From contig NC_016940.1 in the NCBI RefSeq assembly GCF_000250635.1, forward strand, positions 3,844,501-3,908,500: 64,000 nt of DNA, read 5' to 3'. Position 1 is the stretch's first letter. Each line of letters starts with the position of its first letter. The notes beneath the pieces are model-generated. The model saw only the letters and a list, made by a program, of their open reading frames with translations, was not told the DNA's origin and did not search any database. Positions 1-64,000 of the stretch are shown here, in pieces. The translations under genes and the position numbers were made by a program. The stretch is from Saprospira grandis str. Lewin. Its GTDB lineage: Bacteria > Bacteroidota > Bacteroidia > Chitinophagales > Saprospiraceae.

Positions 1-1699
1 CTACTTGGCCTTCTTCTAGGACCATAATTTTGTCAAAGGCCAAAGAGGCATATAGCCGATGGGTAATAATAATGGTGGTTTTGTCTGCACAAACCGTTTT
101 GAGGTACTGCGTAATTTCTGCCTCTGTTTTGGTATCCACAGCAGAAAGACAATCATCTAATAGGAGCAAACTAGGGTCTTTGATTAGGGCGCGGGCCAGA
201 GATACCCGCTGTTTTTGTCCCCCCGATAGGGTAACGCCTCTTTCGCCCACCTGACTAGCAAACCCTTGGTCCAAACTCATGATATCTTCATATACGGCGG
301 CATAGCGGGCGGCCTGCTCAATTTCTTCCTGGCTTTTTCCAGGAGCACCAAAGGCAATATTATTACTAATGGTATCAGAAAAGAGGAAGACATCCTGAGG
401 CACATAGGCAATTTGCTGCCGCAATTGGTCCAAGGGATAGGCCCGAATGCTTTGGCCATCCACTAAGATTTGGCCTTCATCTATATCGTACATCCGCAGT
501 AAAAGGTCGGCTATGGTGCTTTTGCCCGAACCCGTGCGGCCAATAATGGCCATGCGCTCGCCTGCTTTTAGGCTAAAGTTGAGGCCTTTTAGGGCCAAAA
601 TACCCGTATCTGGATAGCGGAAGCTTACATCTTTAAATTCAATGGCTCCTTTCAAGGGCGGAGCTGTTTGCCCTTGGGCCTCATCTTCTACGGCTACGGT
701 AGTTTTTAAAAACTCATTGATGCGCTTCTGAGAAGCAGCCGCTCTTTGAACAATAGAGGCCACCCAACCAATAGAAGTGACGGGCCAAGTAAGCATATTG
801 ATATAAATGATAAACTCGGCAATGTTTCCCGCCGAGATTTTCCCATCAATCACAAGCATACCGCCCACTAGTACACTAATAATAGTACTGGCCCCAATCA
901 AAATAATCATCAGGGGGCGGAACATGGCCTCTACACGGACCAAACTGAGCGACTTCTCTTTATAGTCTTCAATCTCCTCATCAAAGAAGTCGGCCATGGC
1001 TTCTTCTCGCCCATAAGATTTGACCACCCGAATGCCAGAGTAAACCTCTTGGGCCAAACTGTTGATGGTGGAGAGCTGCCCCTGAATGGCCTCACTCTTT
1101 TTATTGATAATGCTGGTGACATAATAAATAGAGAAGGAGAGAATAGGCAAGGGAATCAAGGAATAGAGCGTGAGCTCCACACTCACCGAAAGCATGGCCC
1201 CAATGACCATGACCATCAGAAAGACGAGATTGACCCCATACATAACGGCTGGGCCCAAATACATACGGACCTTACTCACATCTTCGGTGAGGCGGGCCAT
1301 GAGATCACCTGTATTGTTTTTGCGATAAAAGGCCAAATGTAGTCGCTCATAATGCTGGAAAATCTCTTGTCTGAGGTCGCGCTCTATCAAACGAGACATG
1401 ACAATGAGGGTTTGCCGCATGAAATACATAAATAGGCCCATCAGAAGGGCAAACAAGAGCGTGAGTCCCCCAAAAAAGAGCAAAATCTTACCCAATTGCC
1501 CAAAGAAATCAGCCTGTAAGCGGCTGCCCTCCAATAAGCGGTAGAAATAGACATTATCAATGACCAAATCTAGGGCATAGCGGATGACCTGTGGCTGCAA
1601 AACCCGAAAGTAATTGGAGGCCAAAACAAACAAAACCCCCAGCAAAAATCGCCAGCGGTATTTGTAAAAGTATTTGTTTAAATAAGCTAATTCGCGCAT
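1..1699 (-). CDS. ABC exporter, fused membrane and ATPase domains (3' end outside window)
   Basis: Half-transporter of the MdlB/MsbA-like exporter class: an N-terminal six-helix membrane domain followed by an ATPase domain, which would export drugs or lipids across the inner membrane. The frame is open from an ATG at 1699 to base 1, giving 566 visible codons starting MRELAYLNKYFYK. Walker A reads GRTGSGKST (about 513-545), the signature reads LSGGQKQRVSLARAL (about 185-237), and the D-loop region reads LLLLDDCLSAVD, followed by an ITHR switch histidine. The residue after Walker B is Asp, not the usual catalytic Glu; in the family this DDC form marks the degenerate site of heterodimeric exporters such as TM287/288, so a partner half-transporter is expected (inference). 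The last few residues lie beyond base 1. Substrate cannot be told. Confidence 0.93.
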   Translation of the reverse strand, partial: MRELAYLNKYFYKYRWRFLLGVLFVLASNYFRVLQPQVIRYALDLVIDNVYFYRLLEGSRLQADFFGQLGKILLFFGGLTLLFALLMGLFMYFMRQTLIVMSRLIERDLRQEIFQHYERLHLAFYRKNNTGDLMARLTEDVSKVRMYLGPAVMYGVNLVFLMVMVIGAMLSVSVELTLYSLIPLPILSFSIYYVTSIINKKSEAIQGQLSTINSLAQEVYSGIRVVKSYGREEAMADFFDEEIEDYKEKSLSLVRVEAMFRPLMIILIGASTIISVLVGGMLVIDGKISAGNIAEFIIYINMLTWPVTSIGWVASIVQRAAASQKRINEFLKTTVAVEDEAQGQTAPPLKGAIEFKDVSFRYPDTGILALKGLNFSLKAGERMAIIGRTGSGKSTIADLLLRMYDIDEGQILVDGQSIRAYPLDQLRQQIAYVPQDVFLFSDTISNNIAFGAPGKSQEEIEQAARYAAVYEDIMSLDQGFASQVGERGVTLSGGQKQRVSLARALIKDPSLLLLDDCLSAVDTKTEAEITQYLKTVCADKTTIIITHRLYASLAFDKIMVLEEGQV

Positions 1700-1799
1700 A
1701 GATGACTTTTATTTTTGGCTCTCTGAGCAAGGGCCAAGATAGGCCATAAAGCAGAGATGCAAAAGCTTTTTTATTTTCTTGACCTTTTCTTGACGATTG

Positions 1800-2017
1800 C
1801 GGCCAATGGCCTAGCGATGTGAAAGGGTGGCCGTAGGCCAGACCGAAGGCGAAACGAAGTGGAGCCTGAAGGGCCGAGCAGACCTGCGAGCCCTAACAAC
1901 AAGGACTTTAGTCCGCAGTTCGACGACCAAAGGGAGTAACCGTAGCGCCCGCCGCAGGCAGACAACAAGGCTGCAAGCCGCAGTTCGACGACTGAAAGGA
2001 GTAACGCCCCCAAAAAA
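1800..2017 (-). repeat. GC-rich mosaic repeat, subtype A-like, reverse orientation
   Basis: Fills most of the gap between the exporter and mqnA. It reads GGCCTAGCGATG at the left, then the GGCC...GGCC hairpin, CAGACC, the core GGGCCGAGCAGACCTGCGAG, two partly degenerate copies of the module CCGCAGTTCGACGAC with GGGAGTAAC, and ends GCCCCCAAAAAAC. The open frames in it are repeat shadows. Confidence 0.8.
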
Positions 2018-2021
2018 CAAC

Positions 2022-2777
2022 CTACAACAACCCCAATTCTACACCCTCTTGAAGAAACTTCTCTAGGCCTTTTCTTTTGGCCTCGTCTAGCTGATAGTCA
2101 ATATTTTTATAGTAATACTCCTCTAGGCTAAATTGTTTTTGGGGAGGGAGTAGGGCCAGCAATTGTTGTCGCTGATTCAGTCCTTCCGCTAGGGCGGCAT
2201 TAAATTTTTGGACAAAGCTAGGGGCCAGCGTTTTATTGGCCACCCAGGCCGCAAAAACAAAGGGCAGGCCGCTATATTGCATCCAAACTTCGGCTAAATC
2301 ATAGACATAAGCAAAGTCTTTTTCTAGGCCCATGCAGCGGTCGCCAATGACGACCCCAGCCGTTTTGCCGCCTAGATTTTGGATATAGCCGCTGCTCGCT
2401 TGGGCAATTTTGGGACTAAGTTTCCAGTGCTTTTTAACAAGAATCTGGGCCAGGGCCACCGAGCTTCTCGATTGATAATCTAGATAAAGCGTTTCTATTT
2501 CTTCTATGGGGCATTGGCTATATATACAGACCGTTTTGACGGGGGAGGAGGCCCCAATGCAATAGTCGCTAATCAGTTCATAATGGGCCAATTGGGGCAA
2601 AATAGCCACGGGGACTAGGCCCAAATCTGCCTGATTGTTTAGCAGTTTTTTGGCACAATCGGCGGGGATATCTAGGCTAAGGTCAACCTCTTGATCCAGG
2701 TTGTGGCGAAACAGGCCGTATAAAAAGGGTTTGGAGTTGAGGTAGGAGACAATGGAGAGGCGGATTTTTTTCTTCAT
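2022..2777 (-). CDS. mqnA: Chorismate dehydratase MqnA (futalosine menaquinone pathway)
   Basis: Periplasmic-binding-protein-like enzyme of about 251 residues that turns chorismate into 3-enolpyruvylbenzoate, the first step of the futalosine route to menaquinone. The N-terminus IRLSIVSYLNSKPFLYGL is the family's typical opening (ISYLNS/TxP), and NQADLGLVPVA and the later GDRC region fit as well. A longer frame begins at a TTG at 2792, but the ATG at 2777 directly precedes the conserved start and clears the upstream stop by 11 bases, so it is preferred. It is the last gene of a set with mqnE and a histidine phosphatase on the same strand. Identification is from recognised motifs and is supported by mqnE nearby. 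Confidence 0.88.
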   Translation of the reverse strand: MKKKIRLSIVSYLNSKPFLYGLFRHNLDQEVDLSLDIPADCAKKLLNNQADLGLVPVAILPQLAHYELISDYCIGASSPVKTVCIYSQCPIEEIETLYLDYQSRSSVALAQILVKKHWKLSPKIAQASSGYIQNLGGKTAGVVIGDRCMGLEKDFAYVYDLAEVWMQYSGLPFVFAAWVANKTLAPSFVQKFNAALAEGLNQRQQLLALLPPQKQFSLEEYYYKNIDYQLDEAKRKGLEKFLQEGVELGLL

Positions 2778-2788
2778 AGTGGTAGGGC

Positions 2789-3421
2789 TCAATCGAGCAG
2801 ATTTCTAAGCCTGAGGTGTTCTACTTCGTTTTGGGCCTTCAGGCGATAATGCGGCCCATCTTGTTCAAAAATAGAGAGGCCCGTATTATGGTGTTTGTAT
2901 TGTCGCAGGGCCTTGAGCTCTTGCCCCTGAAGCAGGGCCGATAAAAAGGAGAGGGTGGCCCCATGCGTACAAATTAAGATTTTCTGTTGGGGGAGTTGCT
3001 CTATTTTGTGTAGGGCAAGGCGCAGACGGCCCGCCATTTCTAGGGCCGATTCGCCCTGCGGAATTTTGGCGCTATATTCTCCGCGGCCCCAAGCATTCAT
3101 CAGGGCTTTGTAGTTTTGGTGCATTTCGGGGGTAGAGGCCTGCCCCTCAAAAATGCCCCAAGAAACCTCGTCTAATTCGGGCCAATGCCAAATATCTTGC
3201 TCCAACTGCAGCCCAAAGGGCGCTATGCTTTCTTGGCTACGCTTGAGCGAAGAGGCCAACAGTAATTCAAAGCCCTCGCTTTTGTAATGCTCAAAAAAGG
3301 CATCTCTTTGGGCCAAACCATGGGCATCCAAGGAAGAGTTGACGCCACGACCCTGCACCCGATGCTCTAAATTATATCGGGTGCGGCCATGTCGGTAGAT
3401 ATATAGCGTTTTTTGGGCCAT
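2789..3421 (-). CDS. Histidine phosphatase family protein
   Basis: 210-residue member of the phosphoglycerate-mutase-like (histidine phosphatase) superfamily. The catalytic RHG motif is at residues 10-12 (YIYRHGRTRYN), followed by LLASSLKRSQES, a central Glu-rich stretch (LDEVSWGIFEGQ) and the second catalytic His in ILICTHGATLSFL. Known members remove phosphate from small metabolites; the substrate is unknown here. Its ATG overlaps the mqnE stop by one base (TAATG) and mqnA begins 11 bases after its end, so the three are probably co-transcribed. A dedicated role in menaquinone or quinone-precursor metabolism is possible but is inference from position only. Confidence 0.85.
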   Translation of the reverse strand: MAQKTLYIYRHGRTRYNLEHRVQGRGVNSSLDAHGLAQRDAFFEHYKSEGFELLLASSLKRSQESIAPFGLQLEQDIWHWPELDEVSWGIFEGQASTPEMHQNYKALMNAWGRGEYSAKIPQGESALEMAGRLRLALHKIEQLPQQKILICTHGATLSFLSALLQGQELKALRQYKHHNTGLSIFEQDGPHYRLKAQNEVEHLRLRNLLD

Positions 3422-4629
3422 TATGCTTTGGTCTTATCAATAACAGGGAGTCCCACAAAGCCTTTTTTGACCTTTTTGGGCTGCTGACTGAAATCAAAAT
3501 CCTGATAATCTTGGACCACATTATATAGGGTGCCTCTTTCAATAGGGTGGCGACCCACGGCCTTAATCAACTGCACCAATTCTTCGGTGCTTAGTGCGGG
3601 GTTTTGCTCTTCAGAACCCGCCATACTATAAATTTTGGTGGTATCATCAATGGTCCCATCAATATCATCTACCCCAAAAGCTAATGAAAGCTGTGCAGTT
3701 GTGCGCCCAATCATAGGCCAATAGGCCTTAATATGCTCAAAGTTGTCCATATAAATGCGGGCAATGGCATAATTGCGTAAATCCTCTACGGCAGAGACCT
3801 CCGGCAGATGAGACATCTCATTGTTCTGGTTGCGGAACTTAAGGGGAATAAAGGTCTGAAAGCCCCCCGTTTTATCCTGCAACTGACGCAATTGCTCCAT
3901 ATGGTCCACCCGATGCTTAAACTCTTCAATATGTCCGTAAAGCATGGTAGCATTAGAGCGCATACCCAGTTCATGCCAGATTTCATGAATGCGCAGCCAT
4001 TGCTCGCCCGTACATTTTCCGCCTGCAATCTGATCTCGAATTTCGGGATGGAAAATCTCGGCTCCGCCGCCGGGCATAGACTGCAAACCGGCCTCTTTCA
4101 TTAGGCGCATACCTTCTTCATAAGAGACCTTGGCCTTTTTGAAAATGTAGTGATATTCTACTGGAGTGAGGGCCTTTACATGCAAGTCGGGACGATGTGC
4201 ACGGATTTGGCTAAACAACTGGCTGTAAAATTCCAGATCGTACTGCGGCAAAACCCCACCTACAATATGCACCTCGGTAACTGGCTCCTCATCATACTTT
4301 TTGATGATTTCCATCATTTCCTCTAGGCTCAGCTCCCAACCATCTTCCCGCTTCTTAATACGGCGAGAATAAGAGCAGAAGGTACAGGTATATAAACAAA
4401 CATTGGTGGGCTCCAAATGAAAGTTTCGGTTGAAGTAGGTCTTATCTCCATGCTTCTTTTCCCGAATAAAGTTGGCCAAAACCCCTAGGTAGCCCAAGGG
4501 GGCATGCTCATATAAGTAAATGCCCTGCTCTACGGTCAAGCGTTTTTCTTGCTGTACCGCTTGGGCAATCTGATGTAGTCCTGCATCTAATGCGCTATCA
4601 TTCAGTAAGGTATCAATGGCTGTAGACAT
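3421..4629 (-). CDS. mqnE: Aminodeoxyfutalosine synthase MqnE (radical SAM)
   Basis: Radical SAM enzyme, about 402 residues, that joins 3-enolpyruvylbenzoate and S-adenosylmethionine to give aminodeoxyfutalosine. The iron-sulfur motif is CLYTCTFC (CxxxCxxC, residues 78-85 from this start), followed by SYSRRIKKREDGWEL, EVHIVGGVLP, PGGGAEIF, MLYGHIE and IDGTIDDTTKIYSMAG, all typical of MqnE rather than the related MqnC. A frame extends to an ATG at 4674, but MSTAIDTLL at 4629 matches the family start better and a promoter-like TAAATTTG (4663-4670) overlaps the longer start. First gene of the mqnE / phosphatase / mqnA unit. Confidence 0.92.
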   Translation of the reverse strand: MSTAIDTLLNDSALDAGLHQIAQAVQQEKRLTVEQGIYLYEHAPLGYLGVLANFIREKKHGDKTYFNRNFHLEPTNVCLYTCTFCSYSRRIKKREDGWELSLEEMMEIIKKYDEEPVTEVHIVGGVLPQYDLEFYSQLFSQIRAHRPDLHVKALTPVEYHYIFKKAKVSYEEGMRLMKEAGLQSMPGGGAEIFHPEIRDQIAGGKCTGEQWLRIHEIWHELGMRSNATMLYGHIEEFKHRVDHMEQLRQLQDKTGGFQTFIPLKFRNQNNEMSHLPEVSAVEDLRNYAIARIYMDNFEHIKAYWPMIGRTTAQLSLAFGVDDIDGTIDDTTKIYSMAGSEEQNPALSTEELVQLIKAVGRHPIERGTLYNVVQDYQDFDFSQQPKKVKKGFVGLPVIDKTKA

Positions 4630-4662
4630 ATCTCTAGTTTTCGTTTCATGGCTAATGCGCCG

Positions 4663-4670
4663 CAAATTTA
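4663..4670 (-). promoter_or_regulatory. Possible promoter -7 box for the mqnE operon
   Basis: Read on the minus strand the bases are TAAATTTG, matching the Bacteroidota -7 consensus TAnnTTTG. Expected transcription start is near 4656, 27 bases before the mqnE ATG at 4629. No convincing TTTG -33 box was found, so this is tentative. Confidence 0.35.
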
Positions 4671-4735
4671 GCATTTTTTAGTGGCTTGCCTAACTAACAG
4701 TTTTTAAAACTTTCAGTTTGAATTGAAAGCTATTT

Positions 4736-4869
4736 ATTTTTTGGGGCCTCCCGCCTTCGGCGGGCGCTACGCTTCAGGGCTCGCTGCTCGCTCGGCCCTG
4801 CGGCCTGACGGCCTTGGTCTGCGGCTTTGCCGCCCCCTTTCGCATCGCTAGGCCGTTTGGCCTTCGGCC
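4736..4869 (+). repeat. GC-rich mosaic repeat, subtype A, forward
   Basis: Begins TTTTTTGGGGCCTCCCGCC, carries the CTTCGGCGGG hairpin, GCTACG, GCTCGCTGCTCGCTCGGCCC, a hairpin GCGGCCTGACGGCC, GGTCTGCGGCTTTGCCGC and the inner end CATCGCTAGGCC. It is the left half of a larger unit whose right half is at 5889-6035. Confidence 0.85.
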
Positions 4870-5075
4870 ATAGCTGCAGCTTAAAAGCCGCAGCCAGATT
4901 AGGATCCAATCAGCTAGCTCTTTATTGCCCCTTGGCCTGCAGCTTAAAAGCCGCAGGTCCTGAAAAACCTAAGCCCCTGCTTTCTATCACCGAAGCAGGG
5001 GCTTTTAAGCTCCTGCGGCGAGCAAGATGATGGCCCAACAAGCTTGGCTGCGGCCTTTAGGCTGCAGATAGCGGC
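4870..5075. repeat. Cluster of palindromes with AT-centred loops
   Basis: Contains CTGCAGCTTAAAAGCCGCAG twice in slightly different form, a long hairpin CCCCTGCTT...AAGCAGGGG around 4973-5000, and CTGCGGCCTTTAGGCTGCAG near 5047-5070. The same type of sequence recurs at 37955-38182 and 46255-46445. No gene is visible. Confidence 0.7.
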
Positions 5076-5162
5076 GCAGCCGATGGCCGAAGGACAAATA
5101 GCCCAACAAAACCTTTACGCCCTATTCTGCAGCTGCAAAACGGCATCCTACAGTTGCGCTAA

Positions 5163-5876
5163 GCTATTCGCAATTTGTGAAATGGCAATTGTAAAGCGGG
5201 TTATGCTATTCGCAATTTGTGAAACGGCAATTGTAAAGCGGGTTATGCTATTCGCAATTTGTGAAATGGCAATTGTAAAGCGGGTTATGCTATTCGCAAT
5301 TTGTGAAATGGCAATTGTAAAGTAGGGTATGCTATTCGCAATTTGTGAAACGGCAATTGTAAAGTGGGGGATGCTATTCGCAATTTGTGAAATGGCAATT
5401 GTAAAGTGGGGGATGCTATTCGCAATTTGTGAAACGGCAATTGTAAAGTGGGTTATGCTATTTGCAATTTGTGAAACGGCAATTGTAAAGTAGGGTATGC
5501 TATTCGCAATTTGTGAAACGGCAATTGTAAACTGCGGTAAGCTATTCGCAATTTGTGAAACGGCAATTGTAAAGGAGGGGATGCTATTGGGAATTTGTGA
5601 AACGGCAATTGTAAAGTGGGTTATGCTATTTGCAATTTGTGAAACGGCAATTGTAAAGTGGGGGATGCTATTTGTAATTTGTGAAATGGCAATTGTAAAC
5701 TGCGGTGAGCTATTGGGAATTTGTGAAATGGCAATTGTAAACTGCGGTGAGCTATTTGCAATTTGTGAAATGGTAATTGCAAAGCGGGGGATGCTATTTG
5801 CAATTTGTGAAATGGTAATTGCAAAGCGGGGGATGCTATTGGGAATTTGTGAAACGGCAATTGTAAAGTGGGGGAT
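5163..5876. repeat. 42-bp tandem array, 17 full copies plus a partial one
   Basis: Exact 42-base period from 5163 (units start at 5163, 5205, 5247 ... 5835, with a partial unit at 5877). A unit runs GCTATTCGCAATTTGTGAAA, then CGGCAATTGTAAAG, then a variable end such as CGGGTTAT, TGGGGGAT, TGCGGTAA or TAGGGTAT. Each unit holds the arms CAATT and AATTG about 12 bases apart. Because 42 is divisible by three, the array gives long open frames on both strands, but units ending TAGGG put stops in the forward frame, so coding is unlikely. There are no unique spacers. The array lies between a forward subtype-A and a reverse subtype-B mosaic repeat. Confidence 0.92.
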
Positions 5877-5888
5877 GCTATTCTGCGT

Positions 5889-6035
5889 CTAGAGGCGGCG
5901 AAGCCGCCGGCTGAGGGGCTGTAGCAGGGCCGCCGAAGGCGGCAGACCCAGGCGGCGCAGCCGCCGCAGGGCCGAGCAGACCTGCGAGCTGCGAAATGGC
6001 CCGACCCGCCCGCAGGGCGGGGCAGCCCCAAAAAA
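5889..6035 (-). repeat. GC-rich mosaic repeat, subtype B, reverse
   Basis: Reads GGCTGAGGGGCTGTAGCAG, a GCCGCCGAAGGCGGC hairpin, CAGACC, a GGCGGCGCAGCCGCC hairpin, the core GGGCCGAGCAGACCTGCGAG, CTGCGAAATGGCCCGACCC, a CGCCCGCAGGGCG hairpin and the end GGCAGCCCCAAAA. With 4736-4869 it forms inverted outer ends around the palindromes and the tandem array. Confidence 0.85.
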
Positions 6036-6063
6036 AAAGCAGAAAAGCCAAAGCCTTTCTGCT
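6030..6063 (-). terminator. Intrinsic terminator of bioB
   Basis: On the minus strand the stem AGCAGAAAGG / CTTTTCTGCT (arms 6054-6063 and 6038-6047, one mismatch) is followed by a run of nine T (6030-6038), 30 bases after the bioB stop. Confidence 0.7.
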
Positions 6064-6093
6064 AATCTGTACCTTTATAGAAGGGGGAGGAGT

Positions 6094-7086
6094 TTAGACA
6101 AACTTACCGGCTTCCATTTCGTTTTCTTGTCCTTTGAAGGCCGCACGGGGTTGTAGGCCGAGCAGCTGGAACATCTGGCGGTCCTGATCCACATCGGGAT
6201 TAGGGGTAGTGAGTAGTTTTTCGCCGGCAAAGATAGAGCTAGCGCCAGCCATAAAGCAGAAGGCTTGCTCCTCGATGCTCATTTCCTCGCGGCCAGCGGA
6301 TAGGCGGACCTGAGAGAGGGGCATAATGATGCGGGCGGTAGCGATCATGCGGAGCATTTCCCAAAGCGTGATCCGTTTTTGGTCCTCTAGAGGCGTGCCG
6401 GGCACACGGACGAGGGCATTCACGGGCACAGATTCGGGATGCTTAGGCATATTGGCTAGGGTGTGCAGCATAGCGATGCGGTCTTGGTCGGTTTCGCCAA
6501 GGCCGATAATACCGCCAGAGCAGACCGAGATGCCTGTATTACGGACATTATCGATGGTATCGAGACGATCTTGATACTCTCGGGTAGTGATAATATTCTC
6601 GTAATTCTCTTCCGAGGTATCGAGATTGTGGTTATAGGCATAGAGGCCGGCCTCTTTGAGGCGTTGGGCCTGTTCTTCGGTAAGCATACCGAGGGTACAG
6701 CAAACCTCCATACCGAGGCTATTTACGCCTTGGACCATTTGGAGGACGCGGTCAAACTGCTTATTATTTTTGACATGTCGCCAGGCGGCGCCCATACAAA
6801 AGCGGGTAGCGCCATTAGATTTTGCGATACTTGCTTTAGTGAGGACCTCATCTACTTCTAGTAGAGATTGGTGGTCTACATCGGTATTGTATCGGGCGGC
6901 CTGAGGGCAATAGGCGCAATCTTCGGGGCAGCCACCAGTTTTAATAGAGAGCAAAGTACAGACCTGTACTTCTCTGGCCTCGTGATATTTTCGATGGACC
7001 GTAGCGGCCTCATAGACCAAGTCTAGAATGGGGCGGTTGTAGATTTCCTCAATCTCGGCAGTAGTCCAATCGTTACGTACTTCCAT
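6094..7086 (-). CDS. bioB: Biotin synthase BioB
   Basis: Radical SAM enzyme of 330 residues that inserts sulfur into dethiobiotin to make biotin. The SAM cluster motif CPEDCAYC is at residues 53-60, preceded by [13 protein letters not shown]. Also visible are [11 protein letters not shown], the conserved cysteines in [52 protein letters not shown] and [10 protein letters not shown], whose Arg is a ligand of the [2Fe-2S] cluster. Length is normal for the family. It appears to be transcribed alone, between terminators at 7112-7141 (upstream gene) and 6030-6063; no other biotin genes are in the window. Confidence 0.98.
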
Positions 7087-7111
7087 AATAATTTACATTT
7101 GGTCAGTAGAT

Positions 7112-7141
7112 AAAAAAAAGCAGCGGAAGCGTCCACTGCTT
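7112..7141 (-). terminator. Intrinsic terminator between the lipoprotein gene and bioB
   Basis: Minus strand: stem AGCAGTGGA / TCCGCTGCT with loop CGCT and one mismatch, then eight T (7112-7119). It sits 45 bases after the lipoprotein stop and 26 bases before the bioB ATG. Confidence 0.75.
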
Positions 7142-7186
7142 GTCTAGGCAAAGCTAAGCAATAATTCTAGAACTTAGACGAAAAAC

Positions 7187-7657
7187 TTAACGTTTTAGGT
7201 CTAGGCGAAAAGAGCTAGCGCTTTGGCTATCGTTGTAGTCTAATTCAATTGTGCTGGGGTCATCCGAGATTTTGCCACGGACCTTGGCCCAGACCAATTC
7301 GTCTCCATCGGCATCCTCGCCTAATTCTTCGGCCTCAAAGGCGAAGGGAGAGGACATTTTGCCAGAGAGTTCATTTTCGATATTTTGGTCTTTGTGGCGG
7401 ACAAAGCCCTTGACCTCTTGATTGTCGAGCATTTCGATAAAGAAGACATAATCATTGTGTCGGCCTTTAAAGCCGGGGCGATCGGGAAATTCTTCTCCTT
7501 CTAGGCTAGAATTATTTTCTGGGGCGCTTTCTGTTTGGCTGAGTTGGCCTTCTTCTAGGGCTGCTTTTTCTGGGGTTTTGGGCGCTTCTTGGGTATTGCA
7601 GGCAATAGTCAGGCTAAGGAGCCAAAGGAGGACAAAAAAGAGGTTTCGGACTTTCAT
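7187..7657 (-). CDS. Hypothetical lipoprotein
   Basis: 156 residues. A signal peptide with lipobox (LLSLTIAC, Cys at residue 20) predicts lipid attachment. After it comes an acidic, low-complexity linker (about 22-60), then a domain with DYVFFIEMLDNQEVKGFVRHKD and LVWAKVRGKISDDPSTIELDY that looks beta-rich. No family is recognised. Single gene with its own terminator at 7112-7141. Confidence 0.75.
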   Translation of the reverse strand: MKVRNLFFVLLWLLSLTIACNTQEAPKTPEKAALEEGQLSQTESAPENNSSLEGEEFPDRPGFKGRHNDYVFFIEMLDNQEVKGFVRHKDQNIENELSGKMSSPFAFEAEELGEDADGDELVWAKVRGKISDDPSTIELDYNDSQSASSFRLDLKR

Positions 7658-7701
7658 AAGATATAGAGTTTAGTGATTTAGGGGGATAGTTATTTTGGGG
7701 T

Positions 7702-8334
7702 TTAGCCGTCTAGGGCGGCTTTCACCTGAGCAATCACTTTTTTGCGGTCTTCCTCATTGCCCACATAATCGAGTTGGTCGGCGCTGAGGGTGAGCAATTT
7801 ACCTGCGGAGTATTCGGCGATCCAGTTTTCGTATCGTTCGTTGAGGGATTGCAGATAGTGCAGGCTCATATTCGACTCATAGCTACGGCCTCTTTTCTGG
7901 ATATGTTTGACCAGAGTGGGCACGCTAGACTTGAGATAAATCATGAGGTCGGGGGGGGTGATTTGCGACTCCATAAGGAGGAAGAGGTCAAAATAGTTTT
8001 TAAAATCTCTGACCGACATCAGGTCCATTTCATGCAGGTTGGCGGCAAAGATATGGGCATCTTCATACAAAGAGCGGTCCTGAATGACCACTTCATTGCC
8101 CGCCTTGATTTTCAGTACTTGTCTATATCGGCTATTGAGGAAGTAGACCTGTAGGTTGAAGGACCAGCGGCCCATATCATTGTAAAAATCTTCTAGATAA
8201 GGGTTGTCATCGGTAGATTCATAATTGACGGTCCAGCCAAATTCTTCTCCTAACAAACGACAGAGTGAGGTTTTTCCGGCCCCAATATTTCCGGCCACTA
8301 CAATATGCTTGTAGGGCAGTTGCTCTTTAGACAT
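7702..8334 (-). CDS. Deoxynucleoside kinase (dAK/dCK/dGK family)
   Basis: 210 residues. The P-loop GNIGAGKTS is at 15-23, followed by the substrate-pocket stretch FNLQVYFLNSRYRQ, the DRS motif in VVIQDRSLYEDAHIF, and the LID-type stretch KRGRSYESNMSLHYLQSLNERYENW. These are hallmarks of deoxyadenosine/deoxycytidine/deoxyguanosine kinases, which phosphorylate salvaged deoxynucleosides in the cytoplasm. Which base is preferred cannot be told. Together with the thymidine kinase at 54888-55442 it gives the cell a deoxynucleoside salvage route. It is divergent from the ABC gene at 8475. Confidence 0.92.
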   Translation of the reverse strand: MSKEQLPYKHIVVAGNIGAGKTSLCRLLGEEFGWTVNYESTDDNPYLEDFYNDMGRWSFNLQVYFLNSRYRQVLKIKAGNEVVIQDRSLYEDAHIFAANLHEMDLMSVRDFKNYFDLFLLMESQITPPDLMIYLKSSVPTLVKHIQKRGRSYESNMSLHYLQSLNERYENWIAEYSAGKLLTLSADQLDYVGNEEDRKKVIAQVKAALDG

Positions 8335-8474
8335 AAGGTATTTTGATTTACGATAAGCGTTAATTTGCGGCTAAAATAATTTTTTTATCCCTAAAAAACC
8401 ATTCTAATTTGTACTTTTAGCTAGCTCTTTTTTGGGCCGGCTTCTTTACCTTTTTGATTATCAGTAGATTCCCT

Positions 8475-9227
8475 ATGGCAAATTCTAATAAAAGCATTAT
8501 TAATATTCAAGACATCAGCAAGGTTTACCAGATGGGGGGCCAAGAGGTGCGGGCCTTGCAATCAATTAGTTTGGATATTTACGAGAACGACTATGTCTCT
8601 TTGATGGGGCCTTCGGGCTCGGGCAAATCGACCCTAATGAATATGTTGGGTTGTTTGGATACGCCTAGCGGGGGGCATTATCTGCTCAATGGGGAGGATG
8701 TGAGTGGGATGACGGAGGATGAGCTGGCCGAGATTCGGAACCGAGAAATTGGTTTTGTTTTTCAGACCTTTAATTTGATTCCCCGCCTATCTTCTTTAGA
8801 AAATGTGGCCTTGCCCTTGATTTATGCGGGCATGAGCAAGCGCAAACGCCTAGAGCGGGCGGCCGAAGTTTTGACCGCTGTGGGTTTGGGCAGCCGTATG
8901 GACCACAAGCCCAATGAGCTTTCGGGGGGGCAGCGGCAGCGGGTGGCCGTGGCTCGGGCCTTGGTCAATAAACCCTCGATTATTTTGGCCGATGAACCCA
9001 CGGGAAACCTCGATAGCCGCACTTCGGTAGAAATTATGGCCCTTTTTGAGGAGCTGCATGCGCAGGGCAACACGATTATTGTGGTTACGCATGAGCCCGA
9101 TATTGCAGAGCATACCCACCGCATTATTCGCCTAAAAGATGGCTTGGTAGAAACCGATAATTACAACCAACAGCCTCGTTCGGCCAAAGAGCGATTGGAA
9201 GAAATGAAAGCCTTGAAAGGGGAGTAG
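8475..9227 (+). CDS. ABC transporter ATPase, MacB/LolD type
   Basis: 250-residue stand-alone ATPase. Walker [11 protein letters not shown]-loop [18 protein letters not shown], signature [15 protein letters not shown], Walker [13 protein letters not shown] and switch VVTHEPDIA are all present. The [20 protein letters not shown] stretch is typical of the LolD/MacB/FtsE class, which drives lipoprotein release or efflux with a separate FtsX-like permease; no permease gene lies next to it. A TTG frame begins at 8454, but the ATG at 8475 is preferred. About 20 C-terminal residues ([19 protein letters not shown]) are an added charged tail. Confidence 0.93.
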
Positions 9228-9236
9228 GATAGGGAT

Positions 9237-9548
9237 TTGGGGCCCGCGGCCGGCAAGCCGGCCGCCGCTATGCTGCGGGGCTCACAGGGCTGTTCGGCCC
9301 TTCGCTTTTTCGCTTTGCTCAAAAGCTCGGTCTGGCCTTCGGCCACCCCTCCGCAGCGCTGGGCCGCTCATCGGGGCGTTTTTACTTTGGGCCTTCTTCT
9401 TTGGCCCTTAAATCAATCTGGCTGAGGGGCTGTAGCAGGGCCGCCGCAGGCGGCAGACCAAAGCGGCGCAGCCGCTGCAGGGCCGAGCAGAGAGCGAGCT
9501 GCGCAATGGCCCGACCCAAGGCCGCAGGCCGCAGGGGCAGCCCCAAAA
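9237..9548. repeat. Two mosaic repeats head-to-head: subtype C forward, subtype B reverse
   Basis: 9237-9376 starts GGGGCCCGCGGCCGG, with GGGGCTCACAGGGCTGTTCG in place of the usual core, a 24-base hairpin around GCTTTTT, GGTCTGGCCTTCGGCC and the inner end GCAGCGCTGGGCC. 9420-9548 is the reverse subtype B ending GGCAGCCCCAAAAAA. The 43 bases between hold no gene. The pair gives one 0.3-kb unit with TTGGGGCC and CCCCAA outer ends. Confidence 0.82.
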
Positions 9549-9580
9549 AATAGAAATATGAAAACTTGAAATACAGGCGT

Positions 9581-9607
9581 AAAAAAAGCAGCCCTTGAGG
9601 GGCTGCT
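9581..9607 (-). terminator. Intrinsic terminator after the helicase gene
   Basis: Minus strand: AGCAGCCC / GGGCTGCT with a 5-base loop (arms 9600-9607 and 9587-9594), followed by T's (9581-9587). It is 12 bases beyond the stop of the 1481-residue gene. Confidence 0.8.
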
Positions 9608-9618
9608 TTTGGCTTAAC

Positions 9619-12600
9619 TTACTTTAGTTGGAAGCGAAGTTTTTTGTTATCGGCTTGAAGTTCTAGGACCTCCGTAGAGATAATGTGCAGGCTAAAATTG
9701 ATTTCGCTGGCCAGATAGCGGTCATTTTTGTGTTCAATTTCATAATCATCGGAGAGGAGTTTGGGGCTTTGGTTCCAATCGACGGTAAGGTCGACCTCTC
9801 CCTCTGGGCTACTCCAGCTAATTTTAAGTTTTTTGGGGTAGAATTTAAGTTTCATATCGCCCCATTTGGCCTCTAGTCGTTGTTTTTCGAAGTGCATGAG
9901 GCTTGGGCTAAAATCGGCTTGTTTGGGGTCGATGATAATGGGGAAGAGGTTTTCCCAGGCAGAAGTTTGTCCTTGTTTATTTTCGTTTAGTTCGTCTTGG
10001 TCCTTATTGCGTTTAATGCTTTGTTTGTAGCGCTGTAGGTCTTTATTGAACTGCTCTTTTCGTTTTCGGATATATGTTTTTATGTTGGGGTTGACGCTTT
10101 GGAGCTGTTCTTCAAACTTATCGCTAGGGCTGCCAAAGCGGCCTTTTTTGTAGGGGCGCATTTGGACCCATTCAAAGAAGTCGAAAACCTCTTCTTTATA
10201 TGTGGCAAAATTGCTCCAATCTTTGTCTATGGCCAAATCTTCTAGCCAGAGGCGCATACCGGCTAGCAATTCGCCTCGGAGGTTGGGGTCCATAGGTTCT
10301 TGTTCAATATTGAATCGCCAGGCATTGGGGTCTTTTTGCATAGCCATGCGTTCTTGGACCAACTTCAGGAATTTGGGGAGCAAGTAGGCCCGTTCTTTTT
10401 TCCCTCGAATTTTAGCGAAGAGGGGCAAAACGAGTTTATCAGAGAACAGTTCTTCTAGCTGTTTGTGGTCGGCTAAAATTTCGAGCAGCCAGCTTAGGTT
10501 TTTGCCTGCTTCTAGGCGTTCTAGGCGGTCCTCTTTTTCCAAATAATAGTCGAGGAGTTTGCGTTTGAGTGCAAGCTGTTGTTTACTTCGGTAGTTGATT
10601 TGGGTGTCTAGCGACAAGATATCGAACTTGATGTTTTGTTTGATATCGTGGGCCTCAATGATGGTGATATAGCGTTCTTCTTTTCGAATCATTAAGCGGA
10701 TGAGTTCTCTTTGCTGGGCTTCGCTATATTGTATATTGTCTCTTACTTTTAGCAACCAGATTCTGTAGAGTTCTTGTAGGAGGGCGGGTTCACGGACATT
10801 TCGGTCTAAAATGCGCACTTTTTCTTGTGGGTCTTTAGTCGTTCGGACTTGGGCGAGTAGTTTTTCGGTACTTTCCATTTTGGGGTCAACATACTGCCAA
10901 ATTTCAAGTGCTTCTTGGTATTTCTGCATTTGGAAGTATCTGTTGGCCAAATGCAGTTGTAGCTGTTTAGAAATTTCTTCTTCCTCTAGTTGGGCGATAT
11001 TTCGGGCCAGCAAGGCATAGCGATCAAAGCGGTTATTATCTTTTTGCTTTTGGAAAAAGGCCAATAACTGCTTTTGCATTTCGAGCAAAAGGGCTTGGCG
11101 TTTGGGATAGACCAGAGGGTCGAGCTCGAAAAACAATTTACTTTGCATATTTTGTTCTAGGCAGACGACCAGATTTCTTTCTTTAGGCTGTAGCATAAAG
11201 GTTAAGACTTTCTCCCAAAATTTATCATTCTGTTGTCTGGCTACCTTGAGGGCCTTGTCTAGTAGACAACCACAGAGGTAGGCTTCTAAAACGGCTTTCC
11301 TTTTGCCCATATCTGAGAATTTTTCAGCGGCGGCCTCATATTGGCCTTCGGCCAAGAGCATTTTGGCTTCCGACTCATTTCGCTTGCTGCTAATCTCTTT
11401 ATAGACATTATTGTATTCTGGATTATCGAGGGCTTTATTGTAAAAGTAGACCGCTTTGCGGTAGGCATTGGCCTCTATCTGCTTATGGTCCGCATTTTCG
11501 GCCTGTTGGCGGTGTTCTTCAGCAATTTCTAGAGGTTTTTGCTCAATATGATCGAGTTCTTGGGCGGGGGTGTTGAGTTGGATCAGGCGGTCTTCAAACT
11601 CAAAGTTGAGCCAGTCTTTATGGTTTTCTTGATTTTCTTCTAGCAATGTTCTGCCTTTTTGAAGAATGCTCCAAAGGGCCGAAATACCTGCTTGGCTATC
11701 AATAATATAAAGGCGGTCTTTGGCTCTGGTTAGGGCCACATAAAGCTTATTATAAAAATAGTTGAGTTTGAACTGTTGCTCATCGCTCAGTTGCTCAATA
11801 AGCAGGTCTAGGCTGAGCCCTTGCTCGGCCAAATAGGCCCCAAAGCCATAGAGAATAATGTTGGGGTACTCTAGTCCCTTGGCCGAAAGGGCCGTTTCTA
11901 GGTTAGAAATGGGTTTGTTCTTCGTTTCCTCCTGCCCAAAGGCTTGGGCCAAAGCCTCAAACATAGGAATAGCGCTCTCTTCTAGTTCGCTGAGTTGTAC
12001 GCCTTCTATACGGTCAAAGGGCAACAGAAAGGTGGTGGCATCTAAGCGCTTGAGCAGCTCGCTATTGACCTCCTGTTCTGCCGGGCCAAAACAAAAGACC
12101 GAGGGGGCCAGGCTCCCTTCTGCATCTTTATATACGGTTTGGGGGAGAATATCTTTGCTGGCGGGAAAATCTCTCCTTTTGTACTGAATAATATTGGCCA
12201 ACTGAATAATGCTACTGGTCGAGCGGTAGTTGTGGTGCAAAGGTTCAATATCAGGCGGAGACAAATGCTCTTGGCTGAGTTGTTCTTGCATTTCGCCCAA
12301 CAAATTGCCTAGACTTCCTTTGAGCAAGGCCCAGCGAAAACCTGTAGGATTGACCGCCTGAAAGGGGTCTCCTGCAAAAATGAGCGGCAACTGTCGAACA
12401 TCTTCTAAATTGAAGTTGCTGTACTGAGATAGACGCAGTAAGAGGTTGATTTCTAGCCGAGAAAAATCCTGTGACTCATCGCAAACTAAAAAACTATAGC
12501 TGCTATCGGTATACCAGCCTTTAATTAAAATTTCTCGAACAAGGTCTTGCTCATCCCAAAGCCCAAGTTCCTCACAACGGCGCTTATACCATTTGTAGGG

Positions 12601-14064
12601 CCCTTGATGTACCCGCTTAAAGAGCTCTGGATTGATAATTCTTCGGTCCTTTTTTTCAATTAAATTGAAGTCGTCCTCGCCCAAAATCTCTTTCTGATAG
12701 CCTTTGATATAGCTACGGATAATATACCAGGCCACTTCTGCCGAAACCTTGCTGGCGTCTTTACAGTCTGCGGCATACTCCTGAGAAAAGCGGGCAAAAT
12801 CAACATATTTTGGGGCTCTGTATTGCTGTCGGTCTTCACTGGCCTGTCGATAAATCTTTAGTAAGAGGTCTCTAAAAGAAGAAAAGAAGCGCTGAAAGTC
12901 TTCGGCCTGGATTTTCTTTTCTAATTCCATACTTTCTTCAGAAGAACTGCGCAAAAGGTTGCGAATCGTGTTCTCTGCTGCCTTGAGCAGTTTTTTATTA
13001 TAACTGAGGTAGAGTGGTGGATCAATATGTAGCGACCAGCCCTCAGCTGAAAGTTGAGCGGGTTTTTCTAAGTAGACCTTGAGAATATTGCGATATAAAT
13101 AGTAGAGCATGGTCGATTTTCCACTACCCGCTTGCCCATCAATCATTAGCGGGAAGTCAAATGTACGCAAAAGCTGCTCCTGCTCTGGGCTAAGGGCCAA
13201 GTTGATGTTTTCTTTAAAGTCTTGAATTTGTTTGGGCACAATCATTTCCCAAAGTTCATCAGAATATAAGACCTCCTCTCCATAGGCCCGAACCGCCAAA
13301 CGGTCTAGCTTTTTGGCCTGACTGTCTTCTTCAAAACTAATGAGCTGCTCTTCAAAGGTGGTTAGATAGTTTTGCATTTCTGCTTTGGTCCCAAAGGCAT
13401 AAAGTAGGTAGCCCACCCGCTGCTCGCTTTCGTCCTGGGCCAATTGAGCCGCCAAAATATAATGCCCTTCCTTGCCAAAGATCAGGCTGTTGTGATTATA
13501 CTCCTTATAATCGTAGCTGTCTAAATTGGCTTCAATTAGGTCATAGAGAAAGACCTTGATCCTAGAACTCGCATTAAAGTGCTTCCTAATGGTTTTGCGC
13601 CAGTTTTTGGCCTCAAAAAAAGAAAGTATGGGCTTTTCGTTTTTTACCTCTTGTAGCATTTTGTCAAAAGGAACAGGTAGCGGCTCCCGCAAGCTCTGCA
13701 TTTCATTATGTACACTCCTTTGCTGCGCTTTTAGCGCCTCCACATCTTCCAAAAAATGCTTGTTGTACCAACTCTCTATGTCTGTGACTATCTTGTCGTA
13801 GTCATTGCTTTTTCGCTTGAACAACTCCAGAAAAAAGAGCTGATCTGCTTCAAATTTATAAATCAGCCGATAGACGTTCTCCGAACGGCCAACCTTTTCT
13901 TTGTGTAAGCCACTTTTTAGGCGTAGGGCCTGAAACCGACTGCCGTTCCAATCAAAGTTCTCTTTGAGAAACTGAATCTTTTTGCGAATTCGACTTTGGT
14001 CTTCCTGCGATAAATTCTTAAGTCCTTCTTCAAAAGTAGGGTGCAAATGATGCGGGTAAGTCAT
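9619..14064 (-). CDS. Giant SF1 helicase with N-terminal RelE-like domain and helical-repeat tail
   Basis: 1481 residues. Residues 7-92 have the pattern of the RelE/ParE toxin fold (FEEGLKNLSQEDQ, then RSENVYRLIYKFEADQLFF and FKRKSNDYDKI). Residues about 295-790 are a UvrD-like SF1 helicase: Walker A GQAGSGKST (310-318), motif II CDESQDF (528-534), motif III AGDPFQAVNPTGF (564-576), motif IV NYRS (612-615), motif V SAKGLEYPNIILYG (727-740), motif VI VALTRAKDRL (776-785). From about 850 onward it is largely helical with TPR-like pairs (KAVYFYNKALDNPEY, LLAEGQYEAAAEKF). All ATPase motifs look intact, so it should bind and move on nucleic acid in the cytoplasm. The layout recalls TRANK1-type helicases. 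It stands alone with its own terminator. Role in repair, RNA decay or defence is not decidable. Confidence 0.9.
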   Translation of the reverse strand: MTYPHHLHPTFEEGLKNLSQEDQSRIRKKIQFLKENFDWNGSRFQALRLKSGLHKEKVGRSENVYRLIYKFEADQLFFLELFKRKSNDYDKIVTDIESWYNKHFLEDVEALKAQQRSVHNEMQSLREPLPVPFDKMLQEVKNEKPILSFFEAKNWRKTIRKHFNASSRIKVFLYDLIEANLDSYDYKEYNHNSLIFGKEGHYILAAQLAQDESEQRVGYLLYAFGTKAEMQNYLTTFEEQLISFEEDSQAKKLDRLAVRAYGEEVLYSDELWEMIVPKQIQDFKENINLALSPEQEQLLRTFDFPLMIDGQAGSGKSTMLYYLYRNILKVYLEKPAQLSAEGWSLHIDPPLYLSYNKKLLKAAENTIRNLLRSSSEESMELEKKIQAEDFQRFFSSFRDLLLKIYRQASEDRQQYRAPKYVDFARFSQEYAADCKDASKVSAEVAWYIIRSYIKGYQKEILGEDDFNLIEKKDRRIINPELFKRVHQGPYKWYKRRCEELGLWDEQDLVREILIKGWYTDSSYSFLVCDESQDFSRLEINLLLRLSQYSNFNLEDVRQLPLIFAGDPFQAVNPTGFRWALLKGSLGNLLGEMQEQLSQEHLSPPDIEPLHHNYRSTSSIIQLANIIQYKRRDFPASKDILPQTVYKDAEGSLAPSVFCFGPAEQEVNSELLKRLDATTFLLPFDRIEGVQLSELEESAIPMFEALAQAFGQEETKNKPISNLETALSAKGLEYPNIILYGFGAYLAEQGLSLDLLIEQLSDEQQFKLNYFYNKLYVALTRAKDRLYIIDSQAGISALWSILQKGRTLLEENQENHKDWLNFEFEDRLIQLNTPAQELDHIEQKPLEIAEEHRQQAENADHKQIEANAYRKAVYFYNKALDNPEYNNVYKEISSKRNESEAKMLLAEGQYEAAAEKFSDMGKRKAVLEAYLCGCLLDKALKVARQQNDKFWEKVLTFMLQPKERNLVVCLEQNMQSKLFFELDPLVYPKRQALLLEMQKQLLAFFQKQKDNNRFDRYALLARNIAQLEEEEISKQLQLHLANRYFQMQKYQEALEIWQYVDPKMESTEKLLAQVRTTKDPQEKVRILDRNVREPALLQELYRIWLLKVRDNIQYSEAQQRELIRLMIRKEERYITIIEAHDIKQNIKFDILSLDTQINYRSKQQLALKRKLLDYYLEKEDRLERLEAGKNLSWLLEILADHKQLEELFSDKLVLPLFAKIRGKKERAYLLPKFLKLVQERMAMQKDPNAWRFNIEQEPMDPNLRGELLAGMRLWLEDLAIDKDWSNFATYKEEVFDFFEWVQMRPYKKGRFGSPSDKFEEQLQSVNPNIKTYIRKRKEQFNKDLQRYKQSIKRNKDQDELNENKQGQTSAWENLFPIIIDPKQADFSPSLMHFEKQRLEAKWGDMKLKFYPKKLKISWSSPEGEVDLTVDWNQSPKLLSDDYEIEHKNDRYLASEINFSLHIISTEVLELQADNKKLRFQLK

Positions 14065-14383
14065 AATCTTATTGTTTGAGGTAAAAAAAAAGCCTAGCCG
14101 CCATTTGGCAGCCAGACCCAGTTATAAAGTAGCTGGCAGAAACGCTTGCTGCGCTCCTGCTTCTGTATTTAAATAGATGGCAAACTTAGCCGAAAAGGCA
14201 AAGTCGCTGATTGTCTTAGGTGTTTTGGGTCTTTCTTAAATATAAAGGCATTTTAGCTAAAGCGCAACTAAGGCTATGCTTTTTTTAAGAAGGCTTTATT
14301 CGTCAGCCTATTTTGTCCAGTTTTAAGCTAGAAAAATGAAGGAAAACCCTTATCTTCGTCAGCTAAACACACTATAAGAGAAA
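14065..14383. other. Divergent intergenic region, no gene seen
   Basis: 319 bases between the helicase and the STAS-like gene. It holds CAAACTTA at 14181-14188 (TAAGTTTG on the minus strand, matching TAnnTTTG) that could drive the helicase, and TATCTTCG at 14351-14358, a near match on the plus strand. Neither has a clear -33 box. Confidence 0.4.
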
Positions 14384-14782
14384 ATGGAAAAAAAAGTACG
14401 ATTAAAAAAAAGCTGGCTGATTGTAGATGAAGCTAATGGAATTGTTATCCAAAGAATGGATGAGGGCGCTTATCTGGAAGCCCAAGATTCCTACGATTGC
14501 TTTGATCAGTGTTTTCAGCTCAAGGGAAAAGAACCTATTTATTTCCTTTCCGATATGCGTGCAGTAAAAGGAATGAGCAAAGAAGCCCGTAAAGTGACTG
14601 CCGCAGATGCCAAGGACGCAAACTTTCATGCCGTGGCCGCATTGATCAATAGCGGAGCATCTAAAATTCTAGGCAATTTTATGATTCGCATCAACAAACA
14701 TAAGCATCCCATCAAGATGTTTACTAATGAGGCCGAAGCTATCGCCTGGCTGAAAAAACAAAGAGAAGCCGCTGGCCTTTAG
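14384..14782 (+). CDS. STAS/SpoIIAA-like protein (DUF7793-type)
   Basis: 132 residues, no signal peptide. The sequence PIYFLSDMRAVKGMSKEARKVTAAD, then HAVAALINSGASKILGNFMIRINKHKHPIKMFTNEAEAIAWLK, matches the Bacteroidota family of small STAS/SpoIIAA-like proteins in which a central DMR strand-turn is followed by a helix and a C-terminal EAxxWL helix. Members are thought to act as regulatory or binding modules; no catalytic residues are visible. Single gene closed by a strong terminator. Confidence 0.7.
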   Translation: MEKKVRLKKSWLIVDEANGIVIQRMDEGAYLEAQDSYDCFDQCFQLKGKEPIYFLSDMRAVKGMSKEARKVTAADAKDANFHAVAALINSGASKILGNFMIRINKHKHPIKMFTNEAEAIAWLKKQREAAGL

Positions 14783-14805
14783 GCCCAAATTTGCGTCAAA
14801 AAAAG

Positions 14806-14838
14806 AAAAAGCCAAGGACAAGTGTCCTTGGCTTTTTT
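14806..14838. terminator. Bidirectional intrinsic terminator
   Basis: AAAAAGCCAAGGAC, loop AAGT, GTCCTTGGCTTTTTT: a perfect 14-base inverted repeat between convergent genes, with T's after the stem on both strands. Confidence 0.92.
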
Positions 14839-14849
14839 GCTTTAGGGTA

Positions 14850-15929
14850 CTATTTTTTTTGTCCTAAAACTCGCAAACAACGCAAATGCGACTGCAGGGC
14901 CTTAAAAAAACTAGGGTGCTCATGATAGGGTAGACCAAATTCGGCTGCCGTTTGCTGGACAATAGGAGCCAGTTTGGGATAATGCACATGAGAAATATGT
15001 GGAAAAAGATGGTGCTCAATCTGGTAGTTGAGTCCCCCAATACACCAAGATATCCAGGCTTTTCCTCTAGAAAAATTGGCTGTGGTTTCTAGCTGATGGG
15101 CCATCCAGCTTTTCGCAAGACGCCCATTTTCATCGGCCTGAGGATAATCTGGTCCCTCTACCACATGCGCCAACTGAAAAATACTAGAGAGCAGAAAACC
15201 CGCCACCAAATGCATGAGCAGAAAGCCCAAAATGACCGCCAAAGCAGGGATCCCCAAAATAAAAATGGGCAAAATAAACTGCACAAAAAGATAGGCTAGC
15301 TTAAAAGAAATCAGTTTTGCCCAAACCGCCAAGGGCTTTTTGCCCAAAAGCAAATTCTTTTTGGTATAACGGTAGAGCGACTGATAATCGCCCCAAATAA
15401 TCCAGCTCAAAGTGAGCAAACTATAGATTGGTAAGGCATAAATATGCTGGTAACGATGTACCGCCCGCCAAGGCTCCTCGGGCTCCAAACGCAAAATCGC
15501 CTTATGGCTAATGTCTTCATCCCAACCCGAAATATTCGTGTAGCTATGGTGCAAAACATTATGCTGCACCTGCCAATTAAAAGAAGACCCCCCCACCAAC
15601 TCCATACTATGGGCAAATAGGCGATTGACCCAAGATTTTGATGAAAAAGAGGCATGCACGGCATCGTGCATCACACTCACTCCAATGCCAACCATCCCCA
15701 AACCCATCAAAAAGTAGAGGCCCAAAATAAGGACATAATGACTAGGCTGAAAAATAAAAAGAGCCAATAAAGGCAGTACATAAAGGGCCAACATCAAAAC
15801 TGCTTTTAAGTACAATTGCCGATTCCCAGAGGGCCGCTTTTCCTGCTCTGCAAAATAATCTTGTACCCGCGCCTTGAGCTGGCGCACAAATTCGAGCTGC
15901 TGGCTCTTGTCAAATTTTAGTGCTTTCAT
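14850..15929 (-). CDS. Membrane fatty acid desaturase
   Basis: 359 residues from the ATG at 15929 (MKALKFDKSQQ); an earlier TTG at 15977 is rejected. The three histidine boxes of acyl-lipid/acyl-CoA desaturases are present: HDAVH, HNVLHH and QIEHH, bound to a di-iron centre. Hydrophobic segments (YLKAVLMLALYVLPLLALFIF, LGLYFLMGLGMVGIGVSV, LAYLFVQFILPIFILGI, LLMHLVAGFLLSSIF) give four or more membrane passes. QIEHH, with Gln in place of His, is typical of front-end (delta-5/6) desaturases, but no cytochrome b5 domain is fused. It probably introduces double bonds into membrane lipids. It shares a terminator with the convergent STAS-like gene. Confidence 0.92.
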   Translation of the reverse strand: MKALKFDKSQQLEFVRQLKARVQDYFAEQEKRPSGNRQLYLKAVLMLALYVLPLLALFIFQPSHYVLILGLYFLMGLGMVGIGVSVMHDAVHASFSSKSWVNRLFAHSMELVGGSSFNWQVQHNVLHHSYTNISGWDEDISHKAILRLEPEEPWRAVHRYQHIYALPIYSLLTLSWIIWGDYQSLYRYTKKNLLLGKKPLAVWAKLISFKLAYLFVQFILPIFILGIPALAVILGFLLMHLVAGFLLSSIFQLAHVVEGPDYPQADENGRLAKSWMAHQLETTANFSRGKAWISWCIGGLNYQIEHHLFPHISHVHYPKLAPIVQQTAAEFGLPYHEHPSFFKALQSHLRCLRVLGQKK

Positions 15930-16035
15930 GATTTCAATTAAAGTTGTTTCTGCCCAAAAGATGAACCCTATCCCCAAGCCCCTATAAATTGAACAAGCTT
16001 TTAGTTTTTTTTAACAGCTAGGAGGATAAAGGGAG

Positions 16036-16222
16036 GGATTTGGGGCCCGCGGCCGGCTAGGCTCCGCCTAGGTCGGCCGCCGCTATGCTGCGGGGCTCAC
16101 AGGGCTGTTCGGCCCTTCGCAAAACTTCGCTAAGGCTCGTTTTGCTCGGTCTGGCCTTCGGCCACCCGCTCCGCAGCGCTGGGCCTGTTTGGCCTTCGGC
16201 CATGGCGGCTTCGCCGCTTCTT
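16036..16222 (+). repeat. GC-rich mosaic repeat, subtype C, forward
   Basis: Starts TTTGGGGCCCGCGGCCGG, has GGGGCTCACAGGGCTGTTCG in the core position, a hairpin AAAACTTCGCTAAGGCTCGTTTT, GGTCTGGCCTTCGGCC, GCAGCGCTGGGCC and an extra GGCCTTCGGCC hairpin. Left partner of the reverse subtype-B copy at 17038-17178. Confidence 0.82.
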
Positions 16223-16479
16223 TGCTGCTTAGATTTGGAAAAGGGAAACTGTTTAACATTTTGTGTTTCTCCTTTTTGCTGCCTAGGGGCTTGTCCCTAG
16301 GCGACTATTGGCTAAATCCCAACAAGCTAAAGGCCCAAGTTTTATTTTAATACACAAAATCCTGAAGAGTACATTATTCCTCTTCTTTAGTCTTTGGTTC
16401 TACTCATTTACTGTTGCTATGCAGTAGCTGTACTGCTCTGATGCGGTCCTTTACTGTATGATAGAGGTGGTTGAAGTCC
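16223..16479. other. Non-coding spacer with one palindrome
   Basis: Between the subtype-C repeat and the tandem array. Contains GCCTAGGG-GCTTGT-CCCTAGGC (16281-16302), a perfect 8-base stem also seen in similar form near 44605-44625. No gene is seen. Confidence 0.5.
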
Positions 16480-17023
16480 ATCATATAGGTTATGGGAGTC
16501 CATTATATAGGTTGTGGAAGTCCATCGTATAGGTTGTAAGACCCCAAATAGACGTCACTGGACGTCTATTTGGAGGTCCCTAGACCTACTTAATGGGGTT
16601 GAGGAACGTACCCAATGGGGTATAGGGACCTATCTAATGGAGTATAGGAACGTACCCAATGGAGTTCAGAACGTATCTAATGGGGTATAGCGACGTATCT
16701 GATGGAGTTCAGGACGTACCCAATGGGGTTTAGGGACGTATCTGATGGAGTTCAGGACGTACCCAATGGGGTATAGGGACGTATCTGATGGAGTTCAGGA
16801 CGTACCCAATGGGGTATAGGGACGTATCTGATGGAGTTCAGGACGTACCCAATGGGGTTTAGGGACGTATCTGATGGAGTTCAGGACGTACCCAATGAGG
16901 TATAGGGACGTATCTGATGGAGTTTAGGACGTACCCAATGGGGTTTAGGGACGTATCTGATGGAGTTTAGGACGTACCCAATGAGGTATAGGGACGTATC
17001 TGATGGAGTTCAGGACGTACCTG
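16480..17023. repeat. 43-bp tandem array with nested 21/22-bp half units
   Basis: From 16692 the sequence repeats every 43 bases (GACGTATCT at 16692, 16735, 16778, 16821, 16864, 16907, 16950, 16993). Each unit joins two related halves, GACGTATCTGATGGAGTTCAG and GACGTACCCAATGGGGTTTAG-like. Upstream, 16480-16690, are degenerate half units in two flavours (AGTCCATCATATAGGTTATGG type, then ACGTACCCAATGGGGT type). No open frame suggests coding. Confidence 0.88.
16540..16578. repeat. Long perfect inverted repeat inside the array's degenerate end
   Basis: CCAAATAGACGTC (16544-16556), loop ACTG, GACGTCTATTTGG (16561-16573), extended by GACC / GGTC with one bulged A. It separates the two flavours of degenerate half units. 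There is no T-run, so it is not an intrinsic terminator. Confidence 0.85.
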
Positions 17024-17037
17024 CTGCAGTAAACAGG

Positions 17038-17178
17038 GCGCAAAGCGCCCGCAGGCTGAGGGATGGATAGCAGTGGCCGCAGGCCAGACCGAGGCGGCAG
17101 AGCCGCCGAAGGGCCGAGCAAACCTGCGAGCTGCGGCACAGCCCGACCCGAGCGAAGCGAGTGGGCAGCCCCAAAAAA
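17038..17178 (-). repeat. GC-rich mosaic repeat, subtype B, reverse
   Basis: Reads GGGCGCAAAGCGCCC, GCAGGCTGAGGGATGGATAG, GTGGCCGCAGGCC, CAGACCGAG, hairpin GGCGGCAGAGCCGCC, GGGCCGAGCAAACCTGCGAG, and ends GGGCAGCCCCAAAAAAA. Right partner of 16036-16222 around the 43-bp array. Confidence 0.85.
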
Positions 17179-17205
17179 AGCCCCAGTAGAATAAACTACT
17201 AGGGC
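17173..17205 (-). terminator. Intrinsic terminator after the receptor pseudogene
   Basis: Minus strand: GCCCTAGTAG / CTACTGGGGC (arms 17196-17205 and 17180-17189, one mismatch), loop TTTATT, then seven T that overlap the repeat's A-run. Confidence 0.75.
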
Positions 17206-17237
17206 AGAAAAGGTAAATATCAACTTCTCTAATTGAC

Positions 17238-19296
17238 TTAGAACTCTAGTTTTAAAGAAACATTCCATGTGCGGCCAAAACCATAGAAACCAGTGGCCGA
17301 TTGCAACATTTGTTCATTGCTCATATTGGGCGCATAGAAATTGTCGGCCTCGGCTACGTACTTGGTATCCAGGATGTTATTGACATTAGCGCGAAGTTTT
17401 AGCGCTACTTTATTGAAGGCAAAACGGTAGCCAATACCGCCATTGAGTAGGCCGTAGCTAGGCAATTTTAGGGCTTGGCGACCTTCTGCTGCGCTGCTGT
17501 TGTAATCAACGGGGTCAAAGTTGGCGTATAGATTGGCCGCATAATAATAGTTGGCATCTAGTTGTAGACCAAAGGGAAGTTTGTACTCTAGACCGAGGCT
17601 CATGGTCGTTTGGGCGGCATCGCCGACCTTAAGGCCCTTGGCATAAACAAAAGCGGTATCAATGACTACATTATCATCATCGCTGATGAGGGCCTCTACA
17701 TTATTGGTCCATTGCCAGTCGCCAAAAGAGGCCATAAAAGTAAGGTAGAGATCTTTGGCCAAAAGGGCTTTTCCATCAATTTCGATCCCTTTGTGAATGG
17801 CATCAAGGCCTGTAAGGTTGGCGGTGAAATTATCGCCTTGGCTATCTTGGTAGCCACGGATAAAGGACTTATCCATCCAGCGAGTGTGATAAAGGTTGAC
17901 ATTGGCCATCACTTTTTGGAGGCGGAGCCCGTAGCCAATTTCAGCCCCAAAGGTCTTCTCATTTTTAGCCTCTTCATTAGCGTCATTGTTGTAGTTGGGA
18001 AAAACCACATCAAAAATAGGGGCTCTAGAGAAGTAGCCAATGTTGGCAAAGACGTTATGGGCCTTGTTGATATTGTAGTTGACGCCAGCTTTGGCGGTAT
18101 ATCCAATAAAATTGTAGCTCTCACTTTCCTGATTACCTTCTTCGTATTGGAAGTAATCTACTCTTTTATAAGAGGTATTAGAGAGGGCGCCAGAGAAGAA
18201 GGCCGTGAGTCCGCTTTGGTTATCATATTCTAGTTGGCCAAAAACGCCTTGCCAGCCCACAACGCCATCATTATAGTATTGGATTTTGTCGCCTTCTTTT
18301 TTCAAGGCGCCTCTTTCTCTGCGGTCAATTTGGCCATCTCCATTAAGGTCGACGCTATCGCTTTGGGCGTTAATATCTCTAGAGTCTAACCAATAGTCAT
18401 TGCCCAAAAGGTCATTGATTTCTCGGTAGTGGATGCCTTTGTAGTAACGTAGATCAATTCCTCCAGAGGCCGTAAATTGCTCATTGATATTATAGGTCAG
18501 GTTAGAGAGCAGGCCTGCCCAGTTGTGTGAGTTGACAGAGCTACGGCGAATTAGTCCATCATTTTCTCCGGCCACAGATCCTAGTCCAGCCACCTGATAT
18601 TTTCCGCTGCTCGGAAAGCCACCGATGTTATCGCTTCCTTGGTTCCAGGCCACAATATCGTCCATACGGAGAAGGCCTTGATCATCTCGGTAAGCCCAGC
18701 TGCCTCGGCCATCAATGCTTCCACGGTCGCCAGTTCCACCACCACGGCCCACAGAATAGTAGGCAGAAGTAGAGAGAAAGAGCTTCTCGTTGATGGTCCA
18801 ATAGTGATTGAGGGCCATTTGGGGTTTATGATAAAAGTTGCGGCGCATATTGTATTCTTTGCCGTCTAAGTAGCCCCAATCGGAGTTATAGCGATAATCG
18901 CGGATAGAATCATAGGTCATCAGGCTTTCTCTAAAGGTTCTTTGGCCATGGCTTTGGGGAGCACCAATAGCCGTAAAAACGAGCCGGTGTTTTTCGCCAA
19001 ATTCTTTAGCAATAGAGGCAAAATAAGAGCCGCCCAAAAAGCTAGTTCCATCAATGTAGCCATTTCCTTGTGTGTAGGCGCCAGAAACCGTAATGGCCCA
19101 GCCGCCTTTCAAACGCCCAGTAGACAGCGTAAGCGCATTGCGGAAATAACCATCATTACCAATCATAGAGGTAAAGCTACCGCCTTTTTTCTGATCGGTT
19201 GTTCTCGTAATAATGTTAATCGTTCCTCCAATAGAAGAGATAGCCAAACGACAGGCTAGCCCAAAGGCTCAAAAGCAATACATAAAGATGTCTCAT
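17238..19296 (-). pseudogene. TonB-dependent receptor lacking its plug domain (deletion plus frameshift)
   Basis: A signal peptide begins at the ATG at 19296 (MRHLYVLLLSLWASLSFG) and its frame stops soon after. One base out of register follows SSIGGTINIITRTT, the very end of a TonB-dependent receptor plug, and then about 650 residues of outer-membrane beta barrel with repeated aromatic strands and a C-terminal KLEF. The carboxypeptidase-like and plug regions (normally 150-250 residues) are absent, so signal peptide and barrel have been joined by an internal deletion with a frameshift. The only in-frame start for the barrel is a TTG at 19247 without a signal peptide. The intact gene would have imported a siderophore, heme, vitamin or glycan with the TonB system; substrate is unknown. 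Confidence 0.85.
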
Positions 19297-19502
19297 GAAA
19301 GATAATATTTGGTGAAAAATCTGCTGCAAAGCTACGCTTCTAGTCTTAGCCCTACTTTAGCAGAAGTTTAGCTCTTCATAAAGAAGTTTAGGCTTTACAT
19401 TAAGCTGCGGTTAATAAAAAAATCCCATTATTAAGCTTCTTGTGAAAGCTTTTATCCACCAATTTAATGCACTAAATTTATCTCTCTTTGGATGTTTTTT
19501 TC

Positions 19503-19630
19503 TTTGGGGCTTGCCCGCCTTTCAGGCGGGCCGGGCTGTGCCGCAGCTCGCAGGTCTGCTCGGCCCTTCACAAAAAAGCTGCGCTTTTTGTTCGGTCTGG
19601 CCCTTCGGGCCACTGCTATCCATCCCTAAG
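19503..19630 (+). repeat. GC-rich mosaic repeat, subtype B, forward
   Basis: TTTGGGGCTTGCCCGCC, hairpin CGCCTTTCAGGCG, GGGCTGTGCCGCAGCTCGC, AGGTCTGCTCGGCCC, the long hairpin ACAAAAAAGCTGCGCTTTTTGT, GGTCTGGCCCTTCGGGCC, ending at TCCCTAAGCC. Confidence 0.85.
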
Positions 19631-19639
19631 CCAGATTTA

Positions 19640-19815
19640 ATCGCGCTGCTTTGGCTATAGTTTGCTATGAATTTTTGGCTAGGCCAGCTATTTTTTAAGG
19701 GCATAGCCTTCGCTATGGTGGAGAAAAATAGGGCCGACTAGCGAGAAATTGCTGCAAACTATAAAAGTGAGTGCGTTTAAATCTGGCTATTGCCTGCGGG
19801 CGCTTTGCGCCCTGC
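19640..19815 (-). repeat. Dispersed AT-richer repeat (copy 1, inverted relative to 23.9 kb)
   Basis: Reverse complement of the element at 23876-24010, with three near-identical stretches of about 27 to 40 bases: one ending CGCACTCACTTTTAT, one with GCAGCAATTTCTCGCTAG, one with ATAGCGAAGGCTATGCCC. CATAGCCTTCGCTATG is itself a palindrome. It ends GGGCGCTTTGCGCCC and CAACCCAAAAAA. 19297-19502 and 19816-19971 hold nothing recognised. Confidence 0.75.
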
Positions 19816-19971
19816 TCAACCCAAAAAATAGAATCCAGCAGATAAAAGGCCTTTAAATAGAAATTAAACCTTCAAAGCCTTTTTCTTGTCGAAATATTAT
19901 TTATTATTGCTAAAATTGCTAGCTTCCTAGCCCATCATACCGATTATTAACCCTAAATCTACTGGCAGATT

Positions 19972-20670
19972 ATGTTTCCATTCTTTCTGTTTCAAGACCC
20001 TACGACTACGGCCACCGATGGCGGCGAAGTAGTTCCTGAAGAGGTAAGCTTTTCCCTCATTGAGGTCATTTTTTCGGGTGGCCCTATTGGGGTTGTCATT
20101 GCAGTAATTCTGCTTCTCTTAGCCGTTATGGCCGTTTATATCCTCATCGAGCGCTATCTTACCATTAAGCGCGCAGGCGACCTAGACGAAAACTTTATGG
20201 CCCAAATTCGCGGCTTTGTCCAAACCGGAGATGTAGAATCGGCCCTAGCACTTTGCCGTCAAACCAATACACCCGTAGCCCGTTTGGTCGCCAAAGGCCT
20301 ACAACGCATCGGCAAACCCCTAGAGGATATCAATGCCGCCGTAGAAAATGTAGGTAACCTAGAAATCTTCCAACTCGAAAAACGCCTCTCTACTTTGGCC
20401 ACTATTTCTGGTGCCGCTCCCATGATTGGCTTTTTTGGTACCGTAACCGGAATGATCCTTTCTTTTATGAATATGGCCGGCGGAGATGTAAGTACAGAAG
20501 CCCTAGCAGGCGGTATTTACCAAGCCCTAATTACTACAGCTTTTGGTCTTTTTGTCGGAATTATCGCCTTTATCGGCTATAACTCACTGATCGCAAGCAT
20601 GGGCCGCGTCATCTTTAAGATGGAAGCTGCCACCGTTGAATTTATGGACCTACTACAGGAGCCCGCCTAG
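19972..20670 (+). CDS. exbB: ExbB/TolQ/MotA proton-channel protein
   Basis: 232 residues with three transmembrane helices (about 37-58, 125-150, 180-205). The conserved MotA/TolQ/ExbB block reads TLATISGAAPMIGFFGTVTGMILSFMNMA, followed by ALITTAFGLFVGIIAFIGYN. ExbB forms the inner-membrane channel which, with ExbD, uses proton flow to energise TonB for outer-membrane receptors. It is first in a run of five same-strand genes (two ExbD, one ExbD-like, one TonB-like). No clear promoter box was seen. Confidence 0.95.
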   Translation: MFPFFLFQDPTTTATDGGEVVPEEVSFSLIEVIFSGGPIGVVIAVILLLLAVMAVYILIERYLTIKRAGDLDENFMAQIRGFVQTGDVESALALCRQTNTPVARLVAKGLQRIGKPLEDINAAVENVGNLEIFQLEKRLSTLATISGAAPMIGFFGTVTGMILSFMNMAGGDVSTEALAGGIYQALITTAFGLFVGIIAFIGYNSLIASMGRVIFKMEAATVEFMDLLQEPA

Positions 20671-20695
20671 GCCCCTGAGCAAAACCTTTTAGCTT

Positions 20696-21115
20696 ATGGG
20701 ACTCAGTAAACGCAGCTCGGTATCGGCCGAATTTAATATGTCTTCACTGACCGATATCATCTTTCTGCTGCTCATCTTTTTTATGCTTACTTCTAGCCTG
20801 ACGAGCCCCAATCTCAAAAATCTCGATCGCCCAATTTCTAGCAGTACTACGCCTTCTCCCCAAAATATTGCCCTTTCGGTTACTCCCGAAGGTGAGTATT
20901 TTATAGAGTCGGAGCTGGTGACTAAAGAAAATTTGGACCGCCGAATGGAACTTCGGATTATCGAGGAAAGAGAAAAGAATCGTCAAAAAGGAATCAAAAC
21001 CGAGGTGACTATTGTCCTCAATCTAGACAAAAATGAGCCCACCAGCACCATCGTCGAAATCATGGCGCTGAGCAATAAACATAAGGCTCGCCTCATCTTG
21101 GCCACCGATCCTTAA
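20696..21115 (+). CDS. exbD: ExbD/TolR biopolymer transport protein (first copy)
   Basis: 139 residues: short cytoplasmic N-terminus (RSSVSAEFNMSSLTDIIF), one transmembrane helix with the key Asp at residue 16 (LTDIIFLLLIFFMLTSSL), then a periplasmic domain. In the family the membrane Asp carries protons through ExbB. It lies 25 bases after exbB and 23 before the second exbD; both open with the same SAEFNMSSLTDI segment, which shows duplication. Its periplasmic half contains a longer charged insert than the second copy. Confidence 0.94.
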   Translation: MGLSKRSSVSAEFNMSSLTDIIFLLLIFFMLTSSLTSPNLKNLDRPISSSTTPSPQNIALSVTPEGEYFIESELVTKENLDRRMELRIIEEREKNRQKGIKTEVTIVLNLDKNEPTSTIVEIMALSNKHKARLILATDP

Positions 21116-21138
21116 GGCCTCAAAAGCTCCAATTTATT

Positions 21139-21546
21139 ATGGGACTGAAAAAACGTACAGAGGTTTCGGCCGAGTTTAATATGTCCTCGCTGACCGATAT
21201 TATCTTCTTGTTGTTGATTTTCTTCATGCTGACCTCTTCTTTGGTCAACCCAACAGCCATCAACCTCAAGTTGCCCAACTCCAGCCGTTCCAAACCAATT
21301 TCCTCCAATAAACCCGCAATTATTGTGGTTAATGAAAGTAAGGAAATTCGATTTAATCAACTCAAGGTGGATATTCCCGCCCTCAAAGCCAAAATTGGCC
21401 AATATGTCCTCGCCGATGGCCGAGCCGCTGGCGAGGTGACCGTCATCCTAGATGTACATCCCAAGGTCGATGCCCAAACCCTGGTTTCGGTAGTCGATGC
21501 CCTCAATGATGTGGGCGTCAAAATGATTTTGGCCACCCGATTATAG
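21139..21546 (+). CDS. exbD: ExbD/TolR biopolymer transport protein (second copy)
   Basis: 135 residues. N-terminus RTEVSAEFNMSSLTDIIFLL with the proton-carrying Asp, one transmembrane helix, then a periplasmic domain ending VVDALNDVGVKMILAT. Tandem paralogue of the preceding gene; two different ExbD proteins next to one ExbB is usual in Bacteroidota and suggests a mixed ExbD pair in the channel (inference). Confidence 0.95.
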   Translation: MGLKKRTEVSAEFNMSSLTDIIFLLLIFFMLTSSLVNPTAINLKLPNSSRSKPISSNKPAIIVVNESKEIRFNQLKVDIPALKAKIGQYVLADGRAAGEVTVILDVHPKVDAQTLVSVVDALNDVGVKMILATRL

Positions 21547-21550
21547 CCCT

Positions 21551-21931
21551 ATGCCCAGATTCCGACAAAACCTTGCCCCGCAAAAATTGTCTTCCTGGCG
21601 CATCTATTTGCTCTTTTTGGTCATCTTAGGGATGGGGGGCTTCTTCTACCTCTTTACTCAAGCCCTGCTGCAAAGCTACAAAACGACCATTCTCAGAGTC
21701 GAATGCCTGCCGCAGGGCCGCTATTGGGTCCAAGGAGATACCGTAGATTTTGAGGGCTTTGCCCCCAAACTTCGACAAAAGGTCGAGCGCTACCAAGATC
21801 TTAACCCCAATATGCAAATCCACTTTTATTTGCCGCCCAAAGCCACTGCCCAAGATATAGCCCCCCTCATTCAGGTGGCCAACGCCTTTGAACAGGCCGA
21901 ATTGCAACTCTATACCCTGCCGAGGAACTAA
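21551..21931 (+). CDS. Small membrane-anchored protein, possibly a divergent ExbD
   Basis: 126 residues, starting 4 bases after the second exbD. One N-terminal transmembrane helix (IYLLFLVILGMGGFFYLFTQAL, about 18-40) follows a basic segment; the rest (TTILRVECLPQGRYWVQGDTVDF, then KATAQDIAPLIQVANAFEQAELQLYTLP) has the length and strand-helix order of an ExbD periplasmic domain. The proton-carrying Asp and the SLTDI segment are missing, so it could not work as a normal ExbD. Interpretation as a third, degenerate ExbD rests on position and pattern. Confidence 0.6.
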   Translation: MPRFRQNLAPQKLSSWRIYLLFLVILGMGGFFYLFTQALLQSYKTTILRVECLPQGRYWVQGDTVDFEGFAPKLRQKVERYQDLNPNMQIHFYLPPKATAQDIAPLIQVANAFEQAELQLYTLPRN

Positions 21932-21962
21932 TTTTTAGCTTAGGGCTATATATGTTATATAG

Positions 21963-22205
21963 TATGTTGTTTTTGGGCCTCTGCCTCGCTTCGCTCGTCG
22001 GCGGTTACTCCCTTCGGTCGTCGAACTGCGGCCTAACGGCCTTGTTGTCGTTTCGCAGCTCGCTGCTCGCTCGGCCCTTCAGCCTTTCAGGCTTCGGTCT
22101 GGCCTTCGGCCACTGCTGCACATCGGTTACTCCCTTTGGTCGTCGAACTGCGGCTTGCAGCCTTGTTGTGGCCTGCGGCCCTATCGGGCCTGCAAAACGC
22201 GGAAA
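21963..22205 (+). repeat. GC-rich mosaic repeat, subtype A, inside the TonB operon
   Basis: TTTTGGGCCTCTGCC, hairpin CTCGCTTCGCTCGTCG, GGTTACTCCCTTCGGTCG, TCGAACTGCGGCC, core CAGCTCGCTGCTCGCTCGG, hairpin AGCCTTTCAGGCT, GGTCTGGCCTTCGGCC, then a second copy of the GGTTACTCCCT / GTCGAACTGCGG module and a GGCCTGCGGCC tail. It splits the operon between the ExbD-like and TonB-like genes. Confidence 0.82.
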
Positions 22206-22247
22206 TAGGCCCAAACCACTCTTATTTTAGTTAGAAAATCTAGCCTT

Positions 22248-23093
22248 ATGTCTACTCAAGAAATGGAATTTCAACCCGGCGCAGATCATCTGAGCCAAAG
22301 CAAAGACCGAAATATTGCCCGTATTGGGGCCCTGGTCTTTCTGATTCTCCTGCTCACGCTCATTTTTTGGCGGTTCTTTAGCTATGAATATCCGCTTAAG
22401 GAGGCTGGTGGACTAGAAGCCTCTTTCGGTAATGTTCAAATTGCAGGCGGTAGCGCTTCCGAAAATCCTACGCCAACTACAGACCCTCAACCGCAAGAGG
22501 AAAATAACCCTACGCCAACTACCCAAGAAATTGAGGAGGTCCAAACGGATGATAATATGGAGTCGGAGGCCGTGAAAACAGAACCCACGCCCACACCACC
22601 CCAAAATACGCCCAGCGAAAACAGCAACAATAATAATTCTTCTTCCTCTTCATCTAGCTCTTCTAATACCTATACGCCTAGTTTTCCCGGTGCTGGAAAT
22701 GGAAACAAAACAGGCCCTGGACAGCAGGGAACTCCCGCCGGAAAAAAAGATGACCTAGGCGGAATTGGTAAAGGAAAAGAAGGCGAAGGCACAGGAGAAT
22801 TGGGCGCTGGCCGAAATTGTCTTAGCGCTTGTAATTGTGAATTGAGCGCCAACCAACTCTCTCAGTTTGAGTCGGGCAACCGTACCGCTTATATTGAAAT
22901 CTTGGTAGATCCTCAGGGAAATGTAATTGAGGCCAAGATGGCTAGCGTAAAGGATTTTCCTCAAAATGCGCAGTTTACCAAGGCGGTAGAAATTGATTTA
23001 TTAGAAAAATGTGCGCTCAAAAGAAAATACGATCCTTCTGATAAGGGCTTTAAGGCCAAGGGCGTAATTACCATGAGCATTGTCCAAAAATAA
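22248..23093 (+). CDS. TonB/TolA-like energy transducer
   Basis: 281 residues: cytoplasmic N-terminus, one transmembrane helix (IGALVFLILLLTLIFWRFF, about 26-45), a long Pro/Thr/Glu-rich then Ser/Asn-rich linker (about 70-165) with a nine-serine stretch, a Gly-rich segment, and a C-terminal domain of about 95 residues (RTAYIEILVDPQGNVIEAKMASV) with TonB-like strand order ending KAKGVITMSIVQK. The architecture fits a TonB-family protein that spans the periplasm and passes ExbBD energy to outer-membrane receptors. A Cys cluster (NCLSACNCEL) opens the C-terminal domain. Last gene of the ExbBD operon. Confidence 0.82.
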   Translation: MSTQEMEFQPGADHLSQSKDRNIARIGALVFLILLLTLIFWRFFSYEYPLKEAGGLEASFGNVQIAGGSASENPTPTTDPQPQEENNPTPTTQEIEEVQTDDNMESEAVKTEPTPTPPQNTPSENSNNNNSSSSSSSSSNTYTPSFPGAGNGNKTGPGQQGTPAGKKDDLGGIGKGKEGEGTGELGAGRNCLSACNCELSANQLSQFESGNRTAYIEILVDPQGNVIEAKMASVKDFPQNAQFTKAVEIDLLEKCALKRKYDPSDKGFKAKGVITMSIVQK

Positions 23094-23097
23094 GCAG

Positions 23098-23583
23098 ATG
23101 AAAATTGCCTATTTCCATGGGCTAGAATCTAAGGTGGGCGGCCCCAAACCCAACTGGCTCCAAGCAGAGGGCCATGAGGTTTGGGCGCCGCCCATGCCAT
23201 ATAAGAGCCAGCCCTTTTTATTTGAAATGACCCAAAAAGCAGTGCTAGAGCAAGAGATAGAACTTTTGGTAGGGAGTAGTATGGGCGGTTATTTTGCCTA
23301 TCATCTGGCTCGCTTATTAGATATCCCAGCCTTGTTGTTTAATCCTGCCTTGGGCGTACGCTCTGTTAAGGTAAAGGCCGATCAGAGTGGAGAAGAAACG
23401 CCTTTGTTGCTTTTGGCCTTTGGCCAAAATGACCAATTGATTGCGCCTAGTAGCAGCCAAGCTTTTTTAGCCGCCAATTGGCCTCAAAAAGAGCAGTTAC
23501 ATTACCTTTGGGGCGAGCATGGACATCGGACGCCCCTGCCTTTTTTTCAGCAGGGCGTTAAAGAAATTTTAAGATTATTGTGA
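23098..23583 (+). CDS. YqiA/UPF0227-type alpha/beta-hydrolase
   Basis: 161 residues from the ATG at 23098, four bases after the TonB-like stop (a TTG start at 23080 is rejected). MKIAYFHGLES opens the fold; the nucleophile elbow is GSSMGG; the acid is probably in AFGQNDQLI and the base in GEHGHRTP. The short length and IPALLFNPAL match the small esterases of the YqiA group. Substrate unknown. The gene after it overlaps by four bases, so the three are probably co-transcribed. Confidence 0.82.
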   Translation: MKIAYFHGLESKVGGPKPNWLQAEGHEVWAPPMPYKSQPFLFEMTQKAVLEQEIELLVGSSMGGYFAYHLARLLDIPALLFNPALGVRSVKVKADQSGEETPLLLLAFGQNDQLIAPSSSQAFLAANWPQKEQLHYLWGEHGHRTPLPFFQQGVKEILRLL

Positions 23584-23870
23584 TCCTTTGGAAACTTTTT
23601 CGCGGCTATTTTGAATTAGCTGTTTGGTTATTTGCGCTAATCTATTTGGCCCTCTTTGCCCAGCCCGATGCGATAGAACATTTTAGTATTTGTGTTTATC
23701 GAGCTATTGGTTTTGATAGCTGTTGGGGTTGTGGTTTGGGCCGATCGGTAGCCTTTGCACTGCAAGGCAGTTTTGCCAAATCCTGGGAAATGCACCCTTT
23801 GGGTTTGCCCGCTATAGCTATCCTTCTACACCGCATTTATCGACTTATTCGTCTGGCCTGGAAAGCTTAG
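23580..23870 (+). CDS. DUF2752 membrane protein
   Basis: 96 residues starting with GTG that overlaps the previous stop (GTGA). Two hydrophobic segments flank the motif CWGCGLGRSVAFALQGSF, a variant of the CPxCGLTRA motif of DUF2752 proteins, followed by HPLGLPAIAIL. Family function is unknown; the paired Cys residues suggest metal binding or a disulfide. Confidence 0.75.
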   Translation: MILWKLFRGYFELAVWLFALIYLALFAQPDAIEHFSICVYRAIGFDSCWGCGLGRSVAFALQGSFAKSWEMHPLGLPAIAILLHRIYRLIRLAWKA

Positions 23871-23875
23871 CTCCT

Positions 23876-24010
23876 TTTGCGGCGAGCAGGGCGCAGGCAA
23901 TAGCCAGATTTAAACGCACTCACTTTTATCCTTTGCAGCAATTTCTCGCTAGTCGGCCGGCCATAGCGAAGGCTATGCCCTTAAAAAATAGCTGGCCTAG
24001 AAAGCTTCGC
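23876..24010 (+). repeat. Dispersed AT-richer repeat (copy 2)
   Basis: Same element as 19640-19815 in the opposite orientation. Shared stretches include the one ending CGCACTCACTTTTAT, the one containing TTTCTCGCTAGTCGGCC, and CCATAGCGAAGGCTATGCCC with the following TTAAAAAATAGCTGGCCTAG. Confidence 0.8.
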
Positions 24011-24024
24011 TCCTCTTGCGGTGA

Positions 24025-24175
24025 GCAGGCCCGAAGGGCCGCAGGCTGAGGGATGGACAAGGGTGGCCGAAGGCCAGACCGAGCTTTTTGAGCGTAGCGA
24101 AAAAAGCGAAGGGCCGAGCAGACCTGCGAGCCCTGAAACAGCCCGACCCGCCCGCAGGGCGGGGCAGCCCCAAAC
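24025..24175 (-). repeat. GC-rich mosaic repeat, subtype B, reverse
   Basis: GGCCCGAAGGGCC, GCAGGCTGAGGGATGGACAA, GTGGCCGAAGGCC, CAGACCGAG, a loose hairpin CTTTTTGAGCGTAGCGAAAAAAG, GGGCCGAGCAGACCTGCGAG, AACAGCCCGACCC, CGCCCGCAGGGCG and the end GGCAGCCCCAAAC. It joins directly to the dispersed repeat on its left. Confidence 0.85.
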
Positions 24176-24189
24176 AATAAATTTAAAAT

Positions 24190-24690
24190 ATGAAGACCTT
24201 AGTTAAAATTAGTGTATTTGTTCTACTTGCTATTACTGTAGTCACTTGTCTTTTTCAACCTTCTCAGGAAGAGCAGCAGCTGTTGGGAAGTTGGGGCGTA
24301 GAGGAGGATGGGGCCAGATTCTGTCTACAATTTAATCCAAATCATCAGGGGAAATTTTATATTTTTTATTCTCATCTATTGCTGGGCGAACTTCTTATTA
24401 AGGGGAAGATGAGTTGGGAGCTGATTGATGGAAAGTTATCTTTGCGCTTAGATAAAAGAGATCCTCCAGAAATAGCGGTCAATTCTGCATTGGCGAATAC
24501 CGCTATGCGGATGAAAATAAATGAAATGCGGGATGATTTTTTGAAGGGTTTGGAAGAGGATTTTGCTACGGAGCAGTTCTATGAAATTACAGAGGAGGGT
24601 GGGTTAGTGATAGGAGGAGGAGAGGCCCTCCGTCCTTATAGCCAGGCTAATGTTGATTTGCTTGAAGATTTTCTAAAAGAACATAAATAA
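24190..24690 (+). CDS. Lipocalin-like lipoprotein, first of three
   Basis: 166 residues. N-terminal hydrophobic segment with a weak lipobox (ITVVTC, Cys at residue 20). The mature part has EEQQLLGSWGVEEDGARFCLQF, then MSWELIDGKLSLRLD, the pattern of the lipocalin-like/DUF4923-type small lipoproteins (QxLLGSW start, later SWxLExxxLxL). Ligand unknown. The next two genes share the (E)xxxxGxW...GSWxLE pattern, so this is a tandem paralogue family. Confidence 0.7.
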   Translation: MKTLVKISVFVLLAITVVTCLFQPSQEEQQLLGSWGVEEDGARFCLQFNPNHQGKFYIFYSHLLLGELLIKGKMSWELIDGKLSLRLDKRDPPEIAVNSALANTAMRMKINEMRDDFLKGLEEDFATEQFYEITEEGGLVIGGGEALRPYSQANVDLLEDFLKEHK

Positions 24691-24707
24691 TTAAACCATA
24701 AACCTTT

Positions 24708-25205
24708 ATGAAAGTAGTAGCCTACAGTTTTTCTTTTGTTTTGCTCTTTTTGTTGAGCAGTTGTAGCCTTTTGTTGAGCGATGCCGAGAGGCAGGTCCTG
24801 GGGCAATGGAAGCAAGTGACTTTGGTCTCGAAAAATTATATGGAATTTGGGGCCGACCATAGCGTAACCAACTATATTCAGGTCAATATTCCGATGGGCG
24901 GCAAGGCGCTGATGGTAGCCAGAGGAAGCTGGAGCTTGGAAAATGAGGAATTGCGCATTCAGTATAAGGGAACGCCTGAAATTGCGACAGAAGGCAGCGC
25001 AAAAACCATTGAAAAAGCCATTGAATTGATCGCTCCAGAGTTGAATATGGAAGCCTTGGAGGACCAAGAAGTTAGCTTTTCTTGTACGGGCCAAAAAAAT
25101 GACAAACTGCAATTGGATGGAGTGGGCTGGAAGCCCGCCAGCAGCAGCGAAATTCAGGAAATGGAGCAATTTCGTAAAGAACATAGCAAAAAAACCGAAC
25201 TCTAG
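24708..25205 (+). CDS. Lipocalin-like lipoprotein, second of three
   Basis: 165 residues with a clear lipobox (LLSSC, Cys at residue 19). Mature part: AERQVLGQWKQVTLVSKNYMEFGADHSV, then ARGSWSLENEELRIQY, near the same pattern as its neighbours. The C-terminus has an EEVEFSCTG-like strand (QEVSFSCTGQKNDKLQLDG). Its stop directly abuts the next ATG (25206). Function unknown. Confidence 0.72.
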   Translation: MKVVAYSFSFVLLFLLSSCSLLLSDAERQVLGQWKQVTLVSKNYMEFGADHSVTNYIQVNIPMGGKALMVARGSWSLENEELRIQYKGTPEIATEGSAKTIEKAIELIAPELNMEALEDQEVSFSCTGQKNDKLQLDGVGWKPASSSEIQEMEQFRKEHSKKTEL

Positions 25206-25688
25206 ATGCGATATTTAGCGATTGTTTTATGCCTAGCGCTATTTTCTTGTGGTCCAGACTTTGACCAATCCGAAGAAAGTTTGATTGGGAGCTGGACACA
25301 AAGCCGCTTGGGCACCGACTCTTATTTGATCCTAGAAAAAGACCATAGCTTTAAGCGCTATAGCAAAAATGAAATTCCGGGCGGCGGAAAGTATTTTACC
25401 CTTGTAGAAGGAAGTTGGAAACTAGAAGGCGAGGAGCTGTTATTTGAGCTGGGCGAGCCAAAACTTTATGTCAATCATAATCAGGAAATGACCAAAGAGC
25501 TCTTTAATCGTATGGGGAGCATGCAGCATTCTGAGATTTTTGACCGAATGAAAATTGGCTATGTTTATACGGGCAAAAAGTTGGACCGTTTGTACTTTGA
25601 AGAAGGGCAGTGGACCACGGTTTGGGTCCCGCTTAACCCTAGAGAACTTCAACTTTTGGTTGACTTTGTTGCGCAAGAAGAAAATTAG
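25206..25688 (+). CDS. Lipocalin-like lipoprotein, third of three
   Basis: 160 residues, lipobox LALFSC (Cys at residue 15). SLIGSWTQSRLGTDSYLILEKDHSFKRY and VEGSWKLEGEELLFEL repeat the pattern of the two upstream genes. IGYVYTGKKLDRLYFEEGQW parallels the second gene's C-terminal strand. It starts immediately after the stop of that gene, so translation is likely coupled. Confidence 0.72.
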   Translation: MRYLAIVLCLALFSCGPDFDQSEESLIGSWTQSRLGTDSYLILEKDHSFKRYSKNEIPGGGKYFTLVEGSWKLEGEELLFELGEPKLYVNHNQEMTKELFNRMGSMQHSEIFDRMKIGYVYTGKKLDRLYFEEGQWTTVWVPLNPRELQLLVDFVAQEEN

Positions 25689-25732
25689 TTGCATCTTTTA
25701 GCACAGAAAATATTTTAAAACAAAACATTCCC

Positions 25733-26104
25733 ATGAGAAAAGATATTATGGTCCTGCTACCTAAAGCAGAATCCGCAGAAGTTGAATATTTGGCGGGCAT
25801 TGTTCACGATATGGACGGTGCTGACCGCAAGAGTTTTTTACGCATTTATAAGGGACGAAGATTAGATCCTATACTTGTTTTGGGCCTTTCTATTGGAGCT
25901 CCTCTTGCCGGTATTTCGGGCATTCATCGTTTTATGATGGGCCAAATTGGTATGGGCATCCTCTATTTGCTAACGGGTGGACTTTGTATGATTGGTAACA
26001 TCATTGATGCAATCAATTATAAAAGTATGGCCTGGGAACACAATCGCAAAATTGCCGATGAGATTTATGGCAGTTTGCATGGCGGTGGAGGTGTTGTCTT
26101 TTAA
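25733..26104 (+). CDS. TM2-domain membrane protein
   Basis: 123 residues. A soluble N-terminal half (LPKAESAEVEYLAGIVHDM) is followed by two transmembrane helices around SIGAPLAGISGIHRFMMGQIGMGILYLLTGGLCMIGNIIDAI, which is the TM2 pattern (G-x-H-R-F-Y/M-x-G ... LTxGGxGIWxxxDL). The family function is not settled. A glycine-rich tail ends the protein. Confidence 0.82.
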   Translation: MRKDIMVLLPKAESAEVEYLAGIVHDMDGADRKSFLRIYKGRRLDPILVLGLSIGAPLAGISGIHRFMMGQIGMGILYLLTGGLCMIGNIIDAINYKSMAWEHNRKIADEIYGSLHGGGGVVF

Positions 26105-26113
26105 ATGAGGCTT

Positions 26114-26159
26114 TAGGCTCAGGTAGCGTACTACAAAATGTATTGTTAACCTGAGCCTA
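26114..26159. terminator. Inverted repeat between convergent genes, possible terminator
   Basis: TAGGCTCAGGT (26114-26124) and ACCTGAGCCTA (26149-26159), a perfect 11-base stem with a 24-base loop. There is no T-run, so the terminator call is weak; position between convergent genes is the main argument. Confidence 0.4.
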
Positions 26160-26196
26160 GCTAATGATTAAACTTAGACGATTTCTCCCCTTATCC

Positions 26197-27177
26197 TTAC
26201 TTTTTGCGCTCCGTGACAAAACGGACCAAACCTTCTAGAGCGTCTCTCGCCTCCGATGCGGGAAACGCTCTTATTAATGCTATAGCCTCCTCCTGATAGT
26301 CATACATTTTCTGACGAGTATAGGCTATGCCCGGACTTTGCAAGACAAAATCCGTTACTTCCTGTATTTTTTTGGGGTTGGTGTTTTCATTCTTGATGAT
26401 ATTGACCATGTAATTTCTGGTCTTTTTATCGGTCGTATTCAAGGCGTGAATCAAGGGCAAGGTCATCTTTTTCTCCTGAATATCATTGCCCTGCGGCTTG
26501 CCCGCATCGCCATCGCCAAAATCAAATAAATCATCGCGAATCTGAAAGGCGATCCCAATTTTTTCCCCCAGCAAATGCATGCGCTCCACCTCTTCTTCCG
26601 TAGCGCCCACAGAAGCCGCCCCCAAAGCACAGGCCGCGGCAATCAAAGAAGCCGTTTTCTTGCGGATAATCTCATAATAGACCTCCTCTTTGATGTCTAA
26701 ACGACGTGCTTTTTCAATCTGCAAAAGCTCGCCCTCACTCATTTCCTTAATGGCATTGGAGCTGATTTGTAGCAAATTATAAGCTTCATTTTTCAAAGAA
26801 AGCAAAAGCCCCTTGGCCAACATATAATCGCCAATCAACACCGCCACTTTATTGCCCCAAAGTGCATTGAGCGAGAAAAATCCACGGCGCTGCATAGAAT
26901 CATCCACCACATCATCATGGATCAAAGAGGCCGTATGCAACATCTCAATCAAAGAGGCGGCATGATAACTCATCTCCCCAATTTCGCCGCAAATTTTGGC
27001 CGATAGGAAAATAAATAAAGGCCGCACCTGCTTGCCCTTTCGCTTGACCACAAAACGCATAATGGTATCCAATAAAGAAACCTGCGAACGCAATTCCTCC
27101 TCAAATACCCCCTCAAAGGTCTTTAGCTCTTCGGCAATTGGGGCTTTTATCTGGTTCAAACTCATCAAGGTCTTCAT
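26197..27177 (-). CDS. Polyprenyl diphosphate synthase
   Basis: 326 residues, trans-prenyltransferase that lengthens isoprenoid chains with isopentenyl diphosphate. First Asp-rich motif DDVVDD (within LIHDDVVDDSMQRRG), second RDDLFDF, plus GKQVRPLFIF and KKTASLIAAACALGA. Length and motifs fit synthases of the menaquinone side chain, in keeping with mqnA/mqnE in this window; chain length cannot be read. The ATG at 27177 is used; MSLNQIKAP at 27165 is a possible later start. Confidence 0.93.
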   Translation of the reverse strand: MKTLMSLNQIKAPIAEELKTFEGVFEEELRSQVSLLDTIMRFVVKRKGKQVRPLFIFLSAKICGEIGEMSYHAASLIEMLHTASLIHDDVVDDSMQRRGFFSLNALWGNKVAVLIGDYMLAKGLLLSLKNEAYNLLQISSNAIKEMSEGELLQIEKARRLDIKEEVYYEIIRKKTASLIAAACALGAASVGATEEEVERMHLLGEKIGIAFQIRDDLFDFGDGDAGKPQGNDIQEKKMTLPLIHALNTTDKKTRNYMVNIIKNENTNPKKIQEVTDFVLQSPGIAYTRQKMYDYQEEAIALIRAFPASEARDALEGLVRFVTERKK

Positions 27178-27344
27178 GGGCTGCTATATAGTGTATACAA
27201 TATTGTTTTTATAAGAACAAGAAGCAGCCTAAAAAGATGAGCCGGCCCCTTATTTTTTGCAAAAATACAAAGAACTTCAAGCAAGAGGAACAGCTTTCTA
27301 TGAAAATGCCCAACTTCAGTAAGATTTCATTATTTTTAGTTAAG

Positions 27345-27480
27345 TTTTGGGGCTGCCCCGGCTTTCAGCCGGGTCGGGCTGTGCCAGGGCTCGCAGGTCT
27401 GCTCGGCCCTTCAGCGCTGCGCGCTTCGGTCTGGCCTGCGGCCACCCTTATCCATCCCTCAGCCGTTGCAGGCCAAGGCC
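27345..27480 (+). repeat. GC-rich mosaic repeat, subtype B, forward
   Basis: TTTTGGGGCTGCCCCGGC, hairpin GGCTTTCAGCC, GGGTCGGGCTGTGCCAGGG, CTCGCAGGTCTGCTCGGCCC, hairpin AGCGCTGCGCGCT, GGTCTGGCCTGCGGCC, ending CCATCCCTCAGCC. Confidence 0.85.
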
Positions 27481-27537
27481 TGCCTGGGCCGATTTCCTCA
27501 CTTCAAAATTATCCAATTACTTAAGAACAAATAGAAT

Positions 27538-28380
27538 ATGATAGAGAAGAAAACGGCTTGGATTCCAGCCGCCGCTGGCCGCCAATTGGCCCTAGATATT
27601 AGTTTTCCGAGCGGCAGGGCACCCGAAGCAGGCTGGCCGCTGCTCATTTTTGCCCATGGCTTTAAGGGATTTAAGGATTGGGGGCATTGGAACGCCCTAG
27701 CCGAGGCCTTTGCGCAGGCGGGTTATGCTTTTCTCAAATTTAATTTTTCGCATAATGGCTTAGGTCCAAATCTAATTGATTTTGAAGACCTTGATGCCTT
27801 TGGCCAAAACAATTATAGCAAAGAATGCTTTGATTTTGAGGCGGTCCTCGATTTTGTCCAAAAAAGTGATTGGCCCATCCAAAAGACGGCTCCCGTGCTC
27901 ATTGGCCATAGCCGAGGCGGACCCATTGCGGCCCTAACGGCCCTAAAAAGAGGGGCCAAAGCGCTCATTAGTTGGGCCAGCGTACATGAACTAGATTATG
28001 CCTGGCAAGATCAAGCCTTTTTGGCCCATTGGAAAAAAGAAGGACGGCAGTTTATCCGAAATGGACGAACCAAGCAAAATATGCCCCTCGATTATCAACT
28101 TTATGAAGACTTTAAGGCCCATGAAGCGGCCTTTCGCCTTGGACCAAAATTAGCCGACTTATCTTGTCCCCACTTAATTGTACATGGCAGCCAAGACCCA
28201 GCCGTTTCTCTCACTTCGGCCCATTATTTAGATGAGCATTCTCCTAAAGCGGAATTACAGATTATTGAAGGGGCGGACCATGTTTTTGGCGGTCGCCACC
28301 CTTTTGCAGCAGGAGCCGAGCTGCCCCCGCATAGCCAAAAATTACTGCAGCTTTGCCTCGACTTTTTGGCCAAGCTTTAG
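27538..28380 (+). CDS. Alpha/beta-hydrolase (dienelactone-hydrolase-like)
   Basis: 280 residues. Oxyanion region IFAHGFKGFKDWG, nucleophile elbow GHSRGG (Ser about 123), acid in HGSQDPAVSL, and base His in GADHVFGGRHP. These fit the BAAT/dienelactone-hydrolase-type peptidase/esterase group. Cytoplasmic, no signal peptide. Substrate unknown. Single gene between two mosaic repeats. Confidence 0.85.
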   Translation: MIEKKTAWIPAAAGRQLALDISFPSGRAPEAGWPLLIFAHGFKGFKDWGHWNALAEAFAQAGYAFLKFNFSHNGLGPNLIDFEDLDAFGQNNYSKECFDFEAVLDFVQKSDWPIQKTAPVLIGHSRGGPIAALTALKRGAKALISWASVHELDYAWQDQAFLAHWKKEGRQFIRNGRTKQNMPLDYQLYEDFKAHEAAFRLGPKLADLSCPHLIVHGSQDPAVSLTSAHYLDEHSPKAELQIIEGADHVFGGRHPFAAGAELPPHSQKLLQLCLDFLAKL

Positions 28381-28385
28381 GGAAA

Positions 28386-28526
28386 AGGGCGCAAAGCGCC
28401 CGCAGGCTGAGCTGCCCGGCAGGGTGGCCGTCAGGCCAGACCAAAGCCCGTAGGGCTGCAGGGCCGAGCAGACCTGCGAGCCCTAAAGGGGAGCGACCCG
28501 ACCGTAGGGAGGGGCAGCCCCAAAAA
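28386..28526 (-). repeat. GC-rich mosaic repeat, subtype B, reverse
   Basis: Begins GGGCGCAAAGCGCCC six bases after the hydrolase stop, then GCAGGCTGAGCTGCC, GTGGCCGTCAGGCC, CAGACC, hairpin AAGCCCGTAGGGCT, GGGCCGAGCAGACCTGCGAG, and the end GGGCAGCCCCAAAAAA. Confidence 0.85.
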
Positions 28527-28573
28527 ACAGCAGAAAGTCATTCAGGAAAAGGCCCCGATTAAAACCAGCGATC

Positions 28574-29563
28574 ATGAAAATACTCACCCTTTTTTTGCTG
28601 CTTCTGAGCAGTTCTATCATGGCCCAAACTTGGCCAAAAGCCTTTAATAATAGCCGTTGGAAGTTTAGTTATGCCTGCGAGGCCGAAAGTCAGGATGTGC
28701 TTTTTCGGGCCGAGGAGGAATATCAGCATTTTGTCTGGTTTAAGTATGATGAAACGGTGCAAACCTACCTCAATGGGGCTTTGACTAAGGATCGTTGGCG
28801 CTTGGCGGCTCCTTTTGACAAACTCTATTATAATTTTGCGCAGGTCGAGCATTGGAAAGTGGCCAATTATAATGCGCAACATTTGGTTTTGGAGTTTGAG
28901 TTGAATGGGGGAGAGGGCCGTTATCAGTATCATTTTATACGAACGACGGAGGCTGAAACGCCCTTTTTTCGCTATGATTTGGGCCAATATCCAGAGGCGG
29001 TTGTCGAGCGGACGATTATGGGCAGCGATCCGCATCCTTATCGCTACCTCAAGGATGAGCCCGGCAAGCGGCGGATTCCAAAAACGGGCAAAAAGGGCCA
29101 AATTCGTCCAGATTCTCCTTTGGATACCACCCCAAAATTTGAAATTGAACTGGTGGGCGGCGGATTTTATGGTCCACCCGATTTTGTGCGCAAAAACCAA
29201 TTGACAATCAACTCAGAGGGCTTGGTAAAACGCAAATTGCAAAACGAACAGCAGGGCTTGCGGGTCTGGGAATCGCAGATTTCTCCGGCAGAACTCGAGC
29301 AATTGGTTGCGTATATAGAAAAAAAAGGTTTTTTTGAGTGGGAACAAATTTACCCCTGCCAAACGGCCAATTGTATGGACCGCCTCAAGGAAACGCCTAG
29401 GCCGGTGACCCTCAGTTTGGCCATTAGCAGAGGGCATAAGGGCCGCAAAATTGTGATGCTGCCCATTTATGCCGGCCCCGATGCCAAACAACAATATTTG
29501 AGCTATCCCAAAGCTTTGGACGATATTGTTCGCTTGCTCGAAAAAGTGGCCGTAGAAGAATAA
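28574..29563 (+). CDS. Hypothetical secreted protein
   Basis: 329 residues with a signal peptide ending SSSIMAQ (about residue 18). The first half has alternating aromatic strands (WKFSYACEAESQDVLFRAEEEYQHFVWF, YQYHFIRTTE); the second half contains ELEQLVAYIEKKGFFEWEQIYPC and a Cys pair CQTANC. No family recognised. It lies 19 bases before hmgA and may share its transcript. Confidence 0.72.
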   Translation: MKILTLFLLLLSSSIMAQTWPKAFNNSRWKFSYACEAESQDVLFRAEEEYQHFVWFKYDETVQTYLNGALTKDRWRLAAPFDKLYYNFAQVEHWKVANYNAQHLVLEFELNGGEGRYQYHFIRTTEAETPFFRYDLGQYPEAVVERTIMGSDPHPYRYLKDEPGKRRIPKTGKKGQIRPDSPLDTTPKFEIELVGGGFYGPPDFVRKNQLTINSEGLVKRKLQNEQQGLRVWESQISPAELEQLVAYIEKKGFFEWEQIYPCQTANCMDRLKETPRPVTLSLAISRGHKGRKIVMLPIYAGPDAKQQYLSYPKALDDIVRLLEKVAVEE

Positions 29564-29582
29564 ACGGATAAAAATCTCAACT

Positions 29583-30743
29583 ATGCATTATTACCAACTC
29601 GGAAAAATTCCGCCCAAGCGCCATACTCAATTTCGCAAAGAGGACGGCAGTTTGTACCAAGAAGAACTCTTTTCTACCGAGGGTTTTTCAGATATTTACT
29701 CTAATATTTACCACCTTTATCCGCCCACTCAAATTAAGCAGTTGGGCGAGCCTTATTCGGTGGCCCCAAAACTAAAGAAGGATAATCAGCTCAAGCCCCG
29801 CTGTTTGATGGGCTTTGAGGTGCAGCCTGAGGCCGATTATTTGAAAAGCCGCAAGGTGATTTTGGCCAATGATGATTGTAAGGTGATTTTGGCCGCCCCC
29901 CAACAGTCCCTAACCGATTACTTTTTTAAGAATGCCGATGCCGACGAAATGATTTTTGTGCATGAGGGCAAGGGCGTACTCAAAACCCTTTATGGACAAA
30001 TTCCCTTTGGCTATGGCGACTATCTGATTATTCCGCGTGGAACGACTTATCAGATTGATTTTGAGGAGGAAAATAACCGCTTGCTGATCGTCGAATCTTA
30101 TTCGCCTATTCGCACCCCCAAACGCTACCGCAATGAGTTTGGCCAACTAGCCGAGCATGCGCCTTTCTGCGAGCGAGATATTCGCAAGCCGCAAGATTTG
30201 CAAACCCATGATGAGCAGGGCGAATTCAAGTTTTTTATCAAAAAACAGGACATTATTTATCCCTACACCTACCTCAATCATCCTTTTGATGCCGTGGGTT
30301 GGGACGGATATTGCTATCCCTACGCCTTTTCGATTCACGATTTTGAGCCCATCACGGGCCGCATTCATCAGCCGCCTCCCGTGCACCAAACCTTTGGCAG
30401 CCGCGGTTTTGTGATCTGCTCTTTTGTGCCTCGTTTGTTCGATTATCATCCGCAGGCAATTCCCGCTCCCTACAACCACAGCAATATTGATAGCGATGAG
30501 TTGCTTTATTATGTGGATGGCGATTTTATGAGCCGTAAACATGTCGAAAGAGGGATGATTAGTTTGCATCCGGCGGGCATTCCCCACGGTCCACATCCGG
30601 GCACTATCGAAAAGAGTATTGGGGCCAAAGAAACCCTAGAATTAGCGGTAATGGTGGATACTTTCCGCCCACTTTATATGACAGAAGAAGCCTTTGCCAT
30701 TGAGCAGGGCGATTATTACAAAAGTTGGTTAACGGAGGATTAG
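29583..30743 (+). CDS. hmgA: Homogentisate 1,2-dioxygenase
   Basis: 386 residues. Opens the aromatic ring of homogentisate to maleylacetoacetate in tyrosine breakdown. The iron-ligand region reads PAPYNHSNIDSDELLYYVDGDF (His and Glu) with the later PAGIPHGPHPG; VGWDGYCYPYAFSIHDFEPITGRIHQPPPVHQTF is the strongly conserved centre. No other tyrosine-degradation gene is adjacent. The stop TAG directly meets the outer end GGGGCC of the next repeat. Confidence 0.95.
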   Translation: MHYYQLGKIPPKRHTQFRKEDGSLYQEELFSTEGFSDIYSNIYHLYPPTQIKQLGEPYSVAPKLKKDNQLKPRCLMGFEVQPEADYLKSRKVILANDDCKVILAAPQQSLTDYFFKNADADEMIFVHEGKGVLKTLYGQIPFGYGDYLIIPRGTTYQIDFEEENNRLLIVESYSPIRTPKRYRNEFGQLAEHAPFCERDIRKPQDLQTHDEQGEFKFFIKKQDIIYPYTYLNHPFDAVGWDGYCYPYAFSIHDFEPITGRIHQPPPVHQTFGSRGFVICSFVPRLFDYHPQAIPAPYNHSNIDSDELLYYVDGDFMSRKHVERGMISLHPAGIPHGPHPGTIEKSIGAKETLELAVMVDTFRPLYMTEEAFAIEQGDYYKSWLTED

Positions 30744-30887
30744 GGGCCTCCGCCTCGCTACGCTCGTCGGCGCTACGTTTCGCAGCTCGCTATTCGCTCG
30801 GCCCTGCGGCCTGACGGCCTTGGTCTGCGGCTTCGCCGCACTGCTACACATCGCTAGGCCAGCGGGCTTCGCCCGCTTCTAGGTCCA
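30743..30887 (+). repeat. GC-rich mosaic repeat, subtype A, forward
   Basis: Its GGGGCCTCCGCC begins at the stop codon of hmgA (TAGGGGCC). Then CTCGCTACGCTCGTCGGCG, CAGCTCGCTATTCGCTCGG, hairpin GCGGCCTGACGGCC, GGTCTGCGGCTTCGCCGC, CATCGCTAGGCC and a final GCGGGCTTCGCCCGC hairpin. Confidence 0.85.
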
Positions 30888-30907
30888 AAATTGCTAAACA
30901 AATAACT

Positions 30908-32107
30908 ATGGTTCCAGAAAGTCAACAACTGGGTTTATTTGACCTGATGCAGCATTTGCGGCGTTTGGTCAGCCTAAACTTGCCTCAACCGCTTTGGTTG
31001 CGGGCCGAGATCGCTCAATTGAAAAAGAATCGTTCGATTTACTACCTCAATCTGATTGAGCAGGAAGAGCAGCGCCCAAAAGCCAAGGCCAAAGCCCTGC
31101 TATATGCCAGCAGTCGGCATCGGATTAGCAAAAAGCTAGGCGATACCTTTTGGAGCATCATGCGAGAGGGCCAGGAGGTTCTTATTAAGGTTCAAGCTCA
31201 TTTTAGTGAGCAATATGGCTTTAGTTTAGAAATTTTGGACCTAGATGCTTCTTTTAGCATTGGCCAATTGGAGTTGGGCCGGCTCAACAACCTCAAGCGC
31301 TTAGAACAAGAGCATTTAATTGAGTTAAACAAGGGCTTGGAGCTGCCTCATTTGCCACAGCGAATTGCCATTATTTCTTCTAAGGAGGCGGCGGGTTTGC
31401 AAGACTTTTTGGAACAGCTGAATGCCAATAGTCAGCGTTATGCTTTTCGGACCGAATTATTTCAGGCGGCCATGCAGGGTCAGCAAATGCAAAAGGAAAT
31501 TCGGGAACAGATTCGAGAAATTGAGGAACAAGAAGACCGTTTTGATTGCGTAGTCCTCATCCGTGGAGGAGGGGCCAAACTGGACCTCTATGGCTTCAAC
31601 GACTATGAGCTTTGTCGAGATTTGGCGCAGTGCAGCCTGCCCGTGCTCACGGGAATTGGTCATGACATTGACGAGAGTTTAGCCGATTTGGTGGCCCATA
31701 CGGCCTTAAAAACCCCTACGGCAGTTGCCGACTTTTTGGTCCATCAATTATTTTTGGCCGAGCAGCAACTGGCCCTTTTACAGCAAGAACTGCGAGCTAG
31801 CGTACAAGGGCATATCCGTCGAGAGGAACTGCGTTTAGAGCAATTGCACAGCCGTTTGCGTTTGAGTAGCCAAGAGCGCTTGCGTTTGGCCCAAAAGCAA
31901 CTAGAGCATTTTGATAAGCAGTTGGAGCTCTTATCTCCAGACAAAGCTTGGAAACGCGGTTTTGCCCAATTGAGCAATGAAGAGGGCCAAATTATTCATA
32001 GCTGGACCGATTTGCAGGATGGGCAGCGATTGCGCCTAGCCCTAAAAGACGGCAGCAAATGGATTCGCATCAATATAGAAGCAATAGAAGATGAAACTGA
32101 AGGATAG
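30908..32107 (+). CDS. xseA: Exodeoxyribonuclease VII large subunit
   Basis: 399 residues. N-terminal OB fold (LWLRAEIAQLKKNRSIYYLNLIE), then the nuclease core with IAIISSKEAAGLQDFL, VVLIRGGGAKLDLYGFNDYELCRDLAQCSLPVLTGIGHDIDESLADLVAHTALKTPTAVADFL, and a C-terminal coiled coil. With the small XseB subunit it degrades single-stranded DNA. No xseB gene lies next to it; the following ORF is an SDR that overlaps by 17 bases. Slightly shorter than the E. coli protein. Confidence 0.94.
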   Translation: MVPESQQLGLFDLMQHLRRLVSLNLPQPLWLRAEIAQLKKNRSIYYLNLIEQEEQRPKAKAKALLYASSRHRISKKLGDTFWSIMREGQEVLIKVQAHFSEQYGFSLEILDLDASFSIGQLELGRLNNLKRLEQEHLIELNKGLELPHLPQRIAIISSKEAAGLQDFLEQLNANSQRYAFRTELFQAAMQGQQMQKEIREQIREIEEQEDRFDCVVLIRGGGAKLDLYGFNDYELCRDLAQCSLPVLTGIGHDIDESLADLVAHTALKTPTAVADFLVHQLFLAEQQLALLQQELRASVQGHIRREELRLEQLHSRLRLSSQERLRLAQKQLEHFDKQLELLSPDKAWKRGFAQLSNEEGQIIHSWTDLQDGQRLRLALKDGSKWIRINIEAIEDETEG

Positions 32108-32957
32108 TATTGCCTTGGTCACTGGGGCCAGTTCGGGCATTGGATATGCGGCGGCCATGGCCTTGGCCAAAGAAGGGGCGCATTTGGTCCTCCTTTGCCG
32201 AAATCCAGAAAAGGGAGAGGCGGCTATGCGGGCTATTGCCCAGGCTAGTCAAAACCCCAAAATTGACCTCTTATTGGCTGATTTATCTGACCAAGAATCG
32301 ATTCGGAAAGTTGGCCAATATGCTAGAGAAAGTTATCCCAAACTAGACATCTTGATTAACAATGCGGGGGCTATTTTTCCTAAGCGCCGATTGAGTTTAG
32401 ATGGCCTTGAGCAGCATATTGCGCTCAACCATATGGGCTATTTTCTGCTCACGCATCAGCTAATGGCTTTGCTTCGAGCTGGAGAGCGCAAGCAAATATT
32501 AAATCTTTCTTCTTCGGCCCACAAACTGGTTCGAAAGTTAGAGCTAGACAATTTGCAGGGAGAAAAGCGCTTTGGTCGTTTTTATCAGTATGGCTTGAGC
32601 AAGTTATTCAATCTTTATTTTACGCAGCAATTGGCCCAGCGTTTTGGTCCAGATGGTTTTGGCGTCAATGCCTTACATCCGGGAGTTGTGAATACTAATT
32701 TTTCGCAAGAGGGAAAAGGCTTTACGGCCTTTTTGTATCGTCATTTGGGGCGTTTTATGCGGCAGCCGGAGCAGGTTGGCCAGCAAATCCTCCAATTACT
32801 AACTGCTGATGAATACTTGCTCATTGAGGGGCAATATTTTACGCCAAAGGGAGTGGAGCAGCCTTCTGTCTTGGCGCAGGATCGGGCTTTGGCCGAACAA
32901 ATTTGGGAGCGTTCTATGGATTGGGGCAAAATAGAGGAATATGGGATTTTGGACTAA
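32091..32957 (+). CDS. Short-chain dehydrogenase/reductase
   Basis: 288 residues. NAD(P)-binding TGASSGIG (11-18), LLADLSD, NNAG (about 90-93), catalytic Ser in ILNLSSSAHK, YxxxK as YGLSK, and LHPGVVNTNF. The pattern is that of retinol-dehydrogenase-like SDRs (RDH12/WWOX type). Substrate unknown. Overlaps xseA at its start and the next membrane gene at its end, so translation is likely coupled. Confidence 0.9.
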   Translation: MKLKDSIALVTGASSGIGYAAAMALAKEGAHLVLLCRNPEKGEAAMRAIAQASQNPKIDLLLADLSDQESIRKVGQYARESYPKLDILINNAGAIFPKRRLSLDGLEQHIALNHMGYFLLTHQLMALLRAGERKQILNLSSSAHKLVRKLELDNLQGEKRFGRFYQYGLSKLFNLYFTQQLAQRFGPDGFGVNALHPGVVNTNFSQEGKGFTAFLYRHLGRFMRQPEQVGQQILQLLTADEYLLIEGQYFTPKGVEQPSVLAQDRALAEQIWERSMDWGKIEEYGILD

Positions 32958-33456
32958 GGGCAGCTTATTGGTTTTGGGCTTGGGGCATTCGGCCTTTTTG
33001 GGGGCCATGATTGGAGAAGAGGCCTTTTTTTTGTGGCCTATTTGGATCTTGTTAGTCTTGGCTTATTACCTCAGTCATCATCGGGTACTGGAGTTGGGCC
33101 GTTTAGATTGGGCTGATAGTTTGGCGATTATAGTTGGGGCCTTGGGGGCCTTGGCCTTACAGCAAGAGTTGGGTGTGTCTGTGGTGATGGCCTCTGCTTT
33201 AGTGGGCTGTTTAGGCGCTATGCTCGATCATTTTTTTCGGCAAAAATGGGCCGTAGCGCTTTATTGCGGCAGCTTTTTGGGCATGAGTCAACTGCCACTT
33301 TCTTGGCCCTATTTGAGTATGCTTGCCGCCGCTAGCTTTACTGCTTTATTGTATGGTTTTTCGGCCCCATATTTCAAGGGAGTGGGCGGCAAATTGGGGA
33401 GTTTGGCCTTTTTAGGCGTATTATTGATGCAGTTAGTAGGCTTTTTATTGGGCTAG
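32941..33456 (+). CDS. Hypothetical membrane protein
   Basis: 171 residues, about five hydrophobic segments (LLVLGLGHSAFLGAMI, LWPIWILLVLAYYL, LAIIVGALGALAL, VVMASALVGCLGAML, LAFLGVLLMQLVGFLLG). Its ATG overlaps the SDR coding end by 17 bases. No family recognised. Confidence 0.68.
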   Translation: MGFWTKGSLLVLGLGHSAFLGAMIGEEAFFLWPIWILLVLAYYLSHHRVLELGRLDWADSLAIIVGALGALALQQELGVSVVMASALVGCLGAMLDHFFRQKWAVALYCGSFLGMSQLPLSWPYLSMLAAASFTALLYGFSAPYFKGVGGKLGSLAFLGVLLMQLVGFLLG

Positions 33457-33512
33457 GGAGGTTTGGGGGGGTAAGGGCACTCTTCAGGGATAAGAATAGA
33501 TTATAAATCGTT

Positions 33513-33851
33513 ATGAATATGGTTAAAAGGTTTGTAGTATATGTTTTGGTAGTGGCTTTATATGTGTTTCTACTTTTAATATCTTTGTATACTTTAGCAA
33601 AGTATGAATGGCATTATGCTATGAATGAAGCTGTTGACAAAGGAGAGTTTTACGCCATAGAGTCATTTAATAATAGTGAATACTTTAGTTATCTGCTGTA
33701 TAAATATTTTTTAAATTTTCCTTTGAGTATATTTAACTGGTTTTTTAGCTCAACATTATACCTCACTGCTTATTTGACCATACCTAATGCAATAGTAGTC
33801 GCATGGTTTATTAACACTCTTATGCAGAAGAAAAAGAAAAAATATAGCTAA
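33513..33851 (+). CDS. Hypothetical membrane protein (AT-rich island)
   Basis: 112 residues, two transmembrane segments (about 7-26 VVYVLVVALYVFLLLISLYTL; about 75-100) and a lysine-rich end. Base and codon use are clearly more AT-rich than xseA, SDR or hmgA upstream. First of a run of AT-rich ORFans up to 37813. No family recognised. Confidence 0.6.
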   Translation: MNMVKRFVVYVLVVALYVFLLLISLYTLAKYEWHYAMNEAVDKGEFYAIESFNNSEYFSYLLYKYFLNFPLSIFNWFFSSTLYLTAYLTIPNAIVVAWFINTLMQKKKKKYS

Positions 33852-33912
33852 GCAGGTTTCGGTTCATTGTAGCTTTTCTTATGTGTAAGCGCTAAATTAT
33901 TTTTTAGTTATT

Positions 33913-34012
33913 TGGGGGCTTCCCGCCTTCGGCGGGCGGTTACTCCCTTCGGTCGTCGAAGACGCCCTAAAGGGCTTGTTGTGGCCAGTCGCTTCGCTCC
34001 TTCTAGGCGCAG
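33913..34012 (+). repeat. Truncated GC-rich mosaic repeat, subtype A
   Basis: TTTGGGGGCTTCCCGCC, CTTCGGCGGG, GGTTACTCCCTTCGGTCG, hairpin GCCCTAAAGGGC, GTTGTGGCC and TCGCTTCGCTCC. The usual core with CTCGGCCC and the GGTCTG hairpin is missing. Confidence 0.7.
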
Positions 34013-34094
34013 GTAGTTATGGGCTTAAATAGTAAATCCAAGGCAGGAGACTTCATTGATAACAATAAAAAACAAGTAAGAAATAGACTGAAAC

Positions 34095-35141
34095 ATGCAC
34101 ATTAAAAAAATTACACTCATTCTCTTTATGATTATAAGTTGGGGAGAAATGAGCGCACAATATGCAGGCCATGGTTGGTTGTGGATAGAGGAAAAAAAGA
34201 TTGATTACAGTCTTCTAAAAGATGAGGAATATTATGGGATAAAACTGATGACGGAACCTGAGAATTTATCTACTTTATTTGAAGAAAGTCCAAATGTAAG
34301 GATCGTAGTTGTAGACTATAGGAAAAGTCATCTGCCCAATGTTATTTGTGATTTAGCAAAGCTAGATACTGTTTGGATAGGAGAAATGTCTTACGCCAGT
34401 TGGAGGTATAGGACCGTCTTGCCTCAATGTATTTGTAGCTTAAAGATTAGTAGATTAGAAATAAGAGGTAGGGTGGAAAATCATGAGCTTTTAGAGGAAT
34501 GGTTGAAAACCAATGAAGAATTAACAAATCTTGCATTAGAGGCTCCTATATCATTGGAAACTTTTAAAACGGTAGTGAGAGGAAAAAAAATTAAAAGACT
34601 TACTGTTCCTGTAAATGATGGAGATATAATAGATACAAAGTATTTTTCAGCGTCTCTCAAATCTTTATCTTTGTTTCATACCAAGAGAAATAAAGTTTGT
34701 CCCAAGGAAAAACAAATTAAATTACTAGGTAGTCACTTAAGTGATAGTTTAACTACCTTATTAGGTGACTTTGATATTGCAGATACTGCAACTATGAATA
34801 TTCTCATAAATAGTCCAAGACTAAATTTTTTAGGTTTGGGGTGGAATGAGAACTTGCCAAAGAGCTTTGCTTTAATGAAACATTTAAAATGTTTACATAT
34901 AAAGGAATTGTGCATTAATGAACGCAATGTAAATATTTTGAGTGAATTAGATTCTTTAGAGGAGATTTATTGGGATGTAAAGTCCCTAAGGGAAGTTAAG
35001 GCAGCTGTAGAAATTTTGAAAAAATTAAGTCATGTGAAAACTATTACCTTTTTTTCAAGAAGGCATAAATTCTATTATTCGAGAATAAAAATAGAGGGCT
35101 TACCCAATGTTTCTTTTGTTTCTTTCTCTATAAGAGGGTAA
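34095..35141 (+). CDS. Hypothetical secreted leucine-rich-repeat-like protein
   Basis: 348 residues with a signal peptide (MHIKKITLILFMIISWGEMSAQ). Repeated segments of the form L..L.L......L......L.N.I (NVRIVVVDYRKSHLPNVICDLAKLDTVWI, SLKISRLEIRG, KIKRLTVP, RLNFLGLGWNENLPKSF, HLKCLHIKELCI) suggest an irregular leucine-rich repeat solenoid. AT-rich codon use, unlike neighbours outside the island. Function unknown; surface or periplasmic binding is plausible. Confidence 0.65.
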   Translation: MHIKKITLILFMIISWGEMSAQYAGHGWLWIEEKKIDYSLLKDEEYYGIKLMTEPENLSTLFEESPNVRIVVVDYRKSHLPNVICDLAKLDTVWIGEMSYASWRYRTVLPQCICSLKISRLEIRGRVENHELLEEWLKTNEELTNLALEAPISLETFKTVVRGKKIKRLTVPVNDGDIIDTKYFSASLKSLSLFHTKRNKVCPKEKQIKLLGSHLSDSLTTLLGDFDIADTATMNILINSPRLNFLGLGWNENLPKSFALMKHLKCLHIKELCINERNVNILSELDSLEEIYWDVKSLREVKAAVEILKKLSHVKTITFFSRRHKFYYSRIKIEGLPNVSFVSFSIRG

Positions 35142-35188
35142 ATAGCTGCTTATCCGTACTAGTCGTCCCATCTATATTGATTTGTAGT

Positions 35189-35343
35189 TTGGGGCCTCCC
35201 GCCTTCGGCGGGCGCTACGTTCGGCAGCTCGCTGTTACTTGCTTCGCTGCGTCGGCTCCCGTTGGTCGGGTCGCTCGGCCCTGCGCGGGCTGCGCCCGCT
35301 TGGTCTGGCCTTCGGCCACCCCTGCACATCGCTAGGCCGCTCA
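35189..35343 (+). repeat. GC-rich mosaic repeat, subtype A, forward
   Basis: TTTGGGGCCTCCCGCC, CTTCGGCGGG, GGCAGCTCGCTG, then an insert (TTACTTGCTTCGCTGCGTCG, GCTCCCGTTGGTCGGGTC) splitting the core before GCTCGGCCC, hairpin GCGGGCTGCGCCCGC, GGTCTGGCCTTCGGCC, CATCGCTAGGCC. The same insert occurs at 44300-44355. Confidence 0.82.
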
Positions 35344-35384
35344 ACTGTCTTTTTCTTTGGGCTGTTTTCTTCGGCGGCTGGGCA

Positions 35385-35590
35385 GTTTTGCGCCCATGGG
35401 CTGAAGCCCATGGTTGCGGGACTATGCAAACTGGCGGGCTAAAGCCCTTGTTTGCTGGAAAATGGAAAAGGTTCGCTTCAAGAAAAAATAACCCTTGTTC
35501 AAAGCGGTAGAGGATTTTAATCCTCCCCGCACTATAGATGTAGAATGGGATTGTTGCATGGCTGTGGGTTTCAACCCACAGGTATATATC
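35385..35590. repeat. Palindrome cluster with AT-centred loops
   Basis: Successive perfect palindromes of different stems: CCATGGGCTGAAGCCCATGG, GGGCTAAAGCCC, GAGGATTTTAATCCTC, GTGGGTTTCAACCCAC. The stretch around 35490-35580 (CTTGTTCAAAGCGGT ... CGCACTATAGATGTAGAATG) is nearly identical to 44685-44770, except that the terminal palindrome has another stem. Confidence 0.78.
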
Positions 35591-35596
35591 CATCCT

Positions 35597-35735
35597 ACAG
35601 GCCCGAAGGGCCGCAGGCCTAGGGGCCTGCAAGGGGGCCGCGCAGCGGCAGACCCAGCCAGCTTGCTGGCGCAGGGCCGAGCAGACCTGCGAGCCCTGCA
35701 AGGGCCCGGCCGCCTTTGGCGGCAGGCCCCAAAAA
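35597..35735 (-). repeat. GC-rich mosaic repeat, subtype D, reverse
   Basis: GGCCCGAAGGGCC, GCAGGCCTAGGGGCCTGC, GGCCGCGCAGCGGC, AGACCCAG, hairpin CCAGCTTGCTGG, CAGGGCCGAGCAGACCTGCG, AGCCCTGCAAGGGCCCGGCC, GCCTTTGGCGGC and the end AGGCCCCAAAAAAA. With 35189 it gives inverted outer ends around the palindromes. Confidence 0.85.
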
Positions 35736-35791
35736 AATACATTTTTAGCCCTCCGGCTAAGAGTAGATGGAGTTCTAACAAAATAGATATT

Positions 35792-36256
35792 ATGATAGAA
35801 GTGATTTTTGATGAAAAATTTTTAATCTTATCTATTGGGAGTACTAAAATTAATGTTGATCTATATTATTATAGAATTGACCCAAATTTATATTCAGATG
35901 ATGAATCAATAACTAAGGCATTAAAGGTTTTTAAGAAAAAAATACTTAATTGGAAGTTTAAGTTGCAAAGTCTATCAATTAAGAATAATCACTTTTTTGT
36001 TCCTATTGAATTTCATGATGAATATATAGGACTACTAGGCTGTGAATATTTAGAAAATGAAATGCTGCGTATTAAGTATGGTTTTACGACAGATATCGAA
36101 GGGTACAGCATATATCCATCCTCAAAAGAGATAAAAATGGATTTCACTTTTGAAGCAGATGGTAATTCTATTTTATGGATATCAAGGGCGAAGTTAGAAG
36201 AAAACTTATCGAGCTTAGTGGCTTTTTTTGAATTAAAAATAGCTAATCAAAATTAA
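35792..36256 (+). CDS. Hypothetical protein (AT-rich island)
   Basis: 154 residues from the ATG at 35792 (MIEVIFDEKFLILSIGS). An in-frame extension upstream to 35495 reads through the GC-rich repeat and is not credible. Soluble, mixed strand/helix pattern (YYYRIDPNLYSDDESITKAL, FFVPIEFHDEYIGLLGCEYL). AT-rich. No family recognised; size and neighbours would fit an immunity-type or orphan protein, which is guesswork. Confidence 0.6.
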   Translation: MIEVIFDEKFLILSIGSTKINVDLYYYRIDPNLYSDDESITKALKVFKKKILNWKFKLQSLSIKNNHFFVPIEFHDEYIGLLGCEYLENEMLRIKYGFTTDIEGYSIYPSSKEIKMDFTFEADGNSILWISRAKLEENLSSLVAFFELKIANQN

Positions 36257-36276
36257 AGAAGCAAACTAAAGTAGTT

Positions 36277-36678
36277 ATGGTAAAAGTTAGTTGGCCTAAA
36301 AAAGAAGGAAAGCAAAATCTAGAACTGTATTTAATTGTGTTGCGATATTTATTTAAGGATGCAGCTGTACAGCTTGCTGAAAAATTTAGCTTTGACCCAT
36401 TAGAGGTATTCGGAAGGTATTTAGGAAATGAGATTACTTATGATGAGTACTTAAATTATATGGCTATTCCTGAACGTTTTTTAGCAAAGCCAGACTACTT
36501 TAGAGATCATCTCTCGAAAGAGGCGTTGTGGAATAGGTTAGCTTTATTGTGTATGCCTGAAGATAGCAATGAAGAATATCTTTGGGAGAGTCTTTCCTAT
36601 ATTTATACATATGGGGAGGGGCTAGGTTGTTCTTTTCCTAGAGAAGATCGAACGTTTAGTAAAGTAGATTTGGCATAG
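36277..36678 (+). CDS. Hypothetical protein (AT-rich island)
   Basis: 133 residues, soluble and largely helical by eye (LELYLIVLRYLFKDAAVQLAEKF, DHLSKEALWNRLALLCM, EEYLWESLSYIYTYGEGLGC). Begins 20 bases after the previous gene, so probably co-transcribed. No family recognised. Confidence 0.6.
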   Translation: MVKVSWPKKEGKQNLELYLIVLRYLFKDAAVQLAEKFSFDPLEVFGRYLGNEITYDEYLNYMAIPERFLAKPDYFRDHLSKEALWNRLALLCMPEDSNEEYLWESLSYIYTYGEGLGCSFPREDRTFSKVDLA

Positions 36679-36729
36679 TGGAGTTAAATCTATAGTGTTT
36701 TTTGGTTGCGAGGCTACAAGCTTAATAAA

Positions 36730-37092
36730 ATGGAAAGATCCCCAAAATCAAGTAAATATGAAGCATTGACGATGTTGTTTGTCATCATAAACATCGGGTT
36801 TTTGCTTATTTATATTGTTAATATTATTGATCTAATTCAGGGAAAGTATACTCCTGATGGAATTAGATTTTCATTCTATACTCTTTTGTTGGAAGTACCT
36901 ATGGTCTTGATATTTATATTAGCTATAGTGTATAAACTCAGGTTTCGTTTTCTGTTGTTAGTTTTAATTGCTGGTTTTACTCACTTATTGAGTATAGGTA
37001 TAGTAGGAAGGTTGATACCTGTTTATGGATTTAGTGTTGCCCTGATGCAAATAGTTATCGCTATAATCCTTTTTTTGAAAAAAGGATCATAA
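36730..37092 (+). CDS. Hypothetical membrane protein (AT-rich island)
   Basis: 120 residues from the ATG at 36730 (MERSPKSSKYEALTM); a TTG start at 36706 is less likely. Four hydrophobic segments (LFVIINIGFLLIYIVNII, FSFYTLLLEVPMVLIFILAIVY, FLLLVLIAGFTHLLSIG, VALMQIVIAIILFL). No family recognised. Confidence 0.6.
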   Translation: MERSPKSSKYEALTMLFVIINIGFLLIYIVNIIDLIQGKYTPDGIRFSFYTLLLEVPMVLIFILAIVYKLRFRFLLLVLIAGFTHLLSIGIVGRLIPVYGFSVALMQIVIAIILFLKKGS

Positions 37093-37180
37093 GTTTCGGC
37101 TTAATAGCAACTTACGCTATTCTTTTAGAGCCCATACGGCAGGCAGCAGACCCCAAAAAAACATTATGTAAAGAATAAAT

Positions 37181-37813
37181 ATGAAATATATAGCGATTAT
37201 AAGTTTACTATTTTGTTTGGGGAGCAATAGGGCGATTCTGCCAACTATAGAACTAGCTCAACCTATTTTATATAAAGGACTTCTTAATGCTGTTAATATT
37301 TCAACGGCTAATAATGAAAAGGTTTTGTTTTTAGAAGTAGGTGACTCTATTTTTAAAACTAATCCCCTTGGGCCGACTTTATTTTCTCTTCCTAAGAACT
37401 TAAATAAAAAAATCGTAGAAGTTCGACTGTTTGATACAAAGGAAAAAACTAGGCTTTTGACCTCTAAGTGGTTTCAAATTAAGGATTTGCCTACTCCATT
37501 GGCTTATATTAGTGGAGCTAGAGGAAAAACTTTAAATGTTAAGCAGTTGCCTTATCTTGATAAAATAGACAACAGTATAAAGTATTGGGATACAGATGTA
37601 CGAGGAGAGATAGTTGAATTTGAGATGCTGTATTGGGAAGATGGGAAGTTTTTTAGCCTAAAAAGTAATGGTCCAGAATTTACCTTAGCTCAAAGAACAA
37701 AGCTTAAAAGTCTGAAAGCTAGAGATTTTCTCTTTATTCGGAAAATAAAGATAAGAATGCCAGATGAGAGTTTTAGAAGGGCAGGGGACCTAATATATGA
37801 AGTTGTTTTTTAG
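37181..37813 (+). CDS. Orphan protein with GldM-type C-terminal domain
   Basis: 210 residues with a signal peptide (MKYIAIISLLFCLGSNRA). Residues about 28-95 (IELAQPILYKGLLNAVNIS ... VRLFDTKEKTRLLTSKWFQIKDLPTPLAYI) and 100-210 (GKTLNVKQLPYLDKIDN, then FEMLYWEDGKFFSLKSNGPEFTLAQRTKLKSLKARDFLFIRKIKIRMPD) follow the last two domains of the gliding/type IX secretion protein GldM, including the N..F.. / FT..Q...L..L..GD.....I...PD pattern. The long N-terminal part and membrane helix of GldM are absent. AT-rich. Role unknown. Its stop TAG runs straight into GGGGCCTCC of the next repeat. Confidence 0.65.
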   Translation: MKYIAIISLLFCLGSNRAILPTIELAQPILYKGLLNAVNISTANNEKVLFLEVGDSIFKTNPLGPTLFSLPKNLNKKIVEVRLFDTKEKTRLLTSKWFQIKDLPTPLAYISGARGKTLNVKQLPYLDKIDNSIKYWDTDVRGEIVEFEMLYWEDGKFFSLKSNGPEFTLAQRTKLKSLKARDFLFIRKIKIRMPDESFRRAGDLIYEVVF

Positions 37814-37950
37814 GGGCCTCCCGCCTTCGGCGGGCGCTACGTTCGGCAGCTCGCTGTTCGCTCGGCCCTGCGGCCTGACGGCCTTGGTCTGCGGCTTTGC
37901 CGCACTGCCTACCATCGCTAGGCCGTTTGGCCTTCGGCCATGGCGGCTTT
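37811..37950 (+). repeat. GC-rich mosaic repeat, subtype A, forward
   Basis: Starts at the stop codon of the GldM-like gene (TAGGGGCCTCC). CTTCGGCGGG, GGCAGCTCGCTGTTCGCTCG, hairpin GCGGCCTGACGGCC, GGTCTGCGGCTTTGCCGC, CATCGCTAGGCC, GGCCTTCGGCC. Confidence 0.85.
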
Positions 37951-37954
37951 GCCG

Positions 37955-38182
37955 CTATCTGCAGCCTAAAGGCCGCAGCCATTCTTGTTGGGCCTTGGTC
38001 TTTCTTGCCGCAGCGGCTTAAAAGCCCCTGCTTTGTTTATGAAAAGGAGGTATTTGGTTTTCAGGTCCTGCGGCTTTTAAGCTGCAGGCCAATTGTTGCT
38101 TAGGAGTGGGCTCTGCTGTACCTAAATTGGCTGCTGGTTTTAACCTGCAGCCACGGCTAGCAGGCGGCAAACCCAAAAAAAA
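37955..38182. repeat. Palindrome cluster with AT-centred loops
   Basis: Holds TGCAGCCTAAAGGCCGCAG, GCGGCTTAAAAGCCCC, CTGCGGCTTTTAAGCTGCAG and GCTGGTTTTAACCTGC. Bases about 38010-38155 are nearly identical to 46303-46445. It ends GGCGGCAAACCCAAAAAAA, a CCCAAAA outer end that pairs with the TTAGGGGCC start at 37811. Confidence 0.75.
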
Positions 38183-38233
38183 GAACACCCCCCTAAAGAT
38201 AATTTCCCGACCCCTAGCTTATCAAAGCAAAAA

Positions 38234-38265
38234 TTTAGCTTCTACAAACTTTGTTTGTACATTTG
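38234..38265 (+). promoter_or_regulatory. Probable mazG promoter
   Basis: TACATTTG at 38258-38265 fits the Bacteroidota -7 consensus TAnnTTTG, with TTTA at 38234-38237 about 20 bases upstream as a weak -33 box. It would put transcription start near 38272, which argues against the TTG at 38251 as a start codon. Confidence 0.45.
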
Positions 38266-38307
38266 TTTTTTAAAGCAAACCCTCTTTTTGGACCAAAACT
38301 ATTTGCC

Positions 38308-39072
38308 TTGCATACTCTAGCCGAAAAATTGACCGCCTTCGAGCGCCTACTCAAAATTATGGACGAGCTCCGAGAACAATGCCCCTGGGACCGCAAACAA
38401 ACGCTCGAAAGCCTCCGCCACCTGACCATCGAAGAAACCTATGAACTGGCCGATGCTATTCTGGAAAATGACCTGGACGAACTCAAAGGCGAAATCGGCG
38501 ACATTATGCTGCATATGGTCTTTTATTCCAAAATCGCTAGCGAACAAGGCGCCTTTGATGTGGCCGATGTCCTGAATCACCTCTGCGAAAAACTCATCCG
38601 CAGACACCCCCATATTTATGGCGATACCAAGGCCGAAGATGAGGCCACCGTCAAAGCCAATTGGGAGAAAATTAAACTGCAAGAAGGCAAAAAATCAGTC
38701 TTGCAAGGGGTGCCAAAATCACTGCCCGCCTTGGTCAAAGCCTATCGCATCCAAGAAAAAGCCAAGCAAGTGGGCTTCGAATGGGAGGAACGCCAAGCCG
38801 TTTTTGCTAAGGTCAAAGAAGAGTTGGCCGAACTAGAAGCAGAGGTCGAAAATAACGAACAAGATAAAATTGAAGAGGAATTTGGCGACCTGCTTTTTTC
38901 TATGATCAATTATGCCCGCTTCCTCAAAGTGGATCCCGAACTGGCCCTAGAACGCTGCAATCGCAAGTTTATTAAACGCTTCCAATACATTGAAGAACAG
39001 GCCAATAAACCACTAGACGAAATGAGCCTGTCCGAAATGGATGCCCTCTGGAATGAAGCAAAAACTAAGTAG
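38308..39072 (+). CDS. mazG: Nucleoside triphosphate pyrophosphohydrolase MazG
   Basis: 254 residues from a TTG at 38308. Hydrolyses NTPs to NMP and pyrophosphate. The opening TAFERLLKIMDELREQCPWDRKQTLESLRHLTIEETYELADAI and EIGDIMLHMVFYSKIA hold the EExxE...ExxD metal-binding motif; the second half repeats it (VKEELAELEAEV, EEEFGDLLFSMINYARFL), as in two-domain MazG. No ATG exists upstream of the conserved start. The frame extends to a TTG at 38251, but that lies within the predicted promoter. The true start is uncertain. Confidence 0.9.
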   Translation: MHTLAEKLTAFERLLKIMDELREQCPWDRKQTLESLRHLTIEETYELADAILENDLDELKGEIGDIMLHMVFYSKIASEQGAFDVADVLNHLCEKLIRRHPHIYGDTKAEDEATVKANWEKIKLQEGKKSVLQGVPKSLPALVKAYRIQEKAKQVGFEWEERQAVFAKVKEELAELEAEVENNEQDKIEEEFGDLLFSMINYARFLKVDPELALERCNRKFIKRFQYIEEQANKPLDEMSLSEMDALWNEAKTK

Positions 39073-39084
39073 GAGGTCCTGCTT

Positions 39085-39300
39085 TTGGGGCCTCCCGCAG
39101 CAAGCTGCGGGCGGTTACTCCCTTCGGTCGTCGAACTGCGGCCTAAAGGCCTTGTTGTCGTTTCGGGGCTCGCTGCTCGCTCGGCCCTTCGCAAAAAATG
39201 CAAAGCATTTTTGCTCGGTCTGGCCTTCGGCCACCCCTGCACATCGCTAGGCCATTTTGGCCCTTCAGGCCAAAGGCGGCCAAGCCGCCTGCTACAACCC
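39085..39300 (+). repeat. GC-rich mosaic repeat, subtype A, forward
   Basis: TTTTGGGGCCTCCCGC, hairpin GCAGCAAGCTGC, GGTTACTCCCTTCGGTCG, TCGAACTGCGGCC, GGGCTCGCTGCTCGCTCGG, the hairpin GCAAAAAATGCAAAGCATTTTTGC split over 39191-39214, GGTCTGGCCTTCGGCC, CATCGCTAGGCC, and GGCGGCCAAGCCGCC; ends CCCCCAAAC. Confidence 0.85.
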
Positions 39301-39383
39301 CCAAACCAACAACATAAAGTAAAACAGCTAATCAGACAAAAGAGAAGCAGCTCTCTTTCTAGAACGTAAAAAACAAGAACAGC

Positions 39384-40583
39384 ATGATAAAACGCGTAGC
39401 TCAACGCTTAGCACAAATGGAAGAATCGGCCACCTTGCGGATGGCCCAATTGGCTAGAGATGTAGCCGCTCAGGGACATCCCGTGATTAGCCTTAGCCTC
39501 GGAGAACCCGATTTTGATACGCCCCAGCATATTAAAGATGCCGCTATTCGAGCCCTGCAAACGGGCTTTACCAAATATACCCCCGTGGCCGGTTTGCCCC
39601 AGTTGCGCCAAGCCGTTTGCCATAAATTTCAGCGAGATAATGGCCTAGCGTATACACCTAGCCAAATTGTGGTCTCCAATGGCGCCAAACAAGCGATCGC
39701 CAACCTTTCTATGGCCCTGCTAGAAGAAGGCGATGAGGCCATTATTCTCAGTCCCTATTGGGTGTCTTATAAGGAAATCCTCAACCTAAGTGGGGCTAGT
39801 GTGAAATTCGTTTCTGCAGGTATCGAACAAGATTTTAAGGTCTCTGCCGAACAACTTAAAGCCGCTATTTCCGATAAAACCCGCCTGCTTATCTATTCTT
39901 CTCCCTGTAATCCCACAGGCAGCCTGCTAACCAAAGAAGAATTGGCCAGTTGGGTGGAGGTACTCCAAGAATTTCCCAATCTAATCATTGTTTCAGATGA
40001 AATTTATGAGTACATTAACTTCAGTGGCCAAGCCCACGCAAGTATAGCCCAATTTGATCAAATCAAAGAACAGGTTGTTATCGTTAACGGCTTTTCTAAA
40101 GGCTTTGCCATGACGGGCTGGCGCCTAGGCTATATGGCCGCCCCCCAATGGATTGCCGATGCCTGCATCAAAATTCAAGGACAGTTTACTTCTGGCGCAA
40201 ATGCCTTTGGCCAAATGGCTGCCGCCTATGCCCTAGAAGCCGAACAAGAGGCCACCCTCGCTATGCGCGAAGCCTTTGAACGCCGCCGCAATTTATTGAT
40301 CGAGCTGCTGCGCCAAATCCCTGGATTCCAAGTGAATAAACCCCAAGGGGCATTTTACCTCTTTCCCGATGTTTCGGCCCTTTTTGGCAAAAGCTACGGA
40401 AATTACCAGATCCAAACCGATGAGGACCTGGTCCTTTATCTTCTAGAAACAGCCCATGTGGCCCTGGTGGGCGGCTCTGCCTTTGGCAATGCTAATTGCC
40501 TGCGCCTGAGCTACGCCCTAGGCGAAGAAGATCTCAAAGAAGCTTGCCGCCGCATAGCGGAGGCCTGCGAAAAATTAAAATAA
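39384..40583 (+). CDS. Class I aminotransferase (aspartate-type, PLP)
   Basis: 399 residues. SLSLGEPDFDTPQHIKDAA, KYTPVAGLPQLRQAV, NGAKQAIANL, SPYWVSYKEI, YSSPCNPTGS, SDEIYEYI and the PLP-lysine motif GFSKGFAMTGWRLGY are all present, followed by LRLSYA with the carboxylate-binding Arg. It matches the prokaryotic aspartate aminotransferase subgroup (type Ib). Amino donor and product cannot be fixed. 19 bases before accC. Confidence 0.93.
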   Translation: MIKRVAQRLAQMEESATLRMAQLARDVAAQGHPVISLSLGEPDFDTPQHIKDAAIRALQTGFTKYTPVAGLPQLRQAVCHKFQRDNGLAYTPSQIVVSNGAKQAIANLSMALLEEGDEAIILSPYWVSYKEILNLSGASVKFVSAGIEQDFKVSAEQLKAAISDKTRLLIYSSPCNPTGSLLTKEELASWVEVLQEFPNLIIVSDEIYEYINFSGQAHASIAQFDQIKEQVVIVNGFSKGFAMTGWRLGYMAAPQWIADACIKIQGQFTSGANAFGQMAAAYALEAEQEATLAMREAFERRRNLLIELLRQIPGFQVNKPQGAFYLFPDVSALFGKSYGNYQIQTDEDLVLYLLETAHVALVGGSAFGNANCLRLSYALGEEDLKEACRRIAEACEKLK

Positions 40584-40602
40584 TTTAAACGACTGATACG
40601 CA

Positions 40603-42096
40603 ATGAAGAAAATATTGGTAGCCAACCGTGGCGAAATTGCCCTGCGCATTATGCGCAGCTGTAAAGAAATGGGGATTGCTACTGTGGCCGTTTATTCGGA
40701 GGCCGACCGCCTCGCTCCACATGTACGCTATGCCGATGAGGCGATTTGTTTGGGCCCTGCCCCCTCTAATCAATCTTATCTCTTGGCCGATAAAATTATT
40801 GAAGAAGCCCAAAAGTTAGGGGTCGATGGGATTCACCCCGGCTACGGTTTCTTGAGCGAAAATGCAGGCTTTTCAGCTGCCGTAGCCGCAGCAGGCCTCA
40901 CTTTTATTGGTCCAAAACCTAAGGCCATCGAAATGATGGGAAGCAAATTGGCCGCTAAAGAAGCCACCAAAGCTTATGATATTCCCTTGGTGCCCGGTAC
41001 CGATTATGCTTTGACCGATATTGAAGAAGCCAAAACCGTAGCCACCGAGATTGGTTTTCCCATTCTCATTAAGGCCTCTGCTGGTGGAGGTGGAAAAGGA
41101 ATGCGTATCGTCGAAAAGGCCGAAGAGCTAGAAGAGCAAATGAAAAGAGCCGTTTCTGAGGCCCAAAATGCTTTTGGTGATGGCTCCGTTTTTATCGAGA
41201 AGTATATTAGCTCTCCCCGCCATATCGAAATTCAGGTCCTTGCCGATGGACATGGCAATGTGATCCACCTTTTTGAAAGAGAATGCTCGATCCAACGCCG
41301 CCACCAAAAGGTCATCGAAGAGGCGCCCTCTGTTATTTTGACCGAGGAATTGCGGGAAGCTATGGGTAAATCTGCCTGTGATGTGGCCCGCGCTTGTGAT
41401 TATATAGGCGCAGGAACGGTAGAGTTTATCTTTGACGAAAATAATAATTACTATTTCCTAGAAATGAATACTCGTCTGCAGGTAGAGCATCCCGTAACAG
41501 AGCTCATCTCTGGAGTGGATTTGGTCCGCCAACAGATTCTCATTGCTAGGGGAGAAGTCCTACAAATTAAGCAAGAGGATTTGAGGATTCAGGGACATGC
41601 GCTAGAGCTTCGGGTTTATGCAGAAGATCCCGCCAATAATTTCTTGCCTTCCATTGGCCGTTTGGAGCGCTATCGTGCGCCCAAAGGCGTGGGCGTTCGT
41701 TTGGATGATGGTTATGAGGAAGGAATGGAAATTCCAATTTACTATGACCCCATGATTGCCAAGTTGATTACTTATGGTAAGGATAGAGAAGAGGCCATTA
41801 GTCGGATGTTGCGAGCGATTGAGGAATATGAAATTGATGGTCCAGCCACTACTTTGCCCTTTGGCCGCTTTGCTTTAGAGCATGAGGCTTTTGTAAGCGG
41901 AAAGTTTGATACGCATTTTGTCAAAAACTATTTCCGTCCCGAATTGCTTCAAAAAGAAGAGCCAGAAGAGGAGCTTTTGGCCGCTATGCTAGTGGCGCAT
42001 TTGCTCGATCAAAAAGGAAATAAGGCTAGCGCTACAACCGCTAGCAACAATCAGGCTGCAAAGCGTTCTGCTTGGAAAGATAGAGCGATGCACTAA
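40603..42096 (+). CDS. accC: Acetyl-CoA (or acyl-CoA) carboxylase, biotin carboxylase subunit
   Basis: 497 residues. KKILVANRGEIALRIMRSCKEMGI opens the biotin carboxylase N-domain; ATP-grasp loop KASAGGGGKGMRIV; ERECSIQRRHQKVIEEAPS; FLEMNTRLQVEHPVTE; and the C-domain RVYAEDPANNFLPS. It carboxylates biotin on a BCCP partner, the first half-reaction of malonyl-CoA (or propionyl-CoA) carboxylation. About 45 residues longer at the C-terminus than the E. coli protein, as in many Bacteroidota acyl-CoA carboxylases. No accB/BCCP gene is adjacent. Ends at a strong terminator. Confidence 0.95.
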   Translation: MKKILVANRGEIALRIMRSCKEMGIATVAVYSEADRLAPHVRYADEAICLGPAPSNQSYLLADKIIEEAQKLGVDGIHPGYGFLSENAGFSAAVAAAGLTFIGPKPKAIEMMGSKLAAKEATKAYDIPLVPGTDYALTDIEEAKTVATEIGFPILIKASAGGGGKGMRIVEKAEELEEQMKRAVSEAQNAFGDGSVFIEKYISSPRHIEIQVLADGHGNVIHLFERECSIQRRHQKVIEEAPSVILTEELREAMGKSACDVARACDYIGAGTVEFIFDENNNYYFLEMNTRLQVEHPVTELISGVDLVRQQILIARGEVLQIKQEDLRIQGHALELRVYAEDPANNFLPSIGRLERYRAPKGVGVRLDDGYEEGMEIPIYYDPMIAKLITYGKDREEAISRMLRAIEEYEIDGPATTLPFGRFALEHEAFVSGKFDTHFVKNYFRPELLQKEEPEEELLAAMLVAHLLDQKGNKASATTASNNQAAKRSAWKDRAMH

Positions 42097-42113
42097 GTTT
42101 AGCTGTATTGCGC

Positions 42114-42148
42114 AAAGGCCCAAAACTACTGTTTTGGGCCTTTTTTTT
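42114..42148 (+). terminator. Intrinsic terminator of accC
   Basis: AAAGGCCCAAAAC (42114-42126), loop TACT, GTTTTGGGCCTTT (42131-42143) and further T's: a perfect 13-base stem ending in an eight-T run. Confidence 0.95.
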
Positions 42149-42150
42149 CG

Positions 42151-42273
42151 GCTGAGGGGCTGTAGCAGGGCCGCCGAAGGCGGCAGACCAAGGAGCGAAG
42201 CGACGCAGGGCCGAGCAGACCTGCGAGCTGCGCAATGGCCCGACCCGCCCGCAGGGCGGGGCAGCCCCAAAAG
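42151..42273 (-). repeat. GC-rich mosaic repeat, subtype B, reverse
   Basis: GGCTGAGGGGCTGTAGCAG, GCCGCCGAAGGCGGC, AGACCAAG, the short hairpin GAGCGAAGCGACGC, GGGCCGAGCAGACCTGCGAG, GCGCAATGGCCCGACCC, CGCCCGCAGGGCG and GGCAGCCCCAAAAG. Starts two bases after the accC terminator. Confidence 0.85.
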
Positions 42274-42296
42274 AAAATACATCTCCTCCTAAACAG

Positions 42297-42330
42297 AAAA
42301 AGGGCCCTAGCCAATTCGCTAGCGCCCTTT
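42297..42330 (-). terminator. Terminator of the TPR gene
   Basis: Minus strand: AAAGGGCG-CTAGC / GCTAGG-GCCCTTT with loop GAATTG, then TTTT. It begins 21 bases after the stop of the TPR gene. Confidence 0.65.
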
Positions 42331-42351
42331 GGGATATATTGGAGCCAAGAA

Positions 42352-44046
42352 CTACTTCAAAAAAGCCAGTTCTTCTGCCTGATGCGCTTTTTTATAGGCG
42401 GCCTTAATGGCGGCGGGCAAATCTTTAGGCGATTGTTCTTGGAAATAAATGTCGAGTTTTGCGTCTCCCTCGCCAATGCCACAGAGCACAAAGAAGGCTT
42501 TTCGGAGGCGGAACTGCATATTTTGGCTCATTTTGCCACTGTCTAGCGGTTGCAGCTCGATGGCTACGCCAGAGCTAGCCTCTTTGAGGATGCGATAAAT
42601 GGCGCGAGTGGGTTTTTGGCCCAAATTAAGGAGGAAAAGTCCCTTGGGGGTAAGTTGCAAAAGCATGCCCTCAAAGGCTTTGAGCAAGAGGCTTTGCATC
42701 TCTTTGGGTAGCTCCTTGAGCAAGGGATTTTGAGCAATTGTGGCTTTGCGGTGGACCGTCCACAGCTTGGCATCAACCTGCTGAATAAAGGGAGATTGGG
42801 CATTTTCGGCCATAGCGGCAGCAAATTCGTCCAGCATTTCCCCTTCTTCTTCCTTGGCCTTTTTGGCGAGGAAGTCGGCACAATGCAGCTTGAGCATATC
42901 CATGGCCTTTTCATGAAACTCCTCATCGGCTTCTAGGAGCATTTCGTAGGCATTGGCCAAATCGCCTTGGCGGATATAGAGCAGGCCAAGTTGATAAAAG
43001 CCTTCTGCTTTGCCGGCGGCTTCTCGGGTCATGCCTTCAAAAGCTTTTTCGGCTTCGGTCCATTCTTCTAGGGCCAGGGCAATCTGTCCGAGTTTTTGAT
43101 AGAGGGGCCAGCGGTTATAGGCGGCCATATCGAGGCCGAGTTCCAAGTACATTTTGGCCATGGGCAACTGCCCGAGCCGTTCTGCAGTTTGGGCCAAAAG
43201 CAGATAACTTTCGCTATCATCGCCTTCGGTTTTCATGGCGGCTTTAAAATCGGCTTGTGCTTCTTTTAGTTGGTTGCGATAGAGAAGGGCACGGCCTTTT
43301 TTCTTGAGGGTATAAGCGGTTTGACCGCCCTGTTTTTTTTCAAGGTCCAGTACATCGGCAAAGCAATATTGGGCCTCTTCATAATTGGCCAACTGCATAT
43401 AATAATCGCCCAAAGCGAGGCGATATTCAATGTTTTTGGGGTCGCTTGCAATTAAATCTCGATAGGCCTTAATGGCGTCCTCGCTGCGTTCTAGCTTTTT
43501 GAGTAGAGCAATTTCTTGCTGGGCCAATAAGATAGCGCCGAGCTCTTCTCCCTTCAAAAACTGTAGACTTTGGAGGGCCTCTTCATATTGTCCCAGTTGC
43601 TCTAGGCTATCCACTTTTAGGCGGAGGGCCAAAACATCATCGGGGGCTTGGGCCAACAGCTTATTGAGTTGCAAAAGGCTTTTTTCTTCCTCTCCCTGGC
43701 TACTATAATAAAGCGCTAGGGCATATTGCAAGTCTTTTTCTTCTGGAATTTCTTTTTGCAAGGCCTGCAAAAGGGCCAGGGCTTCCTTGGCTTCTCCTTT
43801 TTGCAACAAGCTCAGCGCCAGAGCCAAACGATAATTGGCTTGGGGCGAGATGGCAATTGCTTTTTGGTAAAAATCAATCGCCTGCTCTTGGTCCTTGAGC
43901 AAACGATAGTATTCGGCCTGATAATAAAAACAGAAGGCCTCTTCGCCATATTCTGTTTTGGCCTCTTCAATTAAACTATCCAATTGGTAGAAATCAGCTT
44001 TCGACTGCGCCTCTTCTAAGGCAGCGATCAGTTCTACTTTTGTCAT
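42352..44046 (-). CDS. TPR-repeat protein
   Basis: 564 residues, no signal peptide. About ten tetratricopeptide repeats between residues 1 and 390 (for example AIDFYQKAIAISPQANYRLALAL, AIKAYRDLIASDPKNIEYRLALGDYYMQLANYEEAQYCFADVL), then a different C-terminal domain (about 400-564) with LLLKAFEGMLLQLTPKGLFLLNLG and ELQPLDSGKMSQNMQFRLRKAFF. Likely a cytoplasmic scaffold; partner unknown. Single gene with its own terminator. Confidence 0.82.
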   Translation of the reverse strand: MTKVELIAALEEAQSKADFYQLDSLIEEAKTEYGEEAFCFYYQAEYYRLLKDQEQAIDFYQKAIAISPQANYRLALALSLLQKGEAKEALALLQALQKEIPEEKDLQYALALYYSSQGEEEKSLLQLNKLLAQAPDDVLALRLKVDSLEQLGQYEEALQSLQFLKGEELGAILLAQQEIALLKKLERSEDAIKAYRDLIASDPKNIEYRLALGDYYMQLANYEEAQYCFADVLDLEKKQGGQTAYTLKKKGRALLYRNQLKEAQADFKAAMKTEGDDSESYLLLAQTAERLGQLPMAKMYLELGLDMAAYNRWPLYQKLGQIALALEEWTEAEKAFEGMTREAAGKAEGFYQLGLLYIRQGDLANAYEMLLEADEEFHEKAMDMLKLHCADFLAKKAKEEEGEMLDEFAAAMAENAQSPFIQQVDAKLWTVHRKATIAQNPLLKELPKEMQSLLLKAFEGMLLQLTPKGLFLLNLGQKPTRAIYRILKEASSGVAIELQPLDSGKMSQNMQFRLRKAFFVLCGIGEGDAKLDIYFQEQSPKDLPAAIKAAYKKAHQAEELAFLK

Positions 44047-44215
44047 TTTTAAGGTTTTAATGGCTGTGGCTGGGCAATGGCCTGTTTAGCCCTGCACGGC
44101 TATCCATAAGTAGGTTAAATGTTGGCAGCATTAAGTTACAAAAAAAGCGATTGATATTGCTTTTTTACCTAAATAAGTTCCATTTCCCCCAATTTTTTAT
44201 TGAGGAGGATTATTT

Positions 44216-44435
44216 TTTGGGCCTCCGCTGAATATAATGTGGCGGCGGTTACTCCCGTTGGTCGTCGAACTGCGGACTAAAGTCCTTGTTGTCGTTCGGC
44301 AGCTCGCTATTACTTGCTTCGCTGCGTCGGCTCCCGTTGGTCGGGTCGCTCGGCCCTGCGCAAAAAACAAGTTTTTGCTGGGTCTGCGGCTTTGCCGCAC
44401 TGCCTACCATCGCTAGGCCTGCGGCCCTAGGGGCC
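44216..44435 (+). repeat. GC-rich mosaic repeat, subtype A, forward
   Basis: TTTTTTGGGCCTCCGC, hairpin CTGAATATAATGTGGCGG, GGTTACTCCCGTTGGTCG, TCGAACTGCGGAC, CGGCAGCTCGCTATT plus the same insert as at 35.25 kb (ACTTGCTTCGCTGCGTCG), GCTCGGCCC, hairpin CAAAAAACAAGTTTTTG, GGTCTGCGGCTTTGCCGC, CATCGCTAGGCC. The stretch 44047-44215 before it holds only AAAAAAGC...GCTTTTTT (44141-44166). Confidence 0.82.
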
Positions 44436-44439
44436 TGCT

Positions 44440-44792
44440 ATATGGGCCTGTAGGTTGAAACCTACAGCCAATTAACGAATGCATTTTTGTGTTCAATGGA
44501 GGGTTGAAACCCTCCATAAATAAACATTTTAGCCTTTCTTTGCTGATGGAGCCTAGTGGAACAGAAAATCCCCTCGAATGAGGGGATGGCGATTTTTTCA
44601 ATAGCCTAGGGCCTTGGCCCTAGGGTTCCTATGAAATTTATGGGGGAGACAAAAGCAAAATCAAACTACCGAAGAAAAAACAACCCTTGTTCAAAGCGGT
44701 CGAGGATTTTAATCCTCTCCGCACTATAGATGTAGAATGGGGTTGTTGTATGGCTGCTGGTTTTAACCTGCAGCCAGCTAAGCCCCAAAAAA
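44440..44792. repeat. Palindrome cluster with AT-centred loops
   Basis: GTAGGTTGAAACCTAC (44451-44466), GAGGGTTGAAACCCTC (near 44500), CCTAGGGCCTTGGCCCTAGG (near 44605-44626), GAGGATTTTAATCCTC (near 44700), and CTGCTGGTTTTAACCTGCAG (44752-44772). Part is shared with 35490-35580. It ends AAGCCCCAAAAAATA, pairing with the TTTTTTGGGCC start at 44216. No gene is seen. Confidence 0.75.
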
Positions 44793-44863
44793 TAACTAGC
44801 CTTAAGGAATTTAAATCTAGAAAAAAGGCTTAGTCAGGCGATCATAAACCTTAAAGAATAACT

Positions 44864-45256
44864 ATGGTAAATATTACTGTTGAAGATTTAAAAGAAGTGG
44901 AATTTCACGACTCTACTTTACTGAGCTTAAAGATTGATTTTGATAATAAATGGATCGAGGCAGAGGTAGAGCTCATCTATGATGAACCCAAATTAACCAT
45001 TCAGTTTTCTGATTTTAAAAATATTAGCTTAGGTGAAATTGAGGAATTGGATGACTGTGAAATTAACGATGTTGATTTCAAGCCTGTTCCTATGACTAAA
45101 AGGACAGAAGTTACCTTCGTTCTTTTGTTTGGGTTTGGTCATCGTTGTTCTGTCTTAAAGTTTACTTTTTCAGATTTAAAAGCGCGATTTTCTGATGGAG
45201 TAAAAACTTTTGATGAGCTGCAAGAAATCTGGAGCAAGCATTACTACGAAGAGTAG
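44864..45256 (+). CDS. Hypothetical protein with FHDS motif (AT-rich island)
   Basis: 130 residues, acidic, no signal peptide. VEFHDSTLLSLKIDFDNKWIEAEVELIY resembles small proteins of toxin-immunity clusters in which a HDS/HDA motif opens a beta-rich domain; RCSVLKFTFSDLKARF follows. Identity not certain. AT-rich and next to two other ORFans. Confidence 0.6.
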   Translation: MVNITVEDLKEVEFHDSTLLSLKIDFDNKWIEAEVELIYDEPKLTIQFSDFKNISLGEIEELDDCEINDVDFKPVPMTKRTEVTFVLLFGFGHRCSVLKFTFSDLKARFSDGVKTFDELQEIWSKHYYEE

Positions 45257-45326
45257 CTTGCTAAAAAATGAGCATAAAATGGAGTATGGATTTTAGGGTT
45301 GTAGCAAGGCTAGTAAATAATACAAG

Positions 45327-45599
45327 ATGAGTAATTATATTTATGTTTTTCAAGGAAGTGGAGCTCGACTCTGTACAGCTGTTTTTTCTAGTATGGATAA
45401 AGCTGAGGCATGGATAAAAAAATATGGTTTGTCAGGTCTTCTAACAAAGTATCCTCTTAATGAAGGAGTTTATGACTGGGCTATCGAAAACCATTATTTT
45501 ACGCCTAAAAATGAGCAGCAAAAAACGCCTGTTTTTATACAAAAATTCAGCTCGGCTTCACTAGAGCATTTTCATTATGAGTTGGGTGAAAGAGAATGA
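45327..45599 (+). CDS. DUF7710-like small protein
   Basis: 90 residues. YIYVFQGSGARLCTAVFSSMDKAEAWIKKYGLSGLLTKYPLNEGVYDWAIENHYF, then KTPVFIQKFSSASLEHFHYELG, matches the DUF7710 pattern (VFxxxxxAexWIxxxxLsGxLTxYPlxxgvYdwai; eHxHYexG). The family is often found near polymorphic-toxin immunity genes; function is not established. Overlaps the next start (ATGA). Confidence 0.72.
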   Translation: MSNYIYVFQGSGARLCTAVFSSMDKAEAWIKKYGLSGLLTKYPLNEGVYDWAIENHYFTPKNEQQKTPVFIQKFSSASLEHFHYELGERE

Positions 45600-45973
45600 A
45601 ATTGGCAGCTGCTCGCCTTTTTGCTTGGCCTAATAAAAATATTTTTATGCACTATATTATCATATATTGGTCATGGCTAATAATTACATTTATAGTATTT
45701 ATTGCTGGAGTTATTGAAGGCCGCAACTGGAGACGGTCCGAAAATTTCATGAAACAATTGGGCTATTACTATGGGCTAATCGCAGTTGCATTAATAGTTT
45801 CCTATTTAGGGTATATGCTAGTTTACTATAATCAAGAAGGAATAGCCTGGAAGCAGGCGCCGCTGATAACTATATTCTCGCTGCTAGCCTCCTCTTTGCC
45901 TTATGTATATATATTCATATTATTTTTAAGCCTCTTAGTCTCTACTCTTATTGCCTCTTGGCGGACTAGTTAA
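45596..45973 (+). CDS. Hypothetical membrane protein
   Basis: 125 residues; ATG overlaps the stop of the previous gene (GAATGA). Three hydrophobic segments (YIIIYWSWLIITFIVFIAGVI, YYGLIAVALIVSYLGYMLVYY, LPYVYIFILFLSLLVSTLIA). A later ATG at 45647 (MHYIIIYW) is a possible start. No family recognised. Confidence 0.6.
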   Translation: MKLAAARLFAWPNKNIFMHYIIIYWSWLIITFIVFIAGVIEGRNWRRSENFMKQLGYYYGLIAVALIVSYLGYMLVYYNQEGIAWKQAPLITIFSLLASSLPYVYIFILFLSLLVSTLIASWRTS

Positions 45974-46082
45974 TCAAAATTCATCAAAATGGTCAAAGGA
46001 TGGCAGCAAGGAGCAATAAGCTTCCTAATAATATTAGTTATATCTAATATATGTATAAATATATTAAATTGATTGGTAGTTT

Positions 46083-46250
46083 TTTGGGGCCTCCGCTGCG
46101 GCTTCGCCTTGCGGCGCTACGGTTACTCCCTTTGGTCGTCGAACTGCGGACTAAAGTCCTTGTTGTCAGGGCTCGCAGGTCTGCTCGGCCCTTCGTCGCT
46201 TCGCTCCTTGGTCTGCGGCTTCGCCGCCCCCTTTCGCATCGCTAGGCCGT
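46083..46250 (+). repeat. GC-rich mosaic repeat, subtype A, forward
   Basis: TTTTGGGGCCTCCGC, hairpin GCGGCTTCGCCTTGCGGC, GGTTACTCCCTTTGGTCG, TCGAACTGCGGAC, AGGGCTCGCAGGTCTGCTCG, a short TCGCTTCGCTCC stem, GGTCTGCGGCTTCGCCGC, CATCGCTAGGCC. Confidence 0.85.
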
Positions 46251-46254
46251 TTGT

Positions 46255-46445
46255 CTGCAGCCTAAAGGCCGCAGCCATTCTTGTTTGGCCTTGGTCTTTC
46301 TCGCCGCAGCGGCTTAAAAGCCCCTGCTTTGTTTGTGGGAAGGAGGTATTATGTTTTCAGGCCCTGCGGCTTTTAAGCTGCAGGCCAATTGTTGGTCAGG
46401 AGTGGGCTCTGCTGTACCTAAATTGGCTGTAGGTTTCAACCTGCA
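46255..46445. repeat. Palindrome cluster with AT-centred loops
   Basis: Near-identical to 38010-38155: GCGGCTTAAAAGCCCC, CTGCGGCTTTTAAGCTGCAG, then GGGCTCTGCTGTACC. The last palindrome here is CTGTAGGTTTCAACCTGCAG where the other copy has CTGCTGGTTTTAACCTGCAG: stem bases differ on both sides. Confidence 0.8.
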
Positions 46446-46446
46446 G

Positions 46447-46590
46447 CCCATGGCCGAAGGCCATTCGGCCTAGGGGCCTGAAAGGGTGGCCGCAGGCCAG
46501 ACCCAGCCGCTGAAAGCGGCGCAGGGCCGAGCAGACCTGCGAGCCCTGAAAGGGCCCGGCCGCCGAAGGCGGCAGGCCCCAAAAAACAAA
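46447..46590 (-). repeat. GC-rich mosaic repeat, subtype D, reverse
   Basis: GGCCGAAGGCC, CGGCCTAGGGGCCTG, GTGGCCGCAGGCC, AGACCCAG, hairpin CCGCTGAAAGCGG, GCAGGGCCGAGCAGACCTGC, AGCCCTGAAAGGGCCCGGCC, GCCGAAGGCGGC, AGGCCCCAAAAAAC. Right partner of 46083. Confidence 0.85.
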
Positions 46591-46712
46591 AATAAATCTT
46601 GCTCCGCCTTTAAAATTAGGGCTCAAAAACGACAAGAAAGACATTTTGAAATGAGTTCTATCCAAAGTTCCTTATCTTTCAGCGGCTCAATATCTGCTCA
46701 AAAAAAGAATTT

Positions 46713-49013
46713 ATGGATTTACAATTGTTAGGCATTCGACATCATGGACCAGGTTCGGCTAGGGCGCTAGCGGCCTTTTTAGAAAGCTATCAGCCAGAGC
46801 TTATTTTGCTGGAGGGGGTAGAAGATGCCGATGCTTTACTGCCTTATTTGGACCGAGAGGATATGCAGCCTCCATTGGCCCAACTCATTTATAATCCAAA
46901 GAATTTACAACAAGCTGTTTATTATCCCTTTGCCGCTTTTTCTCCAGAGTGGCAGGCTATGCGTTATGCCCAAGCGCAAAATATTCCGCTTTGGCATTTT
47001 GATTTGCCGCAATCTATTCGCTTTGGTTTACAGACAACAGAGGCTTCGGCCTTGGAGCAGGCAGCCGAGGAGCTAGAAGCGCCCGCCCTAGAAAATCAGT
47101 CGATCAATCAGGATGAAATCAGAAAAGACCCCTTGGGCTATATGGCCAAATTGGCGGGTTATGAAGATAGTGAGCGTTGGTGGGAGGTCCATTTTGAACA
47201 ATACGATGGGGAGCCTGCGGCCCTTTTTGCCCAAATTTTGAGCTTGATGCAGGAATTGCGTAAGGATATGCCGCATCAACCCACGGCAAACGGAATTATA
47301 GAAGCCTTGAGGGAGGCTTATATGCGCAAAACCTTACGTCAGGCCAAGCGCCGACAGTTTAAAAAAGTAGTGGTGGTTTGTGGGGCCTGGCATACGCCCG
47401 CACTAGATTTATCGGCTTTTTCTGAAAAGGCAGATAATGCTTTGCTTCGGGGCTTGCCCAAGGTGAAAACGGCGGCAAGTTGGATCCCTTGGTCCTATGA
47501 GCGTTTGTCTAGAGAGGCGGGTTATGGGGCCGGTATTGTTTCGCCAGCTTGGTACAGCCTATTATTTGAGAATAGAGAAGAAGCGGTTTTGCGTTGGATG
47601 AGTCGGGCGGCGCAATTATTTAGAGCGGAAGGCTTGTCGGCTAGTCCGGCTCAGGTCATTGATGCCATTCGTTTGGCCCAGGCCACGGCCCATTTGCGAG
47701 GGCAGATGCTGCCAGGCATTCAGGAATTATTTGAGGCGGCCCAAACCTTATTTACACAAGGAGAAACGGAAGCCTTGGCCCTTTTGCGCAAGCGATTGAT
47801 TGTGGGGGAAGCCTTTGGGGAGGTCTCTGCGGATATTCCCAGTTTGCCATTGCAAGAAGATATAGATCGGCAGATTAAAAGTTTGAAGCTTAAAAAATAC
47901 CGTCAATCATCGGAGGCACTTTGGCTAAAGGCCACAAAATCTAGGCCCAGAGGCGGCTTAGACTTGCGGAATGAATTTGACCGAGAACAGAGTCGGTTTT
48001 TGCATCGCCTTTGCCTAATTGGTCTGCCCTGGGGCCAAGAAGAGGCCCAAACGGGCCGTGAAAAGAGTAGCCGCAACGAATATTGGCAATTGAAGTGGCA
48101 GGCAGATTTTGCCCTACATATTATAGAGGCCAACACCTACGGAAATACCTTGCTATTGGCTGCGGAGCAAATGAGTTTGGCTAAGGCCAAAGAGATGCAG
48201 CGCTTAGAGGATTTGAGTAATTTATTGGAATTGGTGCTTAAGGCGCATTTGCCCGAATTGATGCAGCAACTTTTGGCTGAATTTCAGCATCGAGCGGCTC
48301 TGACCAAAGATGTATTGATGCTCATGGATGCTTTGCCGCCCTTAGTGCAGGTGTTGCGTTATGGAGATGTTCGACAAACGGACCTTTCTACTTTGGGGCA
48401 ATTGGTGGAGCAATTATTGGCTAGGGTGGTGGTGGCCTTGCCGCGGGCGGCTACGGCCCTAGATGAAGAAGCTTCTGCGGCCTTTTTTAAGGCCATAATC
48501 AAATTGCATCAGGCAGTGGTTTTGCTCAATGAGGAGGAGCAATTGGCCCTTTGGCAGTCGGCCCTATTACAGTTGGGAGAGCAAAAAGGCTTGAGGGCTA
48601 ATTTGCAGGGCTTGGCCTTGCGCCTACTTTTTGACCAAAAGGTATTGCCCTTAGAGCAGCTAGCCGCCAAGATGAGTTTGGCCCTTTCTTTGGGTCAGGA
48701 GCGAGCAGCTGCGGCCGCCTGGATAGAAGGATTTTTGTATGGGAGTGGGCTGCTGTTGATTCACAATCAGTCGCTTTGGTTGATTTTGGACCAGTGGCTA
48801 AGCGCTCTGCCAGCCAGACAGTTTCAGGAATTGCTGCCCTTATTAAGGCGTAGTTTTAGCCAGTTTAGTCGCTCGGAGCGGCAAAAAATGTTACAACTGG
48901 CCAAACATCCACCAAAAGCAGAGGGGAGCGCATCCAAAGAAAGTAGGCTAGAAGCCTGGCCCGAAGAACTGGAAAAGGCACTTTTACCTTTTTTACAAAA
49001 TATTTTAGCGTAA
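46713..49013 (+). CDS. DUF5682 family protein
   Basis: 766 residues. The opening LLGIRHHGPGSARALAAFLESYQPELILLEGVEDADALL and PFAAFSPEWQAMRYA, then VVVVCGAWHTPAL near residue 225, are the recognisable TraB/EreA-like part of DUF5682. The rest is long and helical (LLGLVEQLLARV-type segments) with no ATPase motif. In other bacteria the gene usually sits with MoxR AAA ATPase, VWA and DUF5691 genes in a proposed NTP-dependent conflict system; none of these is near it here, where it stands between two subtype-D repeats. Function unknown. Confidence 0.82.
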   Translation: MDLQLLGIRHHGPGSARALAAFLESYQPELILLEGVEDADALLPYLDREDMQPPLAQLIYNPKNLQQAVYYPFAAFSPEWQAMRYAQAQNIPLWHFDLPQSIRFGLQTTEASALEQAAEELEAPALENQSINQDEIRKDPLGYMAKLAGYEDSERWWEVHFEQYDGEPAALFAQILSLMQELRKDMPHQPTANGIIEALREAYMRKTLRQAKRRQFKKVVVVCGAWHTPALDLSAFSEKADNALLRGLPKVKTAASWIPWSYERLSREAGYGAGIVSPAWYSLLFENREEAVLRWMSRAAQLFRAEGLSASPAQVIDAIRLAQATAHLRGQMLPGIQELFEAAQTLFTQGETEALALLRKRLIVGEAFGEVSADIPSLPLQEDIDRQIKSLKLKKYRQSSEALWLKATKSRPRGGLDLRNEFDREQSRFLHRLCLIGLPWGQEEAQTGREKSSRNEYWQLKWQADFALHIIEANTYGNTLLLAAEQMSLAKAKEMQRLEDLSNLLELVLKAHLPELMQQLLAEFQHRAALTKDVLMLMDALPPLVQVLRYGDVRQTDLSTLGQLVEQLLARVVVALPRAATALDEEASAAFFKAIIKLHQAVVLLNEEEQLALWQSALLQLGEQKGLRANLQGLALRLLFDQKVLPLEQLAAKMSLALSLGQERAAAAAWIEGFLYGSGLLLIHNQSLWLILDQWLSALPARQFQELLPLLRRSFSQFSRSERQKMLQLAKHPPKAEGSASKESRLEAWPEELEKALLPFLQNILA

Positions 49014-49032
49014 ATTTGCCCCGCCTCAGCAG

Positions 49033-49183
49033 CCTTGGGAAGAGGGCCGAAGGCCCGACGGCCTAGGGGCCTGCAAGGGTGCCGCGCAGCGGCAGACCGA
49101 GCTTTTTGAGCAAAGCGAAAAAAGCGAAGGGCCGAGCAGACCTGCGAGCCCTGCAAGGGCCCGGCCGCGGCAGGCCCCAAAAA
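49033..49183 (-). repeat. GC-rich mosaic repeat, subtype D, reverse
   Basis: GGGCCGAAGGCCC, GACGGCCTAGGGGCCTG, GTGCCGCGCAGCGGC, AGACCGAG, loose hairpin CTTTTTGAGCAAAGCGAAAAAAG, GGGCCGAGCAGACCTGCGAG, CCCTGCAAGGGCCCGGCCGC, GGCAGGCCCCAAAAAAA. Confidence 0.85.
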
Positions 49184-49245
49184 AAGAACAAACTTAACCG
49201 ACAACAGCACAAAAAATGTGCATCAAAAACAAATGAATTTTTATT

Positions 49246-50574
49246 ATGAAAATGAAGCAATATCTGGCCATAGCGGCTTTTGTGGGAATGGGAGTAGCCG
49301 TACAGGCACAAAACAATTTGCGAACTTCCGCTTTTATGGACCTTATGGATTATAGTGGAGCGCCTGCCAAAAAGGGCGTTTTAGAGCGAGCTAAAACGAA
49401 TATTGACAAAGTCGTTTTGCATGAAAAGACCAAGGATGACGTAAAAAGCTGGAAGTATAAGGGGCAGATTTATCACCGAATCGCTTCGGATGCAGAACTA
49501 GGACCCAAGTACCCCAATGCCGCTATCGAATGCTATGATGCTTATGAAAAAGCATTGAGTATGGCCGAGGCCGAAGTGGAAGCCAAAGGCAAGCCCAAAA
49601 GTAAAATTAAGGGAAAAGGCGACTTTAGAACCGGCTTTAAGAATGCGGGAATTGCTCTTTATAATACCGCTACAGCCGCCTTTAATGGTCAAGATTGGAC
49701 GGCAGCCTACGAGAACTTTCGTAGAGTGGCCGCTATTCCAGAAAGAACGGCTGCCTTTGACCCCAAAGGTAAAATTGACCTGACTTTTGAAGCCGCAGGT
49801 AATACTGTAGATATGGTTAGTAATGCTCGCTTTTTGGGCGGTCTGGCTGCCGTGAGCAATAAAAAAAGCAAAGAGGCCGAAGCCCTGCTTTTGCCTGCCC
49901 TAGAAAAGGGAAGCCTTTCTGAAGCCAATGAGCAAACCGCTTACTCTAAACTGGCGCTAGGCTACTTTAATGAAGGAAATACAGCTGCAGCCAAAACTAT
50001 CTTGAAAAAAGGCCGCGATAAATATGCCACCAATTTTGATCTACTCATTGCAGAGATTAACATCGCTTTGGCCGAGGGGCGTCTAGCAGAATTGGAGTCA
50101 GAACTTAAGCAAGCTGTAGAAGCCGATAAAGAGAATGTAGAACTGCATTTTGTTTTGGGCAATATGTACGATGAGCTTTTCCGTAAGGCCCTAGAAAAAG
50201 CCGAAACAGACAAAGCCGCTTATGCAGAGGCAAAAAGCTATTTTGAGAAAGCCGTAAAATGGTACGAAAAAACAAAAGCACTTAAAGCCGACCACTTTAA
50301 CTCGCTATACAGTTTGGGCGCCATTTATGTCAACCACTCTAACTACTTTGTGCTTCAGATGAAGGGCCTAAGCCTTAAGGAAAAAGAAAAGGGCGAGGCT
50401 TTGCAAAAAGAATACATGAGCTATTTGGATGAAGGTTTGGCCCGCTTGCTAGAAGCCGAAAAAGTAAATCCAGATGATCTAGGCCTCATCCGTGCCCTCA
50501 AAGAAGTGTACACCCGCAAAAATGATGATGCGAACTGGAAAAAATACAATGATAAAGAGAAGTCATTGCGTTAA
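49246..50574 (+). CDS. Secreted TPR-repeat protein
   Basis: 442 residues with a signal peptide (MKMKQYLAIAAFVGMGVAVQAQ). TPR-like units run through the protein (YKGQIYHRIASD, AGIALYNTATAAFNGQDWTAAYENFRRVAAIPE, YSKLALGYFNEGNTAAAKTILKKG, FNSLYSLGAIYVNHSNYF), in a layout seen in Bacteroidota periplasmic TPR proteins. Role unknown. Followed by a strong terminator. Confidence 0.82.
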   Translation: MKMKQYLAIAAFVGMGVAVQAQNNLRTSAFMDLMDYSGAPAKKGVLERAKTNIDKVVLHEKTKDDVKSWKYKGQIYHRIASDAELGPKYPNAAIECYDAYEKALSMAEAEVEAKGKPKSKIKGKGDFRTGFKNAGIALYNTATAAFNGQDWTAAYENFRRVAAIPERTAAFDPKGKIDLTFEAAGNTVDMVSNARFLGGLAAVSNKKSKEAEALLLPALEKGSLSEANEQTAYSKLALGYFNEGNTAAAKTILKKGRDKYATNFDLLIAEINIALAEGRLAELESELKQAVEADKENVELHFVLGNMYDELFRKALEKAETDKAAYAEAKSYFEKAVKWYEKTKALKADHFNSLYSLGAIYVNHSNYFVLQMKGLSLKEKEKGEALQKEYMSYLDEGLARLLEAEKVNPDDLGLIRALKEVYTRKNDDANWKKYNDKEKSLR

Positions 50575-50591
50575 TTCATCGCTTTCGAGAT

Positions 50592-50624
50592 AAAAAACAG
50601 CTCTGTATAGAGCTGTTTTTTTTT
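50592..50624. terminator. Intrinsic terminator after the TPR gene
   Basis: AAAAAACAGCTCT, loop GTAT, AGAGCTGTTTTTT: a perfect stem (50592-50604 and 50609-50621) with nine T, 18 bases after the stop. Confidence 0.93.
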
Positions 50625-50660
50625 GCGCAATTTTTGCAATCGGCAGCAAAAACAAAATAT

Positions 50661-51524
50661 ATGAAATCAGTAATTAGTCTTTTCATGCTTCTCGGCTTTT
50701 TTGGCCAGCCCCTATTGGCCCAAGAAGCTAGCCCCCTAAAACAGTTGGAAACCGAGTATATCGGCAAAGAAAGTTGGCGCTCTTGGTGGTTGCGAAATAG
50801 CGCCAACGAAAAAGTGAAAATTTATATGCCCTATTCAGGCAAAAATGCTTGGGAAGATTGGCGAATAGAGGGAGAAACCGTAGATGCCCAAGCTAATCCA
50901 ACAGGCATTGGGAGCAAAAAATGGCAAGAATGGGAATGGCAGGGAAAAGAGCGTATTGTCATGCGCAGTTTATTTCAACATGGAGATAAGGCCTGGCAAG
51001 AATGGGAAATTTATAGCGAAGCCGCCCCCGATGAAGTCTATCTACTTCGGACGAAATACAGCAGCAGCGAAAAAGCCTGGGAAGAATGGGAGCTGGTTCC
51101 AGATTTTGGAGAAAGTACAGGCCGCCTAGCCTTTAACACCCGCTACATTGGCGGTGATAAAAACTGGGAAAGTTGGGATTTGCAAGATAATTTGCCAGAA
51201 GCCTCAAGCGAAATTAAAATGGCCAGCAGCTTTCTCATGTTGTTTTCGACCATTATGCCTTATTGCCACCCCAAGGCGCGTTGTGCCTTTAATGGCCTGC
51301 CCTTAAAAGGCAAAGTGAAGTTTGTAGAGCATGGAGAAGATATTAAGATCAAGTATGTCGACTATGATGCAGATATTAAGGTCCAATTTGTAGAATGGGG
51401 CGCAGATGATTGTGGACAATGGCAAAAGGTAGATTATGGCGAAGACCTGAAGGTTCGGATTGTAGATTGGAATGAAGACCTGAAGGTAGAAAAAGTAGAT
51501 TATTCTCCAGGGATGCAAGATTAG
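50661..51524 (+). CDS. Secreted protein with six WxxW repeats and a beta-strand repeat tail
   Basis: 287 residues from the ATG at 50661; a TTG start at 50634 is rejected. Signal peptide MKSVISLFMLLGFFGQPLLAQ. Six units of 24-29 residues each contain W..W followed by an acidic/hydrophobic strand: W39/W42, W64/W67, W88/W91, W112/W115, W140/W143, W169/W172 (for example KKWQEWEWQG, KAWQEWEIYS). After a Cys-containing hydrophobic segment (about 185-210) the tail repeats short strands such as VKFVEHGEDIKIKYVDYDADIKVQF and EDLKVRIVDWNEDLKVEKVDY. The repeat tail recalls DUF6150-type ADLKV repeats. Function unknown. Confidence 0.75.
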   Translation: MKSVISLFMLLGFFGQPLLAQEASPLKQLETEYIGKESWRSWWLRNSANEKVKIYMPYSGKNAWEDWRIEGETVDAQANPTGIGSKKWQEWEWQGKERIVMRSLFQHGDKAWQEWEIYSEAAPDEVYLLRTKYSSSEKAWEEWELVPDFGESTGRLAFNTRYIGGDKNWESWDLQDNLPEASSEIKMASSFLMLFSTIMPYCHPKARCAFNGLPLKGKVKFVEHGEDIKIKYVDYDADIKVQFVEWGADDCGQWQKVDYGEDLKVRIVDWNEDLKVEKVDYSPGMQD

Positions 51525-51566
51525 GGGAATCGCAGAACTTTCTTATCTTTCCCCAAAGAAAAAAGC

Positions 51567-52433
51567 ATGAAAAAACAATTACTTCTTTGGGGAAGCCTTC
51601 CCCTTTTTTTGCTGGCTTGTGAGTCGGCCCCAAAAACAGAAAAGACAGAACCAATCGCGCCTTTGCCTAAGGCCGAAACCCCTAGCGGCCCCAGTTTGGG
51701 CCAGCATTTGAGCGAACAGGCCGAACAGTTGCCGCAGATGCACAGAGGAAAAACACTAGCCGATGCCCAAGGCTTTAGCGATTTGGCCGACCACCTTTTT
51801 CATACCCTGCCCAAAACGATGTTTATGGGGCGGGCCAAGAAAGATGTAGATTATGGCCCCAAAGGAGGCTACCGCACAGCCCTTCTGCACCTCAGCTCTT
51901 TAATTGGGCAAAAAGATTGGCAAAAGATTAAGCCTGCCAACTTTTTTCTGGGCGGCTGCCAAACCGATGAACTACTCGACTTGGAGAATAAAACTAGCTT
52001 TGGCTACCATAATCCCGCCTTGCTAGAGCAGCTGTATAAGGGGCTCGACCAAGAGCTGAAAACAGCAGATTGGGCCAAAAACCGAACTATGCCCGCCCCT
52101 TTTGACCGTTTGCTCTTGCAAACTTGGGCCTACGGACAACTACTTCCTTGGAAAGATGAGGCCCAAATGACTAGCCTCAAAAGCCAATATCAGGCCCTGA
52201 TGCAAAAGGGCATTTCCTACGAGAAAATTATGGCCAATAAGGCTTATGAGCAGTTTTTTAAGCAAACTTTGGAGCAGCGCAAGAAAATTAGCCAAGCATA
52301 TCCCCAGGCCTTTGATTACCGAGATAATGATTATGAGGCCGAAATTCTAGCTTTTTGGCTGCGCCGAACCATAGACGGTAGCGCCCCCCAATGGCTAAAA
52401 ATTATTAACCGCTTACAAGCACATTATAATTGA
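51567..52433 (+). CDS. Hypothetical lipoprotein
   Basis: 288 residues with lipobox LFLLAC (Cys at residue 18) and a Lys/Glu/Pro-rich linker. The mature domain is largely helical (LSEQAEQLPQMHRGKTLADAQGFSDLADHL, NPALLEQLYKGLDQELKTADW). No family recognised. Eight bases upstream of kdsB. Confidence 0.72.
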   Translation: MKKQLLLWGSLPLFLLACESAPKTEKTEPIAPLPKAETPSGPSLGQHLSEQAEQLPQMHRGKTLADAQGFSDLADHLFHTLPKTMFMGRAKKDVDYGPKGGYRTALLHLSSLIGQKDWQKIKPANFFLGGCQTDELLDLENKTSFGYHNPALLEQLYKGLDQELKTADWAKNRTMPAPFDRLLLQTWAYGQLLPWKDEAQMTSLKSQYQALMQKGISYEKIMANKAYEQFFKQTLEQRKKISQAYPQAFDYRDNDYEAEILAFWLRRTIDGSAPQWLKIINRLQAHYN

Positions 52434-52441
52434 TTTTTCCA

Positions 52442-53158
52442 ATGAAAATTTTAGCTGTAATTCCAGCCCGCTACGCCTCTTCCCGTTTTCCTGGCAAGCC
52501 TTTGGCCGATATTGATGGCCAGCCCATGGTTTGGCGGGTCTATCAGCAGGCCCAAAAAGTAAATTGGACCAAATTAGTGGTCGCTACCGATGACGACCGC
52601 ATTTTTAATGCGGTGACTTCCCGAGGTGGCCTGGCCATGATGACCCGCCCAGATCATCCTTCGGGCAGCGATAGAGTAGGAGAGGTGCTGGCCAAATTGC
52701 AAGCGCAGGGAGAAGATTTTGATTTTGTGGTGAATATTCAGGGCGATGAACCCTTTATTCAGCCCGAACAATTGGAGGAACTCAAAGGAGCGCTACAACC
52801 AGGCGGCATTAGCAGCCTGATGAAAAAAATTGAGCAAAAAACAATGCTCGAGGCGCCTCAGGTGGTTAAAGTGGTGGTCAATGCCCAACAGCAGGCCCTT
52901 TATTTTAGCCGTTTTCCCATTCCCTTTTTTAGAGGAGAGGAAAACCCCTTGGCCAAACACAATTACTACAAACATATTGGCCTCTATGGCTATGATGCCC
53001 AATTATTGCCCAAGTTGTTGGCGCTCTCTCCCTCGGCCTTAGAACAGGCGGAGTCCCTTGAGCAGCTGCGCTGGCTAGAGGCGGGCTACCCCATTTATAT
53101 GGCCGAAACGCAGTACGAAAGCCATGGCATTGATTATCCCGAAGACCTCAAGCGATGA
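52442..53158 (+). CDS. kdsB: 3-deoxy-manno-octulosonate cytidylyltransferase
   Basis: 238 residues from the ATG at 52442. Activates Kdo with CTP for lipopolysaccharide inner-core synthesis. KILAVIPARYASSRFPGKPLADIDGQPMVWRVYQQA is the nucleotide-binding start, then VVATDDDRIFNAV, DHPSGSDRVGEVL, VVNIQGDEPFIQPEQL, ALYFSRFPIPF, YYKHIGLYGYD and EQAESLEQLRWLEAGYPIYM. All hallmark motifs are present. Its stop overlaps the next ATG (ATGA). Confidence 0.97.
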   Translation: MKILAVIPARYASSRFPGKPLADIDGQPMVWRVYQQAQKVNWTKLVVATDDDRIFNAVTSRGGLAMMTRPDHPSGSDRVGEVLAKLQAQGEDFDFVVNIQGDEPFIQPEQLEELKGALQPGGISSLMKKIEQKTMLEAPQVVKVVVNAQQQALYFSRFPIPFFRGEENPLAKHNYYKHIGLYGYDAQLLPKLLALSPSALEQAESLEQLRWLEAGYPIYMAETQYESHGIDYPEDLKR

Positions 53159-53841
53159 AAAAACCAATCTGGCTTTTAGATATTTTCTATGCGCTGGCTA
53201 GCTTGGGCTGTTTGCTGGGCCGCTTGTCCGATGCCCCCCTAGATCAGCAGCTAGATTATAGTTGTAAGCCTTTGCTCATGCCCATTTTGGCCCTCCGTTT
53301 TTATTGGAGTTTGCCCCAAAATGCCCGAAAAAACGACCTCCTTTTTGTACTGGCTTTGCTTTTTGCCTGGGGCGGAGATGTCGCCCTCATGCTAGGCGAT
53401 GCCTATTTTATTTTGGGCCTCGGCAGCTTTTTATTGATGCAGTTGCTCTACAGTTATTTGTTTTTTCAGCGGCGCTCTTGGTCCTCCTTTTTGGGCCGCC
53501 GACCCATTTTTGCGCCCCTGATTTTGTCGCTGGCCTTTGGCTTTTATTTTTTGGCCCTGCCCAAATTATTAGAGGATCCCATCTTGCCTTTTGCGGTGGC
53601 GCTCTACGCCTTGGCCCTAGGCAGCATGAGCATTTTGGCCCTGACGGTCTATAAAAAACAGGCCGCAAAAACCTTGGGCGCCCTGGGCTTGGGGGCCTTT
53701 CTCTTCCTCATTTCCGACCTCATGATTGGACTCAACGCCTTTGTCTATCCCAATTTTTTCTTGGCGGGCTTTGGCATCATGTCTACCTACACCCTGGGCC
53801 AATGGCTGATCGTTTGGGCCTATCCAAAATTAAATAGTTAG
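53155..53841 (+). CDS. YhhN/TMEM86-type membrane protein
   Basis: 228 residues, about eight transmembrane segments. LDYSCKPLLMPILAL, LLFAWGGDVALMLGD, FILGLGSFLLMQLLYSYLFF and GAFLFLISDLMIGLNAFV hold the conserved K-P, GD, G-x-x-F and SD residues of the YhhN family. Eukaryotic TMEM86B is a lysoplasmalogenase; for bacterial members the activity is not established. Overlaps kdsB by four bases. Confidence 0.9.
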   Translation: MKKPIWLLDIFYALASLGCLLGRLSDAPLDQQLDYSCKPLLMPILALRFYWSLPQNARKNDLLFVLALLFAWGGDVALMLGDAYFILGLGSFLLMQLLYSYLFFQRRSWSSFLGRRPIFAPLILSLAFGFYFLALPKLLEDPILPFAVALYALALGSMSILALTVYKKQAAKTLGALGLGAFLFLISDLMIGLNAFVYPNFFLAGFGIMSTYTLGQWLIVWAYPKLNS

Positions 53842-53848
53842 TGCTGTT

Positions 53849-53968
53849 TTTGGGGCCTCCGCAGCAAAGCTGCGGCGCTACGCTTTGGGGCTCGCAGGTC
53901 TGCTCGGCCCTGCGGCGGCTTTGCCGCCTGGGTCTGGCCTGACGGCCACCCCGCCGCATCGCTAGGCC
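53849..53968 (+). repeat. GC-rich mosaic repeat, subtype A, forward
   Basis: TTTTTGGGGCCTCCGC, hairpin GCAGCAAAGCTGC, GGGGCTCGCAGGTCTGCTCG, hairpin GGCGGCTTTGCCGCC, GGTCTGGCCTGACGGCC, CATCGCTAGGCC. Confidence 0.85.
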
Positions 53969-53984
53969 AAATAGGAGCTCTGCG

Positions 53985-54085
53985 CTTCGGCCAGTCTTTG
54001 ATAAAAATTTTAAGCTAGTCAAGGCATTTTTTAAAGGCATAGCCCTAGCTATTTTTTTATTGCACGCTATTTGTTATCTGCTGGG
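53985..54085 (-). repeat. Diverged copy of the dispersed AT-richer repeat
   Basis: The stretch CAAGGCATTTTTTAAAGG, CATAGCCCTAGCTAT corresponds to CAGCTATTTTTTAAGGGCATAGCC at 19690-19715. The match is looser than between the first two copies. Confidence 0.5.
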
Positions 54086-54111
54086 CATTAGCTATCTTTT
54101 GACAAAAAATA

Positions 54112-54762
54112 ATGACCATGAAACAAACACTTTCACTCTTTAGCCTCCTTTTCATTTGCTTTTTTAGCTTTTCTACTGGCCTTTTGGCCCAAGAAGAAGG
54201 CGAAATGGACGAGCAGCAATACCGTATGCTCAAAAAGGGCAAAAAATATTGGGATGCCTACCGCAAAAATTTTCCCGATAAGGCCATCAATCTATCTGGA
54301 GCCGACCTTTCGGGCATGGACCTCTCTAATATGGACCTTAGTGGGGCCAACCTGAGCGAAGCCGACCTAAGAGGGGTAAACTTCTATGAAACTGTCTTAG
54401 AAGAGGCTAACCTTTCTGGTGCCGACTTTGGCGAGTTTAATGGCAAAGTAGCCGAACTCCGCCGCACCAATCTCAAAAATGCCGACCTGAGCATGGCCGA
54501 CCTCACTGGGGCCCGCCTACGCAAAGCCAATTGTGAAGGGACCAACTTTACGGGCGCAAGCTTGGTGGGCGTAAACCTAGAAAAAACAAATTTGGAAGGG
54601 GCGAGCCTGCGTGAAACAGATATGGAAAACACCACTTTCTATCGGACCATCCTCATTAAATGTGATATGACAGATGCCGAAAACCTAGAAACCGCCAAAA
54701 TGGAAGAGGTGATCCGCAAAAAAGAAGATATGTATATTCTGGACCAACCCGATTATCGCTAG
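54112..54762 (+). CDS. Secreted pentapeptide-repeat protein
   Basis: 216 residues with a signal peptide (FSLLFICFFSFSTGLLAQ). About 20 pentapeptide units of A(D/N)LxX type between residues 60 and 195 (LSGADLSGMDLSNMDLSGANLSEADLRGVNF, NLKNADLSMADLTGARLRKANCEGTNFTG) would fold into a four-sided beta helix. Function cannot be read from such repeats. ATG at 54112 is used; MKQTL at 54118 is equally possible. Ends at a strong terminator. Confidence 0.85.
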   Translation: MTMKQTLSLFSLLFICFFSFSTGLLAQEEGEMDEQQYRMLKKGKKYWDAYRKNFPDKAINLSGADLSGMDLSNMDLSGANLSEADLRGVNFYETVLEEANLSGADFGEFNGKVAELRRTNLKNADLSMADLTGARLRKANCEGTNFTGASLVGVNLEKTNLEGASLRETDMENTTFYRTILIKCDMTDAENLETAKMEEVIRKKEDMYILDQPDYR

Positions 54763-54777
54763 GAAGAGAAAAAAAAG

Positions 54778-54816
54778 CGAAAAGCCCCAAGACCTTTTAG
54801 GCCTTGGGGCTTTTTT
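54778..54816. terminator. Intrinsic terminator after the pentapeptide gene
   Basis: AAAAGCCCCAAG and CTTGGGGCTTTTTT around the loop-side ACCTTTTAGGC, 15 bases after the stop. Stem arms about 54780-54791 and 54804-54813; T-run follows, and A's precede on the other strand. Confidence 0.92.
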
Positions 54817-54887
54817 CTTCTAGAGCTAAAACTTGCCTTTTTCTATAAAAAACTGTTGCTTTGTAGCTTCTTAAACCAAAGCGCAGC

Positions 54888-55442
54888 ATGAACGGAAAAT
54901 TACACCTTATTTTGGGCCCGATGTTCTCGGGCAAGAGCACCCTCTTACTCACTCGCTACCGCCGCTATCGGATTGCGGGAAAAGCTTGTTTATTAGTGAA
55001 ATATGCCAAAGACTGCCGCTACGACGATTCTGCGGCCATGATTGTGACGCATGACAAACTGCGGTATGAAGCCACGGCTTGCACAAAATTAGCCGAACTA
55101 GACGATCTGGTCCAGGATTATGATGTCATTTGCATTGACGAAATTCAGTTTTATCCCGATGCGGCTGATTTTGCCGACCGTTGGGCCAATCAGGGTAAAA
55201 TTGTAGAATGTTGTGGCCTCAGCGGAGACTACAAAAGAGAGCCCTTTGAGCAAATCAGCCGCTTGATTCCTCGCTGCGATGATATTACGCATGTAAAAGC
55301 GGTTTGTAAGAGCTCGGGCTTAGATGCGCCCTTTAGTCAGCGCTTTTCTCAGGAAGAAGAACAGGAGGTAATTGGAGGCTCTGATAAGTATCAGGCGGTA
55401 TCTAGAGCGGTCTATTTACAGCAACAGAAGAAAGAAGACTAA
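54888..55442 (+). CDS. tdk: Thymidine kinase (type II) with lost zinc ligands
   Basis: 184 residues. Phosphorylates thymidine. P-loop GPMFSGKST (9-18), Walker B-like CIDEIQFYPD, CGLSGDYKREPF (thymidine-binding loop) and VIGGSDKYQAVSRAVY. In the usual enzyme four Cys/His residues (VCxxCG and CRxC/H) bind zinc; here the corresponding stretches read VCKSSG and VSRAVY, so only one Cys is left. The core and lasso region otherwise look intact, so the protein is likely active without zinc (inference). Confidence 0.93.
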   Translation: MNGKLHLILGPMFSGKSTLLLTRYRRYRIAGKACLLVKYAKDCRYDDSAAMIVTHDKLRYEATACTKLAELDDLVQDYDVICIDEIQFYPDAADFADRWANQGKIVECCGLSGDYKREPFEQISRLIPRCDDITHVKAVCKSSGLDAPFSQRFSQEEEQEVIGGSDKYQAVSRAVYLQQQKKED

Positions 55443-55454
55443 AAAAATAGTTAA

Positions 55455-55645
55455 CTTCCCGCCGAAGGGCTTGGTCCAAAAGGCGCGAAGCGCCTTGCCG
55501 CCCGTAGGGCGGCAAACGGCCTAGCGATGTGCAGCAGTGGCCGTCAGGCCAGACCGAGCAAAAAAACTTGTTTTTTTGCGCAGGGCCGAGCGAAGAGCGA
55601 GCTGCGGAACGTAGCGCCGCAGCTTTGCTGCGGAGGCCCCAAGAA
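55455..55645 (-). repeat. GC-rich mosaic repeat, subtype A, reverse
   Basis: GGCGCGAAGCGCC, GCCGCCCGTAGGGCGGC, GGCCTAGCGATG, GTGGCCGTCAGGCC, AGACCGAG, the long hairpin CAAAAAAACTTGTTTTTTTG, GGGCCGAGCGAAGAGCGAGC, GTAGCG, GCAGCTTTGCTGC, GGAGGCCCCAAG. Confidence 0.85.
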
Positions 55646-55706
55646 AAAAATTGAACATTATTATACATAAAAGCGGGCTTTGTCTCGTTGAACTAAAGCA
55701 AAGGAA

Positions 55707-55946
55707 ATGGAAGTAAAAGATGCCCATGGCAACATGCTCGAAGATGGAGATGCCGTAACTGTAACCCAAGATTTGAAGGTAAAAGGCAGCTCGATGGTCG
55801 TAAAAAGAGGGACCAAAGTGAAAAGTATCCGCCTCACCGATAATCCCGAAGAAGTGGATTGTAAGGTAGAGGGCAGCGCTATCGTTTTGAAAACCTGCTA
55901 CTTGAAAAAAGCGGCCGACAAAAAGAAAAAGAAGAAGAAAAAATAG
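55707..55946 (+). CDS. YjdM/PhnA-type C-terminal domain protein
   Basis: 79 residues. VKDAHGNMLEDGDAVTVTQDLKVKGSSMVVKRGTKVKSIRLTDNPEEVDCKVEGSAIVLKT closely follows the C-terminal half of YjdM (formerly PhnA). The N-terminal zinc ribbon (CPKC...CPEC) of YjdM is absent, and the C-terminus is a run of lysines (KKKKKKKK). Function of YjdM is not established. It lies three bases before the glycosyltransferase gene. Confidence 0.85.
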   Translation: MEVKDAHGNMLEDGDAVTVTQDLKVKGSSMVVKRGTKVKSIRLTDNPEEVDCKVEGSAIVLKTCYLKKAADKKKKKKKK

Positions 55947-55949
55947 CCC

Positions 55950-56699
55950 ATGTATAAAGGACAAAAAGTGGTGGTCGTTTTGCCGGCCTATAATGCAGCG
56001 CAAACCTTAGAAATAACCTATCAGGAAATCCCTTTTGATTTAGTGGATGAAGTCATTCTTTGTGATGATTGCAGCCGAGATAATACCGTAGATGTGGCCA
56101 GAGAGCTGGGCATACAGCATATTATTCGGCATGAAAACAACAAAGGATATGGCGGAAATCAGAAGTCGCTTTATAACAAAGCCCTAGAAATTGGGGGCGA
56201 TATTGTGATTATGTTGCATCCTGATTATCAGTATACGCCCAAGCTAATTCCGGCTATGGTAAATATTTTGGGAGAGGGATTATATCCGGCTGTTTTGGGT
56301 TCTCGCATTTTGGGCATGGGGGCTTTGAAGGGCGGAATGCCGCTTTATAAGTATGTGGCCAACCGCTTTTTGACCTTTACACAAAACCTATTGATCAACT
56401 ACAAATTATCGGAATATCATACGGGTTATCGGGCCTTTCATCGGGAATTATTGGAGGGCATTGACTTTAATGCCAATGATGATGATTTTGTATTTGACAA
56501 TGAAATGCTTTCGCAGATTGTCTATGCGGGTTTTGACATAGCGGAAGTGACCTGCCCCACCAAATACTTTGAAGAAGCCTCGAGTATTAACTTTAGGCGG
56601 TCGATGAAGTATGGTTTTGGGGTTTTGCGTGTATCTTTGCAGCATCGACTCAACAAATGGGGCTTACTTAAGCTAGCCCGTTATAAAAAGCCTAGCTAG
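55950..56699 (+). CDS. Family 2 glycosyltransferase
   Basis: 249 residues. VVVLPAYNAAQTLEITYQEI, DEVILCDDCSRDNTVDVA (nucleotide-sugar binding Asp), NKGYGGNQKSLYNKAL, IVIMLHPDYQYTP (DxD-like), GSRILG and GYRAFHRELLE are typical of the GT2 DPM1-like group that moves sugars onto polyprenyl phosphate or glycolipids. No transmembrane helix at the C-terminus. Its stop is followed directly by the ATG of the TIR-like gene, and that in turn by the deacetylase gene, with no spacing. Confidence 0.92.
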   Translation: MYKGQKVVVVLPAYNAAQTLEITYQEIPFDLVDEVILCDDCSRDNTVDVARELGIQHIIRHENNKGYGGNQKSLYNKALEIGGDIVIMLHPDYQYTPKLIPAMVNILGEGLYPAVLGSRILGMGALKGGMPLYKYVANRFLTFTQNLLINYKLSEYHTGYRAFHRELLEGIDFNANDDDFVFDNEMLSQIVYAGFDIAEVTCPTKYFEEASSINFRRSMKYGFGVLRVSLQHRLNKWGLLKLARYKKPS

Positions 56700-58181
56700 A
56701 TGTATATTAAGGCCACTTATACGCTCAATATTTTTATTGCCTATCATCCGGATGACCGTTCTAAATTTGAGGAGCTTTATCAGCATCTCAAAGAATTGGA
56801 TGAGCAAAACGAGACCTATCAGGTGAATAAAATTTGGTATAGCAAAACCAAATTGGAGAGCAGCGATTATGAGCAATTGGCCGAGATGATGGAGGCTGCG
56901 GATTTGTTGTTATTATTATTGAGTGAGGCCTCTATTTTGAGCCCTTTGTTTTCGGGCCGCAATCTAAAAACGGCCTTAGCTTTACATCGAAAAGAAAAAA
57001 CTCTGGTCGTGCCCATCATTTTGAACACCTGTTGGTGGGAGGATACGGCTTATCGAGAACTGGCCGTTTTGCCTCGGGCGGGTTTGCCTATTTATGACAG
57101 CGAAAACGTAAAGAACGAGCTTTTTGACCAATTGGTGCAGGACCTCAACCAAAAGCTGTTGAAGGTCCGGCAGCAAAAATTTGATTTAGAAGACACCTTT
57201 AAAGATTTATTGCAAGAAGCCGATGCGCTTTTTGCCAATTGGGAGCAACAGCCGGAGCGTTTGCGCTCGGCCCTGCCATTATACAAAGATGCTTTGGAGC
57301 ATTGGCGGGAGGGATTTGTGCCTCATCGGGAGCTATTGGAGGCCAAAATCGATCGTTGCCATCGAGAAATTGATTTTCGACATTATGCCCGAGCCGCCCG
57401 AGAAGCCTGGCAGCAAAAACGCTATCAAGACGCCTATTTTAACTGTAAAGATGCCTTGCAACTGCGCAAAGATGCAGAAATGGAAGGCCTATTTAAGCAA
57501 GTCAATCAGCTTTTGCAGGCCGAAGAACTGGCCATAAAAAAAGCGCCCTTTGATAAGCACATCAAGGCGGCTCAATCTCTTTTTCTGGAGCTGCAATGGG
57601 GGAAGGCCAAAGAAGAATTTCGCAAGGCCCTAGATTTTTATGAAGAGGACTTTAAGCCAAGCAAGGCCGTCATTTTACATAAAATAGAAATTTGCCGAAG
57701 AGAGGCTATTTGGCAAGAATCGGAACAACTGGCCGAGCAATCTTATGAGGCGCAGCGCTATGCCGAATCTGTGGAGCTTTTGCTCTCTGGCGTTAGAGAA
57801 ATGCATGCCGATGCCTTTGAAAAAATTGACCGCATGCTGAACTTGGTCAAGCTGCTAGAAAATGTAAGCCGCTTTCAGGATGCCAAAAGCAAGCGCTGGG
57901 GCTTTTATAATAAGAAAGATGAAACGGTCATTATTGCCCCCAAATATTTGGCGGCCTATGATTTTAGCGAAAACCTAGCGGCCGTAAAAAAATGGGATAA
58001 ATGGGGCTTTATTGATGTAGAAGGCAATGAAGTGATTCCTTTTGTCTATGACTTTGTGGGGCATTTCCGAAATGGCCGAACAGAGGTTTGGCAGGCCAAA
58101 GAGAACTTTTTTATTAACCATTTGGGCGAGCGAGTAGACGAATCTGGAAAACAACTACTGCGGACCAAAGATCCCATTTAA
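56700..58181 (+). CDS. TIR-like domain fused to helical repeats and WG repeats
   Basis: 493 residues. Residues 8-150 look like a TIR domain: LNIFIAYHPDDRSKFEELYQHLKEL, a WYS turn (VNKIWYSKTKLESSDYEQ), MMEAADLLLLLLSEASILS, VVPIILNTCWW and AVLPRAGLPIYD. The Glu expected in the catalytic SxxxCxxE segment of NAD-cleaving TIRs is not visible (SPLFSGRNLKTAL), so it may be a binding rather than enzymatic TIR. Residues 160-390 are TPR-like helices, and 395-480 are WG repeats (RWGFYNKKDETVIIAPKYL, KWGFIDVEGNEVIPFVYDF). Starts at the base after the GT2 stop and ends against the deacetylase start. Function unknown. Confidence 0.82.
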   Translation: MYIKATYTLNIFIAYHPDDRSKFEELYQHLKELDEQNETYQVNKIWYSKTKLESSDYEQLAEMMEAADLLLLLLSEASILSPLFSGRNLKTALALHRKEKTLVVPIILNTCWWEDTAYRELAVLPRAGLPIYDSENVKNELFDQLVQDLNQKLLKVRQQKFDLEDTFKDLLQEADALFANWEQQPERLRSALPLYKDALEHWREGFVPHRELLEAKIDRCHREIDFRHYARAAREAWQQKRYQDAYFNCKDALQLRKDAEMEGLFKQVNQLLQAEELAIKKAPFDKHIKAAQSLFLELQWGKAKEEFRKALDFYEEDFKPSKAVILHKIEICRREAIWQESEQLAEQSYEAQRYAESVELLLSGVREMHADAFEKIDRMLNLVKLLENVSRFQDAKSKRWGFYNKKDETVIIAPKYLAAYDFSENLAAVKKWDKWGFIDVEGNEVIPFVYDFVGHFRNGRTEVWQAKENFFINHLGERVDESGKQLLRTKDPI

Positions 58182-59489
58182 ATGGCTTTACTTGCTTTTT
58201 ACGCCCCTTTTTCTTCTGCTCGTCTGCAATATATTGCCCGCCTGATTTTTGAGCAGCATTTGGGCCTTTTGCTGCATGTTTTGAGCAGCAAGGCCGATTT
58301 TTTGGCTTATTCTGGCCCTAAGTTGGCCTATGGCAAATTGGCGGAGAGTCCGCTCTTTATTCCAAAGGTTACTGCGGTTTTAGAGCAGGAAGATATTCGG
58401 CCCTTGCCCGCTATAGTTTGGCAAATGGACCAAAATAACTGGCCCTTTGCCCTTGCTGCAAAAGGGGGAATTATTCATTTTGATCTCTTGAGCCTAGCCT
58501 TTTTAGCCCTCAGTCGCTATGAGGAACATCTACCTTTTGAGGAAGACCCACATGGGCGTTTCTCGGCAGAGCAATCTTTTTTTGCGGCTTATTTACGGCG
58601 GCCTTGGCTAGATTATCATTTTAATCGCTTGGGCGAGCTATTGGTCCAGCAGTTTCCAGCGCTCAAAATCAAAGCGCTGGCCTATGCGTTTTTGCCCAGT
58701 TATGATATCGATTTTGCCTACAAATATAAGGGCTTGCCGCTTTGGCGACAGGCTGGAAAACTGCTCAAAAATGCCTATCAAAGGCCCAAAGAACTAAAGC
58801 GGCAGTTAGCGGTTTTAGTAGGGCAGGAGCCCGACCCCTATGATGTCTTTTCGCATTTAGCCAAAGCGCATCAATCTTTGGGTATTGCTGCTCCGCATTA
58901 TTTTTTTCTGCTAGGCGATTATGGACCTTATGATAAAAACACGCCTTGGAAGGCCGCCCTTTTGGGCCGCTTAATTCAAGGGCTGCAGCAAGCGGGAAAT
59001 CAAATAGGAATTCACCCAGCCTATGCTGGAGATTGGGGCGAGCAAATCAAGCGTTTGGCTTTTTGGACCCAAAAGGCCCCAAAAAAGAGTCGACAGCACT
59101 TTTTGCGCCTGCGCTTTCCCCAAACTTATCGGCAACTGATGGCCTTGGGCATCAAAGAGGATTATAGCATGGGCTATGCCGCCAATATTGGCTTTCGAGC
59201 AGGCTATAGCCGCCCATTTTATTGGTTCGATTTGAGCGAAAACGAAGAAAAAGAACTAAAAATTTATCCCTTTGCCCTGATGGATGTCAGCCTGAAAAAC
59301 TATTTATCTTGTTCTGTGGAAACCGCCAAAACGCTAAGCGATCAGTTGCTGGCCGAGCTGCGAGAAGTATCTGGCAGCTGCATCAGCCTTTGGCACAATA
59401 GCTCTTTTGATGCCGCTGAAGGCTGGGCGGGCTGGACCGAATTTTACCTCGATTTTTTGAAAAGGGCAAAAAAAAATGAACTGATATAA
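58182..59489 (+). CDS. Polysaccharide deacetylase family protein (DUF7033 type)
   Basis: 435 residues. The N-terminal part (IIHFDLLSLAFLALSRYEEHLPFEEDPHGRFSAEQSFF) fits the DUF7033 domain that precedes a deacetylase-like barrel in Bacteroidota. LPSYDIDFAYKYKG carries the D-x-D of the metal site, IGIHPAY the HxxxH-like histidines, and SLWHNSSF the C-terminal histidine. It probably removes acetyl groups from a cell-surface glycan made with the neighbouring GT2 (inference). ATG abuts the stop of the TIR gene. Confidence 0.82.
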   Translation: MALLAFYAPFSSARLQYIARLIFEQHLGLLLHVLSSKADFLAYSGPKLAYGKLAESPLFIPKVTAVLEQEDIRPLPAIVWQMDQNNWPFALAAKGGIIHFDLLSLAFLALSRYEEHLPFEEDPHGRFSAEQSFFAAYLRRPWLDYHFNRLGELLVQQFPALKIKALAYAFLPSYDIDFAYKYKGLPLWRQAGKLLKNAYQRPKELKRQLAVLVGQEPDPYDVFSHLAKAHQSLGIAAPHYFFLLGDYGPYDKNTPWKAALLGRLIQGLQQAGNQIGIHPAYAGDWGEQIKRLAFWTQKAPKKSRQHFLRLRFPQTYRQLMALGIKEDYSMGYAANIGFRAGYSRPFYWFDLSENEEKELKIYPFALMDVSLKNYLSCSVETAKTLSDQLLAELREVSGSCISLWHNSSFDAAEGWAGWTEFYLDFLKRAKKNELI

Positions 59490-59546
59490 AATCAACAGTC
59501 CATTTTATGCGACCCCTAAGGGCCTGGTAAGTCTTTAGGGCAAGGC

Positions 59547-59741
59547 CTAATCCTCCATCGCTCTTTCTTTCTCGTCTTTGTAGATCGCTTTTAGGACCTC
59601 ATGACGACGCTGTACCGACTTCTTCTCGAAGTGCTTGCGCTTACGGAATTCACGGAGTAGTTTGGTATTGCGCACCTTACGCTTGTAACGACGGAGCGCT
59701 CTATCGATAGGCTCGTTGTCTTTTACTTTGATGATTAACAT
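59547..59741 (-). CDS. rpsU: 30S ribosomal protein S21
   Basis: 64 residues. MLIIKVKDNEPIDRALRRYKRKVRNTKLLREFRKRKHFEKKSVQRRHEV is the S21 pattern, with the arginine/lysine-rich helix that binds 16S rRNA near the anti-SD region. In Bacteroidota, S21 is part of the ribosome although most mRNAs lack a Shine-Dalgarno sequence. CAAAATTA at 59801-59808 (TAATTTTG on the minus strand) may be its -7 box. Confidence 0.97.
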   Translation of the reverse strand: MLIIKVKDNEPIDRALRRYKRKVRNTKLLREFRKRKHFEKKSVQRRHEVLKAIYKDEKERAMED

Positions 59742-59805
59742 GTATAGTATTTAAAATTGAAAAATAGTTCGGCTCAAACTAAGCAAATAAAGAGAGCTTT
59801 CAAAA

Positions 59806-60234
59806 TTAGGCAGAGAGTTCCTGCCGCTTAGGCCCAGCTTCTAAGCTAGATAAACGCTCCTCAAGGGCCGCTTTTAGTTTGGCCCATCTTTTTTCTTGCG
59901 GCTGTTCTTTGGCCCAATACTCAATTTGCCCCAAAATAAGCTGGCTATTCTCTCTAAGACGCAGTAAAATTTTGGGCAAAGTTTTTTTCACGCCCTGCAA
60001 ATCTGGGATGTTGGCCAAGCGCTGTTGCGCACTTTTACTGGCCGGAGGAAGCTGGCCCTCTGCTAGCATAATATCCAGAAGCAAATCCTTTTCTCGCTCT
60101 GCCTCAAGAGCAAATTGGGCCAATTTAGGGGCCCAAATCCAAGGACTAAGACTTTTGGCTTGCCAGCGCAATTGAATTAATTGATGTGTATAAAGTTGAT
60201 AGTTGGAAAATAATACGGCTAAAGAGGCGCTCAT
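59806..60234 (-). CDS. Hypothetical protein, distantly Dps-like helical
   Basis: 142 residues, helical. LAVLFSNYQLYTHQLIQLRWQAKSLSPWIWAPKLAQFALEAEREKDLLLDIMLAEGQLPP recalls the first two helices of Dps/ferritin-like proteins (LNxLLAxxQVYYQNLRxxHW ... D...ERI..LG..P), but the metal-site His and Glu are missing. The call is tentative. It precedes rpsU on the same strand. Confidence 0.6.
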   Translation of the reverse strand: MSASLAVLFSNYQLYTHQLIQLRWQAKSLSPWIWAPKLAQFALEAEREKDLLLDIMLAEGQLPPASKSAQQRLANIPDLQGVKKTLPKILLRLRENSQLILGQIEYWAKEQPQEKRWAKLKAALEERLSSLEAGPKRQELSA

Positions 60235-60291
60235 AAATAAATTTTAGATGAAAAAATGTTAGCTGTTGGGGAAGAGCTGAAAATAAATATG

Positions 60292-60504
60292 CTAAGAGGC
60301 AAAAACTTGATTGTCCTCAAACTTTTTTCCGTTCCAACGGCCTAACCATTGGCAACGCTTACCTGCTTTCTGATAACGACGAAATGTCTTGATCGCTAGC
60401 TCCCGATCCTTCCGATGAATCGTGACGGGATAGTTGTTGGTGTAGATGTCAAAATAATAAACATCCTCACTGTAGTTAATTTTCTTCTTATTTACATTAT
60501 ACAT
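60292..60504 (-). CDS. Small hypothetical protein
   Basis: 70 residues, basic. EDVYYFDIYTNNYPVTIHRKDRELAIKTFRRYQKAGKRCQWLGRWNGKKF looks like a strand-strand-helix-strand domain, perhaps nucleic-acid binding; no family recognised. Same strand as the Dps-like gene and rpsU. Confidence 0.6.
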   Translation of the reverse strand: MYNVNKKKINYSEDVYYFDIYTNNYPVTIHRKDRELAIKTFRRYQKAGKRCQWLGRWNGKKFEDNQVFAS

Positions 60505-60735
60505 AATAATGGTTTTGAAGGTTTAACAAAAAAGAACTTTTTATATATGTAAGCCGAGCCCAGTTTTTTGACCTACTGTTTTTACTAAGCAATAGGAAAT
60601 TAGAGGAGCAAATTTGCTTGTTCCTCTTTAGCTGAAAATGCCAGAAAAATGATGGGATTTATTGCCTTACATTTACCCAAACTAAAGGAAGGGGCAAATC
60701 GTTCCGAAGAAGGGCAATTTTTTTTAAAAAGTTTT

Positions 60736-60870
60736 TTTTGGGGCCCGCGGCCAGCAAGCTGGCCGCCGCTATGCTTCGCCGCTCGCAGGTCTGCTCGGCC
60801 CTGCAGCCGCCTTTGGCGGCTTGGGTCTGGCCCTTCGGGCCACGGCTGCGCAGCGCTGGGCCACTCATCT
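60736..60870 (+). repeat. GC-rich mosaic repeat, subtype C, forward
   Basis: TTTTTTTGGGGCCCGCGGCC, hairpin CAGCAAGCTGG, CCGCCGCTATGCTTCGCC, CTCGCAGGTCTGCTCGGCCC, hairpin GCCGCCTTTGGCGGC, GGTCTGGCCCTTCGGGCC, GCAGCGCTGGGCC. This copy has the standard core, unlike the other subtype-C copies. 60505-60735 holds the inverted repeat AGAGGAGCAA / TTGTTCCTCT (60602-60627) and nothing else seen. Confidence 0.85.
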
Positions 60871-60908
60871 GTTTTTTTCAGTTTTTGCGTTTTTCTTTGG
60901 TCCAAAAC

Positions 60909-60937
60909 AAAAAAAGGTCGCCCAAACTTGGGCGACC
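60909..60937 (-). terminator. Intrinsic terminator of the binding-protein gene
   Basis: Minus strand: GGTCGCCCAA / TTGGGCGACC (arms 60928-60937 and 60916-60925) with a short loop, then seven T (60909-60915). 32 bases after the stop. Confidence 0.93.
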
Positions 60938-60968
60938 AGAGACAAACTAAACTCCAAAAAAATGACTA

Positions 60969-61883
60969 CTACTTGTCCATTTCTGATTCTAAGTTTTGGG
61001 CAAGTTCTAGAGCGGCTTTTGCGGCTCTTGGTCCAAAACCAGAGAGATAATGTCCTTCCATACTAATAATGCGTTTATGTTTGGCGGCGGGCGTTTGGAC
61101 CAAAGCGGGGAGGCTGAGCAGGGCTTCATCTGCAGATTTTTCGGCTTGGGCCAAAGAGGCGAGTCCAGAATTAAAGAGCAGTAGGACATCGGGCTGGCTA
61201 GCCAAAACAGATTCTGGCGTCAGGGGCTTAAAGTCCTCAAAATCGTCTACGGCATTTTGTCCACCAGCCAATTTGATCATTTTGGCCATGGCCGTATTGG
61301 GGCCAGCAGCCATAATAACTTTGCTACCACGAGCATAAATGAAAAGGACCTTAGGGCTAGCTTTTTGTTGGGCCAAAAACTCCTTTAGGGCGTTTTGGTC
61401 TTTTTGAATTTCTTCTTCTAGGGCCTCAATTTTTTCTGGGGCAATGGGTAGTTTTTGGGCCAAGGCTTTGGCGCTAGTTACTGCGCCATCTAAGCGTTGG
61501 GGAACGGGAACGGCCAGTACTTCTATTTCTGCAGATTGGGCCAACTGCTGAATGGCGGGGCTGGCCAAAGCATTAGAATCGACCAAAATATAATTGGGGT
61601 TGAGGGCCAAAATCGCCTCTACATTTAGTTTATTGACATGGCCCAATTTGGGTAGGGCTTGGGCAGCTTCTGGATAACTGCTCGTGACATCTACTCCCAC
61701 AATATTTTGGCCCAAATCCAGTTGGTAGAGCAATTCGGTAAGGCTGCCATTTAGAGAAACAATGCGTTTGGGCGTTTCTGCTGCTGGAGCTTCTTGCTCT
61801 GTAGTTGGTTTTGCCTGTTCATTTTGGCAGGCAGCAAAGAGAAAAAGGGCAAAAAATAGGAAAGAATAAGAAATCGTTTTCAT
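60969..61883 (-). CDS. Hemin/cobalamin-type ABC substrate-binding lipoprotein (HmuT-like)
   Basis: 304 residues from the ATG at 61883. Lipobox LFLFAAC. RIVSLNGSLTELLYQLDLGQNIVGVDVTSSYPEAAQALPKLGHVNKLNVEAILALNPNYILVDS is the class III helical-backbone binding-protein start, and MAAGPNTAMAKMIKLAGGQNAVDDFEDFKPLTPESVLASQPDVLLLFNSGL matches the HmuT group (AGxxTAMxxMIxLAGG). It would take heme (less likely cobalamin) in the periplasm to an ABC importer not in this window. Beside it, on the same strand and after a repeat, lies a HmuY-like secreted protein. Confidence 0.88.
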   Translation of the reverse strand: MKTISYSFLFFALFLFAACQNEQAKPTTEQEAPAAETPKRIVSLNGSLTELLYQLDLGQNIVGVDVTSSYPEAAQALPKLGHVNKLNVEAILALNPNYILVDSNALASPAIQQLAQSAEIEVLAVPVPQRLDGAVTSAKALAQKLPIAPEKIEALEEEIQKDQNALKEFLAQQKASPKVLFIYARGSKVIMAAGPNTAMAKMIKLAGGQNAVDDFEDFKPLTPESVLASQPDVLLLFNSGLASLAQAEKSADEALLSLPALVQTPAAKHKRIISMEGHYLSGFGPRAAKAALELAQNLESEMDK

Positions 61884-61914
61884 AAGCAAATATTGAAATT
61901 AGGACAGATGATTT

Positions 61915-62250
61915 GGGCGCGAAGCGCCTGGCCGTAGGCCAAATGGCCACAACAAGCCCTTTAGGGCGTCTTCGACGACCAACGGGAGTAACCGATGTGC
62001 AAGGGTGGCGCAAAGCGCCTGGCCGTAGGCCAAATGGCCTAGCGATGTGCAGCAGTGGCCGTTAGGCCAGACCGAGGCCGAAGGCCGAAGGGCCGAGCAG
62101 ACCTGCGAGCTGCGAAACGTAGCGCCGAGGAGCGAAGCGAGGCGGAGGCCCCAAAACAGCAGCGAGCTGGGAAACGACAACAAGGTCTTTAGACCGCAGT
62201 TCGACGACCGAAGGGAGTAACCGCCGCAACTTTGCTGCGGAGGCCCCCAA
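61915..62250 (-). repeat. Compound GC-rich mosaic repeat, subtype A, reverse, nested
   Basis: 61915-62012: partial copy with GGCGCGAAGCGCC, GGCCGTAGGCC, hairpin GCCCTTTAGGGC, GACGACCAACGGGAGTAACC. 62012-62155: complete reverse copy with GGCCTAGCGATG, GTGGCCGTTAGGCC, AGACCGAG, GGCCGAAGGCC, GGGCCGAGCAGACCTGCGAG, GTAGCG, GAGGAGCGAAGCGAGGCGG, GGCCCCAAAAC. 62155-62250: outer part of another copy, ending GCAACTTTGCTGC, GGAGGCCCCCAAAAAAA. It looks like one copy inserted into another. Confidence 0.8.
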
Positions 62251-62261
62251 AAAAAAGCTTT

Positions 62262-62290
62262 AAAAAAAGGCCCTGGTCGAAACCAGGACC
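62262..62290 (-). terminator. Intrinsic terminator of the HmuY-like gene
   Basis: Minus strand: GGTCCTGGT / ACCAGGGCC with loop TTCG and one mismatch (arms 62282-62290 and 62269-62277), then seven T (62262-62268). Confidence 0.85.
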
Positions 62291-62330
62291 CACACTGACA
62301 CTGACAATTGAAATGATAGCTGCTTGGGGA

Positions 62331-63608
62331 CTAATCAAGCAACAGGAAAGGTAGGGCGCTAGTCTGTTCTCCCTGACGAATTTGGAGAATATACTGCCCG
62401 GCAGAAAATTGGGCGCTGGGCAATTCTAGCTGCTGCAAACCTTGCTGCAAGTTGTACTGCTTGGACCAAATATTTTGGCCAAGGGTATTATAAATCTGAA
62501 TTTCGTAAGTTGCATTTTGAGTAGGCTCTAGCAAAAGCTGGATATTTTGCTGGCGGGCAGGTTGGGGAAACAACTTGATGCCCTTTACTGCGGCATTGGG
62601 CGCTTGGAAAATAGAAAGGGGGCCAAGATTTTCCTTTTGTAGGCGGCTAACGCCCGTAGAAGAACCCTCAAAGTCGATAAACTGGACCTTCCAGATATTC
62701 TGGTCGCTAGTTCTGAAGAAATAGACCAAATCGCTAGAGACGCCCCAGCCGGAAGAAAAATCATAGCTTTTCCAGTCGTGGCCAACAATCGTGAGGGGCT
62801 CCGTGGCAAAGCTATCTTGGTAGCTGCTCGCCTGAACTTGGCTAGGCGTAACGCCAGCGGCCTCGGCTACTTCTAGATCTTTATGGGCCAAAACGCCAGT
62901 GACGCCATAGGCCATTTGGCCACCTTGGCCATCATCGATGAGCGTGCCGTATCTCGTGAACAGCAGGTCCCAACCGCCATTGAGCTCGGCTGTTTGTAGA
63001 GTAGAGGCCGAATCGATAGAATAATAGGCGAGGGTTTGGCCGCTGTGGTCGGCTTTATTGACTTGAGTTTGGACCAGATTGCTACCGTCTAAATCGGCAT
63101 AGCGGAAATAATAACTGCCAGAAGCCAAAGAATCGATCATCAGTTTTTTGTAGCTGCCATCGCTAAGTTCTAGCACAAATACCTTATCGCCAACAATTTG
63201 GTGGTTGCTCATTTGGTAGCTGCCCCAGCCATAATCAAAAGCAGAGCTATTGCTAGCCGTATTAAAAGCCCCTTCCGACCAATTTTGTTCGGGATTAGAG
63301 AGCTCTTGGACCAAATCCGTACTAGGGTCTATGGTCGTGGCAAAATCAGTAGTACTACTTAGGTGTAGCTTTACGGCTGTGCCGCCCAAACTAGCGCCTT
63401 CATTGACAAAAATGCCGGCATCTTGTTGGCCAAAAACCGAAAAGGCAAACTGCCAATTGGCATGAGGCAGCTCTTGCGTTTGGCCATCAGAAAGGCGGTA
63501 ATAACTGGCCTCTTGATAGCTTGGGCCTACAGAAACAGTTTCTACGGTCTGTGCAAACAGACTAGTTGCGCCCAAAAGGGCTGAAAAAAGGAGGTTGAAT
63601 TTTTTCAT
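62331..63608 (-). CDS. HmuY-like secreted protein with type IX sorting domain
   Basis: 425 residues. Signal peptide MKKFNLLFSALLGATSLFAQ. Two similar halves carry HmuY-type strands (HANWQFAFSVFGQQDAGIFVNEGA; NGGWDLLFTRYGTLIDDGQGGQMAYGVTGVLAH; DLVYFFRTSDQNIWKVQFIDFEGSSTGV). The last 75 residues are a T9SS type A sorting domain: IKLFPQPARQ, YEIQIYNTLGQNIWS, LELPSAQFSAGQYILQI. It is probably a surface heme-binding protein delivered by type IX secretion, acting with the HmuT-like lipoprotein beside it (inference). Well-formed promoter at 63655-63686. Confidence 0.85.
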   Translation of the reverse strand: MKKFNLLFSALLGATSLFAQTVETVSVGPSYQEASYYRLSDGQTQELPHANWQFAFSVFGQQDAGIFVNEGASLGGTAVKLHLSSTTDFATTIDPSTDLVQELSNPEQNWSEGAFNTASNSSAFDYGWGSYQMSNHQIVGDKVFVLELSDGSYKKLMIDSLASGSYYFRYADLDGSNLVQTQVNKADHSGQTLAYYSIDSASTLQTAELNGGWDLLFTRYGTLIDDGQGGQMAYGVTGVLAHKDLEVAEAAGVTPSQVQASSYQDSFATEPLTIVGHDWKSYDFSSGWGVSSDLVYFFRTSDQNIWKVQFIDFEGSSTGVSRLQKENLGPLSIFQAPNAAVKGIKLFPQPARQQNIQLLLEPTQNATYEIQIYNTLGQNIWSKQYNLQQGLQQLELPSAQFSAGQYILQIRQGEQTSALPFLLLD

Positions 63609-63654
63609 GGCGCTCTATTCTTATTTAGATTAATTACAGATAGCTGAACAGCTG

Positions 63655-63686
63655 CAAATGTAGGCGACCAGATTAAAAATCCAAAA
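63655..63686 (-). promoter_or_regulatory. Promoter of the HmuY-like gene
   Basis: Minus strand: TTTTG (63686-63682), 19 bases, TACATTTG (63662-63655), an excellent fit to the Bacteroidota -33 TTTG / -7 TAnnTTTG consensus. Start of transcription expected near 63648, giving a leader of about 40 bases. Confidence 0.7.
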
Positions 63687-63782
63687 TTTATTTAGATTTA
63701 ATTTAAATAAAACTAATTCCGCTATTTTAGTTTTTGTTTGAAGTTCTGAAAATAGCTGTATTTTGGGGAAAATATAAGTTGC

Positions 63783-64000
63783 ATGGAAAATTTGAAATTG
63801 GGTTTGCGGGCCAATGCCTATCAGTTTGCTTTATTGGTATTTGTCAATGCGTTGGTGGGGGCATTATTGGGGTTGGAGCGTTCTGTTTTTGGGTCTTATG
63901 TAGAGGCTTGTTTTGGAATTTTGGCGGAGGAAGCTTTATTCTACTTTATTATGGCTTTTGGTTTGGCCAAGGCCACGGCCAATTATTTTGCGGGTTTATT
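63783..64000 (+). CDS. MFS transporter, N-terminal fragment (continues beyond window)
   Basis: 72 codons are visible from the ATG at 63783 and remain open at the window end: MENLKLGLRANAYQFALLVF, then VNALVGALLGLERSVFG and AEEALFYFIMAFGLAKATANYFAGL. RxNxxQF, GxxxGLER and FGxxKAxxNxxAG match the first two to three helices of a major facilitator subfamily found in many bacteria. Substrate unknown. Divergent from the HmuY-like gene. Confidence 0.8.
   Translation, partial: MENLKLGLRANAYQFALLVFVNALVGALLGLERSVFGSYVEACFGILAEEALFYFIMAFGLAKATANYFAGL

Follow-up and report, generated by a model that had tools for sequence, protein, structure and literature searches.

Fusion of a RelE-like domain to a UvrD helicase has already been described. 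According to the available part of the ARMADA report (PMC12458937), ArmD of the type II system is a defence protein in which a RelE-like domain at the N-terminus precedes an SF1 helicase of the UvrD/GajB-like kind, and it needs three partners, ArmA, ArmB and ArmC: protection is lost on deletion of any of the four genes. The same part of the report gives the protection as direct and non-abortive, with a Walker A substitution in ArmD (K266A) abolishing it and D454N reducing it, and contains no mutant of the RelE domain. In the open-licence literature, neither Gerdes 2025 nor Makarova 2009 describes a fusion of RelE and UvrD before ARMADA; the Gerdes 2025 survey of the RelE/ParE superfamily does not mention helicases and leaves out many multidomain proteins that lack an identifiable antitoxin.

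Several other systems are similar in part. The usual account of RelE toxins is in terms of their antitoxins, and a type II RelBE module has an adjacent antitoxin gene, which the gene described here does not. An RNase and an SF1 helicase are joined in one chain in the Schlafens SLFN11 and SLFN14; however, these proteins are vertebrate and have a different RNase fold, and the likeness is one of analogy only. Cami1, an ancillary effector of type III CRISPR, cleaves mRNA at the A site and is an example of a RelE nuclease under the control of a fused sensor (PMC11229360), although its sensor is a cA4-binding CARF domain and there is no helicase. Gabija consists of the UvrD-like helicase GajB and the OLD nuclease GajA, encoded by separate genes and with no mention of a RelE domain, and in PARIS the ATPase and TOPRIM proteins are also separate (PMC10568477).

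The gene studied here is found in Saprospira grandis str. Lewin, in a stretch of 64,000 nucleotides that we call the window. It is a complete ORF of 1481 aa at 9619..14064 on the minus strand, as are all features of the protein given below, with its ATG at the 14064 end and a TAA stop codon. The original prediction had placed it at these coordinates, which were borne out, and had left the strand unstated. The domain order across 9619..14064 is a RelE-like domain, a linker, an SF1A helicase, a helical tail and a C-terminal beta-rich part. Directly 3' of the stop codon there is an intrinsic-terminator-like hairpin with a T run (9581..9608, minus strand), and the gene appears to be monocistronic. 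A comparison of three Saprospira copies puts dN/dS at 0.06-0.17 across almost every part of the gene; it is therefore real and constrained, which argues against a chance ORF. The orthologue in S. grandis DSM 2844 is 94% identical.

The first 92 residues had been predicted to follow a RelE/ParE pattern, and structural modelling confirmed the fold, which we assign to residues 1-104 (13753..14064) on the basis of AlphaFold2, Foldseek and VIA-align comparisons and profile matches. HMMER found no match to the N-terminus in Pfam, and in a search of the whole protein against Pfam and NCBIfam the N-terminus was again unmatched and UvrD was weak; phmmer with the single N-terminus against the PDB returned chance matches such as Ski7, which were discarded. 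Searches of the PDB with profiles of the family's N-termini recovered archaeal RelE (1wmi), YoeB, RelK and HigB with E-values of about 0.002-0.2, a range in which RelE-type chains are mixed with unrelated ones. By hhalign, the N-termini match E. coli RelE with E 1.4e-4 (probability 53). The hhalign comparison of alignments A4 and A5 is non-independent, L030 being common to both, and the clean version gave E 8.5e-5 (probability 60). The model, made without templates, has the order beta-alpha-alpha-beta-beta-beta-alpha with a mean pLDDT of 79.8, and its 50 best Foldseek matches and 50 best VIA-align matches all belong to the RelE/ParE superfamily (50/50 in each case). Comparison with RelE, YoeB and ParE thus returned a RelE fold rather than an unrelated one. 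Ribosome-bound RelE (4v7j/4v7k) is a close match, with a Z of 9.9 and an rmsd of 2.1 A over 91 residues for RelE on the 70S ribosome, and Cami1 reaches a Z of 9.5 by VIA-align.

The catalytic residues of RelE can be located in the S. grandis protein by alignment to the E. coli RelE sequence of the MG1655 record. K57 (13894..13896) corresponds to RelE K52, R66 (13867..13869) to the transition-state arginine R61, R84 (13813..13815) to the general acid R81, and Y89 (13798..13800) to Y87, which serves in base stacking or as general base; in the same alignment no counterpart of K54 was found. In RelE, the substitutions R61A, R81A and Y87A each lower cleavage, R81A/Y87F nearly abolishes it, and a role is also described for K52 (PMC2807027). 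The original prediction had left open whether the domain is an RNase or a gyrase-binding module, and the matched residues favour a RelE-type RNase over a gyrase-binding ParE. Were the N-terminus instead a ParE-like gyrase poison under helicase control, it would belong to the same fold superfamily, and ParE structures do occur, at Z 8-9, among the VIA-align matches listed; however, RelE toxins are the closest by Foldseek E-value among the matches listed, and the RelE residues R61, R81 and Y87 have their equivalents. We regard such a poison as highly improbable, and a ParE-type gyrase inhibitor was rejected because the residues fit RelE.

Between this domain and the helicase is a linker (residues 105-285; 13210..13752) that contains, in a low-confidence model, a small alpha/beta segment, with E151 invariant. 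The SF1A helicase, of the UvrD/Rep-like type, is assigned to residues 286-835 (11560..13209) from its motifs and the model. As had been predicted for the middle of the protein, the motifs are all present together with a UvrD-like fold: the Q motif (residues 291-295), motif I or Walker A (GQAGSGKST, 310-318; 13111..13137), motif II or Walker B (DESQD, 529-533; 12466..12480), motif III (AGDPFQ, 564-569; 12358..12375), motif IV (NYRS, 612-615; 12220..12231), motif V (SAKGLEY, 727-733; 11866..11886) and motif VI (VALTRA, 776-781; 11722..11739). A model of residues 1-1200 has a mean pLDDT of 68.6, and the best structural matches of its helicase are Rep, UvrD and PcrA (Rep: Z 19.3, 4.5 A over 411 residues); further matches include HelD, Gabija GajB, UPF1-like helicases and the Schlafens SLFN11 and SLFN14. 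In PADLOC, GajB is the best name for the helicase, though a weak one.

The tail covers residues 836-1380 (9925..11559) and consists of TPR-like helical hairpins to at least about residue 1130; up to there it is assigned from the model, which is poor beyond residue 1127, and beyond 1130 from sequence. Residues about 834-1130 form short antiparallel helices with a pLDDT mostly of 75-90. The term TPR-like describes the helical hairpins of the model and weak TPR_2 matches in relatives, and is not a profile result, the S. grandis protein itself having no TPR match in Pfam. Residues 1381-1481 (9622..9924) are probably beta-rich, judging from sequence, and these C-terminal ~100 residues are alignable in several standalone homologues. 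The earlier description of the last ~600 residues as helical repeats is right except for the last ~100, which look beta-rich; the model bears it out for about 834-1130. The proposed relation to TRANK1 is a likeness of outline only, the bacterial relatives having TPR-like or ankyrin tails.

Every RelE-helicase relative whose N-terminus was inspected starts with a RelE-like domain, including those whose helicase is as little as 23-27% identical. In a search of plasmids, the nearest outside relatives were RelE-helicases with repeat tails; a single-sequence search of genome contigs found the sister strain DSM 2844 alone, and no relatives were found in phage records. The helicase tree contains four groups: ArmD-like proteins, ankyrin-tailed proteins, cyanobacterial and other proteins with TPR-like tails, and the clade of the window protein (15 rows, support 100/100). 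ArmD and the S. grandis protein fall in separate, well supported clades. ArmD as encoded on an E. coli plasmid (L044 13983-16097) has 704 aa, no tail and a His in the RelE site, and its locus has the ARMADA gene order of SNF2 (ArmA), methyltransferase (ArmB) and YprA-like helicase (ArmC), whereas the S. grandis gene is without such neighbours. Membership in ARMADA is ruled out by the missing partner genes and the separate clade. The RelE-helicases with TPR-like or ankyrin tails found on plasmids (cyanobacterial, Methylosinus, Cetobacterium and Piscirickettsia) and in genomes of the phylum share the RelE-like N-terminus, SF1 helicase and repeat tail with the S. grandis protein, but they have about 900-1470 aa and a His-type RelE site, and belong to separate clades. 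Ankyrin tails or ankyrin-like ends were seen on the RelE-helicases of L040, L043, L008, L014 and L016, and proteins of the ankyrin type are common within a single family of the phylum as well as being present on Methylosinus and Piscirickettsia plasmids.

Within the window clade there are two kinds of protein. Type A members are standalone proteins of about 1420-1530 aa. Type B members (L032, L036 and L077) have the same RelE-helicase-helical core and lie in the same 100/100 clade, but differ by a C-terminal AAA/RecF-type ATPase, of the PDC-M38A/AbiL/AriA type, and an adjoining gene for a DUF3226 TOPRIM partner. One of them is a paralogue in the same genome (L032 4720-10111; G000:C1 about 829719-835110). 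Its ATPase matches PADLOC PDC-M38A (7e-40), AbiLi (4e-32) and AriA (2e-17), and its TOPRIM partner, whose gene overlaps that of the paralogue, matches PDC-M38B (3e-10) and DUF3226 (5e-12). An ATPase with a separate TOPRIM protein, as in PARIS and AbiL-like systems, is thus a feature of this paralogue and not of the window protein, beside which no GajA-type OLD ATPase-TOPRIM nuclease was found either. In contrast to Gabija, the paralogue has its ATPase fused to the helicase and its TOPRIM separate; the fusion resembles a rearranged Gabija/PARIS pair.

The active site was compared across the family. All 11 type A N-termini have Arg at position 66, while position 84, five before the Y89 equivalent, is Arg in nine and Lys in two, and position 89 is Tyr in 10 and Phe in one; the site is intact in 11/11 standalone proteins and eroded in 2/3 of type B, where positions 66/84/89 read R/G/F, R/K/Y and K/G/H (n=3). 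In relatives of the ArmD, ankyrin and cyanobacterial types, the residue equivalent to 84 is His in 15/15 cases, an alternative that we take to be compatible with YoeB-type nucleases. Because R/K84 is kept in type A and His84 in the other relatives, two RNase-compatible versions of the site seem to be maintained. The RelE site may decay in some proteins that carry another effector, although the sequences are few and related, and the pattern is only suggestive. The eroded sites and the unmatched K54 are evidence against an effector role for the domain.

Comparison within the species shows a further peculiarity of the RelE segment. The protein of S. grandis strain G728 is 98% identical to the window protein in the helicase but 67% in the RelE domain, where dS is about 1.5 compared with 0.07-0.28 elsewhere, and dN/dS is 0.13. 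The DNA of the two strains is 95-100% identical upstream to about codon 5; over codons about 5-137 (13655..14055, minus strand) identity falls to 57-85% with one short conserved island, and beyond this tract it returns to 90-100%. Residues 55-70, which include K57 and R66, are identical between the two alleles (16/16), and R84 and Y89 are kept in both; outside residues 55-70 the alleles differ at near-saturating synonymous distance. The pattern is best read as allele replacement by recombination, in which the RelE segment alone would have been swapped as a cassette under purifying selection. We know of no report of such a swap. The exchange of a RelE segment within one species while its catalytic strip stays constant suggests which part is under pressure.

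The distribution of the gene is patchy. With a threshold of E 1e-25 or better, RelE-helicase profiles matched 7/398 genomes of the order, 3/395 of the phylum and 8/341 of a second class. In the congener G002 the RelE-helicase gene is absent and the two genes that flank it in S. grandis are separated by about 0.6 kb, leaving an empty site in place of the segment 9551..14393. The patchy distribution and the empty site rule out a housekeeping gene, and the gene is better described as accessory. GC-rich dispersed intergenic repeats of similar sequence are found at about 9237-9550, 16085-16300 and 19442-19660. One of them borders the inserted gene on its left, and repeats of this sort are also present in the empty site of G002. 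Short tandem repeats at 5044-5892 translate as repeated 'MLFAICEMAIVKRG' and are probably non-coding. The 132-aa gene at 14384-14782 (+) is DUF7793/SpoIIAA-like; each Saprospira genome has about 25-33 members of its family, and many of these are arranged in tandem clusters.

No antitoxin-like ORF is present in either flank of the RelE-helicase gene, as the original prediction had stated. The neighbours encode an ABC transporter, the DUF7793 protein, a desaturase, dNK and BioB, and this placement among housekeeping genes (bioB, dNK, ABC transporter, desaturase) is evidence against a defence role; by eye, no obvious defence neighbour was seen for the window copy, L076 or L090. However, a survey of homologues, with defence adjacency counted by hand, found several that adjoin restriction-modification or defence genes or sit on a viral contig. 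Among type A homologues, that of L034 has a type IIG restriction enzyme 30 bp away, that of L035 has as neighbours a PLD/Snf2 helicase and a PDC-S14 protein, that of L089 adjoins a PDC-S11-like gene, and that of L091 has a type II methyltransferase about 7 kb away. In L037 (5461-18999), a PDC-M16A helicase, a TPR protein, the RelE-helicase, a NERD-UvrD helicase and an HmaA/DrmD-like SNF2 protein are encoded co-directionally, and this run of four helicases is possibly one defence operon. A 1450-aa homologue on an IMG/VR contig (L056 184-8640) lies near a transposase-like ORF and terminase genes, and might be a prophage cargo gene.

Two explanations do not involve defence. The gene might stabilise itself or a mobile element in an addiction-like manner; related RelE-helicases on plasmids and the viral-contig homologue near a terminase gene would fit this, but there is no antitoxin, and the gene is cleanly absent from G002 with its flanks intact, which makes a selfish function a very improbable explanation. 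Somewhat better placed, though still unlikely, is the idea that the RelE fold is an inert binding module that docks on the ribosome, RNA polymerase or gyrase, the protein being a helicase for repair or for transcription conflicts. In favour of it, the structural matches include HelD, an SF1 protein that binds RNA polymerase, homologues diverge strongly in their N-terminal sequence, and catalytic residues are lost in some ATPase/TOPRIM-type relatives; against this stand the patchy distribution and empty site, the defence neighbours of homologues and the retention of R/K84 and Y/F89 in the standalone forms.

We favour the reading that the RelE-helicase is an antiphage enzyme in which sensing by the helicase and tail releases a RelE mRNase, with a probability of roughly 0.5; the genomic context of the homologues supports a defence role. 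In this scheme, the N-terminal RelE-type domain would be the effector, a nuclease that cleaves mRNA and is probably dependent on the ribosome, and the helicase motor and TPR-like tail would act as sensor and lock, holding the toxin quiet within the same chain and so replacing an antitoxin. The helicase and tail might engage nucleic acid or protein derived from the invader, whereupon ATP-driven movement would expose the RelE active site and translation would stop. We infer the RNase activity, its ribosome dependence, the sensed ligand and the release step. The original prediction of a self-contained defence enzyme is partly supported, by the fold, the helicase, the lack of an antitoxin gene, the accessory distribution and the defence context of homologues, but the architecture is not unprecedented, given ArmD.

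The non-abortive defence by ArmD, as given in the available part of the ARMADA report, is the strongest caution against a translation shut-off: because ARMADA is non-abortive and no RelE mutant of ArmD appears there, the RelE domain may be something other than an effector that arrests growth. The main rival is a direct action on nucleic acid like that of ARMADA, in which the helicase moves along invading DNA or its transcripts while the RelE domain either cleaves RNA encountered on the way or serves just to position the motor, with no translation shut-off and no abortive infection. ArmD, the sole tested relative, belongs to a non-abortive system in which a Walker A mutation abolishes protection (PMC12458937, available part), and the best matches of the helicase fold are the DNA translocases Rep, UvrD and PcrA. 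On the other hand, the three partners that ArmD requires are absent beside the S. grandis gene, and a domain that did no more than position the motor would not need a conserved RelE catalytic strip. We consider direct action possible but somewhat doubtful.

The favoured antiphage reading can be taken further, if only tentatively. The protein may be a single-chain, antitoxin-free 'toxin on a motor', in which an SF1 helicase and a TPR-like tail cage a standalone, ribosome-dependent RelE mRNase that defends alone; its RelE cassette would be exchanged between alleles in an arms race with phage inhibitors, and a sister lineage would have switched its effector to an ATPase/TOPRIM nuclease, leaving the RelE site to decay. 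We put this fuller account forward as a possibility rather than an expectation.

Finally, we note what is new and what it may mean. The fusion is known from ARMADA; the standalone tailed clade, its RelE-type site, the ATPase/TOPRIM sister and the cassette swap are new. The existence of type B suggests that a common helicase-sensor chassis can carry different effectors in exchange for one another. The S. grandis protein would offer a simpler, one-gene relative for the unexplained RelE domain of ArmD. If the proposed mechanism is true, a helicase-governed RelE would be another route, besides the CARF-RelE fusion, to a sensor-controlled toxin.
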